Positions 1 to 64,000 of a stretch of DNA of 64,000 nt are shown piece by piece (positions within the stretch are counted from its first letter, which is position 1; the number at the start of each line of letters is the position of its first letter). The stretch is from the NCBI GenBank assembly GCA_963678705.1, contig OY783210.1:19593331-19657330 (forward strand). Reading direction: 5' to 3'. The notes beneath the pieces are model-generated. The model was given only the letters and a program-made list of their open reading frames with translations. It searched no databases and had not been told where the DNA came from. Source of the stretch: Panorpa germanica (taxonomy: Eukaryota > Arthropoda > Insecta > Mecoptera > Panorpidae). A program made the translations under genes and the position numbers.

Positions 1-720
1 ATTTCAGCATGATTTGTTAACCAGTTTTTTAACAGCAGCAGACGATTTTTATGTATATTTAATAAGCATTAGGAGAAGTCATCAAAAGAGGTCGTATAAA
101 TTGAATTTCTTGGATTTATTATCTTTCTGTTGAGTACAGTAATACCACCCTTCACATTTAAAAAGATTATGACTTCAAAATATCAATTCTTCTCTGTTTT
201 AACCGAATATCCGATCATAATCTTATACACCTGTCTATTGATATTATAATTTTGAGTCTTGAAATGATTGAAATTAATCCGCCCTTATCTTAATCTAGCA
301 ACGCTGTCTCTCACCGGCAGCGTAGCGACGCTGTCCTCTTGAAACGTAAAGGGTGGTAAGGGAGGGTAGTAAGGGTAGTGTTACTACTACCACAATGTAA
401 GGTTTCCCTTATAAAATTATTACGACGTGTTCCTCCAGGCCAAGAGATAACAAAATATCATTCATTCATAGTTATTTATTTCGAAGCTATTTTTGCTTCT
501 GGCATTTTACGACTTTCTTACATTTATATTATGACAACTCGAGATACTTTATATTTTCTTTAGTCATGGTATTTAAATATAATATACAATTTCTTTCTTA
601 TTTTTTTTTTTTTTGTCATCTTACTGTCGGAATTATAAAAAACAATTTATAAGAGAACAAAAACCATCAGTTACGTAATGTAATAAAAAATTTGATGTGT
701 TTTTTTTGTAATCTTACGTT

Positions 721-723
<3 letters not shown>

Positions 724-805
<82 letters not shown>
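724..805. repeat. (TA)n microsatellite
   Basis: About 82 bp of TA with one interruption (tgta). The ORF through it is an artefact. Confidence 0.95.
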
Positions 806-808
<3 letters not shown>

Positions 809-894
809 AATATTATGATTCATTCAAAGCTGTGTGACTCCAACATGCGTTATCCAGTATTCGTATATTTTCCTTCATAAGTTTACGTTTATTA

Positions 895-945
895 AACATG
901 AGTGTACTAAATTTATTGAACTTTTATCGTACAAACCAATGCCAC
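895..945 (+). repeat. Short dispersed repeat, copy 1
   Basis: The block acatgagtgtactaaat and following bases recur at 51229-51280 in the same orientation with a few mismatches. Class unknown. Confidence 0.6.
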
Positions 946-1468
946 ATCTAAATAAATATATACAATCTTTAATATTCCAGGAGAAGAACGAACCTAGAAG
1001 TACAAACTAATTTATAACTACCTGATATCTACTATTAAATATTTTCAAATAATTCTGCAGCATTTTTAAGGTTTACGTAGTAAAATCATTACATTTCATA
1101 ATTTTCTCGCTGTATTTGAATGTTTTATTCATAACACATTTATCAATTGTGTGTTTTAAGTTACAGCCAACCAAACTACCACCATTATTATTTTGCTTTC
1201 AACATGTCACGGCACAATAAAACAAAAATATAAATATTTGCTTACGTATTACATGTTAAATATAATATTTAATTATTTTAATTGTGGTTTGGTACTATTA
1301 TACTCGTTTATTTATTTTAATAGTTCAATTATTAAATATGATTATAAATTACTTAATATTCAATAAATAATTAATGTGATTTAATAAATTACGGTGAAAA
1401 GTGAATTGTAAATCATAATTTATTATTTAAGGAACAATTTTATAATATTTATGTGTAAATTATATGTA

Positions 1469-1829
1469 ACTAGCTGTCCCGGCCACGCGTTGCTGTGACT
1501 AACGTTTTTGTCATATTACATTACATAGCGCCATCTATTGAATATTTACTCAATCTAGTCAACAGAATATTTACTCAATCTAGTCAACAGATGTCGCCAT
1601 CATCGTCGCCAGATGTCATAATAATGAATAGACAAATAATTTGCAATAAGATAATATTGCAATCATAAATTGAGATGTAAGCTATCCTATCTTTCAAGTT
1701 GGATCAAACTGCACACGGTGTACAAATTTGATTAAAATCGGTTAAGTAGTTTAGGAGTCCATCGCGGAGAAACAACGTGACACGTAATTTATATATATTA
1801 TTAAGATTAAGATTAAGATTAAGATAAGA
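1469..1829 (+). repeat. Interspersed retroposon-like repeat with TTAAGA tail
   Basis: It begins ctagctgtcccggccacgcg. Near the end is a block (aaatcggttaagtagtttag) of a style common in arthropod LINE 3' ends. It ends in four imperfect ttaaga units. A 26-bp tandem duplication lies at ~1538-1589. The exact family is not recognised. Confidence 0.55.
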
Positions 1830-4066
1830 AGAAGATAATATATACTGATATCTTTTGAAACAAAGCATCTATCTAAAAACTAATTGTATATTTTTGCGTT
1901 CAAAAACACGTAACAAAACAAAAAATGTTCAATATTTCTGAGATAAACAAGAATAATAACTACTTAAAAAATTTAACAGAAATAAAATTAGAATTCATTT
2001 TTAATTGTTTACATTATTTTTACTATAACAATATTCAATGTGAATCTATAGCGTTGTCAACTACGTTAAAACTAGAAACCCAATGTAATTTATCTGTTAT
2101 AGTTTTCGAGTAATCGGTGTATAAATCATTACAATGTACAACTAATAAATGAACATCCAACAAAGCTTTACTAATAAGGCGTAAAGCTGCGCACAAAATA
2201 TCACATTTATTAAAATAAATATTTAAAAAATAATAAATTTGTAAAAAAGAATGAATATAAAGCAGCGTAATAAAAAATAATCTTTTAAATATAAATGTAT
2301 TAAATTCCTCGAAACCTTTCAACCATTGGGAAACCTGCCGTGCAGCGTTAATAATTTTTTCCACGAAGCTTCATTTTCATATTTAGAATTCATCAACTTT
2401 TATTAATAAGTTAGGGACCGACTTTATTACATATCGTAATACCTCTTTAACAATGTTGAAGTTTAAAGAATGAAATATACATATATATAATAAAATAAAA
2501 ACAACAAAACTTACGAAATATTAAATAATAATTATAATAATAGACCCAGGTCTAAAACTTTCGATATTAAATTTAATTTATAAAACTTTATTCACTTCAA
2601 TAAGTACCTACCCTAAACACTACCCTATATACTTGTATATAAAAGATATCATGCTTTTAGACTGTAAAAAACATGTAAATTATTTCTCGCCCCCTCTTGT
2701 TTGTTATTTAATATTAAACGTAAAATTATTACAAACTTGTTTTATTGTTTTGTAATTTAGATATTTTTCAAAATATTTTAGAAATAATTTTGTTTTTATG
2801 AAGTCTGTAAAAGTTGATTATTATAAAAGTTAAAAACAAGGAAGGAGAGTTAAGTGGGCAAACTCTTGAAAAGGTGAAACAATTTTTGTGTTTTCTTAAA
2901 GCGGCACCCAGCCATATATCAAGGGCCAATGTCACTATTCCATATTTTGAATATATTTTGAAACATCATATTCAAAGTTTATATCTGATAAAAAGTAAAC
3001 CGTATGTTTTAACGTTGGCTAAAACTTAATAAATTAAAAAAGAAACTCACCGAAATCTAGAGTGCGAAGAAGTGTGCGACAGACACCCTAATTAAAGAGC
3101 AGCACTGCAGCCAAAACCTGTAAATAAATTTGTAATTTTGTTATCACTGAACCCACAGACAAAATAAAATGTACAATGCATGAAAAACGGATGTATGATT
3201 CGTACGAATATATTTAGATCATATTTTAGCTAGAGTATATTTGTTGTAAATTCTATTCTAGTCTATGCATGGTAGCCCCGCCTGCCCTTCCTCAAATCCG
3301 GCACTGATAACCATCTAAGTTATTTATAACAAAAGATACAGATAGTTCATATTAAAATTAAAAACTAAAACTATGAAAAAAAATATAGTGAAAGAAAAAT
3401 ATATTATAAAAAAAAAAAAAAACACTAATATTTAAACAAAACTTAACTTTAAAAAAACTTATTTATATAAAAACTTTTTTGATATCATTTTTTGACGTTA
3501 CGTCATTTCCTTTATATTTTGTAACATGTGGTTTTTAATATCCTGATTTTCCTATCTTTGTTATTATATATAAATACACGTGTATATATAGTTTGATATT
3601 TTCAATAAAAAAAGAAAGAAAAAACTAAGAAATAAAAACAAGTTGGTTTGTGTAAAAATGTATTACTATTTGCATACAAATAGGCGGAATTATTTTATGT
3701 GTTTTGCATATAGGAGGCATTAGCGTCGTGAAGAAAACAAAACATCACGTAATACGTGTTTTTCTTTAAAATATTCGAAACAATATAGGAACACGGGTTT
3801 TGTATAGTGTTTGGTGTTTATCGCATTGCTTGGAAGTGCTGTATGCTTGTACAGTGCGGTATTAAAAACCTCAAGAACGTGGTATTAAAGTCATCTAATT
3901 GGTTATAACAGCATTTGATCAGGTTAAGTAATTTTTTTTTATTTTTATAACAGATACAATCTAGTCTTAAGACTAATACGAAACCCTACAATGTTGCCAA
4001 GAATCGTAAAGAATTCGTACGAATTGAAACGAAGCTCTATAGGCATTTGTCTAAGTTTATTATAAA
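1830..4066. other. A+T-rich DNA, nothing supported
   Basis: Only short open frames without known motifs occur (for example 1925-2113, 2035-2364 on the minus strand, 2814-3029). ccggcactga near 3300 resembles a DNA-element end. Confidence 0.5.
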
Positions 4067-4233
4067 CAGTGGCGTACCAAGACTAATAAAGGTTTATAGT
4101 GGTATTCAATATGGAAGCCTTTCTTTTAGATTCCACTCCAAATTAATTGTATCTAGTTATAATTTAACTGAATTTTGGGGGCCTATGTTGAACCGAAATC
4201 TATGGCAGATCGCCCCAAATTAGTACGCTTCTG
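4067..4233. mobile_element. Possible hAT-type MITE
   Basis: It starts CAGTGGCGTAC and ends GTACGCTTCTG, which are imperfect inverted repeats. The 8-bp flanks attataaa and attacaat match at six of eight positions, as expected for an old hAT insertion. Confidence 0.55.
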
Positions 4234-7200
4234 ATTACAATCCTGTATAAACTCGTTAAGCATAGTAACTCCTGCGTAAAAATAGCTCAATTCATCTCTC
4301 GAGTTAATTGGAAAATTCATATTTTATATAAAAATATCTCGATAACGACGTGGTCAATAATTGGCATTTTTTAATGAGGCCTGTGACTATGATTTTTAAC
4401 ATAACAAATTTTATGAAGTTCTTGCATTACGATTGAAATTTAATCAAAAAGAAATATTTTAAAAATGTTTAAAATACAAAATTTAGATTTTGTTTTTTAT
4501 AAAAACGGCGTAATCAATTCTAAAAGAATTAGGCTCATATGAATTTAGCAAGGTTTTATTAAAATTCTACATTAAATGCATTAATTGTAAGCTTAAGTTT
4601 GAAGTTATCTTTCACCGTAACGGTTGTTACGATTTCACGTAAAATCATGTGATTATATGATTATAAACCGTAAGTATGCAATGTGAGCGTATTTGCAGCA
4701 TTAATGACTATTTAAATATTTAGAAAAACGTAAACTATATTTTTGAAGTCATTACTTGTATATTACAAGAGGGAGAGATTTTTCTATTTACTTTTTTAAA
4801 TTGTCAGATGTGTCACAGATTCTATTTGTGTACACAGACTAATTATCCAACGTATACATATGTTATAATGACATTATTTTCTCGTTCATTTAAATATTTC
4901 CTGTCATGAACAAAGTATACAAGAAAAATGAAAAAATTAAATATGAGTCCGGTATAAAATTACCATAATAATTAAACAAATCATGTAAAAAGAGTATTAC
5001 CGAGTTATGTACGCGAGTTACGGACTTTTATGTAAATTATTATTAATTGGCTTTCCCATGCATGACGACTTTTATTTGTAAATGTCAAATTAGTTGAAGG
5101 AAGTGAAAAATATGTTAAATGTTAAAAACAGTTGCTTTGTTTAAAAATTCAAAGATATCGTGAAATTATAATAATGCTAATATCATAAATACATTGCAAA
5201 GGAATAAGGAATTGTTTGTAAGTAATGTTACACATTTTTTATGTAAATTTTATGAACCGTCTGTGTCGTTTCCCATTTCACCACTAATTAAATAATTAAT
5301 AACAAACATTCGCATACGCACTACTCATATTATTTACAAATATGCATACATCCAAGATTGTTCTGATTTGTGTGACATAAAGTAGAACTCTTTGCGGCAT
5401 TTTGTTCTCGAGACGTATGGACCATATTGTATGCTATAAAGTATGCTAATGCGACTACACCTTACAAAAAAAATCTTTAGAAAACGGTTGCAGTGTGAGA
5501 GACTGTCACCTAAATAGAGGTCTTACATATACATATATATATAAAAAAATCACTCAGTATAAAGGAATATTAAACCATGTAACTCATTGTCATAAGAAAC
5601 CATTTACATATATACGTATATACTCGTACATATATCTTACTTCCGGAAGGTGGCGTTAAAACTAGTATTTTCCCGGAAGTTGACATTTTTAATGGCATTG
5701 TTATCTTAAGGTTTAATGGCATTATGCGTCTTTCATGTGTCAGTCTTCATCAGTCACTGTCAGTCAAGTCTGTAAACTGTAAAGTGACCTGAGGAACGGG
5801 TTCAGTTGAGAAACGAAGATAATCTCATGTTAAGTTTATTGTATACACATTGTAAGATATCTAAGCGGTAAAAAATTGTAGATCTATGTTTTGCAAGTTC
5901 AATTTCTTGCACAAGAAAGATTACAGAGTTAAAAAATGTATACAGATTTCTATTATAAATTGTTTATAATACTTTAGCAAATATTCGAATCTTAGGAATC
6001 TGCTTTTTGGTTGTAACTTGTGGAAACATATGTTCTTGTAACGGTTTTCACAAAGCTTTACGTAAAAGCTCTTTATATGTTGGAAATATAATTTTCTCCA
6101 CTTATCAAAGATCACAACCAATAGCTTTTCTTATACAGTATTGAATAAAACCCATAAGCTTTAAGCACAAAAGTAAATTATTTATATTATATTCCACGAG
6201 AGATAAACTAATATTATACACTATTGTTATACTATATACTATACAATTATTTCATTATTAAAATTCAAAATGAGCTTTTAAATAAAGCAAAGATTACAAC
6301 CAAAATGTATTCCTATTCATATTACTGAAAAGAAACCAAAATATATAAGAAAAATACTTGACTAATGTTATTAATAACATAAAAATTATGTTACTTCAAT
6401 TTATTAAAAGTATTTTATTTACTATATCTTGATTGCTGGTTTGAATATGTGCTATCTCAACGCCATCTATTTTCCAAATCAAACAATACAACAGGGTTTT
6501 ACTCCTAGGATTCCTACTAAATGATTTGGGAAATAGTATAAACAGGAATTAAGTGTTCGATCTTCCTTACTGCCCTCTCTTAACATGTTATTAAACAATA
6601 GGTTTGAGTCTTTGTTTTGGCAATGCCATCTATGAAATAAATCACTAACACATCACTTTAGTATTTTCATTACTAGATAGATGGATGAATGAGTAAATAT
6701 TGCTACAGCTGTTCAGGCGATAGTTTTCTACAATAGGTATAAGAAATATTTATAATATTAACAATAACAATATATTTACCAAGAATAAAGTCTACCTTTA
6801 TTTAAAACTGCAAAACGTTATGAAAATCTGTAATGAAATATATAAATGTGGTAAATTATTAAATCGTTAATTATTATTTATTTATTAGTTTTTATTTAAA
6901 GATGAAGAAATATTGTTAATTGTTTTCTAAGTAAATAAAACGTTAATTAGAATGTGCAATAAGGATCGTGAATAATTATTATAATGTACGCAGTCTAGTG
7001 AGTAAAACCAAAAGTATATTTGGTTTGAAGCATTGCTAGTGTAATTGTTGTAGACTATATCATAGGCGTTTTTGTTTACAAATGAACTCAAATAATTAAA
7101 TCATGTTGTTTTTCATTTAGTTTATAAATGAGCCATTAACATATTAATGTTTTGTTTATAAATACAAATAGCCATTATATATTGAAATAATGGATTCATT

Positions 7201-8212
7201 TAATATATATATATATATAATCCCAGTACATTCGCTAATGTTTATTGAATGAAATGGGATGTAAACAAAATGTTTAACATAGTATTATTGTCAAATGTAA
7301 ATATTTATTAACATGCAATAATATAACATTAAATATATATTTATATATGACATACGCAAGTGCAACATCATGCCAAAAACTATTTCTCTTAAATTAATCG
7401 ATATTTATGCGCGCGCATATTTTTATATATCTATCTCTATCACACATTTGTTTCACACATTTTACGTTCTATGTAGCGATGAGTGTTTTGTGTTACACCC
7501 CCTTTGGTTTGAAGCAAATACAATTGGCATTAAATGTTTAAAGTATTTTTAATTTTATAATTCACTTTAATCGACTATTTTTATTAGTCTTTTATATCTC
7601 TTCTTTATTTAAGTCATATCTTTCTTGTGTCAATTTGTTTAACCATATCACTCTAGTACAATTCATCACGTATGTATGTAGAAGTCACGAACTTAGTTTC
7701 CATAAATTTGAACATAAAATTACATGTTCACCAAAATTGGAACTAAAGGTACAAATAAATTTACATTTAACCAGACAAAATAAAACAGGCTTGTTCCCTT
7801 AAACCACCAATAGCGTAATAGAGAAATGTAATATGTTAGCAAGGACAAAGAGCAGAAGAAGATGAAGAAGAACAATAGGGTAGCAGCACTATCACTAGCA
7901 CCAAACCATATACAACAATTAATATAAAGTCCGTCAGTAAATAGTCTGGCATTAGGGAAAATTTGTTATAGTCAGTAGTGGTGGTTAATGTTAAAAATAT
8001 CTTTGACAATTAATTGTAATTAGTCTGGGTGGGTTTTAAGGGATGTATGAGAATTTCGTTTTACGAAGACATATTCCACAAACCCCACCCCCTCACCCCG
8101 CAACCTCATTCTTAGGGTGATACAGTGATGTCGGTCTTACTGACGTAACCCTTTGCTACACACCACCGCTATCTGGTGGTTTTATTTTGAACATATAGTG
8201 ACACAATATATA
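4234..8212. other. A+T-rich DNA, nothing supported
   Basis: No exon, RNA gene or complete element seen. There are two short imperfect duplications at 5640-5725 (cggaag and taatggcatt blocks) and small TA runs. Confidence 0.5.
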
Positions 8213-8439
8213 TAGTTAAAATTACGAGAGTGCGCTAGTGACTTATGCTTAAAACAGGTTATAGGAGCTGGACAAATCTAATAACTAAGAAAATCTGTGA
8301 CCTAAGAATATGTCAGAAAGTATTTTAAAATTTTCGATAGTGAATACTATCACCGTTGAGGGTCTACTATGTTGACAGTTTTTATGATGTCTAGAATTCA
8401 TATATGTAGATTGCACCGCTGCTTAATTAGTTCATGATT

Positions 8440-8661
8440 CCCAGTAAACAATTTGATAAAGTGTCCCTTTTTGTGACGTTTCTATCACTATTGCACTTCA
8501 ATTATAGTTCGCATCAACTTTATCTTCGATTGTATTCCGACAGATGGAATGGTTTCGCCATTTGTAGCTGATAAAATAGACAAAATAGGCACTCTTTCAT
8601 GATAAAAAAATCATGCGCATCTTCAATATGATAGCGAAGTGACTCCAAAATGTTTACTGGG
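8440..8661 (+). mobile_element. 222-bp MITE with CCCAGTAAACA ends
   Basis: The inverted ends are CCCAGTAAACA / TGTTTACTGGG. A second, inverted copy lies at 49770-50010 and is similar along its whole length (blocks such as attccgacag and ggtttcgccattt). The target duplication is unclear. Confidence 0.8.
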
Positions 8662-8726
8662 TTACGATAGCTCATAATCATGTAAATTTGATTATAATCA
8701 AAGCCAGAAAATATACCGCTAGCTCA

Positions 8727-8782
8727 GAGATTGAACCTAAAGACACAATACTCAACGATTAATGCTCTCGCTCACTGTGCCA
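8727..8782 (-). repeat. tRNA-like promoter boxes (SINE head or tRNA pseudogene)
   Basis: On the minus strand TGGCACAGTGA (8782-8772) resembles a pol III A box, and GGTTCAATCTC (8737-8727) a B box. Their starts are 45 bases apart, the normal tRNA spacing. No cloverleaf could be drawn, so it is not a working tRNA. Confidence 0.5.
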
Positions 8783-9977
8783 TCAAATTTAAGTAGTTAA
8801 TTTTAAAATACTTTCTGACATATTTTTAGGTCACAGATTTTCTTAGTATATTTGATTTATCCAGCTCCTATAACCTCTTTTAAGCATAAGTCACTAGCGA
8901 ACTCTCGTAATTTTCACTATATACTCGTATATGCCCGAGGATAACATTTACAAAGTTAATAATTTTGTTTTTTCTTGATTCAAATAAGTCAGAAATGGAT
9001 ATTCATCATATCGACAACCACTGCTCGCCTGAGACAAGATTTTTTTGGATTATATTCTTTTTAGATTAGGTGCATCACCGGAAAACGCTTTTCCATAATC
9101 CGCGAGGTTAGAAAATGTGACCGTTTACAGAGACCAACAAGCGAGTCAACAGAAAATTTGACAAAAAAGCAAAATAATCAGATTTCGTTATATGTACTTC
9201 AAATTTATCACAGATTGTATTTTATCTGGTGTCTGGTATGTTAGATTTCGTTCCAATCACTATAAATATCTATAAGAATAAAATAAATTCTCTATTCTCC
9301 CGAAAACCCAGCTACCTAATTGGCTAATTATCGAATTTTGTGGTAGTTGACAACATAATTCTTTATTTAACTTTCAACACAATCTATTTTACCCCGTGTT
9401 GCCTTAATATAACAATAAAGAATAAGGGAAGGTTATTACTTTATCGCGATTTATAATTGTACAGTTCACAAGCTACAATTACGTCAGAACACAAGCCTTT
9501 AGCGATTGTTCGCTCCATGAACTTTTCCTTTGAACTTAATTTTTCTTGAACGTGCGGTTTTATAAGAATTAAGTATAAAAAGAAAATGTGTCACATCGGA
9601 ATTAAAGCTAACAGTTTTGTTCCGGCAAAGTATTAAATACGGTCAAGTATTTTCTTTTCAGTGAAAGCGTTTAATTTTCTCTCTTTCTCTTTCCAATTCT
9701 ATTTTCATTTCTTGATTCTTTTTATTCTCTCTTTGAATTACTTGTGCTTCTTATGGGTATAATTATGGAAAATTAATTGAAGTAATTATGTGAGGGGTTT
9801 TTTCTTAATTGCGTTTAGGACAGAATAAGTGTGAGAGAGAGAGAGGGAGAGATAGAAAGAGTGTGAGTAAATAGGACAAGTGGGTGAAGTTAGTAGGATG
9901 ACAACTCAGCAATATAGCTTAGGTTTTCTGTTTAATTTAAGTTTAAAAGGTCGCCACCAGAGTGATCAATATAGACG

Positions 9978-10257
9978 CAGTGGCGTACATGGAAAAAATC
10001 AGAAAGGAAACTTAACAATATTTATTCGACTATCTGTAGTTAAAGACGTAGTAAATCATCTAAATACCTTCAGCAGATTGAAGAGGACAGCTTTATATTG
10101 GACTTAACTAAATTTAATAACAAATAGATACAGTTGTGCAACTGGATATTAGTAAATGTCTATATGGCAGATCACAATATAAATAAATTCTAATAAATGA
10201 TAAAGGTACTAGTGCAATGTTCCCGGGCAAGCTGACGCTCTGGTTAATCCGCCACTG
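9978..10257. mobile_element. Possible CAGTGGCG-ended DNA element
   Basis: The inverted ends are CAGTGGCGTA and TCCGCCACTG, 280 bp apart. The flanks do not match, so the two ends may be unrelated. The open frame 9880-10107 runs across it and is not supported as a gene. Confidence 0.3.
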
Positions 10258-10321
10258 ATTCATGGACGAAAGTTACAGTCAAAGTTCTACATATTCCACC
10301 TATAAATATTAAATACCTTTT

Positions 10322-10668
10322 TTTTATATATATAATTTCTCGGGCTTCTTAGGCACGTAGCCTTTTATCGCTCCTAATAACGTTCTGCTTTAAATTTAAT
10401 TTTACTTTAACTAAGCTTTGCATCCCGACAGCAAGAATGATCTATTCATAGCTACTGCTGTTATAAATTTCGGTTTCTCAATCAAAAAGGCGGTGTTAAC
10501 AGGAAGCGTCTGCGAAGTCAGTAGCACCACCTTCTGAAGTTCATTTCTTGCCATTGCTGTATTTTTACATTGCCGCAGAATGTGGTCAGGGTCTGCCTCC
10601 TCTGCACTACATTCGCATTTAGAGTATAGAATGATTTTGTTTCTTTGTCTTAAAGTCATTTTCTTGGC
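10322..10668 (-). mobile_element. 5'-truncated LINE copy with 14-bp target-site duplication
   Basis: A poly-A tail on the minus strand (plus T run from ~10320) and the duplication attaaatacctttt at 10308-10321 and 10669-10682 show target-primed insertion. The minus-strand frame 10659-10411 encodes the C-terminal zinc-type end of a LINE polymerase (CECSAEEADPDHILRQC, then KPKFITAVAMNRSFLL). A second copy is at 44891-45145. Confidence 0.85.
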
Positions 10669-10682
10669 ATTAAATACCTTTT

Positions 10683-12342
10683 ATTAATAAATAAGTTGTA
10701 AATTAAAAAGTAAGATTCTTAAAATTAAAACAGAGATGATTTTCTGTCCTCCATATCCCTACTTTCGTAACGCTACTGATCTCTCTGTCATAATGAAATC
10801 TTATAATATATAGAAGTTTTATAATCATCTCATAAAAAAGTCTTTCATAATATTTTTTTTAACATTACAATTAACATATTTCAGACAGAGGGATACAGTG
10901 GGGTGACGGAGGTTTAAATCATTGCGGGAATGGAAGCCTTGTTTTTTATTAAACAAATCAAGAAAACTTTTTTGAGCCATATTTTAGCGACTAAATTATA
11001 CCTGTCATAATATTTATATATTATTATACTGAGACATATTAATTATAACATATCACGTCTGCAAATTAGATTTTTTATTTAATTTTATGGAAGATAAATG
11101 GCTTCTTCGAATTATTATTTATCCTACATTCCATTAATGTTCCAAGTGTATATTTATATGTTTGTTTGTTGCTGAAATTCGTATGGTAGATTGAAAACGG
11201 CTCCGTCAATGTTTTTGAAAGTTTGCTATTTCGTAGAGAAAAAAATTCTAAGACTTTTGGCGTCCCCGAATTTTCCAATAAATTTCCTGGAAACCTGTAA
11301 TTTTGGAAAAACTAAAAATATTTTTTTTACTTTTTGCTCTAAAACTTTTAATTCGTAAAAGATAGAAAGTTGAAATTTGGTATGTGTATTACGGTGTTCA
11401 ATTCTAACATTACTTGAAATTAACAAATTGGAATAGAGGGCGTTGAGAAAATTAGAGGGCTCGGTAGGAAACTTTGGAGAAAACTCAAATTTTGGAATAC
11501 TTAATAATAAAACATGTTATTAAAAAAAAAAATTCAAAAATTTTATTTGGTGGCACGGGGGCGGTTTTTTCCGAGGGTAAAAATTGGGACGAGGATAAGC
11601 TCTAGTACCAATAAAATTTCCGATTAAAAAACGATTCATATGATATTGTTATATACCTAATTTATAAAAAAATAGGGTTTTAGAGACTATCATATCAACA
11701 ATTTGGGGAGTGGGGGGGGGGGACGAACACAGATATCTCATTTAATACTTGGAGCTCTAACTATTGAGCTATTATAATAATATATAAAATATACTGAGAA
11801 ATGTTATGAAGTTATTTAAAAGTGTGTTTAAGAAAAGTTAAAATTTATATTAATTAACAAAGCATAAACCATTTCTTTCGCTATTAAGTGACATAAAGAA
11901 TGTCCTTTCTTAACAGTTTTCTTAAACACTCCTGATATTTTACCTTCATGCTCATAAAACTTTCCAATTTGTCAACTGCATAACATTTACTTTAGTTAAT
12001 TTAAAATAATAAAATAAAATATAAAAACGAAATTTCTAAAAACTTTTAAAAATAAAAAGAAAATTAAGAAAAGCTTTAGTTCTTTATATTTCCATTTCAT
12101 AAAACTAGAAACAATTATATTATAAGTAGTTTTTCAGTTTTTCTTATTTTAGCATTGAATTTATTTTTAAAAACATTACAATAAAACTATTGTTCTCTAT
12201 TAAACTAGTGGTATAATTTCATTGTTTTTATCTCTTTGTGAAACTCGTACTTTTGGTTTACAATTCTTTCATTTTTCTTTGAATTATGCAAGTAGTTTTT
12301 GATATAAATGTTTTTGTGGTTATATGATACCATAAGATGTGG
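10683..12342. other. Unassigned repeat-like DNA
   Basis: Open frames at 11075-11278 and 11226-11426 on the minus strand are weak. An 11-base G run lies at 11712-11722 in a locally less A+T-rich stretch (11430-11740). It reads like a decayed element of unknown class. Confidence 0.35.
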
Positions 12343-12344
12343 TA

Positions 12345-12450
12345 GGATTGCCAACTTTCCGAAAGACATTGGTCAAATCAAATGAAACGCGTTTTTCCTG
12401 TTCTTAAGAAAGAACAAGACGTGTGAAGGAAGGATGAAAGTTGGTAACCC
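12345..12450. mobile_element. Small hairpin MITE with TA duplication
   Basis: The inverted ends are GGATTGCCAACTTTC and GAAAGTTGGTAACCC, flanked by TA at 12343-12344 and 12451-12452. A second inner stem surrounds gttcttaagaaagaac. The length is 106 bp. Confidence 0.75.
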
Positions 12451-12452
12451 TA

Positions 12453-15400
12453 TATGCATGGTATATAGTTCTTTTATTTCGGCTGAAGGAAACCAAGTGG
12501 AAAGTTAGTTGAAATTTTCTTCACTTGAAACTAAAGTTCTGTGAATAAATCGCGGTCACTACCGGAAAGAAGACAATTTTTGTAATTGGACAATTTTAGT
12601 CTAAATCAGATAAGCACTAGAAAAACACATTCCATTTATCGTAGGCCTTTCGTTATTGATTTAGAATAAGTAAAACGCATACTAATTAGTGTTTTTTGCA
12701 AGTTAATAATGGATGACTTTGTAATTATGCTTTAAATTGTAAATTGATTATAATTGAAGACAATATTATTTGAAAGGATAATTGTGTATGCAAATTAAGG
12801 CAGAAAACAAGAACGAGGCTAAAGGAATAACAAAGGATAACGAGAAATCGAGAAAGTCTTATTTTCCAATCAAATAATTTTATTAGATGTAAAGTTTTTT
12901 AGAATGGAAAATTAACAATAAGGTTTTTTCGCATGGCTTATTACTGCTATACATATGAATAAATATAAATTTGTAGATTTCATTTTAGAATATTGTGTTT
13001 ACTACGTCACGAAACTTGAGATAGCGTACTATCTCGCTTTAAAGTATTGCTATCTCGTAATGATCATTCACCTGAAAGTGCACTTATTGCCAAATTAATC
13101 AATCTTCAACATCAGAGCTAGAAGTTTCTAAAATAACGTCTAAATCTCTATTGACAGGCACACGAAAATTACTGATAATAAAAATATATTTTATTTAACT
13201 ATTTTATGTTATTTGGTATCTGATTTAAGTGTTATGCGATGCAATACACTCTTCTTTTTATTATTTGAAACTTCTTGTAGTTTTTTGTTTCTTTAAGACT
13301 TGCCTATTACACTTTGCAGCCTCTAGTGCAATAATTTAACGAGTATAATCTACTAGAATATCAGTTAATCACAGTTATTACTATTATTTCTTTATTTTAG
13401 TTTAGTTATTACCACAACAACAAGGAACAAATAACCACAATATTATTGCAGAAAATAGAAATAGATATTGTTTAAAAATATTCATCACTAAATTCATAAA
13501 ATATTCATTACTAAAAATAAATTTGTTTCCGTATTAAAATCAAATATGTAAATCACAATACAGTCTGTATGATTTGTTTGAATGATGGTATACTCTCCCT
13601 CTCTCTCCTCACTACCCTTCTCGTATAGACCTCATCATATCATTGACATACATCATAATTGTGATGCCTCATAAATATCGTGTGACAGTCAAACAGAGAA
13701 CCGAGCTCATTGGTTAGGCAAATGATGTCAAAGTTTTTATTGGTAAAACAAATTATAATATAAAAGAATTTTATGTTGTGTAAAAAATATTGCATAATAC
13801 AATTTTAGGAGTCGGTGAACATAATCATATATTTTAATCCTAGAGAACGTTAATTTAACAATAGTAGTTAAAAATGAATGAAATCATAGACTACATATGT
13901 AATTATATTTATTCATTCTTTTCGTTTCTGTTTAATTTTAATAATTAATGTAATATTAATTCTATTATTTGTAACGTTTAGACTCTATATTCATGATTCC
14001 CGAAGTTGTCATTTTGTCATCTCGATCTATTCCCGGTATGGAATATTCCATATAGAAATTTCTCAGAATCCGGCTAGAAGTACCATACAGTGTTACCAGA
14101 TATAAAGCTTTTGGTTACAATAATCCATATTTCTGGCAATATTTTTTACGTTTTATAGCATAATTTAGTTAGGGAAATCATTTACTAATTACGACAATTT
14201 TTTCAAATGCACTCTTGAATTGCAACAAAATTTAGAGATTTTATGGGGTTACAAAAACATTTAGTCATCATTCTTTAACGACAAATTTTTATTATTTATA
14301 TTATTACATCGTATACCTTAAAACAACAAATTTGGCAGGCTAGATATTTGAGGTTTCGTTGCAGGAGGTGAGTATTTGATGCACCATATGAGATCAATGC
14401 CTTCTTATAAAATAAACAAACATTCCACATTCTTGAGCTAGTACGAGTATATAAACCACATTCTACACTTACACCTAGCTAAATGCAATAGATTAGTTTA
14501 AACAAGCTGCCGAAATATTCTAGAGATAGAATGGAGTAGGGATAGATATATAAAGAGGGTGGTAAATGTAACGGACCCGAAGGGTGGGAATGAATTCAAA
14601 TGCAATAAAGGTTAAACCGTTTCAATGTATTTGTTTGCACAAGTATGTGTATATACTCGTACCATTGTATTTATCTATTATGTATTAGTGTATTTTAGTG
14701 TTAAGAAAAGTTACTACTTTGGAGACTGGAGAATTAATGGAGCGTTACGGAATTGAATTGCGATTTATATTTATTACATCTGGATGTTTATAAAGCAGGA
14801 TATTTATCTTCTAATGATAACAATCATTAGAAGTAGTGAAATTGTTTTTTAATAGAACATAAATAATTGAATTGTTCTCACATTAATATTGTTTTTGTTT
14901 AGTATTGCTAGTATCGAGATTTTAAAATATTAAATATATAAATTTGGGGTTAAGGTTAACGTATCACGTATCCTCCATATCAACCCATTAGAAGATGCGA
15001 GGAAATTCGAGCTAGAACCGTTCACTTAACACTACTCGTCATACGTCACCATATGTTTATTAACATCAGTAAAGCATACGCACATAATTTGTTCAACAAT
15101 ATTTTACGTTGTCTTATTATGTTATTCCCTCACACATGTTCCAGACATCTAGACACAACGGGCCGGGCCCTTTAAGAAAAGGTTTAGTCAGACAACATTA
15201 CATAACGTCGGAGTAAGAGAAGCGTGTAATTAGAATTTATGAGTTTTCAGTTTTCCCATATGAAAAACGAGTATGTTTAAGGTTGTTTATATTTAAAACA
15301 TGTTACGATAAAGTGTTATATTTTTATTACAAAGTGCTATCATACTTAGGAAACTCATAATGTTCTGTGTGTACGAGTATAATGTAGCAAGCTTTATCAT

Positions 15401-15571
15401 GACGCTGCTATGGCTGTCATGTTTATATTTCATGAAAATCTACCAACAAACTAACGCAAAATATATTTATCATATAGGGGTACGGTAATATATAGGACCA
15501 ATATATTTATATATAATATTATAGAAATACCCCTGATATATATAAATAAATATATATATATATTTTTCGAG
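12453..15571. other. Non-coding DNA upstream of the visible Dpr gene A exons
   Basis: No coding exon recognised. It may be intron, since the missing 5' exons of gene A must lie at or beyond this side. Confidence 0.45.
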
Positions 15572-16363
15572 ACTGGGTCTTTTAGGCACCAGTTGAGTTT
15601 TTCGAGATTTCTAAGCTTTCAAAGAATCTGAAAGAATTCTGGATTACTTCTTGAAGTGTCTACTACATGGTCCAAAAGTTGCCAAAGTCCAAAGTTTAAA
15701 ACCGTTGTTAATAAAAATTCACAAATATTGTAAAACGTGTAAAAAGCGGAATATTGTTAAAAAATTCATAACTTTAGAACAAACAAATATTAAGAAAAAC
15801 GGTTTTAGACTTTTTTATCTTAGACTATAAGCTTTCGAAAGAATGTAGTGTCTTTGGCGTGTGCTCCAAAAAGTTGAATTATTTGTGCACCTGAAAGTAG
15901 GGAATAAACGGAACGATGATTATTCGGCACAAAATAAAGCACAAAAGTTATGAAATAATAATTAATATTAGTTTATTATAATTAGTTTCAAAAAGAGAAT
16001 TTACGGTGCGCAACCGTTTAATTGTCATCCTCCTTCGAAAACTTATTTTAGTAAAAAGATGAAGTAATAAAAAGAATCTAAATATATAATCTAAGAAATA
16101 ATATATTAAATTACATTAAACATTTATTTTAACCATGAAAAAACTGTAAAACAACGAGAAAAGCAAAAAAAAGTGCATTTACTAACATTGGAAAAAGTTT
16201 AACTAGCTCGCCTTTGCCGGTAAAATGCCACATTCGGACGCTGCTGGAACCTTAAGTCCCTACCACTACCTAAATTTCCTAGAGCGCATAGGTGAAGCGC
16301 GCTCTGTACTCATGAGAGAGAAATAAGAGTTTGAAATTTCTACTGTTCCTTAAAAGACCCAGT
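15572..16363. mobile_element. Possible DNA element with ACTGGGTCTTTTA ends
   Basis: ACTGGGTCTTTTAGG at the left and the reverse complement of ccttaaaagacccagt at the right form an inverted pair 792 bp apart. No clear target duplication. It contains the repeat at 15636-15816. Confidence 0.5.
15636..15816 (+). repeat. Dispersed repeat, copy 1
   Basis: About 180 bp beginning attctggattacttcttgaa and ending ggttttagact. It closely matches 20294-20470 in the same orientation. Confidence 0.85.
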
Positions 16364-16672
16364 GTATACACGCAGGGAAAATAATAGGTTAACCTCAAGT
16401 TACATTTTACTTACAATTTAATTTTTCAATGTAAACAAACAAATGAATATAATATTATTTTAATTACCGACACACGACATCAGAGAAAAAGTTACAATAT
16501 AAAGTTCTGTGTAGGAATTGAACAAGCAAGTCTGTAAATAAATTTAAAGTTGTTTAGTAATGAAATCGTAAGGTATCCAAAATTGGATGAAGGAGCTTTA
16601 TCTCTTACCCGTCTTTTAATGCAGATGGCTTCTGTACAAAGCGATATTAACAGCCTTTTGTTTTCTTTTCAG

Positions 16673-17103
16673 TTCACCGAGGGACAAGATCGCATAATCA
16701 CAACAACATACCCTTCAACAACACAAGGAACCACCACAGACATAAATATGGATTTGATGGAACAACAATAAGTCCATTATTGGAAAACAAACTTTTAGAA
16801 ACACTGGAAAGTAAAATACATTCTTCAAAAGATCTAATTAAGCCATCTCACCAAAAACATTATAAACCAAACTTAATATCAACTGTGCATACAACAATAA
16901 CGGAAGAAGAAGAAATACCAACATATAAATTAACCAACCAAAAGACAAGTATTTCTAATTCAGTTCTCTCTGGACTTGACGACAAGGAATTAAATAAAGA
17001 GAGAGCTAAAATGTTTGTCAGTCCAAATTGTTCTGTGGTGCTAGCGCAGACTGGATCAACAGCAGCCATGCATTGCGAAGTTACGGAAATGGGAGAAAAT
17101 ACA
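16673..17103 (+). CDS. Dpr gene A exon: His/Asn-rich linker and start of Ig1
   Basis: The acceptor is a pyrimidine run ending in cag before 16673, and the donor is gtatgt at 17104. Two bases complete an upstream codon, followed by 143 codons open throughout. The first ~25 residues are rich in His, Asn and Arg, then comes a Lys/Glu/Thr-rich linker, and the last ~30 residues are the A and B strands of Ig1 (GSTAAMHCEV). The exon ends in phase 0, and NTVTWIRRR reads across the junction with the next exon. The linker is poorly conserved sequence, so the 5' boundary is less certain than the 3' boundary. Confidence 0.8.
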
Positions 17104-20100
17104 GTATGTTGGAAAATAATTTATTAATTAAATTCATTACATTATTAGAAAGTTAGTTTCATTAGTAAGAGAGTTGAAGTTACATTCCAGTTTCCAGAGC
17201 AGGATTTAACTAACACAATATTGTCACGTGATAGTGCGGCTCTGCCAATTTGTATTGACCGTGTGTGGTCGTGTCAAGCTGATTAATGGCACCTGCGGAG
17301 TTTAAATTTAATATTGAAAGAGATTTTTACCTCCGGCCATTCTATTTACCTGCAGGAGATTTAATATTGTTACACACACGTGATTCTGTGCTTAATGAAA
17401 TTGTGTACTATTGTTTATAGAGTGACAGAGCGCGGACATTTTCACCGGAATTTTTTATGCCAGGAAATAATCGAAAACTGAAAACTTATCACCTAAATTA
17501 TTATACAATCTCTCTCTTCCTTGGTTTCCGTGAACATTTGTATTTGAAGGAGAATTTCCCGGGAATGCCCGATCGGAATTCTTTAATATTTAACTCTTCC
17601 TTAGTTTAAAAGAATCTCATTTAAAAATTTTATACAAAATTATTTTATTTTAGCATATAATAGAATGAATATCTGTTTTAACTTTGCCTAAAAGATAGAC
17701 CCGCTTTCATAGAATCTGATTATGTATTTCAGAGAAAAATTGGAATTGGCCCTTTTAGTACCAAACAGATAGTTAACTGGTTACCAAAGAAGTAGAAGTC
17801 ACAATAATTGTTTTTTGTCATGTTATATGCATAGAATGTCTCTTACATTTTTTTCTTCTTCTTGTAATACATATTATGATTTTAATATAACGTAAATGTA
17901 ACAGGTCTTTAAAATTTTCAAATAAATCATACTTCTGTCTCACATAGGAGAGAAATGTTCTGGTCTCTTTGATTTATAACTTGTCAAAATATGACACGAT
18001 ATCGATCACAAATGTAACATGTATATTTGGCCTATACATCATCATTAAATTACTATAAGCAAATACAGTATACGCCTGAAATTAAAATAAATACTACCTG
18101 CTATACTCGTATACTATTTGCTAATATTTAGTAAAGTACATTATGTTTAAATTAATTAAAGAAAACTGTATAAATAATTAAAAACCTGATTGTAATTACA
18201 TTTTCCAAAGTACACAAGCTTTGTTAATAAGTTAAAGTTTCAAATTAAAAACGATATGCACTGTTATACATATTTTAAATTAAGATTACATTATTGTAAT
18301 GAAAGGAACGCTTTCGATGTTCACTTAATTTTCTTTGTACCCTAGAATATTGCGCTATATGTAACAAGGCCCTGATTAGGTTCTTGCCAGGCATACCTAT
18401 CATGATTAGAGCACTGTCGGACAAGCACTATATAGTAAAGTTTGTTTTAATAACAGGCAATAATTGTTTTCAAAAAGAAAATGCTGATAGAATTGCTGAA
18501 GTTGTTATAGTAAATTCAGTGTTAAGTACGAGTAGAGTAAACAAGCCGGTTCTAGCGTTTACCTAATTAGAAAAGTAGCTATTCTTTTAAGTAAAATAGT
18601 GGCTTAATTACATTATATTTCAAAGCTACTTTATTTTCTTACTTTAATAATAAATACTATGCTGTTTTCTACAGTATGAGAAAAATGAAACAAGAAAAAC
18701 TTTTAAATTTCAATTATGAAAGTTTATTTTATAAATCTTAAAACCACAGGACTACAGATAGATATAGGGTGTACTATGTCGTATATTCGTGTGTTATGTA
18801 ATAATATTCGTTTCATTTAATCCTTAGGTGACTTGGATCCGCCGCAGGGATTACCACCTGCTCACTGTCGGGCTCACCACTTACAGCAGCGACGATAGGT
18901 TTTTCACGGCACACGGGAAAAATGCTCAGGTACTTGTACAAACAGAGACGCCAACGAGTTTATAAGAAAATTATAAACTGGCATCAAACTTCTAAGAAAT
19001 AAGCAGTAAATTTTATCTTCATTCAAATTTCATGTATACATTAATCATGTATATATATTTATCGTTCACATTTTTATCTAGAGTGATTTATCTACGGTAT
19101 TCCCATCAAAACTATATTAACATTCGATAATTCGACGAGGCCGAACCGAATTAGCGAGGTTCTGCTCTATATATTAATAATAAAATAACGTTTATTTATA
19201 AATATTACAATAACAGTAGAAGAGTAAAGCGTGTTCTAGCTTAAAATCGAAGTTGAGACGATTTTGAAAGTAGAAAAAATACGTTAAGTAAAACGAACGT
19301 AATTAAACGTAAATGAACATATTTCTCCCACTATTGCCCTACATCTACAATCATCTCAACTTTGAATTTAAGCCAGAACTCGCTCTATTTCTCTACTATT
19401 ATTAATACGTAAAATATCGTTAGGTTTCGTTACGTAAGCTTTTACAATTATTTTATCTGATATTTGAGTTATGTTATGTTACTGGTTATCGAGAATGTGC
19501 ATTCTTTTTTGGCAGTTTTAACTTTTGAAGTTTTAGCAATCTGATTCTACCTTGCATTTGTCGTACATGTAAATATTGCAGATAATTATTTATCTAGAAT
19601 GTAATTTAAAAGTTTTGATGCTGTTTAATCACTAGTTTAATTATTCATGTAATAATGAAGAAGTAATAGCTGTAAATGTAACTTTATACAAGTAATAATT
19701 AAGTTTTTGTTAAATATTTCAAGCTTATGAAGTAAACAGAGAAGATATGCTTGTAAATTCTATAGATCCAGACGAGTCTCAATGCCCGACTCCCGCATGC
19801 CTCAAAAACCAGACAACAATTGTACAAAATAGTTGTAGTTGGTTCAAAAAACAAACACAACATCATATATCTACATATATATACGTTTGCAGTCGTACAG
19901 TGTTACCAAAACAACAATGTTAAACATCAAATGTAACAACTGTATAAACATATTCCATTTCGTTACCAACGTGAAACATCACTCTGTGAAGTCTAAAGCT
20001 AAAACATAGAGTATAGCAAGAATACAGATGTGTGAAACCTTTTGTTCTAAGAAAAATTAATAAAAACATATTAAATATGTATATTTTGTTGGGTGGTACA

Positions 20101-23100
20101 CAAATTGTATAGAAAAAACGAAGTAGGTGGTTTCTTTTAATTATCTTGAAAACCATACCTCTCAACATTTTTGTTTAAGGTGAAACATTGCTTCATGGTT
20201 ATACAGTTAAATATAGATGGCGACAGTGTTTTAAAATGATAATCGATTTACAAATTTGTTAATAACTTTTCTTGTAGATATTAATATTATTAAATTCTGG
20301 ATTACTTCTTGAAGTGTCTACTACATGGTCCAGAAGTTGCCAAAGTCCGTAGAAAACCGTTGTTAATAAAAATTCACAAATAGTGTAAAACGTGTAAAAA
20401 ACGGAATATTGTTAAAAAATTCATAACTTTAGAACAAACAATATTAAGAAAAACGGTTTTAGACTTATTTAGTTTTTACTTTAGTAGGTGCCAGACAAAA
20501 CTGTCATAAGACAATTGTCTCAAGCTTTCTATTATAAAGATAACTGCCTTTAAAAAAATCCTGTGTTCGTTGTACGATAAGAATTCAATGCTATGTTGGT
20601 CACCACTGTCACACAACGTAAACGTTAAAGGTAAACATAGCAAAAGTAAGTTTAAAATAAAGTAACATAAGTTAGAAGTAAACAGTTAGGGATAATCATT
20701 TAGTTTGAGGATTTGTGATAGAAGAGAGAGAGAGAAGAGAAAGCTTTAATTGCAAAACTTTTTGGGATTAGACAAGCTTTTTACTAAAGCTCAGCTTTGG
20801 ATGTTTACTCTTTTAACATTTATTAGCTTGATACTTAAATATTAACTAACATTAAAACGTTTTTTGATTAGGTTACGCTTAAATATTAGATCAATATTTA
20901 ACTAATATTTAATTATTGTGAACATTAATTACGAAATATTACTGAGCAAGATTAAACTTGTTCAATAATCCAACCTCAAACAAATCTATATGCTGGAAGG
21001 ATTATGTTATACTCCTACGCAGTTACGAGAAATGTTCTGGGGAATCATATGGAATTTGATCCATGTTTCTCTCTATGATGGGCCTTTTCCAACACAAGAT
21101 TAGATTCAGATTCAGACGAACTATCCGTTTATAGTACCTATGTCTAAATACTCTCTCTATTAATACGTGTAAATATCTACCAGATATCTGTTTGGCATCA
21201 ATTCCTCGAAATTGTATTGTACAAACATACAGATCCCTTAAATATTATACATGACGCAAATTGCCTACTTTTGAAATAGGCTTACCGTTGGAAGTAGTTT
21301 TGCATAGATGCAACTGATATCTCGTGCAAAAGTTAAAAAGAAAAAGACAGCCATGATAAAAGAAAAGACATGATTTGTTAACAAAATATATTCTCTTGAA
21401 CTACGCCTAATAAATGCAACTATTTAAACACATTATAGTTAAATAAAAATATTATAAGTTTTTTTATAATATCACATAGTTTAATTGATTATCCAGCTTT
21501 ATTAGAAGACTAGTATAACATATATTATATATAGAATATAGCAAGTATCTTGTAACGTGTTCTTTTTATGTTTTTCTAGGACTTCGCGCTGCACGTACGT
21601 TTCGCAAAAGAAAGCGACGGTGGGCTTTACGAATGTCAAATGTCATCGCATCCTCCTACAAGTTTATTTGTCGAGTTGAGATTAGTAGGTAAGTTTCCTT
21701 TAATTGGAAATACTTTTTCTTATTTCACAAAAACTAATAGTTGGAAATCAAAAAGCTCTTCATTTTTTTCTATTCCTTTTTACTGTTTCTCATTAGTTTT
21801 CTTTTAACTTTTTGTATTTAAGAAAATATTACTTTAATGTGGGAATTTTGTTTTCTTATAAGATGGTTTGTTTTTTCATAGAAATATTGGTAACTTTTCA
21901 GAAAAACTTTATTACGTAATGTTTGTGATGGATAAGTCAAATATAGATTCTTGTATACCTTGCCTTACTTTATTTTATGTGGCTGTCTGGAAAACTGCGT
22001 CATAAGTTATTTTATATTTTGTTATATTACATATTTTGAAATATACATTTGAAATTTAACAAGTATTTAACTCATCTCATCCAATTAATTTTCAAGGTCA
22101 TAAGTTGTTGAAATCAGCATTCAAAACAGTAAGACTTTATCTCATATAACTTAAAATGTAACTTATAATAACGTACATAAACTTATACAAAATATTCATA
22201 AGGAACGAAACAGAACAAAACTATATGTATCTCTCTTTCTATCAAACATAATTATAACCTTATAGGATGAGAAAACATAATGAATAGAATATCTGACAGT
22301 GCTTAAATAAGTTGTACATCCTCGTAAAGTTTTAGGTTAAGTTTGTATAAGCTATTTCTAACTGTAAAACAAAGGTCTCCCAAATGACCGTCTTTTGCAT
22401 ATTGTTGATTATGTAGTTTGCGTTGAAATATCTTGTGTCATTTTACTGGTGTATTTAAGATAAGACCTAAAGGGTTGTAACGCTAATAACTTTAAGGGCG
22501 AGTATGATTTATTAGGGGAGGAATCTACGATACAAGAAACCGGAAAATCTTCGCAACTATTATATTATTTTCTTAAATAGTACTTAGTTTATTGCATATA
22601 CAATTTAACTTGAGTTATCTTACTTTTTGAAGGTCATGATGATAATTATATTTTGATGTGACTTTAAAAAGTATAACACATTACTCAGAAGATGGCACTA
22701 TTGATAAATACGTATGATGATTAGATGGTACCAACCTTCAAACGATATGTGTCAAAATTCAAAATTCTTCAAAATTTTATGAGGTGCAGTGATTTTAGTG
22801 ACACTACTTTTCAACACTTGTCAATATATTTCCTTGTTTGTACTTGCATTTTTAATCGAAAATAATGTTGAATAATTAAAAATTAAAGTCTAAAGTTAAA
22901 TCTACAGGTCTATAAGTTTACATTTTTTATATTTACAATAAAGTTATATTTCAATTAACTATGCAGCTGTTTCGACGGAGAATCGATACGATAAATCAAT
23001 TTAAAATGTGTCGCACTATTTATGACATTTTTTTATTATTTTTAAAATATATTTATCGCGTATTTATTATTTTCCTAGCCACCCAAAACGCGCTATCAAA

Positions 23101-26100
23101 ACAGATTTGGTCCGTTTGTTGACCCCCAGAAAAAATAAATTTTCTTCACGTGTAGCTTTAGGGGTTGTAAGACGTACGATCTGCCAAAGTAGTAACCGTT
23201 AAATATAAATAATATTAGAAGGGTGTAATGTCCAATAGTAAATAATGATTTATATAAATTTATCAATGTTTTCTCAATATATGTAATATATTATAATAAA
23301 AGTCAAATGAAAATGATTACAGAAGCCGTAGCGGACATTGTTGGCGGTCCAGACAAAATTGTCAAATCAGGGTCACCCCTGCGGTTAAACTGCTTGCTGC
23401 GCAGATCCACGGAGCCGCCTATGTATGTGTTTTGGTACCACGAACAGAAAATGATTAACTTCGATTCGGGTAAGAAACAAGATGATGCGATATTGTTATC
23501 TATCAAGGTTAAGACAATGTAGGGATGGAAAACGAAGGGGGAGGATTTCGTGGGGGTTACGTAATGTATTCATGTACTGATAGTAATTTATATTAAGTAT
23601 ATTATCTAATGTAAGCAAATGGTTAGCTGCTTTATGGAGGATTTAGTGGAAATAGGTCAAGCAGCTATTATCTTCACCAATGTTCAATATATTTAATGTC
23701 TGCGAATTCATAGCATAGATAATATTTGAGTTATTTAGATTTATAAAAGTTTGCATGAAATTAATGAGTTATTGTGGTTTCAAAATAAAGCTGAGCTCAT
23801 AAATATAACACTACGAGTACGAACAAGTTTTTGAATGTCAAACTAAAGTATACGTTTTCATTAAATTCGTTTTGTGTGTCTCGTCCTGTCCTGTCCACAC
23901 ACGCTTCCAACTAATTAAATATTTTAGGGGTACATTATGAGGTATGAATATTGAATAAACCATTTACCCTTCATTTTTAACCCTTGCTAGCTTTGACAAA
24001 TAAATTGCTATATAAATGTTTTATCTCGTTGAAATTGAACGATGATATTATGAATAATAAAATTAAAAACGTATGAAATATGATTATCCAAAAAAAGGCG
24101 TGTTTCGGGTATTTTTCAAAAAGTAAAGGGTTCCGTAAGAGTTTGTATAGGTAGTAGGGATGACAGCCCTTTACCTAATGAGTAAAAAACATTTAAATAT
24201 AAATTGCTTACCGCGAAAATAAAACGAATTTTTATTCATTGTTTTAGTATGCAAACATCGTTACGTGCAATAAGCAAGGGTGAACGGAAGGGAAAGCGGA
24301 AAGGGTTGTTTCTATAGTATGTATTTCATAATCCACGAGACAGATGTTTAATGCTGGTAAAATTAATGGTTAAAAAGGGCTGACAGTTAGTTTTTAGAGT
24401 ATTATTGCAAAGGTTAATGTTATTAACTGTGATAACAAAAGGTTAAGGGTCAGTTTAAAATAAAAGTAGCTTATGCTTTCGATAGATAATACACTAGACA
24501 GATGAGCAAAAAATCTAAGGACCACAATGGGCGTGTGTCCTATGTCTTAATTTCTACAAAACTGTACTATATATTGATAAAGTTGGTTACTAGAACCTCA
24601 AATGTTCAATTATTTGTTAATAACTCCTTATATGTTAAGAGATATTAACAATTAAAAAAGTCATTTTGTCTCTTTAATTATTAAAGGGATTCAACGTTGT
24701 ACACATTCCAAGTGCATGTGACATCACAATCCTTGTCTAAGGTTACCAACCTTACAGCTCATAAATCTCTGCTATATGTATTTATATACCAAAATATCAA
24801 ATATTATTTACAACTATTTCAAGGAACAATAAAATTTCAATAATATGTCTGCCTTAGCAGGGTTAAATAAAATAAAAACTTATTATTCTTTGACTTGACT
24901 TGATTATTTGACTTCCAACAGCTACAGAACATTACCACAGCACTGACCTACTCAACAAATAACTGACGTTTAAATGCATTTACGTCATACAAATATGGCC
25001 GACCATTTCAAGCGCTAAAACTACAATTCAAACTTTTAATTGCTTTATCTCCGTCAATATTTAGATATTTAATAAAATAGACACGCCAATACACATTTAT
25101 TAACATTAATTTCAATCAACAACTGAAAAATCGACCACTAAAAAATGAGGACACAAGCCCATTGACAAGTCGTATAGCATCTTTAAGTACAGCCATGTAC
25201 GAACATGTAAATAAGTTAAATTGTCAATTTTTGAAAGTGGGATTTCTACGAGGTTCTAGCCCACTGAATATACATGTTCTGGTGCGACCTATATTGTTTT
25301 TGACTGATTTTTGTTTTTTTTTATGTTCGTAGGCGGTGGAGTAATGGTGCGCCACGGTCGACAGTCAAGCGAGTTGGTAATAGCACAAGCAGAAAAGCAC
25401 CACGCCGGAAACTACAGCTGTGTGCCATCAAATGCAAAACCCGCTAGTGTGAACGTTCACATTCTTCAAAGTGAGTTTTTGTTCTATTTTGAAAAACTAA
25501 AACATTGCATTCAAATAATAAAAGGGCCCTGTAAAGGTGTTATTTACAGCTGGCTTTACTCACAGCATATATTATTAGGTTTCTAGTAGAAATAATTTGA
25601 AAAGTTTTTAAATTTAGTTAGGTTTAATAATGCTATTAAAAAGGTAATAAAATACGGAAATATTTTCATAAAATTATAGAACTATTTCATGTGCTATACT
25701 ATGTAATTCTATATTTTAAAGCAATTTACTTTAAAATGAATAAAGTTATAGATAGCGTGTTCTATTAGAAAAATATGTTACCCTCAGTGAGTGCTATTGA
25801 AAAAAATGTTGCACTGTTATTGTTGTGAAAACCTGGTAAACCTTATTTAAAGCTGTTTAAATTGGTGAACGTCGTTGGGATAATTCACGATTTAGATGCT
25901 AGCATTTGAGTATTAAATGTAACTGCTGAAAAACGAGAACTCGACAATGCAATGTTTTGTCGCTTCGGCATCCAACATGAAAATAAGCGCACAGGGCAGT
26001 CTAGGTACTATTTTAATGTAGAAAATATAATAAGATCCATATTATAGAACAAAGTATAACTATAACTATAAAGCTAGCTATTCTTTGCCACTTTTAATTG

Positions 26101-27501
26101 TGGATTTGTGTCACTTTTATTGCAAATTGTAGACATCGTTTTGCACTTCATGTATGCCACACACAGGCCATAATTTTGTTGGCAAGAATAGCAACATTTT
26201 TTAAATACAAAGATCATAACTTTTCATTCTAATTGGACGAGTTTCTTTAAAACAAGTTTCGTCAGTGTACTCAGCCTTTAAAATTCTACGTATTATTAAA
26301 ATTTCTATTATTTTAATAAAAGAAAAACAAAAGCACAACGATAAACATAAAAATACTTCAAAAGTAACATTTAATGGTTTACGGTCTGTAAAATATATTT
26401 TCCTCCATACACAACAATAAAGAAAACACCTGCACAAATGTTTTTGTATTTTCTATTTCATTTTTCTCACCATTGTTACTACGTTTTGCATATAAAATGC
26501 ACATTAAAACAATAAAATACACATAGTTTTATTTTCCACGTAAAATGTAAAACAATCCATGGTGTGAGCGGTATGGTGGTAGGCTATGGCGCTAAATACA
26601 ACTACGACTCTTGTTTACAAATGTCTTGCGTTGTTATGATTTTGTTGCAGATTTTTAATTTCTTTCCGTTTTATAAGTTAATTAACTTGCAATTTACAAT
26701 TCAGTTTTGTTTATTAGAGGGTTTGCTTACCAGAGGTTAGCAAACTTTTTGTTGTTTCTTGGATGCCTCTCTCTCGCTCTTTTTTGTATCTTTAATATAG
26801 TAATCACGCAATTGTACCTTAGACTAGTAAGAGTGGAGAGAGAGAGAGAGAGAGAGAGTTAATAAACCATATCGTTCATCAGAGAATGTGATGCAGTGTG
26901 CCAGCTTAAATTTTAATTAAAAGTACTATAAAAGAACTATATTTATCTATGAATTATTATCTATAAAAGTTACATTTTGTTAAAAAACAGATGGGCGATC
27001 TCGTACTATTAGTAATTCTATCAAAACAACAATGAATCGACGTGGTACGACACAGCGTGTACGATAGCGCTATTATTCACAAAGATCGTAGTATAGAAAA
27101 TTATAAGTTTGTAACAACAAATGAATAATAAATTACTCGTAATTATAAATCGTAAGAAACATAAATAAACAATAAAATATATTGAACAATTAAGATAAAA
27201 TGATAAACATTATTTCCGCTTGTGTTCATTATATATCATTATTTTAAAGAACTAATTTATTGTACTTAAAATCTTTCAATACGTATTATTCATTAATTTA
27301 TCATTTATTATACAAAACATTTTTAAAATAATATTTGCATATATTTTATACATAACTAACAAACTTAAATATTGATTTTCTTTTTTAGGTGAAAAACCAG
27401 CTGCAATGCAACATGGCAGTAAAAGTGCAGCTAATTTGAAATTGAATTTAAATGGATTATTAATAGCTGCAATAACGGTAACTTCATTAATTGTCAGATG
27501 A
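16673..27501 (+). CDS. Dpr-family two-Ig-domain surface protein, gene A (3' part, six exons)
   Basis: Six exons join in frame: 16673-17103, 18828-18929, 21580-21688, 23323-23469, 25333-25470 and 27389-27501, giving 345 residues and a stop. All introns are GT-AG. Ig1 has Cys in MHCEV and YECQM, the family signature WIRRRDYHLLTVG, and HPPTSLFVEL. Ig2 has LNC and NYSCVPSNAKPAS, with YVFWYH between them. The C terminus reads PAAMQHG, a polar stretch, then LLIAAITVTSLIV, as expected for a GPI-anchored protein. Known for the family: Dprs are neuronal surface proteins that bind DIP Ig proteins in synaptic partner choice and that act in the Drosophila salt response. The signal peptide and start codon are not visible, so 5' exons must lie upstream. 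Oddities: DF where the gene B exon has DW, SEKPAAM where gene B has GENPAAM, and an intron within Ig2. I cannot assign which numbered dpr this is. Confidence 0.93.
18828..18929 (+). CDS. Dpr gene A exon: Ig1 core
   Basis: This 34-codon exon is in phase 0 at both ends, with acceptor ttag and donor gtactt. It encodes VTWIRRRDYHLLTVGLTTYS and then SDDRFFTAHGKNAQ. The W-I-R-x-R-D...LTVG block is the most diagnostic Dpr motif. Confidence 0.95.
20294..20470 (+). repeat. Dispersed repeat, copy 2 (in Dpr gene A intron)
   Basis: The match to 15636-15816 has a few substitutions and a deletion of ~10 bp near the middle. The ends of the larger element are missing here, so this is a fragment. Confidence 0.85.
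21580..21688 (+). CDS. Dpr gene A exon: end of Ig1
   Basis: The exon is 109 bp with acceptor ctag and donor gtaagt. It encodes the E-G strands of Ig1: DFALHVRFAKESDGGLYECQ, then MSSHPPTSLFVELRLV. It has the same length and the same phase-1 end as the exon at 61102-61210 of gene B. DF replaces the DW seen in gene B. Confidence 0.95.
22681..22805 (+). repeat. Dispersed repeat family R, copy 1
   Basis: It shares the blocks gatggtaccaaccttcaaa and cagtgattttagtgac with copies at 35239-35345 and 42411-42560. It may be a decayed mariner-like element; no transposase is visible. Confidence 0.75.
23323..23469 (+). CDS. Dpr gene A exon: first half of Ig2
   Basis: The acceptor is tacag and the donor is gtaag. 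The exon encodes a linker (EAVADIVGGP), the Cys strand (LRLNCLL) and the C strand (EPPMYVFWYH), ending in NFDSG. The split here, inside Ig2, is absent from gene B. Confidence 0.94.
25333..25470 (+). CDS. Dpr gene A exon: second half of Ig2
   Basis: The acceptor is gtag and the donor is gtgagt. The exon encodes GGGVMVRHGRQSSELVIAQA, the second Ig2 Cys in GNYSCVPSNAKPAS, and VNVHILQ. Asn in NYS is a possible N-glycosylation site shared with gene B. Confidence 0.94.
26835..26858. repeat. (GA)n microsatellite
   Basis: About 12 GA units in the last intron of Dpr gene A. Shorter GA runs occur near 9834-9850 and 20724-20737. Confidence 0.9.
27389..27501 (+). CDS. Dpr gene A last exon: GPI-type tail and stop
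   Basis: A pyrimidine-rich acceptor ending in ttttttag precedes SEKPAAMQHGSKSAAN, then a hydrophobic stretch (GLLIAAITVTSLIV), R and TGA. A small-residue segment followed by a short hydrophobic end without a cytoplasmic domain suggests GPI attachment rather than a transmembrane anchor. Confidence 0.92.
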
Positions 27502-27645
27502 CCTAATTACTTATGGTAAATGACTGTGTAAATAATAATTACGTACGAGTATGTTGCTGGCATGTGAATTCAGTAAAGCTTAAAAACAAATATTCAAATA
27601 GTAGATTTTTTATGGGAAAATTTATTATAATAATTAGTGAAAAAT

Positions 27646-27651
27646 AATAAA
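27646..27651 (+). promoter_or_regulatory. Candidate polyadenylation signal of Dpr gene A
   Basis: An AATAAA lies 145 bases after the gene A stop codon. In DNA this A+T-rich such hexamers are frequent, so only position supports it. Confidence 0.4.
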
Positions 27652-27759
27652 GAAAAACATTAATGTGCCAAAATATTGTAATGTATCTATCGATATAAAA
27701 TGTACATTTTCATAATTATATGTTAGGTTATAATATACTCGTATACCTTGTATTTAACG

Positions 27760-27766
<7 letters not shown>

Positions 27767-27835
<69 letters not shown>
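27767..27835. repeat. (TA)n microsatellite
   Basis: About 69 bp of uninterrupted TA, 265 bases after the gene A stop, within or just past its 3' UTR. Confidence 0.95.
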
Positions 27836-27837
<2 letters not shown>

Positions 27838-29072
27838 CCTATTAGATTTTAAACAATTTATTTTTACATTAATTTTATTTTTCGGAAAGTAATATTTTTA
27901 GAAAAAATAAAAATTGTTCCATACGTAAAATAAGCTAATAATTTTATAATACCTTTGTTGTATCTCATTTATTTTTAATACTATCAATTTTGTAGTTCTT
28001 TGCTGTACCATTTATTTTAAAATAACGCAAATGCTATATAAAGCAAGTCATGTAACTCTTATGACAAATTCAGCTAATGTTTGCGTTGTTTTTAAAGTAA
28101 ATGATATATCATAAGGCTGATAAAGTTTCTGTTTTCAGAAAAATTCATTATCTACCTCTTTTTGGCAAATTAATTAATCATTTGCATTCCAGTTTTAATT
28201 ACGTAATTGTACAGTAAGAAATACTTTGTAATGATACTATTATGATAATAATAAATAAATATATTATATAAATGTAAATTATTATAAACAATATACAAAA
28301 AATAAAGACATTTTAAATCAAAATATTAAATCGTTTTTAATTTGTAGTATAGTTTAGTTATTCTCTCAATCTGTTCTAAGAATATTTAGAGATCTGAAGA
28401 ACTTTAATATTTCTTCTTAGCAACCATAGGCTTCAAGACTCATGAGGTGTGAACGAGTAATGTAAATATATATATTTATATATGTTAAGGTAAGTAATTG
28501 AATTTTTAACTACTATTAGAAATTACTCATTAGCAATAATAAAGTAAACATACTAATAACAATTCCACTCTAGAGAATACCTTTCTAGCTTTTAAAACCA
28601 TGAAAATATTGATTTTAAATTTGTTGAAAATATAATAAAGTTAAATTTTCAAAATGTATTAATTAACATAACAATATTATGATTATATAGAACTAGTACC
28701 TACATAGGTTAAACTGAAAACTTTTAACTAAAAATATGATTTTATACAAAATGTTATTCTATTATTACATTAAAATCTCTATTGTGCATTTCTGCTGATA
28801 AAAATATATTGTTTAATTCTATTTACATTAAAATCATGTCCAGCTCTCAGCTCGCAGCGTTATTACATTCCCCGTGTGTTATTTATATCTAAATGTTTTT
28901 CACGTACAACATTTGCAACAACGTATTACGTTACTCACTAAGTATTTTCAAATTGTTTGTAATGAAATTTTAAAATATTATTTTTACGTATATACATATT
29001 GTATAGATAATTTTATAATTAAACCTGTAAAACTATTTACATTCAAATTGAAGCCACATGTTACTTATTACC

Positions 29073-29143
<71 letters not shown>

Positions 29144-29956
29144 TTTTATTGTTTGTAGACAGGGTTAGCAGATAATTTTAATTTTCAAAACAATGGAAAA
29201 ATCTGAATTTCGTGTAAGTCTGAATAACACTTGTCAGAATAGACATAACTAGGTCCAGTGGCGATGGTGAATGGGAGTGAAGTAAGTAATTAAAGGAATC
29301 AAGAGAGTTCAAATTAGAATGTGGAATATATCTTTACTTTAGCGTAACTAAAAAATAAAATTAGTTTATAATACTAAGTAAAAACACATTTTTAAAGAAA
29401 TTAAACATATTATACACACGTCGTTCTACAACGGAGAGAAGCGCTAGTATTTTATGAATTTTAGAATCTTTATAAAATTGTTAAAAATTGGTTCTTAGTA
29501 TCTTGATTAAGGACACCGTATTTCTCTTATCAGTGGGAGATTATAAAAAAGTACAATATATTTGCACTGGATAAAAAAAACAGTTTTGCATTTTTACCTC
29601 ACTGCGCTCTACAAAATCGACAAACTTTGTACCAACCTCATTTATTTTGATATGTATTTGAAATTCCTTATTAACCATAAAGCAACTAGCTTTCGTTTTA
29701 TAAATTCATAAAATATTCTGAAGCTGATTAATAAATGATAGCTTAAAAAATAGTTTATTAAAATATTAAATATTTCAAAATTTTTAAATAGTTTTAAAAA
29801 TACATCAATATTCATGGATATTTCTGGTTAAGTAGTAATTTCTACCCCTATCTATCCATTTACGGTGCACCTGTACGAAGTATATTTTTTAAGGGTAGTT
29901 TCTGGTGTATAAAAGCTTCGATAAGGTATTATGTGTATCCACGACCTCAGTGAAGG
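27836..29956. other. Intergenic A+T-rich DNA before Bel-1
   Basis: Apart from the TA run at 29075-29141, nothing is supported. ccagtggcgatgg near 29254 resembles a DNA-element end without a visible partner. Confidence 0.5.
29075..29141. repeat. (TA)n microsatellite
   Basis: About 67 bp of TA. The open frame 28874-29158 ends in it and is not supported as a gene. Confidence 0.95.
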
Positions 29957-29961
29957 CTCTG

Positions 29962-30420
29962 TGTTCCGTCCTATATACGAGTAGCAATACACATAAGTTT
30001 TGTAATTTTAATTTTGTTTTGTTGTTAGAATAGTCAATTGATTATAAATTTTTATTCATTCTTAGACCCGGCTTGTGCTGGTTATTTTACAATTTTGATT
30101 CCATTGTTTTTATGTTTATTTTATAATTTTGACTCCATTGTACTTATGTTTTATTTTATAATTTTGATTTCATTGTACTCATGTTCTATTTAAATTAACT
30201 GTTAACTTAACTATTATATTTAAGGAAAAGGTTCATTCATTCGTTCGTATTCATTCGTTTAGCTCAGTTGCTTGTAGTTGATAGTTCTCAATAAATCACT
30301 TTAATTTTAAACGAAAAAATATTCGTGGTTTTCTTCACATAATTCGACATCATCGCACAATATCACACCATCATACATCCTCGCATCATAAATCGCGGTA
30401 AACTAATCGCGATTCAAACA
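29962..30420 (+). repeat. Bel-1 5' LTR
   Basis: The 459-bp LTR has TG...CA ends. It contains three diverged short direct repeats (attttataattttgactccattgta type) and an AATAAA at 30290-30295. I compared it base by base with 34557-35015 and saw no difference. Confidence 0.95.
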
Positions 30421-30421
30421 T

Positions 30422-30433
30422 TGGTCCTTCGAT
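30422..30433 (+). other. Bel-1 primer-binding site, probably tRNA-Tyr
   Basis: TGGTCCTTCGAT starts one base after the 5' LTR. TGG pairs with the tRNA CCA end. The following TCCTTCGA is complementary to the acceptor end (TCGAAGGA) of insect tRNA-Tyr as I know it. The match weakens after about 11 bases. Confidence 0.65.
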
Positions 30434-30582
30434 AGCCAGATAGTGAACAGTGAACCGTGATAGTAATCAGTTCATTTGTGTTACCTGCAATTGCGCAGTC
30501 ATTATCAATAACTACAACAAGTGTGTATTCTCGTGAGCAGAATAATCAGGTAGTAGAAATAACTCTATCAATCGCCAGCAAT

Positions 30583-31575
30583 CAGCGTTGGCATTATAGA
30601 ACAGCGCTGGATCATCACGCATCCAGCCTATTATTCGCCACCAATCAGCGTGGAATAATCTACAAGCGTTGGATCACATATATCCAGCCTATTATTCGCC
30701 ACCAATCAGCGTGGGATAATCTACAAGCATTGGATCATATATCCAGTCTATTATTCGCCACCAATCAGCGTGGGCATAATCTACAAGTGCTGAGATCATA
30801 CATATCCAGCCTATTATTCGCCACCAATCAGCGTGGAATCATCTACAAGCGTTGGATCACATATATCCAGTCTATTATTCGCCACCAATCAGCGTGGGAT
30901 AATCTACAAGCGTTGGATCATATATATCCAGCCTATTATTCGCCACCAATCAGCGTGGGCATAATCTACAAGTGCTGAGATCATACATATCCAGTCTATT
31001 ATTCGCCACCAATCAGCGTGGGATAATCTACAACCGCTGGATCATCACGCATCCTGCCTATTATTCGCCACCAATCAGCGTGGAATAATCTACAAGCGTT
31101 GGATCATATATATCCAGCCTATTATTCGCCACCAATCAGCGTGGATAATCTACAAGCGTTGGATCATATATATCCAGCCTATTATTCGCCATCAATCGGC
31201 ATGGCATAATCTAGAAGCGTTGTGATCATTAAGCATCCAGCCTATTATTCGCCACCAATCAGCGTGGGATAATCTACAAGCGTTGGATCATATATATCCA
31301 GTCTATTATTCGCCACCAATCAGCGTGGGCATAATCTACAAGCGTTGGATCATATATATCCAGCCTATTATTCGCCACCAATCAGCGTGGGATAATCTAC
31401 AAGCGTTGGATCATATATATCCAGCCTATTATTCGCCACCAATCAGCGTGGGTATAATCTACAAGCGTTGGATCATCACGCATCCAGCCTATTATTCGCC
31501 ACGAATCAGCGTAGGCATTATAGAACAGCGCTGGATCATCACGCATCCAGCCTATTATTCGTCATCAATCGTCAT
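30583..31575 (+). repeat. Bel-1 leader minisatellite, about 16 units of 59-63 bp
   Basis: Units repeat the core tattattcgccaccaatcag, then cgtggnataatctacaagcg, then a short inverted repeat TGGAT...ATCCA. The ~61-bp period is not a multiple of three, so the open frames through it (30457-30978 and 31283-31666) are by-products, not likely genes. The first and last units share a variant (cattatagaacagcgctgg) that inner units lack. Confidence 0.93.
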
Positions 31576-31906
31576 TTGCAACATTGGAAACTATTCATCT
31601 TGTGAGAAACAACTACATCAATTGTGTGCAATCAAACATTTTTTATGCAAAGAATTATACAAATAGCACATCATCATTTGTATAATCATAACCGGAGTGA
31701 CGTTCTTCATTGAAACTTCAAATCGTCTTCACTGCGGATACAGAACAATACATCGACGTGATCAAGTAAGTCAGGTGATTCACCAATAATCCTTGGCAAC
31801 TCATTTAATTCCGAACAATTACTCCTCCTATTTTCCCAATTCGCCAATTATCCTAGCATTTGGTCGTACATATTTTTACTTTTAACAAAATTCCCATTAT
31901 TTAATA

Positions 31907-34519
31907 ATGGCTGAAGGGCAAGTTAGACTTTTAAAGATCAAACGCGCGACTGCAAAACGAGCTCTAACATCATTCGTGAACCTTCTTAATAATGATTCGG
32001 AAGAGTATTCTTGTATGTTAAAAAGTATATACGACGAGATAAAGCAAACGCGTGAAAAATTATTAGCATATCAAGACGAGATAGACTTATTGGTAGCGGA
32101 TGAGGAAGGATGTGTTCCGGAGGAACAGTATCAATATAGGGATGAGTTTGAGGATCAGTATTGGAAAGCATGCGATAAGGCCACTAAAATTTTAGATTCG
32201 CGAAAAACAAATTCTCCCAACCCATCTGGTTCTAGGGTATCCACTGCTAGTAGTATTATGGGAACACCGGTATTATCAACGTATAATCAAGGCCTAGAAT
32301 CATTGAGCAACAGTCCTCAGACCCAAAATCAATTGAATAGTTCACCACCCGTGCATAGTAATCAATTAGCCGGGCACATTGATACACCTACATCACCTGC
32401 TAATGATATTGATACAGAATCAGTATCTCACTCGGAGATACCTGAATTTAACCACAACTTACAGACTCGCATACCTGTCGAAACCTTATTAGCTACTGCC
32501 ATAGTGGATCTTACAAATCCGGAAGGTATCGCAGAAACTCATAACAAGGTTGCTTCAGACGTTGGCTCTCAGGATCGTTCTACAACTGAAGTCACGGCTA
32601 AGGTTTTAAGGCCTGACCGAACTGAAGTTACCATTTCGGTCAGCGGCAATAATATAAAATATAGCACTCCTGCTGCTATAAAATCATTAGGTAATAGACC
32701 TCCATTTTTCGACAACTCACTTGAGTTTTATTTTGATCAAGAATCGCTACGGTTCAAGCGCTGCATCACGGTAGCCGAACCCAAAAATATTCCTTTACAT
32801 AATATTTGTGATACAGGCCAGAAAGCATATGGCGCCTGTAGTTACCTACGATCTGTAGATAAACATGATAAGGTTCGTGGTCATTTAATTTGTTCCAAAT
32901 CTCGTGTGGCTCCCGTGAGCTCCATTTCATTACAGCGTCTAGCGCTCCGCGACGCCCTTCTGTTTGCTCGATTTTTTACCGTAAAAATCACGCTATTAAA
33001 TACTAGTGACTACCTTGTCTTGCGGTGTAATTCTACTCTAGGATTACATTGGTTCAAAACTTATCTACATCGCACACAACCATTTGGTAATAAACACGTC
33101 GCCAAACTACAGCGACTAACCGCCACGTGTCCTTGTCAACACGTTGCGTCACTCAACAAACCCGCGAATCTAGACTCTCGCGGTCTGTTTCATTCGGAAT
33201 ATATTGCAGGAAAACTATGGCGGCATAAACCTCCGTGGCTATTAAGGCCTCAGAGTCCATGGCCCAAAACAATTTTATCGAGCATTGAGATTCCTGCTTT
33301 AAAAACATACGAACTTCCTAATTCCAACTACTTAAAGGTACAATCGCGAGTATTAGAGCCACTTGAAAAATATTCTGCGCTGGGCAAACCTACCCGTATT
33401 GTTACATACCTCAATCATGTCATTAATAATCCTCGATGCTTTAATTCACAGCGAACTAATAGCTTTTTATCGTTTTCGGGAAAGGTAACAGTCCGCGATA
33501 CTATTATTAAAATAATACAATTAACAGCATTTTCAGCGAAAATAAATCAATTACGCAAGGGGATTCATGAAAACAGTCGTTTAATGCCGATTAACCTGTG
33601 TCTCGATGCTACCGGTATTATTCGTGTAGGTGGCAAATTTACTCTCGCTTACTTACCTGATATTCAGCATTCCCATATACATATTTATTCATATACTATC
33701 AAGCGAACTATTATACGGCAGGAGCATGTTCAGCTCAATCATGCCGGTATTCAAACAACTGTATATTCCGTGCGTCAAACTCCTTGGCCTCAGGACCGTC
33801 GTAGCATTACGCGAAAAATCATACACCAATGTGTGATCTGTTTTCGAGCCAAGCCTCGTCTCACACACCACATTATGGGAGATCCTCCGCCATACCGATT
33901 AACACAAACCTGTCCGTTGCTTCGCGTCGGGTTCAAACATACTAAATCGTTGCATATTATAAAAAGACGACATCGTCATCGTCAGAGCTTAAGTGTTTAT
34001 AGGGCAAATCACGAACTCAATGAAGCGCATTTTAAGAAACACTTGACGCTCACCCTAGGTACTACTCATTTTCCGTATGAGCCATTAAATACTTATGCAG
34101 TTGAGATCCAAGCCATATTAAATTCTCGTTCCATATGTCCCTTGGCTCCTGACCCGCATAATATTGTTCCTTTTACACCATACCATTTTCCTATTGGTGG
34201 TCCACTGACAAGCTTTCCTCAAACTGATTGGACTAGCACCAGCTCCAGCTCCAGCCAGATGCCTGTTTTTCAACACGCACAGCAGATCACGCAACATTTT
34301 TGGAAGCAGTGGTACCTTTGTCAATTAATTACGCGGTCATCTCAGCAATGGAAATCACCGAATCTAACGGTCGGCAAACTACTCTTGATTGGAGAAGACA
34401 CACCTCCTCTCCTTCAATGGCTGCTAGGACGTGTAATTAAAATTCATGCAAAATATATGCTGCAACACTTAAACTGCTTCAATGGGAAATTGCATCGCAA
34501 CAAAGGACTCCACAAATAA
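31907..34519 (+). CDS. Bel-1 fused Gag-Pol remnant protein, 870 aa
   Basis: This is one uninterrupted frame starting MAEGQVRLLK. Residues ~1-100 are a charged coiled Gag N-terminus of Bel/Pao type. ~100-260 is a Ser/Thr/Asn-rich linker. ~290-405 resembles the RNaseH part of Bel Pol (CDTGQKAYGACSYLR, SKSRVAP). ~595-655 is an integrase zinc domain with His607, His612, Cys642 and Cys645. ~705-770 (NEAHFKKHL, EIQAILNSR) is the tail of the integrase core. ~780-855 matches the DUF5641-like C terminus (TQHFWKQW, LLGRVIKIH). The aspartic protease, RT palm, DUF1759 region and most of the integrase core are missing. A normal Bel polyprotein is about twice as long. The pieces are joined in frame without a stop. 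No catalytic activity is expected; a structural or packaging role is possible but inferred. Confidence 0.88.
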   Translation: MAEGQVRLLKIKRATAKRALTSFVNLLNNDSEEYSCMLKSIYDEIKQTREKLLAYQDEIDLLVADEEGCVPEEQYQYRDEFEDQYWKACDKATKILDSRKTNSPNPSGSRVSTASSIMGTPVLSTYNQGLESLSNSPQTQNQLNSSPPVHSNQLAGHIDTPTSPANDIDTESVSHSEIPEFNHNLQTRIPVETLLATAIVDLTNPEGIAETHNKVASDVGSQDRSTTEVTAKVLRPDRTEVTISVSGNNIKYSTPAAIKSLGNRPPFFDNSLEFYFDQESLRFKRCITVAEPKNIPLHNICDTGQKAYGACSYLRSVDKHDKVRGHLICSKSRVAPVSSISLQRLALRDALLFARFFTVKITLLNTSDYLVLRCNSTLGLHWFKTYLHRTQPFGNKHVAKLQRLTATCPCQHVASLNKPANLDSRGLFHSEYIAGKLWRHKPPWLLRPQSPWPKTILSSIEIPALKTYELPNSNYLKVQSRVLEPLEKYSALGKPTRIVTYLNHVINNPRCFNSQRTNSFLSFSGKVTVRDTIIKIIQLTAFSAKINQLRKGIHENSRLMPINLCLDATGIIRVGGKFTLAYLPDIQHSHIHIYSYTIKRTIIRQEHVQLNHAGIQTTVYSVRQTPWPQDRRSITRKIIHQCVICFRAKPRLTHHIMGDPPPYRLTQTCPLLRVGFKHTKSLHIIKRRHRHRQSLSVYRANHELNEAHFKKHLTLTLGTTHFPYEPLNTYAVEIQAILNSRSICPLAPDPHNIVPFTPYHFPIGGPLTSFPQTDWTSTSSSSSQMPVFQHAQQITQHFWKQWYLCQLITRSSQQWKSPNLTVGKLLLIGEDTPPLLQWLLGRVIKIHAKYMLQHLNCFNGKLHRNKGLHK

Positions 34520-34544
34520 TAAACTTTGAACTACAGATAGTTCA

Positions 34545-34552
34545 AGGCGGGC
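34545..34552 (+). other. Bel-1 candidate polypurine tract
   Basis: The short purine-rich run aaggcggg lies just upstream of the 3' LTR, where plus-strand DNA priming would occur. It is short, so the call is tentative. Confidence 0.45.
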
Positions 34553-34556
34553 TGTA

Positions 34557-35015
34557 TGTTCCGTCCTATATACGAGTAGCAATACACATAAGTTTTGTAA
34601 TTTTAATTTTGTTTTGTTGTTAGAATAGTCAATTGATTATAAATTTTTATTCATTCTTAGACCCGGCTTGTGCTGGTTATTTTACAATTTTGATTCCATT
34701 GTTTTTATGTTTATTTTATAATTTTGACTCCATTGTACTTATGTTTTATTTTATAATTTTGATTTCATTGTACTCATGTTCTATTTAAATTAACTGTTAA
34801 CTTAACTATTATATTTAAGGAAAAGGTTCATTCATTCGTTCGTATTCATTCGTTTAGCTCAGTTGCTTGTAGTTGATAGTTCTCAATAAATCACTTTAAT
34901 TTTAAACGAAAAAATATTCGTGGTTTTCTTCACATAATTCGACATCATCGCACAATATCACACCATCATACATCCTCGCATCATAAATCGCGGTAAACTA
35001 ATCGCGATTCAAACA
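34557..35015 (+). repeat. Bel-1 3' LTR
   Basis: Partner of the 5' LTR, preceded by the purine-rich aaggcggg, a candidate polypurine tract. An AATAAA at 34885-34890 would serve 3'-end formation. The TSD ctctg follows at 35016-35020. Confidence 0.95.
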
Positions 35016-35238
35016 CTCTGCTTGTATTATATGGTACAAGTATATTATATACTCGTAATACGAAACACAAACTTTTTTCATAAATATTTTTTAAAACGCA
35101 AATATTATTCATAGAAAAACTATAGTCATGCAGTCAGCCAGTGTACGATGACGGAATTCAAAACAAAAGTTCAAAGTTTAATAAACATTACTAGGAATAC
35201 GTTCTGATAGTAAATTTCTTTTTTATATATAAAACATC

Positions 35239-35345
35239 ACTCAATAAGTTCGTAGGATGACATATAGATGGTACCACTAATGACACATCCATATGACTGT
35301 TAGATAGTATTAACCTTCAAACGATATGTGTTAAAATTTTGAATA
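35239..35345 (+). repeat. Dispersed repeat family R, copy 2
   Basis: The block aataagttcgtaggatgaca and atatagatgg match the complement of 42560-42520. The part after aaccttcaaacgatatgtgt matches copy 1. Confidence 0.75.
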
Positions 35346-36067
35346 CACAAAAGACCTGACGTAAAATTTTACCCGGGCATTGGGGTCGTTATTAAAATGT
35401 ACTAAAGAACAAAATGGTTTGTCTAATTGATTTACAGCATTTATTGAATTTGCTCGTTTCACTTTAAAATATTTGAGAATAGTCAAAAAATTATATATAC
35501 ATAACATATATTTTATGAAAATATTACCATAATTAAGTTTTAGCAATTAGACATACGTTGAATGAATAACAAGTGGCTAAATGGTTAAAATAAAAAGAAG
35601 AAGAATATGATGAGAAAAATAGGAGGTAAATTAGTTTAAATAGGAGTTAAAGTTATGAATATTAATGAAGTTTACTTCAGTTTTAAATATTTTATAGATA
35701 GAAAAAAATATTTAACCAGTTTCTCTTCAAACTTTTGATGAAGTTTTAGAATTTATTATGAATTAAAAAAAAATCTGTTTATGACAGGTTTTACTTTAAC
35801 TTTTAATAGGGATGCTTAAAACTTTTCTTGATTGGTGTTAGATGCAACAGCTTTAATAGATCTATAAAATGCATATAGGTCCTTTATAGAGTAAATGACT
35901 AAGTTCGTGTTGGTATTGGTGTGTTCCTGATGGTATTCGGGTTCAATTACCGGGTCAGCCCTATACTTTCTAGGCTCGGTTGTTGTTTCATTTAATATAC
36001 TAAATAGCAAGTATAATTACGCATTTTTTACTATACGATACTATAAAAACTATCAAAATAGATAATC
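35346..36067. other. Intergenic DNA between Bel-1 and Bel-2
   Basis: No gene or element recognised apart from repeat family R at its left edge. Confidence 0.6.
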
Positions 36068-36072
36068 AAGAG

Positions 36073-36380
36073 TGTTCAGTACAAAATTAGCACAGAACAT
36101 AAGATGTCTCTGTTGGCATTCCAACATTATAATACATTGTTGTCTCTAATAGAAGTAATGCGCATGACAGCAATACGATGACTGCTGTGTACGACACGGC
36201 CGTATGGCAATCAGGTCAGTTGTGTTTTGGGCTTCTACACTGTCAAGATCATAATTCCCAACCATCTTGTTATTATAAGAATGTTGGTTCAAAGTAATTA
36301 AAAAGTGTAAAATTATTTTATCATTAAACAATTGAATAATTATTCAATCTACAAATACTCGCATGGTTTTATTTCGTACA
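36073..36380 (+). repeat. Bel-2 5' LTR
   Basis: The 308-bp LTR has TG...CA ends and is identical by eye to 39091-39398. It contains an 18-bp perfect palindrome at 36331-36348. No AATAAA was seen. Confidence 0.94.
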
Positions 36381-37060
36381 TGCGAAGCTGGTCCTTCGAT
36401 GCCTTACAAAGCCGATCCTTCGAGTTTATTATCCGCGTGTGTTTTACATTGTGTTTTTGGCGTTTTTTTACATTTGCCCCTTGGTGATTGCCATTGAATG
36501 GGTAATTGGGACGCTCTATTTTGGCGGATTCACGGAGGATTTGGATTTTACAACTACATTTCAAGAAGGTTTTAATTCGTAAATGCGAAGCTGGTCCTTC
36601 GATGCCTTACAAAGCCGATCCTTCGAGTTTATTAACCGCGTGTGTTTTTCATTGTATTTTTGGCGTTTTATTACATTTGCCCCTTGGCGATTGCCATTGA
36701 TTGGGTAAATGGGACGCTCTATTTTGGCGGATTCACGGAGGATTTGGATATTTTACAATTACATTTCCAGAAGCCTTACAAGCGAAGCTGGATATTTTAC
36801 AATTACATTTCAAGAAGGTTTTAAATCCTACAAAAAAAAAACTGGCCTTACAAGCCATTGGTACCCGCGTGTGATTTCGTGGTGTTTTGAGGTTACATCT
36901 GTATAGTAACCAGCACAAGTGCAAGCTATTTTGTTACATTTACCCTATGGCGGCCTGGCAAGTCATCAATTGCCATTGATTGGGTAATGCAACGTTTGAT
37001 TTAAGCGGATTCGCATATAATTTGGATTACTACACGTTTATATTTTAAGAAAAATTATTC
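36381..37060 (+). repeat. Bel-2 leader repeats, three units of about 200 bp
   Basis: Units begin near 36381 and 36584 (period 203 bp), and a third, diverged unit runs from about 36840. Shared blocks include ggcggattcacggaggattt and gattgccattga. The second unit also has a short internal duplication (cgaagctgg...atttcaagaaggtttt). Small open frames here are by-products of the repeats. Confidence 0.85.
36389..36400 (+). other. Bel-2 primer-binding site, probably tRNA-Tyr
   Basis: TGGTCCTTCGAT is found eight bases after the 5' LTR, the same 12 bases as in Bel-1. A second copy lies at 36592-36603 inside the next leader repeat. Confidence 0.6.
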
Positions 37061-37249
37061 ATTACGGAAGAGGATACATGGATGCTGGAGGAGAGTAAAA
37101 TACTTCTTTACTCATGAAGGTACAAAGTTATTATTACTATCTGCAAGTACCAATCTATTAAAAACTTCTCATGTTGCTGGATTAACCTGGATTAGTTTGT
37201 CATCCACGTTTCATCTATCATATAAGTACGAATCTATCACCTAAGCAAG

Positions 37250-38935
37250 ATGGAGGGATTGAAAAGGCTTAGATCGGCGCGGACGGCTGCAAAAAGTGCA
37301 ATATCACGGATGGACAATTACGTCAGCGACCCAAGGGCTCTCGACTCCGCTACAGTGGAGGTGCTGCAGGTGAAAAAAGAAAAGATGATGACTACATTCC
37401 AATCGTACGAGCTCACGCAGTACAGCATTTTAGAAATTGATGATCAAGATGAGGAAGACATTGAAGAAGTTGAAGAGAAGTATTTTAACATTATTGCAAA
37501 ATTAAATGCTAGCATCAATAAGTTAAAAGAAGTTAATAGGCCTGAATTAGTTCCATTGAAGCTCCCAGCGGTGGAAATTCCAACTTTCGATGGCAAGGAT
37601 ATAACCAGGTTTAAGCCCTTTTATGAGCTCTTCCAAGCAGTGGTTCACAATAATGCATCATTGTCCGATGTTCAAAGACTTTTTTATTTGAGAAAGTATC
37701 TCGTTGATGAGGCTCTCTCAATAATTATAAATCTGCCGCTTGTGAACAGTTCATACAAAGAGGCTATTGATTTATTGTTAGCACGGTATGAAAATAAGGC
37801 AAGATTAATCTTTTATCACATTAATATACTACTTGATATTCCCAACATGCAGAAAGGTACTGCAGTCGATATAAGGGCTTTTTTATGTCAAGTAAAACAG
37901 CAATTACAAGCGTTAAAAAATCTTGATGAGCCTGTAGACAAGTGGGATATGATCTTAATCTCGGCCTTAAGTAGAAAATTAGATATCGTTACTAACCGCA
38001 CTTTCCACATGGAAAGAAATTTAGAAGAACTGCCTACTATGGCAGAATTTATTTCATTTTTAGAAAGACGTGCAATTGCAATTGAGTATAGTTTAGATTA
38101 TAAAAATATGTCACATGACAATAATAATAATAAAGGAAATGTGGTTCCAAGAAAATTGTATAATAAAAATAAGTATTCACATAATAATATTGTATGTAAT
38201 CTTGCTATTTGTGAATATACAAACCTTAAAAATGTTATGGAACAATCTTGGACAACTGAGAAAGTCCCAGAGGAATCAGATAAGTTTTCTGAGGATTACT
38301 TAAAGGCTGAACATAAATTTCAGAATTCAGTAGCACTTAAAAATAATTTAACTGTTGATTTGCCATTACTCAGCCTAGTAAATAAAATAGAATTGGAGGA
38401 TTCTTTCTCAGTTGCCCCGCAAAGATTTAATGTGTTGGAAAAAAGATTTAGACACAATCCTTCATTATTGGAGGTTTATAAAACATTATTAAACAGATCA
38501 ACCAGTATTATGACATTAGGTTTAAAACACAATATTATTTTTATAAATATTAAAATAAAAACAAATTTAATTTGCTACAAGTCCAGTGTAGCTCCATCAA
38601 GTAAGGTACTTACAATACCCCAGCTTGAGATTATTAGCGCAGTGTTGCTGGTGCGAATCAAACAAGCAACAAATAAAATTTTTGATTCAAATACAATACT
38701 TCCATCAGATATTAATTGCAATGTTTACAACATTGATGTAAAACAAACATCTGTACTGTTGGAATTGTTAAAAGATAATTGTTTCAATAACATTGTAACT
38801 ATTGAGTTGATGATTGTTGTGTACATTATGCAATTGATAATGTATGCTACATTGATAATTATGGTTTCTGTTATATTTAGGATAGTAATTAATTTGTTTT
38901 ATATTATTTTCACAAAATTATGTAGACTACCATAG
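37250..38935 (+). CDS. Bel-2 fused Gag-Pol remnant protein, 561 aa
   Basis: The frame starts MEGLKRLRSARTA. Residues ~1-100 are a charged coiled region. ~103-280 match the DUF1759 Gag domain of Bel/Pao elements (LPAVEIPTFDGKDITRFKPF, FYLRKYL). ~280-330 are Asn/Lys-rich where a protease would normally follow. ~345-415 match the Pol segment just before RT (LEKRFRHNPSL). ~437-470 match the RNaseH-linked block (ICYKSSVAPSSKVLTIPQLE). The last ~50 residues are hydrophobic and match nothing I know. The RT core is gone between ~415 and ~437, as are protease and integrase. Intact Bel polyproteins are about three times longer. The frame is unbroken, and the matching LTRs indicate recent transposition with help in trans. 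Confidence 0.87.
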   Translation: MEGLKRLRSARTAAKSAISRMDNYVSDPRALDSATVEVLQVKKEKMMTTFQSYELTQYSILEIDDQDEEDIEEVEEKYFNIIAKLNASINKLKEVNRPELVPLKLPAVEIPTFDGKDITRFKPFYELFQAVVHNNASLSDVQRLFYLRKYLVDEALSIIINLPLVNSSYKEAIDLLLARYENKARLIFYHINILLDIPNMQKGTAVDIRAFLCQVKQQLQALKNLDEPVDKWDMILISALSRKLDIVTNRTFHMERNLEELPTMAEFISFLERRAIAIEYSLDYKNMSHDNNNNKGNVVPRKLYNKNKYSHNNIVCNLAICEYTNLKNVMEQSWTTEKVPEESDKFSEDYLKAEHKFQNSVALKNNLTVDLPLLSLVNKIELEDSFSVAPQRFNVLEKRFRHNPSLLEVYKTLLNRSTSIMTLGLKHNIIFINIKIKTNLICYKSSVAPSSKVLTIPQLEIISAVLLVRIKQATNKIFDSNTILPSDINCNVYNIDVKQTSVLLELLKDNCFNNIVTIELMIVVYIMQLIMYATLIIMVSVIFRIVINLFYIIFTKLCRLP

Positions 38936-39090
38936 AGTTAAGAAGTTTATGTTATTTTGTGTAATTTTGTTTATAATAGTTTTAAGAAGTTCACATTATT
39001 TTTTGTAATTTGGTTTATAATAATTTTATGTAACATTGTATAATTTGATATTGGTTGTGAGCTTATCTATTTCTGCTGGCCGGCAATTTA

Positions 39091-39398
39091 TGTTCAGTAC
39101 AAAATTAGCACAGAACATAAGATGTCTCTGTTGGCATTCCAACATTATAATACATTGTTGTCTCTAATAGAAGTAATGCGCATGACAGCAATACGATGAC
39201 TGCTGTGTACGACACGGCCGTATGGCAATCAGGTCAGTTGTGTTTTGGGCTTCTACACTGTCAAGATCATAATTCCCAACCATCTTGTTATTATAAGAAT
39301 GTTGGTTCAAAGTAATTAAAAAGTGTAAAATTATTTTATCATTAAACAATTGAATAATTATTCAATCTACAAATACTCGCATGGTTTTATTTCGTACA
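39091..39398 (+). repeat. Bel-2 3' LTR
   Basis: Partner of the 5' LTR; the TSD aagag follows. The palindrome is repeated at 39349-39366. The bases just before it (ggccggcaattta) are a poor polypurine tract. Confidence 0.94.
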
Positions 39399-40609
39399 AA
39401 GAGAGAAAATTATCATTCTGTGAAGATTCCAGACTCAAATTGCTTTCAAATTTCTACGTGGGCTCAACGAATAATTGTACTGTGTTGATTCCAGAACTGC
39501 GCGAGTTGCTCATTGAGATCTACCTTATCAACAAATTATAAAAACAAACAATGATCGACGAATACGCAGTAATTGAAATACAGACACGGGGGAAAGCAAG
39601 AAAGAGAAGGGGAAAGACAAGACTATAAAATTTTTATGTTTATCAATATAAAAAATAAATATTAATCTTGTTAAAAGTGATTTAGCAGTAATTTTCCTAA
39701 ATTAAAGCACGCAGAGGTTTATTACTGTAAGAACTTACTTTCTGTGTTCAAGTTTACATCTACATACATTAATTACAAAGTTTTCTTGAGGAATGTTTAT
39801 TTTTTAGGTCTCAAGGATGTTCATAATACGTAATATAACCATCAGAGCCGTAATTAGAGTTGATTTTGAGATGGTGCGTACGAAATTTGAGGTAGAGTCA
39901 CCTTGACGTCAGATTGATCTTAAGGAAAATTAAGGCATGTGCTTCTTAACGAAGTGGGCATTGCCCATTTACCCCACCACTAGATACGGACCTGCATATA
40001 ACCAAGTTTTAATATTCTAGCTGCTTATTATAACTCTCAAGTCTTAACTCGCAGAATATCGTATAAGCAGACAAGTAATAGACGTGATACGTACAAGGTA
40101 TTTTTAAAAATGTCAACGTTGAGCAAAGTAACAACTTGAGAAAACTGAATGTAAATTTACAATTTGAAACCTGTTACATTAAAAATTTGCTGACGTAGTT
40201 CATATGTGTTATTATAGGGAAATAAGTGTATAATAAGTTGCCATATTATTAGGAGGATGTTCTAGGATTTCCAGGTTAATATTTGCAAATGTATAAGGGT
40301 CATACACCATAAATTGACCATAATGTTAAACTAATTATTGACTTTTAATTGAAACAACCCTAACATGTGAATTAATACAATGAACTTGGTGTTTTTTGAG
40401 TAGGAAATTTTAAAGGGCCTCAAAAATATCATCTGCTTTGATACTCTTCTCAGGAAGGTCTTGTGTGTGTGTGTATGTACATATAAGTAAAGATGTGCAG
40501 ACAATATATGTTGTCAACTTTGTTTGATATTATTTTGATATTGAGGAATCATATATTTATATTTCAAGTCACGAAATTCACTTGAAAATAGAATTCGTAT
40601 ATTAGATCT

Positions 40610-40638
40610 ATCCATACCATGCCATACCATACCATACG
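40610..40638. repeat. Short ccata tandem
   Basis: About five imperfect units of ccata/ccatg. Confidence 0.7.
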
Positions 40639-41580
40639 TACGAGATATCGCTGGCTCGCTACTATTTTTTTATCTATTTTATATACACATCTATAGTTCT
40701 TACATATACATATATATCTAGTATATATATACTAAAAACTATACCAATAAGATTGTTATGTTTTTTATTCTATTGAATGTTCAAAGAATCGGTTTGAAGC
40801 GTAGTGATTTCTGTATACATATATATCTATGTTTTTGTAAGTATTTGGTTCTTTTTTGTATGTATATATGTATTTTATAATATAAAAACTATAACATTAT
40901 TTTTATTATTATTATTCTGTTGTTTTATACTTTAAAATCATGTATTACGTGGCGCACCATGTTGATACACTGTTAATAATGAATTTACATTTTTATTTTA
41001 TTTTAAATAATGTTTACATTGTCTTAGTAGCTTAGTAGCATCAAAAGTCAATGCAGTTCAATAAAGAAATTAAGAAAAGAAATGTTTTTTTTAATACATG
41101 AGAGATCATATAAAAAGTATTTATAATAATTAAAGAACAATATTATGTATTCAATTAAAATTACCAACAATTAGAAAATATCAAAGTCTTTTGTCTTTTG
41201 AAGAAAACATATGAATTTTCGTCAGCTAATTAGAAAATTAGATTATAAGCTTTTCTATTTTCTAAATATTTATTTTAGTGTAATGTTTTAAAAAATGCGT
41301 TTGAAAAGATTTATTCCATTTTTCACAAGTTTTACAACTAGGCACGTCAACTATTTGTTAAATGTCTTTCAAGGTTATAATTATAAAAATTATTAGCACA
41401 ATAGTGGCGCCACACCACTTGGTAAAACAAAATCCCTCCTTAATTTCATATATTTTGTATTTTTTAGTTTAAATAAAACATTATATTATTTTTGATTATT
41501 CATTCATTTCCTTATTGTATTGTTATTAAATATTATTTCGATTTGCTCTTTTTGTTTTATATTCAAAAAGTTTAAACGTT

Positions 41581-41630
41581 CTGTTGCTGGTTAAAACTCA
41601 CTCTTAAAACGGCTCTCAAACCAGCAACAG
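41581..41630. other. Perfect 12-bp inverted repeat (hairpin)
   Basis: ctgttgctggtt and aaccagcaacag are separated by 26 bases. Function unknown. Confidence 0.6.
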
Positions 41631-42410
41631 CCAAAACAACAAAATAAGAGCAACCTCAAATAAGCTAAGAATAATTAGCTTTGTAACCTAATTTGAATTC
41701 TGTTATTTTAATTATGTACTATTAGTGTGTAAAAATGTAAGCAGTGCCATTTCACTTACTAATCTGAGACGGTATTTCCTTAAACTACACATTTACAACA
41801 AAACACCACTACTGTATCAAAATTCGCAGAATTAAGACAGACACATTTAAGACGTTGTTAATCTAACAAAAATACATAGTTTTCAAAGTTCTATCGTGGA
41901 AAGCCTTCTTCAAACCCTCTAACTAAAGTACCATGTAAATGCTGGCAATAAATCAAATTCAACAATTCTAATAAAATTCCTTAACAAATAAATAAGTCGG
42001 TTTTTTGTCAACATATTAATATTTTAGCTTTAACAAGTTGGCGCATAAAACATGACGTCAACAATAATAAAACGTTTTCTTAGTTAATTGGGTTTTTCCT
42101 CAATTTTTCTACATTTGTAGAAGGGCACCGAATTCCATAACATATATTACATAGATCTGAACAGGGGAACACAACTTTTTCTATTTAATACTTTTTATTT
42201 TAATATTTAACGTATACTTTCTGATCTTGTAATGTATTTAGTTACGTTAAGCATTAAAATACTTTAACTGTATCTGTAATTTGTATCAGATACAATATTA
42301 TACAATATTAAAAGAGTTGAAATATAATTGGTAAACAATCGGAAAAAGCAATGCTTTATGATAACCCAAAATATTCTGATTTTTACATAGTTTTGAAAAT
42401 TATATATTCA

Positions 42411-42560
42411 GCGTCACTAAAATCACTGTACCTTGTAAACTAATGGTCGCAATGTCATGAAATTTTAATACTAATCATTTGAAGGTTGGTACTATCTAAA
42501 TCACACGTATTTGTCAATAGTGGCGCCATCTATATGTCATCCTACGAACTTATTTAGTAC
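42411..42560 (-). repeat. Dispersed repeat family R, copy 3
   Basis: The longest copy, inverted relative to the others. Read on the minus strand it runs from actaaataagttcgtagg to cagtgattttagtgacgc. Confidence 0.78.
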
Positions 42561-44890
42561 TGTGTAAATATGAAATTTTATAGTATCAATACATCGACCT
42601 AATGTTTCCCACACCTGACTTACTCTTTTTACTACGAATAGAATAATATGTTAGTTAGAACAATAAGTTATTCCGCACACACGAGATATGTCGAGAACAT
42701 TTGACAAGCCGCTGGCGTATATATAGTGACAGAATAAAATAACGAAAAAAAGAGTCGCGCACTTTTGCCCTTGCAGCATATAAAAAGTAGAATGGGAAGA
42801 GAGAAAAGCAACGTTAAAAGAGAATAAAACATTACAGAGGGAAGCAATATGTATGATGTAACAGGAAATAGGAAAATTCCATTTACATGTGAGGAGAAAA
42901 CCTTAATTATCATGTCAAGCATATTTAGTGTAAGCAGATTATTTGTTTGATTCACACATTACACTTTTGTCACTTATTTTTTTTAAAATATCATTATTTA
43001 TTTTTTGAAACACTTAGAAAATATTTTGATCATTGTATTAAATAAATAAACAATGCCTTTATTTATATTTCTATCTGTAAATGTTGCTTTAGTCAACAAT
43101 AGGGTGATTTTAACTGGAGCTTTTTTAAGTTAACTGAAACTGAAGCTTTTCTGGTGCCTCAGTAATAAGAAGGTTTATTAAATCGGCTACACACGCTCGT
43201 CCACACGTATGGACGGGGTTTAATTGGCCATTGCGGCGGGTCTACTAAGATAACAACTAAACTCGTGTAGTAGCTTGTCGAAACAACCTTTGTAAAATTT
43301 TCGACGGTAGCACATTTATTCGGCTCAATGCATACGTGTTTCTTTTTCATCCAAGTTTCATACGATAAATTTAATGCGGTGTATACAAGCCTTGTGGATC
43401 TTTGGACACATTTTTGTAGCACACATTGAAAGGAGACTCCTTTAGTAAAATAATAATAACTATACTCAGTTACATAATTATTAAGCAATGCAATTTTCAA
43501 CTTGCTGAAACGGCCAGAAACTAATTCAAAAGTTCAATTTCAACTTTTCTTATAAAAAAAATTGTTTTGCAGTGTGGTTTAACTAGTTAGCCTGTCACAA
43601 CCTAATTTCAATTCAATCTCCACTGATCATATAGATAATTGTCTTCTAGTAGTCTTATCTTTGGTAGCTTGTCGCAAACTAATTCTAAGGTTCAATTCTC
43701 ACTGATCACATAGAAAATTGTCTTTCAGAGCAGATTAACGCATACTGGTAACAAAATACAATTAATAAAATCCATAAGAGTCTTAAAGAGATATTTATTT
43801 ATATTAGAAACATTTCCATTTTTTAAATCCTTGAATATTACTGATTTAATCAAAAATATAGTACTTTTATTAAATATGGCTATGTTGCCATATGGCTTAT
43901 CATATTTGGTTCTTCATCTAATTTTATTGAAAGGTCACGTATGGCTTTATTAAGATAATGAATAATATATGACTACAAGAACAATATATTCCAGAGAACT
44001 CTTATAAAAGTTCTTAAACAAATCAATTTATCAAGTTCGACAGTATAAGTTTATCGATAAAACATATAAATCAGCTAAGGACAGCAAGTAGCAGCTTGCA
44101 CTTGCCGTAAATGATTCTGAATGTCTGGAGATGGATATTGGAACAGGAACAAGAAAAAAAAGAGGATAAGGAATAAGGAATTGGAGCAGTAGAGGTAGGT
44201 ATTCCTATTACATAGTCTATTTGCATTATCAGGATAATTTACAAGCTGCTGGGGATTGATTATGCCGGCTTAAATTACCTTTGCGCTGACTTTTATTCCT
44301 TGTTTATATACAAAGAAGGAACGAGGAATTGAAAGGAAGGAACAAAGGCACTTACAATCAGCAGAATTTGCATACACAATAAATGTTCAATCGATTTCAC
44401 TAATCATACTTGCAGTTAGCAAATAATTTTGTAAGAAATACGTTGGTAAAAGTTCAAATGTTAGATCAGCCTTTATTAGCAATGAGAAGAATCTTGTATA
44501 AACTAACATACGGCTACTAAAGTTATTTGTGCAATGTTTTTTAATGTCGTTGTATTGAAAACGATGAAGAAATTCATGTAATATTTCACCCAAGCGAGAT
44601 CTGATAATATTTTATCTAAAAACATCTTTATAGCTATTCCAAAAGCCACACTAACCTTTAAAACAAATTTTATAATACATGAAAGGTGTTTTTAAAAAGT
44701 TTTATAATAAAATAGGTCACAAAAAGTTATATATTAGGTAAAATAATTCAAGTAACAGGAAAATGTTGATTTGTTAGCAAGAATCAACTATAAATATATT
44801 TTTATTATGGGCAATTGGCGATAAGGATATTCAGGGGTCTTTATCGCAGATGTCAAAGGTTTATTTTCATATAAGTTTAAAAAGCAACGA
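42561..44890. other. Intergenic DNA with unassigned open frames
   Basis: Minus-strand open frames 42668-42955, 43159-43500 and 44387-44593 have no recognisable domain and no supporting context. The one at 43159-43500 has less biased codons than its surroundings but is still not supported. Confidence 0.35.
43588..43735 (+). repeat. Two tandem ~77-bp units with a B-box-like core
   Basis: Units start tagcctgtcacaacc and tagcttgtcgcaaac and share cactgatcanatagan and aattgtctt. The second contains ggttcaattctc, like a pol III B box. A third, weaker relative is near 45345-45400. Confidence 0.5.
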
Positions 44891-45145
44891 ATTTTTTTTT
44901 AATATAGTTTCTCGGGCTTCCTAGGCACGTAGCCTTTTATCGCCCCTAATATTGTTCTGCTTCTTCTTATATCCATCCAACAAGAATGATCTATTCATGG
45001 CTACTGCTGTTATAAATTTCGGTTTCTCAATCAAAAAGGCGGTGTTAACAGGAAGCGTCTGCGAAGTCTGTAGCACCGCCCTTTGGAGTCCATTTCTTGC
45101 CATTGCTGTATTTTTACATTGCCACAGAATGTGGTCAGGATAGAG
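44891..45145 (-). mobile_element. 5'-truncated LINE copy, same family as 10322-10668
   Basis: It aligns with 10322-10668 at high identity from the T run to gtggtcagg, where it stops. The frame includes DHILWQCKNTAMARNGLQ and the same KPKFITAVAMNRSFLL end. The imperfect flank agcaacgaatttt / agcaactatttta may be the duplication. Confidence 0.8.
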
Positions 45146-48100
45146 AGCAACTATTTTATATCCGAAGAATTCTTCTGCCGCGGCAGTTTTAATGAAAGTT
45201 AATCTACTATTAGACAAGGGTTATGATAAGCAATTAGAAAATAATGAATTGTAAGACACACAGTAACGTAATTTGTCTTCCAAAATTAAAAATGGTGCTT
45301 CCACAGGTAGAAATTGTCTTACGGTGAGGGTTTCTTGCGAGCCTAGTACAACCAAGGTTCATTGACTACTTCTCATATAGAAAATTGTAAAGTACTGCAA
45401 CAAGCTAATTCTTTTGTAATGCCGAGAAAAAGGTGTGAATCCGTAAATGTCAATAAGTGCCACGTCTTTCTTTAATCCAATTCTTCTTAAAATTCTTTAA
45501 TCCGATAATATAAGTAGGTAAATATGTTTAAAGTTCTATGCAAATTTGGAATAGCACTTCAAAAAGGAAACAGTGTACCACGTTGGGTAGAACGAACTAT
45601 TAAAATTTTAGAATATATATTTTTGTAGTAACATGTTTTACTGAATTTAATAAAACCTAATTATGTACTATAACACAAAAGTTGTTTTATTTAACAACGT
45701 TACGTAATATTTTAATAAAATAATTTGAAAACAAAAATACACCTGTAAACCGAATATAAAAGCATAATGTAATCTATTACACGTATGTATTTTAATGATG
45801 GAACTGCATTATCCCAGTGAAACCATGTTCACTGAGTGATGACGATAATGTTACAGTTACTTGGGTTTTTATTTTCATTTTAATTAGGTTGTGACATATT
45901 ACTGAGTAGTGGTAATGATAGCTACCCCCTCACCCCCAACCCGCACTCTAATATGTGAGGATTTGAAGCGCATAATAAGCTGCTATAATTATTTTACCGC
46001 TGCGAATAACTAAGCCTGTGATGCAACCCCCGTTGACCCCCGCACACCCAATAAGCAAGGCAATCCTGTCAGGCGCGCGGCCGTATCCCTAATTAGCCTC
46101 ATTGAAAATGTACGAGTATGTCTGTGCGAGGTGTGGCTTTGCCAGAATTAAGCTTGGTGTTGTATGCACTATGTGTTAACCGCTATGAGCTATGTAAAAT
46201 ACCGATTTACAAATCAATTTGATTGAAACATTGAATTTTATTGAGGAGATGTTAGGTGTAGTAAAATAAGGGTGTATCATTATCAATATGACAGTTCATC
46301 ATAGTATGTAAATAATAACTGGTCATTGAATACTTTAAATAACACATGTAGCTTGTAACCGCTTAGTACAGAAGCCTATTGTACTCATTTTAGCAGTATA
46401 TAGTTTATTTCTACTTAAATTCCATATGATTTTATGAAAAAGAAGAAGAATTTTCGTTATATTTCTAGCCAGCGAAATTATGTAGGTGATTAATAATAAC
46501 AAGATTATCAATAATTTATCAAATAAATCGATAATTACTAAAAAGGCTTGGTATAGTCGTAAGCCATATTCCTGAGTTTTTTCTCGCTAGCAATGTAATG
46601 GAAGTTCATCTTCTTTTTCAGAATATAATGTGAATTTGATGAAAGGAAGCTATATGCTTTTTAAATGAATGCTATAGGCGTTGATACGAAACGGTTACAA
46701 GCTACATCTATTGTTTAAAACATTCAACAATCTTCTAAAATGGTGGAGAAATATTTAATATCAAAACAAATATTACGACAAATTAAAAAGTTCATGTATG
46801 ACCAATTATTAATCACGCATAGTATAATATTTTTCAAATTTCGTAGTTAAAAAATCAAATTCCTCTGTATAGAAAGTTTAAAACTGAGGGTGTGATGTTT
46901 CTACCCTAATCGTTTGATGTTTAGATACCATTAATATTATGCAAATTGCGCCCTTACCAATAACATCATGTTCATGTCCATAATTCACCAACTAATTTCT
47001 CATCTTAGAGTCAAACTAATGAACCTGGCCAGAGATGGAGCCACCAGCAACGGAATATTACATCATAACACGTTGAGCGGTTGACCAACGTAACTAGCGA
47101 AGGGGTTGGGTGTTGGTCAGGTGGTTTAGGGGTGTGGGAATGTTACAAGGAGGAAGCGGATGATGGAACGGTCAAAGGGCGGCAGAATGGGGTTCCGTTT
47201 ATTCGAGCATGACACGAAAGACACATTCATAAACTCGGGATATTCTAGAGTTTGCTGAAATCCCTGGTAGGTGTAGGTTAGGTTTTGTTTTAATATTATT
47301 CATAGAATTATTAAATTGATAAAATATCGTATATTTTATTTTATATATAAATTACTTCAATTATATAAATACGTGTAGCTGGGAAAACAAGGGACATTTT
47401 AATGCGGAGGAAAAAAGAAAATCATTGACTTTTATTTCAGTGAATATATGTCATAAAGTCGCGTTGGGTTTTATTCAGCTTTACTTTATTAAAAGGGTCA
47501 TAAAATGAAAAATTACTTTTTATTATTTGCAAAAATATTCTACATAACTTTTATTATATTTAATGAAATTTATAATTACTTCACAAGAATAATATGACAA
47601 ACAAGATTATCTTTAGTAAGCACACAAGATTTTTAAGGAGCAGCTTTTATTTATATATATATATATATATATATACAAAGATAAAATAAATATATGAGTC
47701 AGCTATAACACATAACCTAATGTATATATAGTTACTTCAGGCTTAGGCTGGTAGAACTTCTTGAATTATTCCCGACACGGTGTGGGCTTTCGACTACGTG
47801 CCAAGGAAGCCAAACCTGTCGGTCCACGGGAGAAGAAAGAGAGCCAACAACAACGTAGAATGTATGAAAATAACTTTGTTATTTTATATGCCTTAAACAA
47901 CATTATGTCTTGCCCGTACCCGAAATCGTTGGAGACTATATTGTGTTAATTTTATTGTTATTCAATCAAAAATAGATTTTATTATGTATAAATGTATAAA
48001 ATAATCTGTCGAAAAGGATTTTGTGTTTATTATTTTTAAATTCATTTTAATTTTATAAATTTTCAGATAAGAGTTTATTATTAGTAGACAAGTATGGTAC

Positions 48101-49769
48101 ATGGTTGCAAATGAATTATCTATTTTATCTGTTTTTATTTGATTTAATATATTTGAAATATTTTTAATATTTTCTACTCTATAATCTTTATCTTGATTTA
48201 TATTATCAAATCCTCGCTAAAGCTGATACATCTTAGCCGGAAAAATTTCATAATATTTTTAATTTGTTATATAGTTACTAACTATTACATATATTTGTTA
48301 TCTGCTTAAGTGTTTATAAGAAACGATATATGTTTCTTTCTGTTATTTTAAAATACATGTAATTTCCATTTCTTCAAGATATCGGTACTACGAATCGGCT
48401 AGAATTCTGCAGTATTGACAATTGAAAAATATTTGTAAAACAAAATTCTCCAACATTTGAAATTCCCGCGTTTCACAAATCCGTTCTTTTATCTCTACAT
48501 CTCCTTAAATAATAACTTTCCTAATTTATTAATCTCTGGTAAGAAGAAAAACTTTTTATTTTATCATTTTAAAGAGAGAAGTGAGTTTCCTAATTAACTC
48601 AGTTTTTCAGTTACCAGCCCACAAAATCAAACAGTAATTCCCGGTCAATTAATTCGCCTAATTTACAATATTTCTATAATTATATTTGAAAGAATATTTC
48701 AACTATTATTTAATAAGCTTTGTTAAGTTTCTTAGGAAAAGATTTGTCTTCTTGTTATCATTGTATCTTTTTGACAGATGTTAACTTGAAAATAAAAGTA
48801 ACAAAAACGAATTAAAAAGAGTTATTAAATACTATACATTTTTTTAGAATATCTAATAATTTGGATTATTCTTTTTTCAGCACATTTCTTTTTATTTACA
48901 AATATTATGCCTATACTCCGTTGGGGCAAGTGTTTTTTACCTTGTTTTTAATTATTAACAGCCTCAATGAGAAGGTGTCGTTTCGTTTATCAATTCTTTT
49001 AATTCATTTTCTTATTCTTTTACAAGTTGTTACACTTTAAGGATTTTCTTCGCCCGTTATGTGTGACGTAATTAACAGATTACCCAGTAGGGGGATCGCA
49101 TCAGTGTGCGCAGAAATTAGACTGACTAGGGGTAGCTAATAAACACGTTTTTGTTTACGTGTTCCATAATGAAATACTGATAAAAAACGTTCTACTTTAT
49201 TACAATGAATTACAAATTTCCAACATATAATTTTTGAGTATGTGATAGTTGTGTTATTAATTACAAAACACCCTGTTCCCACCATGCTTACCTTCTGCGA
49301 CCCACGTGATCTAACATGACGTAACAACAGAAGGAAATTAATTAAATCAGTTTTGTTATTTATGAGCTTTTTTTGTTTGATATTTCAAAGTTTATGATAA
49401 TTCTATTTCTATTATGCATATATTGTACGATATGACAATGTGCCTAATGTTCGTTTTGTTTTATTTTTATGTCTGCTGTAATTCTGCCGTGACATGTGAC
49501 ATTATTTTGAGATTTATGTTTATACACTGAATAAGCTGAACTTTATGTACGAGTATGCTTGCTGTTGTATTAGAAATAGTTTGTTTATTACAAAATATAT
49601 TTGATTGATTGGTTCAACATAATTTTCATGGATTCGTAACTTCGATATACGAGTATCAAATATATTCGCAGATACAGAGTGTTATGAAAGCATAAAACCT
49701 TTAATTTCATTCTATCCAGTGTTGTTTTGCCTTACTATTTAGTATAAATTTATTAAAGCTTGAATAACA
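45146..49769. other. Intergenic DNA with two less A+T-rich blocks
   Basis: Blocks at about 45915-46160 and 47030-47240 contain C or G runs and several CpGs, unlike the surroundings. No open frame with a known motif crosses them. The rest is plain A+T-rich sequence. Confidence 0.45.
47651..47675. repeat. Short (TA)n run
   Basis: About 25 bp of TA; a similar short run is at 7203-7219. Confidence 0.85.
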
Positions 49770-50010
49770 CCCAGTAAACATTATAGAATCACTTTTCCAT
49801 CATATTGAAGATGCGTATGATTTTTTTTGTCATGAAAGAGTGCATTTACTCTTCAGTTTCTCACAGTCGCATGTATGAAATGTCTGCTTTATCGGCTTCA
49901 AATGGCGAAACCACTCTACCTGTCGGAATACAAATGAAGATAAAGTGAATTGAAGTGAAATAGTGCTAGAAATATCACAAAACAGTTCCATTCACAAAAT
50001 TGTTTACTGT
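49770..50010 (-). mobile_element. 241-bp MITE, second copy of the CCCAGTAAACA family
   Basis: It is the reverse-complement relative of 8440-8661, ending in CCCAGTAAACA and TGTTTACTG. Small indels separate the copies, so the family is not recent. Confidence 0.78.
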
Positions 50011-51228
50011 GCAAAGTAAAATTCGTGACCGAAGATCATTTCTAAGTATTTTATGGTGCACTATAACAATCTCATTGTTAATTTTAGCCAATGGAACACA
50101 AGTTTATGGCTTTCTCTTTGATAAATTCGCCAATACTCTTTTACACAATTTATTTTTATATTCAAATAAATTTAATTAATCATTTATTTGACTTTTTCCA
50201 TAAATACACGCACAATTTATTTTTATGCAAAGATTTTCTAATTAATTTCCCAGTCGATTAGTTAAATTCCAACATGTATATATATATAAATGTACTTCTA
50301 TATATTTAGAGTAATATATCTATTTCATTCACACATATATTAAGTTAATGATAATAGACAGAGACAAAACTATACAGGATATTACTTTACTATTCTATTT
50401 TGGTTTACAATGATGCTGTGTAATCAATCATCCCTGAATGTAGAGACATGATCTCTATATGACTCTAGAATTTGTAATTTGTGAGGTTTTATACACTTTG
50501 ACGTATATATTATATGTACATCATTGATTACATCTTGAAATATTGCTTTACAATATTGTTATTACACAAATATGTTTGGCAAGTTACGTTTATATCACAT
50601 TGTTGTACCTATTTTTTATCCTGACGTTTTACAAGCGAAGCTATATACCCGGAATGGCTTTGTGATGTTTACTAGTTCATATACCTACTAGACGAAGCTT
50701 ACTATATTTTTTTATTAAAGTATTTTGAAAATAAGTTTATTAATTAAATATAAGTAAATATACCTATTTTCTATTTTGTATTTAACTTAAAAGATAAGAG
50801 TATAGAATTTTATGTTTTATTTGAAAACTTTTACAAAGATATTTCCTATTTGGAAAATACAAAATACTTTTTTCATTTTTGTTACTTTATAGTGTTATAA
50901 TCAGTAAATATTATTTTTTGAATATAAACTTAAAACCCCAATAACATTAGCACCATCTATGATCTAAAAGTATCTGCGCAATTGTCTTAATAATTCTAAT
51001 TTAAAATGATAGATGTGCCTATTATTTTGTTATCCTTCCTGTTACCCCCACCATAAGACATCTGATTTTCGTTTACATAAATTTGTTTATCACATTTTCT
51101 CATTCATTATTTGTTTTACTACAAGACAATCACTCAACTACATTCCTTACTGAAATATATATACATAAATATATATTATTTTACCTACTACCCCACATGT
51201 GACATTCAACATTTATATATTATTAGAC

Positions 51229-51280
51229 ATGAGTGTACTAAATGTGTTGTACTTTTAACGTACAGACTAGTGCGACATAA
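51229..51280 (+). repeat. Short dispersed repeat, copy 2
   Basis: Matches 895-945 (acatgagtgtactaaatgt, then acttttaacgtaca). Confidence 0.6.
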
Positions 51281-51485
51281 ATATGCGACACCTATTCTAA
51301 AATTCTAGGTAGTATTTTTATGAAACAAAAATGTTTCAAAACGAAGTCGGCCTATATCAAAGAAAATTATTCAGAATTATTAAAAAAAATAACGTTTATA
51401 TTAGTAACATTCTGTATTCTATTTTCTCAAAAGTATTTTGTATATTGTATTTAAATACTAATATGAAATGTGTTTCTTATTTTGT

Positions 51486-51560
51486 ATTTTTTTTTTTAAT
51501 AATAATTCACAGGTTTCTTAGGACCACGGTCCTTTTATTTCGTATTTGAAATACGAATTT
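51486..51560 (-). repeat. Possible retroposon 3' end
   Basis: A T run followed by ttcacaggtttcttagg, then ggtccttttat, loosely resembles the 3' end of the LINE family at 10322 and 44891. Neighbouring bases 51520-51612 contain palindromic tttgtatttaaat/aaatacg blocks typical of a MITE. The class is uncertain. Confidence 0.4.
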
Positions 51561-52478
51561 GTTTGCATTTTGTATTTAAATGCTTTTGAAAAGCATTTGT
51601 GTACATCTCTGAGTGATTTATAATTTTGTAAGTTATTGTAATGCTAAATTGTTTTTGATCGGTTGAGGGACGGGCTAATTTGGTTAATATGTGTGGAACG
51701 TACCAATTTTACTGAAAAATATGTATTTTATGTAATTGTTATTATTGTGTATATTACCTAATGACCGTAAATATATATAAACAAATCCAACATGTTTGTT
51801 TTCCATGTACAGTTTTAGCTGAAGGACAATTGGTACACTATCTGTCGTCCATGGTGCTTCCTTTATGTAACTATGGTCGGCGAGTTCTATAACTATAATA
51901 CACATACAAAAATGTATTCCGGGCAAATACGTGACCAGTTTGTTAAAAAAAAAAAAATCTATGTAAACTTTTTCCCGTGTCAAAAATATGACATTTTGTA
52001 TATATACAAATGAAATATCTGATAATAAAATATTTTTTATTTATTTCATTTCATTCCAGTCTGTATATAAATGGTGATATTATGTTTGAATTTGTGGACT
52101 GAGACCTGGAGAATATGTTGGAAGACAGGGAGTATCCCGTACCGTAGAACTAGCTGTAGCAAAAGATGCTGGAGTCTGGAGTGTCTTGTTCAGATTAAAG
52201 CAAAAGATTAAAACTAGTAACCAGTTGAAAAGTACGTGATGTGGTTTAAAATAAAATATGGCAAATGTTACGGTGAGATAAAATATTACAATTTATTAGA
52301 ATATAAAAAAATGGAGATCGTGAAACGTATGCATTACCATCTATTGGTGTTGTTACATTGTAAAAGGTAGTTTGAGGATGCTTCGTAAAAACGCGTTGGT
52401 TTCTAAGGGTTTGAGACCAACAAAAATCGATTAACAAGTTTGTAAGAATTGTTTTTAGTATAATACAATATAAACTAA

Positions 52479-52955
52479 ACGGAGCGGAGGACGAAACACT
52501 GGAGCACATTAAGTTTGAGTATAAGGAAAAAGTAGCGAGCGAAAGGAATATTGGCCAGCTATTAAAGGGAGGCAGTGAAGGAAAGAGGTGGATGGCGGAA
52601 ATAGTAAGAAGGAAAGAAAAAACAGGACAATAAATAAGCTGGTGGGTGGGTTGCACAAGGAACAGGAAGAGAAAGGAAGTACTAAAAGAGGCAGTGAAGG
52701 GAAGCAGGAGAAAAAAAAAAGTAGCGAGGAAACAGTTAAACTTCAGCCCAGAAAAATAGACTAGGGAATAGACCAGTACAGAAGGAAGACTAGGGAAATG
52801 AAGGAAGAGGGTCAAGAGAAGAAGAAGCAGAAAGTACTTTTTTGGAAATAAAAAGGTCTAGAATAATGTAAATTTAATTGTAAGTTGAAGTAAATGAAAT
52901 GTATTAAGAATGTAGATTGTAAAGCCGAAAGGCGAACAATAAACAATTAATAATA
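52479..52955 (+). mobile_element. 5'-truncated LINE 3' end, family X copy 1
   Basis: The plus-strand frame 52481-52633 encodes a polymerase C terminus (DETLEHIKF, LLKGGSEGKRWMAEIVRRKE) ending in TAA. A 3' UTR and a (taa)n tail follow. The probable target duplication is ataaactaa at 52470-52478 and 52956-52964. The same 3' UTR block (attgtaaagccgaaaggc) ends copy 2. Confidence 0.75.
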
Positions 52956-52964
52956 ATAAACTAA

Positions 52965-53620
52965 CGCAATCTTATAGCTGTAAGGAGTCATATATGTATT
53001 ACGTCATACGCAAAGGACGAGAGAGTGTCCACAAAGTGTGACAGGGACCGGGAGAGTTCAAAATTTCGTGACGTCACATCTAATCTTAAATTCGACATAA
53101 GAAAATTTGTTTTTTGTTCCAATAACACGTTCGAATACGTGTGAAAATTAAGAGGTGGGTTAGGTTTTTTTAAAAAAACCATGAAATTTGTGGTATGTAA
53201 TTTTTGAATTACTCCTTAAACAACTACCAAAAATTTGGCACCGAAAGAACTTCTAGATTTTATTCTATCCATTGCAAATTTTATAACCGATTTCATTTTA
53301 CACTCTGTAATTCTTACCATGGTTTCCAAGAGATTCTTGTTCCTCAAAATCTTTTTCTTTATTATACCCCAGTTAATATTGCACTTAAACTAAGCCCAGT
53401 TATAATAAATCTAAGAAGGTATAGATTTTGCTTGAAACCTACACTTTACAACGGTTTAATTAATATTTAATTTCGAAGAAAATTTATGATTATTCTAATG
53501 GGCAACGCTAGAGGGTGTAGTTTTCTTGGCGTATTTTTGTTCCCGGAAAATTTTAAATCTAACTTCTCTAGAAATATATAGAGTATAGATTGTTAAAGTT
53601 AAATTGTTATATCCTTATTG

Positions 53621-53685
<65 letters not shown>

Positions 53686-56340
53686 ATAGGTATATGTAAC
53701 ACATTGCATGTTTATCCCTTCCTGCAATTTGTTTTTTGTTTCTTTGTAACGTGAGAGTTTTCATGTTTCCGTTTCTTCCTGCTATAAAACACTCGTATAT
53801 ACATCACTATAAATTTAGGTTTTATATTTTACAGCTATTTCCACTGCTAATGTATATATTGTATTTATAGCTTTCTGTAAATGCAATAAAACATGTTATA
53901 ACATCTTGAGTATAAGCAACGTATTTCAAAAATTTCGTAGTAACTAAAACATATGTTGTAATAGCAAATATACCAGTACGTTAGGGAAGGGAGAGGGTAC
54001 TATGACAACCACTGAGATCGGCGAGAATAGCAAGAGTTGCAGCTTCTCTTCCACGATTTATCCAAGAAAGTCAATGCGTTTAAAGCATCTCTTTTCTGGG
54101 GTATCTGTATCTGTTGGATATTTCTTATTTATGTTCAAAGCCATGCCTCGGTTCACTGCTATGCATTTAGTGATCTCATTACACAATTATATACTTGACC
54201 TACTTCTAAATTATCGATTGAATCTAAAGACATCGATGTTTATTAAACAATATAAGAAATGCTAAATATTACGCACGTACGATAAGAAATTCGATCCAAA
54301 AGTCAAAGAAGAATAAAACTTAATCAGTCCGAGAATGATAGAAATGGGCAATAAAAAGGACTATTTAATATGTTAGAAAACTAATTCGAATGACTTTAAT
54401 ATAAAAATATATATTTATGAAGGTATTTTGGTTCTATTCAGATCGTTTTAACGTAACTGATATTGCTCTTAACAAGTAATATATAGCATTGTGGTATTTC
54501 CAACATCTAAACATCTTAGGGCTAAAAATGGTTCAAGCTCGCACGTACAAAACATTATAGTTGGAATTACTTCATTCCAGGACTCAAAGGAATTCAATTG
54601 CGGTGCCCGACTTTATGTCGTTAATACTCAAAAAAGTTTATAATCACAAAATGAAAAAAAATATAATACTGTCGTGAAAAAGTTTTAACGAAATTTGAAC
54701 TTTTCACATACGTTGATATAATATTGATGCCGTTAGTTTATTTTATAAAAGTTTATCGAAAATACACTGTTAATTATTAACTTATTAGATTACTGTTTTG
54801 GACGCATTTTGATCTAGATTGATAACATCATAGTTGAAATAGATAAATGTGAAATTATCATTACATAATTAGGGCTATATATCAGTGAATACATTTTTAA
54901 GTAAGATTCTAAAATATGAAAAAATAAATACTAAAAATTCTTACCTGCAATGATGACTGCCAGACTGTATTGTAGTTCACCTGAAAACCATAAATGTATT
55001 CCTAATTTCATGATTGCATAATATATTAAATGAAACCTTGTAATGATAGCCGGCTAGGAATTTACAATTGAAATTTAACTATGAACTTGATAACAGTCAT
55101 TATGATATTATTAAATTGAAATGTTAAAGAAATGAATTTCCAACAAAAACTAATATTTATTTTTTATGTTTTCTTAAGACTTCCTAAGAAATCATTCATA
55201 ATTTAAAAAAACAACAGCGAGGAAATTCAATATGACTTAAAGAAGACGTAGAAGATGGTATCCTCTTACAATCATATATCATAAAATAATAAGATAAACA
55301 AAATATTTAATAAAATAAAATAAAATTTACCTTAAAAATAATAGCACATTTTTTGAAAATGGATAAGATGCATCATTTAGTTTGCTTTCAAAAACCAACA
55401 TCAATTTCTGTAAAATTAAAAAAATTTATTTTAATATTATTTATTCTATAAATATCTCAAATAAAATAATAATATAAGTAATTAATATAACCTTCAAACA
55501 AAAATCTATAAAGCTTCTAATATTCGTTATTTTGTATTTGATCTTCTTCACAACTTTCTTCATAATTCAAACAATATGAATGAAAACTTCCAGCGTGGTA
55601 TTTTTATATTTATTTACGGTTATCGATCGTAATTAATATTTTACAAAGTTTATTTTTACAATATATTTCATATATTTTTCACATTTTCTATTTATCATAT
55701 GCATATATCAGTTGTTCCATTGACTCATTCATTTTCCCAATACTTATTACATAGTTTTGTATACAGTTTTTCATCATTTCAATTACTTCATTATATATTA
55801 CATTTATTCCTCAATATTGTATATTATCTGTCAGCCTGTTTTCTTTTTAATATCGGATTTATTTAAAAGTGGGGAGAAGGGGAAGGGGCACAGTACAGCC
55901 AACCAATTAGTTATTATTATATTTATTATTTGTAATATGTATTATTTATTACTTATTTTTCTTGGAATATGTAAATACAAAACAAATATTTTTTTCACCA
56001 TTTTTCTTTTAATTTTTTATCACTGATTCTAAATATAACCAATTTTAAAAACTTTAATTTTTTGTAAATTTAAATTATTGTTTTCTTTTTTATTAATAAC
56101 TATATTATTAATTACACTATTACGCATTTAATACGTTAGTCTTTGATAGAATTATAACACGTACGAAATATTTATTTAAAATTGAACGGTTTATAAAAAA
56201 ATCACTAAAATTTAACGTTGCACGTTAAAAAATCACTTTTTTATTTTTAATAAATTTAGTCTTTTTAGAAAGTTCTTTTTTTAACATTATTTTATTTTTT
56301 ATATAATAAAAATATATATAATTCTTTTGTTAATATATTT
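52965..56340. other. Intergenic DNA downstream of Dpr gene B
   Basis: It includes the TA run and weak open frames 53204-53470 and 54002-54265 with no known domain. The minus-strand 3' UTR of gene B should begin at the right edge. Confidence 0.5.
53622..53682. repeat. (TA)n microsatellite
   Basis: About 61 bp of TA in intergenic DNA. Confidence 0.95.
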
Positions 56341-56450
56341 TTAGCATAGTAATGATGCTAATACACTTGCTATTATAAGTAATCTGGTTGATGGAGAAGA
56401 CAGGAGTGCTAAACCTCTGCCCCCGTGCTGCATTGCGGCTGGATTTTCAC
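56341..56450 (-). CDS. Dpr gene B last exon: GPI-type tail and stop
   Basis: An acceptor ttgcag precedes the codons completing NGENPAAMQHG, then a Ser/Leu-rich segment, LLIIASVLASLLC and TAA. PAAMQHG is identical to gene A, which confirms this far-downstream exon (3.3-kb intron). Confidence 0.9.
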
Positions 56451-59400
56451 CTGCAACAATGTTAAATTAAAGGACAAACGAGATGTCAAAACATACTGAC
56501 AAATATTTAACATTTAAGAGAACTTGAAAGTATGAGGACAAAATACTTTTTGATGTTGTTAATCTTAAACCCTTAGTAAAATAATTAGTCGAATATTTAA
56601 ATTATGTACAAATCAAATTTTAATTTAAAGAACCTTTCAAAATCAACAAGTGATGCGCTCAAGTACAAGCAAACACATAGTACAGCTACCCCATTGTTTT
56701 AATTGAAATATTGAATCTTTGTTGAAATGTATAATGAACATTTCATATAGCGATTAAATTGTATTAGAAATGTAAACATAAATTTCAATTGGTTTTATGC
56801 TTGATTGTTATAGAATTATAACTCTGTGGATCGTTTGGGGGAGGAGTGTTCGGGGTGAACAATGGCAGGGGATGCAATATTTACTGATAAGCTCCGCGCG
56901 CGCTATTTGCTAATAGATTTATATACATACAATACAAAGCTTCTTATATTTAAGTATAATATTAACATTCTATGCTACAGCACAATCTACATCTTGTAAA
57001 ATTGTTCATTTATATTGTAAGTCAAATATTATTTAAATTATAATTTGATTGCTGTATGTATTTTGTAAGATATTAAATGTACTGTAATTGCCTTCATTTA
57101 GAAGGGAGGAGGTGGATGGCAAAAATAGAAAAAAGGAAAGAAAAAACAGGACAATAAATAAGCTCGTAGCTGGGTTGCATAAGGAACATGAAGAGAGAGG
57201 TAGTACTAAAAGAGGCAGTGAAGGGAAGCAGGAGAAAGAAAGAAGTAGCGAGGAAACAGTTAAACTTCAGTTCAGAAAAATAGAGGATTTGCGGAAAGGA
57301 GATAAGGACAAGAGGTGGATGACGGAGATAGAGATAATAATAAAAAAGTAAAGGAAGAGAGTCAAGAAGAATTAGTAAAGTAAGAGAGTCAAGAAGAAAT
57401 AGTAAAGTAAGAGAGTCAAGAGGAAATAGTAAAGATAGAGTGTTTATGCCTGTAATAGACATAACTGGAGAAGTAAAAACGAAGATAGAAGGCAGGAAGG
57501 ATAGTGAAAAGATAATAGAGGGTTTGTCGAGAGGAGACAAGGAAGGCAAGAGGTGATAGATGAAGATACAGTCAATAAGGAAGGAGAAGCAGGAAACGAT
57601 GTGAATAAAGGAGGAGTAGGGGGAATGAAGAGAGAGGATCAAGAAAAGAAGAAATAGATAGTACTATTCGAAGCAGTAATAGTCTAGAATAGTTTAAGTT
57701 TAGTTTTAACTTTGAATTTATACGAAATGCATTAAGAAATATAATAATGTAGATTGTAAAGGCGAAAGGCACACAATTAATATAATAAATTTAAAAAAAT
57801 GTACTGTAATTGATGTAAATGAATACTCAAATAAATTGACCAAAAGAGCCCGTCAGGTTGGACTTTAAAATAAACTCAACCAAAAGACTGATACAGTCAG
57901 CCAAAATTTCACACGACTACTATTATAATTATTGTGTCAGCGCCGTACATCGCGGGTGGTGCATTCCGGCACATCACAAAGTTGACGTTAAATATATACG
58001 CAAGTGCTTAGTAAGAATTTAGAATTAGGATACCGCATAAAAGAGTAAACGAGTAATTCAGTTTAAGGAACAAAACATGACTCAGGCATGACCTACTACA
58101 GTAGGTATTTAAATTAGCAAAAAACGGGAATCGAACCCGATCCATCGAGGCTATACTTATTTATAAGCAGTGGCTTTTGTTATATTCTATTCTGATAATT
58201 CATATTCGGCGTGTGTTCAGTATTACTTAAATAAATGCATTACTTATTTACAAGTATTACTAAAATGACAAAGCTGTATAAGTAGTATTAATTTTAAAAC
58301 AAATATTCAGAGTAAAATCTATAATCCATCAAAGCATTAGCGACTTGCATCAAAGGAATTACAGCATCAAATTTCCAGGGTACTCGCTACGTATTAGTTT
58401 TACATTCTTTTATACGAGTATATGAAGATCCTTTAATGAAAGATAACAGCTTATATTCATAAAAAACTTATCAGAAATTTTAAAAAGTACTATTTGTAAT
58501 ATTTTCAATATTTTCTGCAAATGAAATTCTTCAGGATTATATAAATGAGTATTTTTTAATAAAGCTTTTACTTAAAGCTTGTTTGTATCAAAAAGCTCTT
58601 CTAATCTCTCAGTTGCTTTTTTATATGAGTACATGTATGTATATGTATATGTATATATACAATTCTTATAAAAGCATGAACTATAGCTGTAATGTAATAT
58701 TAAAGTGATATGTACAAATGGCTCTTTTATTAAATAAAAGTAACTTTATAACAGAATGTAGCACAAAACTTTGTAAATTATATATAATACATCCTTTTTT
58801 TATAGGACTAGTGTTTTATATTTTAAAATTCTAATTCTCGACGTTATAAACAGGAAATATATATCGTTGTATAAATCACTGTCAGTATGTGTATCCACCG
58901 GTGTTAGAACTAGTGGTGAGAATCAAATTCGATAATCTAATATACATTAAAATCCCAAAATAAAAATGTGTTACTATGACCACCTTAACTATGAAAATTG
59001 GACAGGGTACTAGATTTAAGAATTGATCTTTTTGGATTGTACAAATCACTTATTTATTGCAATATCCTATTAGAGAAATTTTTGTATAAAATGTAAATTT
59101 GAAATAAATATTTATTTCTAAGTCAAATAAATATTATTTTATGATGTTCGAAAATCATTTATATCTTTTTGAACACCACTAGTAAAACCTTATAATAAAA
59201 CATAAGATTAAAATAAATTTGCGAACATTTTTCTAGTTGACACTTTTCCATATACGTTGAAACTTTTGCTAAAATAATTTTTATTTAAATATCTTCTTGC
59301 AGGAAATATATGTATTTTATTTTTTTATTTTTGGTGATTTTAATAAATAAAAATTACTTTTTTTATACAACCATATATGTTATAAAATAAAAGGTTTATT

Positions 59401-61210
59401 TTTTAACAAATTTAAAGCCATTTCTTTAAAACTGAAAAATATTATTCCCACTTCTGATTTGGTATTGTATGTAAGTTAGAGTAGTTTAACCTGTGTGTGA
59501 TATTGCTCTTTCCCTTTCTATCATATTTAAAACAATATTGTAATGTAAACAATGTTAAATAAAAATAAGTAAACATAAAAATTTATCAAAATTGTAATGC
59601 TTTAGATGTAATATGCTTTAATAAATATCTAAAAAATGATTTCTTATGAATGTAGCACCATTTTGTATCTAGATACACTTTTAAATAGTATCCTACAAAT
59701 AACGACCACTGGAGATACATTAGAATACTGTTAGAAGATAATTTATGAACTACCCTGTACATTTCCATTATAACTTACCATTCAGGATGTGGACGTAAGT
59801 GCTAGCTGGCTGCGCATTGTTTGGCACGCAACTGTAGTTTCCGGAATGTTGTGGGGTCGCCGATGATATCACCAGTGCACTATGTTTTGCTAATAACTCT
59901 GTTGTGACATTTACCCCCCGATCTGCATCATAATTGATCATACGATTGTTGTGGTACCAAAATACATATATAGGCGGCTCTGTACTTTGTAATACGCCAC
60001 ATGATAATCTTAATGTTGATCCTAGTTTTAGGAATTTTTCGGACGGACCTGATATTTCAGCTCTGGCTTCTGTAATATAGAAATAATATCGTTTAGTGTT
60101 TGATTTTATTAGTAAGGATGATTTGATTAATTTATCTTTAGTAGAGAAAAACGAATCTAAGATTAATTTATAATTACAGGGTTTAGGGGTTATGAGATAC
60201 AATTCCAGGATTGCCTTGGGTTTTCATTTTTTTTTTGTAAAAAACGTTAATTGCAAAATAGTTTTCTGTTTTCTAAATTTGATCGTGTTTTATTAAGAAC
60301 AAAAACAGTGTAGGACGAACCACGAGTTTTAAGGGAACATTATTTTAATGCACAACAAGTTTCTTTAATGTATATTGTCTTTTTCGTGTCAAAAAATTTT
60401 CTGGATTATCTTTGGTTTTATGCCATATGAATACAGCTTAAATGTTATAAATACATTTGAATATTGGAAAGACACTATTTCAAAATATTAATTGACATAG
60501 AAAAATAGGGAGAGAGGAAAATAATGACTTGGGAATTTGGAGATAAAGGTTGCTGTGTGTATGACAGGAGGAGGAAGTACTAAGTACTGGAACATACTAA
60601 GAATAGGTGTACGAAGAAAGTGGAAGCGAAAGCGACGTGAAGGGGAATCCTAAAAGGGAGGATGAATGGAATAATATGGATGGAGGTGAAAAACAGAAGA
60701 AGGAATAATAAGGAGAAGTGAGATACGATCCGTAATACACAAAGTACAAATTACTACTAATATGTGAATGGCGTACTTAAACGGAGACGTAGTAAAAGAG
60801 ATGTAGAAAATAGATGTGAAAAAGGCGAAGGAGACACTAGTTTCAGCATAGTGTATAACTATAGATTATTTTAAGTTTTAATTATGTTAGAATAAGGCTA
60901 AGTAAATTATAATATTGATTGTGAAACCAAAAACACTAACACTATTTTATAAAAGTATTGAATGTTATCTATTGTGAAAAAGAACGCGTGATAAAAAATA
61001 TAAATGAAGTTACAAAATAACTAAATTAAATAGCAGTTTCTTAACATGAGTTTGTTTATCAAATTACCCAAAGACAAAAATGAAAGCTTTTCTTTACTTA
61101 CCTACGACATTCAATTGAATGAATATACTGGTGGGGGGATGCGTGGACACCTGACACTCATAGAGGCCAGCATCTCTCGCCTGTACAAATTTTATTTGCA
61201 ACGTCCAATC
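56341..61210 (-). CDS. Dpr-family two-Ig-domain surface protein, gene B (3' part, three exons)
   Basis: On the minus strand the exons 61102-61210, 59779-60069 and 56341-56450 join in frame, giving 169 residues and a stop. The first encodes the end of Ig1 (DWTLQIKF, YECQVSTHPPTS). The second encodes all of Ig2 in one exon (LRLSC, EPPIYVFWYH, GNYSCVPNNAQPAS, HILNG). The third encodes GENPAAMQHG and a hydrophobic GPI-type tail (LLIIASVLASLLC). Splice sites are canonical. The earlier exons (Ig1 start, WIR block, signal peptide) are not in the window; I searched 61211-64000 for the WIR block and saw none. It is a paralog of gene A, in convergent orientation, with its stop 28.8 kb beyond the gene A stop. 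The introns carry LINE fragments in the opposite orientation. The numbered dpr cannot be assigned. Confidence 0.93.
57091..57796 (+). mobile_element. 5'-truncated LINE 3' end, family X copy 2, in a Dpr gene B intron
   Basis: It is bounded by the 16-bp duplication aaatgtactgtaattg at 57075-57090 and 57797-57812. The frame 57088-57351 encodes the same C-terminal KRWMTEIEIIIKK end as copy 1 with an extra lysine-rich repeat. Three 27-bp tandem repeats (gagagtcaagaagaaatag type) fill ~57356-57436. It lies antisense to gene B. Confidence 0.85.
59779..60069 (-). CDS. Dpr gene B exon: complete Ig2
   Basis: This 291-bp exon has acceptor attacag and donor gtaag on the minus strand. It covers the linker (EARAEISGPSEKF), both Ig2 cysteines (LRLSC, NYSCVP), the Trp in VFWYH, and HILNG. 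Gene A encodes the same domain in two exons. Confidence 0.95.
60560..60945 (+). mobile_element. Decayed LINE 3' end, family X copy 3, in a Dpr gene B intron
   Basis: The frame from 60587 (LEHTKNRC, then an in-frame stop, then ILKGRMNGIIWMEVKNRRRN) matches copy 1 residue by residue in outline. The 3' UTR is weakly similar. The boundaries are approximate. Confidence 0.65.
61102..61210 (-). CDS. Dpr gene B exon: end of Ig1
   Basis: This 109-bp exon has acceptor tttacag and donor gtaagt on the minus strand. It encodes DWTLQIKFVQARDAGLYECQ, VSTHPPTSIF and IQLNVV. It is the exact structural counterpart of 21580-21688. Confidence 0.95.
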
Positions 61211-63439
61211 CTGTAAACGAAATAAAACCATAAAAAAGTTGTGTTACGGATGTCCATTATAAACAAATGTCCGTCAGTGTTACAACGCAAGTAAAGTTTA
61301 TAACTTGTTTTACTTTTAATTTCATAGAAAGGAACTTTCGTCTGGGATCTAAATTAGTTATTTGATACGTAATGATGTTAGGTTTAATATAATCAGACTA
61401 TGTGCTAGATTACTCCGAGAGGAAAGGGTGGGTTACCGACTTATTGATGTACAGGGTGTGGAAACGGGCGCACACCGCAGGACAATCAAATGGTTACAAC
61501 TGATAACTCTAAAACATGACACTTTCAATTGTAAAATAAAGAACAGTGTTTTTACTATTTAAATCGCTGCATTTTATTTTTTAAATTGACATCAAAATAT
61601 AATAGTGTTTGTGAATATGTGTTGTACACGGGTCTTGTCCAAAATCTTGCCAACATTAAAAAAAAACAATATTTGTAAAGAAACAGTACAACGAGAAATA
61701 TGCATGGCAGACAATCCGGTCAAGACGCGATTGCAAGATTTTCTCATTGAGATAAAAGGACAAGGTTTAATAAAAATTTTAAAAATTTACATTGATGTAA
61801 ACAACACCTTATGGAGTATATAAACTTGTACACCATTCTGTAGAATCTCGACATTAATAAATATTTTATGTGTTCGATGTATTCCGATATATCGCATACA
61901 TTAAACAAATTAATTACTTAATTATTAATAATGTTTGAAACTTCACTAAGATCGATGTATCAATATGATATTACAATATACTCGTATTCATTAGAGTGAT
62001 GAGACAATTTACAAATTGCTTGTGGAGTACTCGTGCTCATATAAGCCTGTGCGGTAAGCTGTGAGGTATTGTATTTTATAATCTTTTAACGAGATTAATT
62101 ATACATAATTGGTAATTAGTTAAATATACCTTTTGATGGAGTTTTAGTTCAGTTTTAAGTGAAATTAGTTATTATCACTATATTATCTATAGTTTATCCC
62201 GTCGCAAAGCAACGTTTGTTTAATATATTTGTTTTTAATTGAATAAAATAAATCGTAACTTAATTGTATTATTTGACTTAAATGAAATCTTAAAAATAAG
62301 TTATTCATATCATTGTATAACTTCTTGAAAATTGCGCGTTTCCAGGAAATTCAGGAAATATCCAAGGACGCTAAAAGTCTTAAAAGAAATTTGTTTACAA
62401 AATAGAAAATTCCATGTCCATGTACAAAATTCACTTGCAAATATATGAACAAATAAACATACATCTGGAACATTAAATTAGCACTATAATAGCATAGAGA
62501 CAGTTGTAATTGTGACAAGTAGCGTGTGACAAGAGTACTTTAGTAAATTACCCACAATTTCAAAATCATATCTCTTTAACGTACATTAATTCCCAAAATC
62601 GTCTAACTAAGTAATACTTTGTTTAGACATATTATGTTGTCATAAGAATTAGATGTCATTTGAAACCTAAATATAATACTCTTACTAAATTTTCCACAAA
62701 ATTTTTCATAATTATTTTACAGTCTGACAGTTTCAAGAGAAAATCTGTTAATTAGGGATGTTACTGAATATCAAATGGAGGGTAGTGTGGCAGAGAAATC
62801 AGTGAAAATGATTGCCATCAATCAGCAGAGAGAATAATTAGATTAAACCAACTGGCTACAAAGGGGTAGACGTAGACAACTCGACGTAGATGTAGACGCG
62901 TAGGACTAGTAGCGCGTTGCTACGGATAATGGATTCTATCACCAGAGGGATTGGATTACGCATTACTCAAATGTTCATTTACAGGAATTACAGTGGTCTA
63001 AATTTATAATAAATTATATTGGGATTATACAAACGTATTTATTTAATATATTATGATATTAATATTAAATTAATGACCGAGGTATAAAACTTAAAGATCT
63101 TACTACAGTTTTGCTTTCGATTGTCACTAGTAAACTATCTTAAGTCCTCTCTTACATCGTTGTCTTATCTTGCGCGTATATTGCAAATCTATTCCATAAT
63201 AATTTAATAGCAATGCTGTTTATTAAGCCCTATTGTATTCCGGAATGTATGTCAGCTATGACAAAGATCTGCAGTTATGTTATTATACTATGTTACTTGA
63301 TTATTACATACAATTAATTAATTGGATAACTAGTAGGTGCTACTTGTTGTGCTTGATACTGTTACAAGTGTTCTGTGCTTCTAACATTAACAGCAATAAA
63401 TCTTTGCATTAATAGTAACTGGTTTAGATTTCAAGTAGA
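61211..63439. other. Probable upstream intron of Dpr gene B
   Basis: No WIR-type exon was found. Open frames 61362-61562 and 61605-61823 have no recognisable motifs. Confidence 0.5.
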
Positions 63440-63818
63440 TACCCGAGTCGAAATTTTGACCCTATTGACGACCTAAAAGAACCCGTTCTGGGATATTTTA
63501 CATAGGATTTTTGCTCCTTCTTTGGGCCACGTGGCAGTTATCGGACAAATTACAATGTTTAATTTATCACTTAACAATAAAATCCATGTCGTAGAGGTAT
63601 AAATACATTTCTTAACATTTTTTTGTCCATCTCAGTTTCACACAGTAATAAAGCAGCTCAGACTTAAAATAAGACGAGAATCATGGTTTCCTTTAGGATG
63701 AAGCGAGGGTCATATAATAATGTTTAGTATGAGACGAAGTTCACTTTACTGTTTTCAGAACGAAAAGAGGAGCAAAGATCCACGGATTAGGATAGGTCTA
63801 AAATTTTGACTCGGGTAA
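63440..63818. mobile_element. MITE with CCCGAGTC inverted ends
   Basis: The left end CCCGAGTCGAAATTTTGAC and the right end (reverse complement of aaaattttgactcggg) are inverted repeats next to TA on both sides. Imperfect inverted similarity continues inward (tttttgctcc / ggagcaaaga). No ORF is present. Confidence 0.75.
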
Positions 63819-64000
63819 CAATAAGATATTTCTTAACGATTCTTTAGAGTTGCCATTAATTACGTCACAACAAAGAGAGGAAGAAGGAGTCCTTAAAGGG
63901 GCTTGCTTTATTTGTCCAGATATTCTCTATAATCCATCGGTTATTGAAAAGATAACACTTGAATCGTTATTTTTAAGTTATCCAGTAACGTTACGTTATG

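Follow-up and report, generated by a model that had tools for sequence, protein, structure and literature searches.

Domain content of the Bel-1 frame

Why should a retrotransposon that has lost most of the enzymes for its own movement keep a frame of 870 codons open? The question is raised by Bel-1, an insertion of 5 kb (positions 29962-35015, flanked by a 5-bp target-site duplication [TSD]) in a 64,000-nucleotide stretch of Panorpa germanica DNA, here called the window. The first-pass annotation had noted an ORF of 870 codons without a stop, identical LTRs, and several in-frame deletions, and had proposed that the remnant protein or the ORF length is retained for mobilization in trans, as opposed to random decay. 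The stop-free ORF of 870 amino acids (31907-34519, plus strand) and the identity of the LTRs (459 bp each, TSD CTCTG) are borne out. The element is laid out as follows.

29957..29961 (+), 5' TSD, CTCTG, which flanks both element ends
29962..30420 (+), 5' LTR of 459 bp, TGTTCC...CAAACA, identical to the 3' LTR
30421..30440 (+), primer binding site region, TGGTCCTTCGA then TAGCC; the TGGTCCTTCGA form is found in 18 of 20 copies
30565..31570 (+), leader tandem array, 16 copies of ~61-bp units, nearly without ATG
31907..32377 (+), codons 1-157, Gag N-terminal module, 95% amino acid identity to parent-type copy L040
32378..32728 (+), codons 158-274, post-zinc-knuckle region leading into a degenerate N-terminal part of the protease (SDVGSQ motif by eye)
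32741..34006 (+), codons 279-700, RNase H region plus what is left of the integrase zinc-binding part, 59% amino acid identity to parent-type copy L029
34007..34030 (+), codons 701-708, place where the integrase core was deleted in frame, leaving a short piece with ELNE
34031..34519 (+), codons 709-870 plus stop, end of the integrase and remnant of DUF5641
34557..35015 (+), 3' LTR of 459 bp, preceded by CAAGGCGGGCTGTA
35016..35020 (+), 3' TSD, CTCTG

Pfam identified Peptidase_A17 (residues 276-359, partial), Integrase_H2C2 (599-651), and DUF5641 (788-848) in the ORF, and the coding pieces show homology to Bel/Pao elements through these three families. No Pfam match to a reverse transcriptase (RT) domain was found in the 870 residues, and comparison with parent-type copies agrees with the annotated absence of RT. 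The protease, annotated as absent, is not wholly so: its N-terminal part persists, with LDAGSQ changed to SDVGSQ as judged by eye, and the rest is deleted. The RNase H block is present as annotated, but three of the four residues that we take to be catalytic are altered (D, E, D, and D, now D, A, N, and N). The integrase core is gone, 8 codons standing in place of 102 in L029, with the H2C2 residues kept. Because its own RT and integrase core are missing and its protease is only partial, Bel-1 is a non-autonomous Bel/Pao derivative, not an autonomous member.

A young family of insertions

A search of the insect's own genome with the 870-residue protein returned at least 65 matches (52 of 2,071 first-look candidates were scored), among which 20 full-length copies (residues 1-870, 93 to 100% identity) are listed, including the window copy, L009. 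Since the match list extends down to 47% identity, the set of close copies is probably complete. The sibling count suggested in the annotation thus gives 20 full-length copies of the same structure and not a single copy. The ORF is stop-free in 19 of them, L027 having two stops. A solo chance ORF was rejected on copy number and domain content, because recurrence of an 870-codon frame in 19 of 20 full-length copies, together with the protein family matches, makes it untenable.

The LTR pairs differ by 0 to 6 substitutions each (17 in total over the 20 copies); 12 pairs have no substitution, three of these being gapped, and 18 differ by no more than two, the L023 pair having been compared over part of the LTR. 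Exact 5-bp TSDs, each different, flank 18 of the 20 copies; that of L027 shares only 4 bp (TTGC, offset by one), and that of L023 was not determined. The ORFs of five of the 19 other copies are only 1 to 3 changes away from that of the window copy. Many insertions with common deletions, TSDs, and near-identical LTR pairs make Bel-1 a young non-autonomous family, which would have been moved by enzymes made elsewhere.

Damaged copies exist as well. L038, a 21st insertion (TSD GTATC), is frameshifted by a deletion around codons 727 to 780; L039 has lost its interior, roughly codons 170 to 831, and carries stops; and a fragment beside L021 (residues 594-870) has two stops. Four older Bel-1-like matches lie about 5.5 to 6.1 kb apart at G000:C5:16250795-16269534 and look like a tandem segmental duplication that carries one decayed copy. 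A second non-autonomous Bel element, Bel-2, is located at 36073-39398 of the window, with identical 308-bp LTRs and the TSD AAGAG. Its ORF (37250-38935, 561 amino acids) encodes a Gag DUF1759 domain and a small A17 piece, and the best 78 of 2,668 genome candidates, those scored, are all full length, 99 to 100% identical, and stop-free.

Parent-type copies and in-frame deletions

Two parent-type copies, both damaged, allow the missing parts to be traced. In L040, the gag-protease-RT-RNase H frame is open over 1,390 amino acids, and the copy is truncated before its integrase end. L029 shows Pfam matches to DUF1759, RVT_1, A17, H2C2, and DUF5641, while its zinc knuckles, protease, and integrase core were assigned by visual inspection; an ORF on the opposite strand, which reads as Helitron-like (without a database match), splits L029, and this copy has further lesions. 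Both share with Bel-1 the domain order and 91 to 94% nucleotide identity across the leader end and the Gag N terminus, whereas the L029 LTR is only about 80% similar to that of Bel-1, and the ~61-bp leader array was found in neither (the unit has no match in L040 and only a 10-base match in L029).

Relative to these copies, Bel-1 lacks three regions. Directly after codon 157, Bel-1 has lost 858 nt (286 codons) relative to L040, the part with the capsid and zinc knuckles, and resumes at codon 158; between codons 274 and 279, 12 nt replace 1,497 nt of L040, the rest of the protease plus RT; and between codons 700 and 709, 8 codons replace the 102 codons of the L029 integrase core, where the retained ELNE fragment means that the region may comprise two deletions. 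All three preserve the reading frame, with exact edges that hinge on the alignment. Bel-1 is thus a Bel/Pao element whose longer gag-pol was reduced by three regions of in-frame deletion, in agreement with the several in-frame deletions of the annotation.

The intact parent for which the annotation proposed to search was not found. Among 178 LTR candidates, the 40 scored were all in non-autonomous copies (19 of the 20 fetched copies plus L038 and L039, solo LTRs outside this list being uncounted), and no intact parent with a matching LTR was among them. A search with the L029 RT gave at least 109 matches (108 of 1,540 candidates scored). Of those listed, 22 show 85 to 100% identity; 12 of the 22 have stops, and 5 span residues 2 to 381 stop-free. 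The remaining listed matches show 40 to 46% identity, many with long frames that stay open over as much as 1,767 amino acids. Neither the LTR search (40/178 scored) nor the RT search (108/1,540) revealed a closely related intact helper; machinery as such is plentiful in the genome, given the many RT matches with long open frames.

Stops are avoided while amino acids drift

ORF variants were sorted into silent, missense, and nonsense changes and set against the proportions expected if base changes of the observed classes fell on the ORF; the variants are not fully independent events. In the 18 youngest copies (LTR pairs differing by no more than 2 substitutions, a cutoff chosen after the copies had been viewed), 151 distinct variants comprise 110 missense, 41 silent, and 0 nonsense changes, where 105.1, 37.9, and 8.0 are expected (omega, 0.97, interval 0.69-1.40; stop deficit, P = 0.00023). 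All 20 copies give 172 variants, with 125 missense, 45 silent, and 2 nonsense changes against 119.6, 43.1, and 9.3 expected (omega, 1.00 [0.73-1.44]; stops, P = 0.0038); both nonsense variants belong to L027. Variants common to two or more of the 20 copies (n = 95) include no stop where 5.3 are expected (P = 0.0039), and the 77 singletons include 2 where 4.0 are expected (P = 0.23). An apparent stop at codon 583 was reclassified, being a multi-hit codon with no stop in its carriers.

Indels follow the same pattern. The ORF has four, each of 6 nt, beside 169 substitutions; the 3' LTR has twelve, ten of them not multiples of three, beside 57 substitutions. Frame-breaking indels therefore number 0 beside 169 in the ORF and 10 beside 57 in the LTR (Fisher P = 2e-6), the LTR being an imperfect control because repeats may raise its indel count. 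In the leader, the first 140 nt has two indel patterns beside 5 substitutions, and the last 330 nt has none beside 12 substitutions.

Omega was controlled by applying the identical class-matched count to parent-type pairs. L029-L040 gives 0.45 (gag) and 0.47 (pol), L029-L030 gives 0.45, and four pairs involving the damaged L031 or L032 give 0.73 to 0.91; nine other Bel-1 copies, each compared with L009 across codons 158 to 870, give 0.67 to 1.20. Simple pairwise omega is 0.30 to 0.34 in the less damaged parent pairs and from 0.55 up within Bel-1. Parent-type values differ from those of Bel-1 only to a moderate degree, and a mild protein constraint on Bel-1 may exist.

Five older relatives extend the comparison. 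Over the whole alignment, L033, L034, L035, L036, and L037 carry 0, 4, 9, 1, and 4 stops where 6.4, 13.4, 14.5, 6.8, and 21.8 are expected (18 against 62.9 in sum), these alignments having been built from local matches, which may favor stop-poor pieces. Over codons 158 to 870, nonsense changes number 0, 4, 9, 1, and 3 against 5.3, 7.7, 9.5, 5.7, and 15.0, which places L035 at the neutral stop rate and the other four below it. The older relatives also carry frameshifts.

The counts lean toward a frame that is kept while its amino acids drift at or near the neutral rate. As dN/dS among copies is about 1, the family gives no clear sign that the remnant protein is conserved. The annotated claim of retention over random decay consequently stands for the frame, in which stops and frameshifts are significantly depleted, while no such signal is seen for the remnant protein (omega 0.97, 0.69-1.40); the annotation had named both the remnant protein and the ORF length as what might be kept, and the evidence tilts toward the frame. 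The annotation would have recognized a chance deletion product by sibling copies with dN/dS near 1 and full of stops; the former is found, yet stops are nearly absent.

Exchange of 5' gag modules

Codons 1 to 157 behave differently from the rest of the frame. Their variation is low (6 of the 151 variants; P = 4e-7), with 11 missense changes to 1 silent change within the family, whereas the comparison with L040 gives 11 silent and 8 missense changes (omega, 0.18; dS, 0.12). The low omega against L040 may stem from the autonomous lineage. As dS against L040 is 0.63 in codons 279 to 579, the 5' module would have been swapped with the autonomous lineage after the pol remnant had diverged.

Other relatives carry other 5' ends. 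L033 and L036 have about 96 capsid codons, by eye close to those of L040, that are followed in frame by the point at which Bel-1 resumes, TSPANDID; the stretch in L033 contains one stop. L034, L035, and L037 have a different Gag N terminus (dS of 0.45 to 0.49 from L009); a single match continues in frame over codon 157 in each of L034 and L037, and L035 shifts frame near codon 150. Different 5' gag modules thus sit in frame on one pol remnant. Among the 20 copies, the four-gamete test fails for 1,612 of 3,570 informative ORF site pairs (4% of pairs less than 50 nt apart and 55% of pairs beyond 600 nt). By this test Bel-1 copies recombine by mosaic exchange, and failure rising with distance is what template switching between copackaged RNAs would be expected to produce.

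Leader and primer site

The leader is 992 to 1,793 nt long over the 20 copies; that of the window copy, 1,486 nt and mostly ~61-bp array, contains 2 ATGs where about 30 are expected. Because the array is repetitive, the 470 nt of nonrepeat leader provides a fairer figure: 1 ATG against 9.5 (P = 0.0003-0.001; three copies tested). The LTRs of the same three copies have 3 to 4 against 6.6 to 7.3 expected, and the Bel-2 leader, for comparison, has 11 in 869 nt (no expectation computed).

Just 3' of the 5' LTR, L016 and L019 have a primer site unlike that of the other 18 copies, TGGTCCTTCGAGCCGGATA, presumably the 3' end of tRNA-Tyr; it looks as if copied directly from the 3' end of a tRNA, a possible footprint of reverse transcription. 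The primer-tRNA 15-mer has 363 genome matches against 0 for the reversed control, and no tRNA gene was found at the first four loci (ARAGORN, bacterial setting).

What keeps the frame open

We consider it probable, from these patterns and by analogy with known elements, that translation of each Bel-1 RNA aids its own mobilization in cis, the RNA being moved by the proteins of relatives. Autonomous Bel/Pao relatives would supply the proteins that reverse-transcribe and integrate it, and each RNA would itself serve as template for a fusion of Gag and pol fragments that has no catalytic activity. Translation in cis would make an RNA with a through-running frame more stable, better packaged, or both, by ribosome passage, by escape from nonsense-mediated decay, or by a nascent Gag N terminus guiding its own RNA to helper particles; copies with a broken frame would rarely leave offspring. 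We infer the trans-mobilization with its helper, the translation, and the cis step alike. A protein acting in trans would not protect the frame of the copy encoding it, and selection copy by copy would therefore point to cis. The ATG-poor leader fits this reading; weighing against it are the moderate parent control, the neutral stop rate of L035, the broken frames of L027 and L038, and the lack of indels in the last 330 nt of the leader. A narrower version, which we offer tentatively, is selection on translatability as such, that is, on a frame readable from end to end with almost any amino acids. Ribosome passage (or decay escape) would then serve as the signal in cis, and each successive deletion or exchange of the 5' gag module would be tolerated only if in frame.

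The near-identical LTR pairs, the five copies within 1 to 3 ORF changes of the window copy, and omega of about 1 are what a recent burst from one or a few stop-free masters would leave, with an ORF that has no role and too little time for stops to arise; this is unlikely, since the 172 variants over 20 copies would then include about 9.3 stops instead of 2 (P = 0.0038), ORF indels are all in frame while LTR indels mostly are not, and four of the five older relatives are also short of stops in codons 158 to 870. It is likewise unlikely that the fusion protein has a role of its own, in trans or within the particle (such as that of a Gag-fragment partner or competitor of helper Gag), with selection on some residues only: codons 1 to 157 are kept relative to L040 (omega 0.18) and vary little (6/151), and some between-group pairs show omega of 0.67 to 0.79, but codons 158 to 870 have omega of 0.94 (0.66-1.37; 145 of the 151 variants in the 18 youngest copies) and nonetheless avoid stops (0 against 7.85 expected; P = 0.0003), and such a function would not hold each copy's frame open. 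That the constraint lies in the RNA only, for instance, in a packaging or dimerization signal inside the ORF, with the open frame as a by-product, is very improbable. Silent and missense variation are both low in codons 1 to 157 and the nonrepeat leader varies little, as an RNA signal would predict, yet it gives no account of missing stops and frameshifts from codon 158 onward, where substitutions are common and the stop deficit lies.

Comparison with known systems

Plant non-autonomous LTR elements of the TR-GAG and BARE-2 type have incomplete coding capacity. Bel-1 differs from them in lacking the capsid and zinc knuckles and in keeping pol fragments, and Bel-2 is nearer the TR-GAG layout. 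Cattle ERVK[2-1-LTR] D-type elements, MusD/ETn, and KoRVA/RecKoRV are described as trans-complemented defective morphs that keep LTRs and flanking coding pieces, for which the authors suspect cis effects (PMC10924933). In that report, the cattle insertion in APOB lacks a full-length ORF (PMC10924933), whereas the Bel-1 frame is wholly open. A literature search with partial coverage of subscription papers found no comparable Bel/Pao case.

Saito 2008 is reportedly the primary source on the mouse IAP I-delta-1 element. According to two reports, a 1.9-kb deletion in I-delta-1 created a gag-pol fusion ORF; the element requires gag and pol in trans, is reported to act in cis in favor of its own retrotransposition, and is the origin of most new IAP insertions (PMC6466679, PMC7411935). 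By this analogy, the cis-translation rule may hold in Bel/Pao. If confirmed, a rule of a mouse endogenous retrovirus (ERV) would extend to an unrelated retrotransposon group, and a nonsense deficit combined with near-neutral missense change would become a sequence test usable on any non-autonomous family. Bel-1 separates the keeping of a protein from the keeping of a readable frame, which are usually confounded in parasitic elements. As far as those reports describe I-delta-1, the two systems share an open gag-pol fusion frame that arose by internal deletion and is kept in active copies, although IAP is a mouse ERV with one deletion and Bel-1 a Bel/Pao element with three deletion regions. Unlike I-delta-1 as so described, Bel-1 has a tandem-repeat leader, exchanged 5' modules, and an open frame with drifting amino acids.
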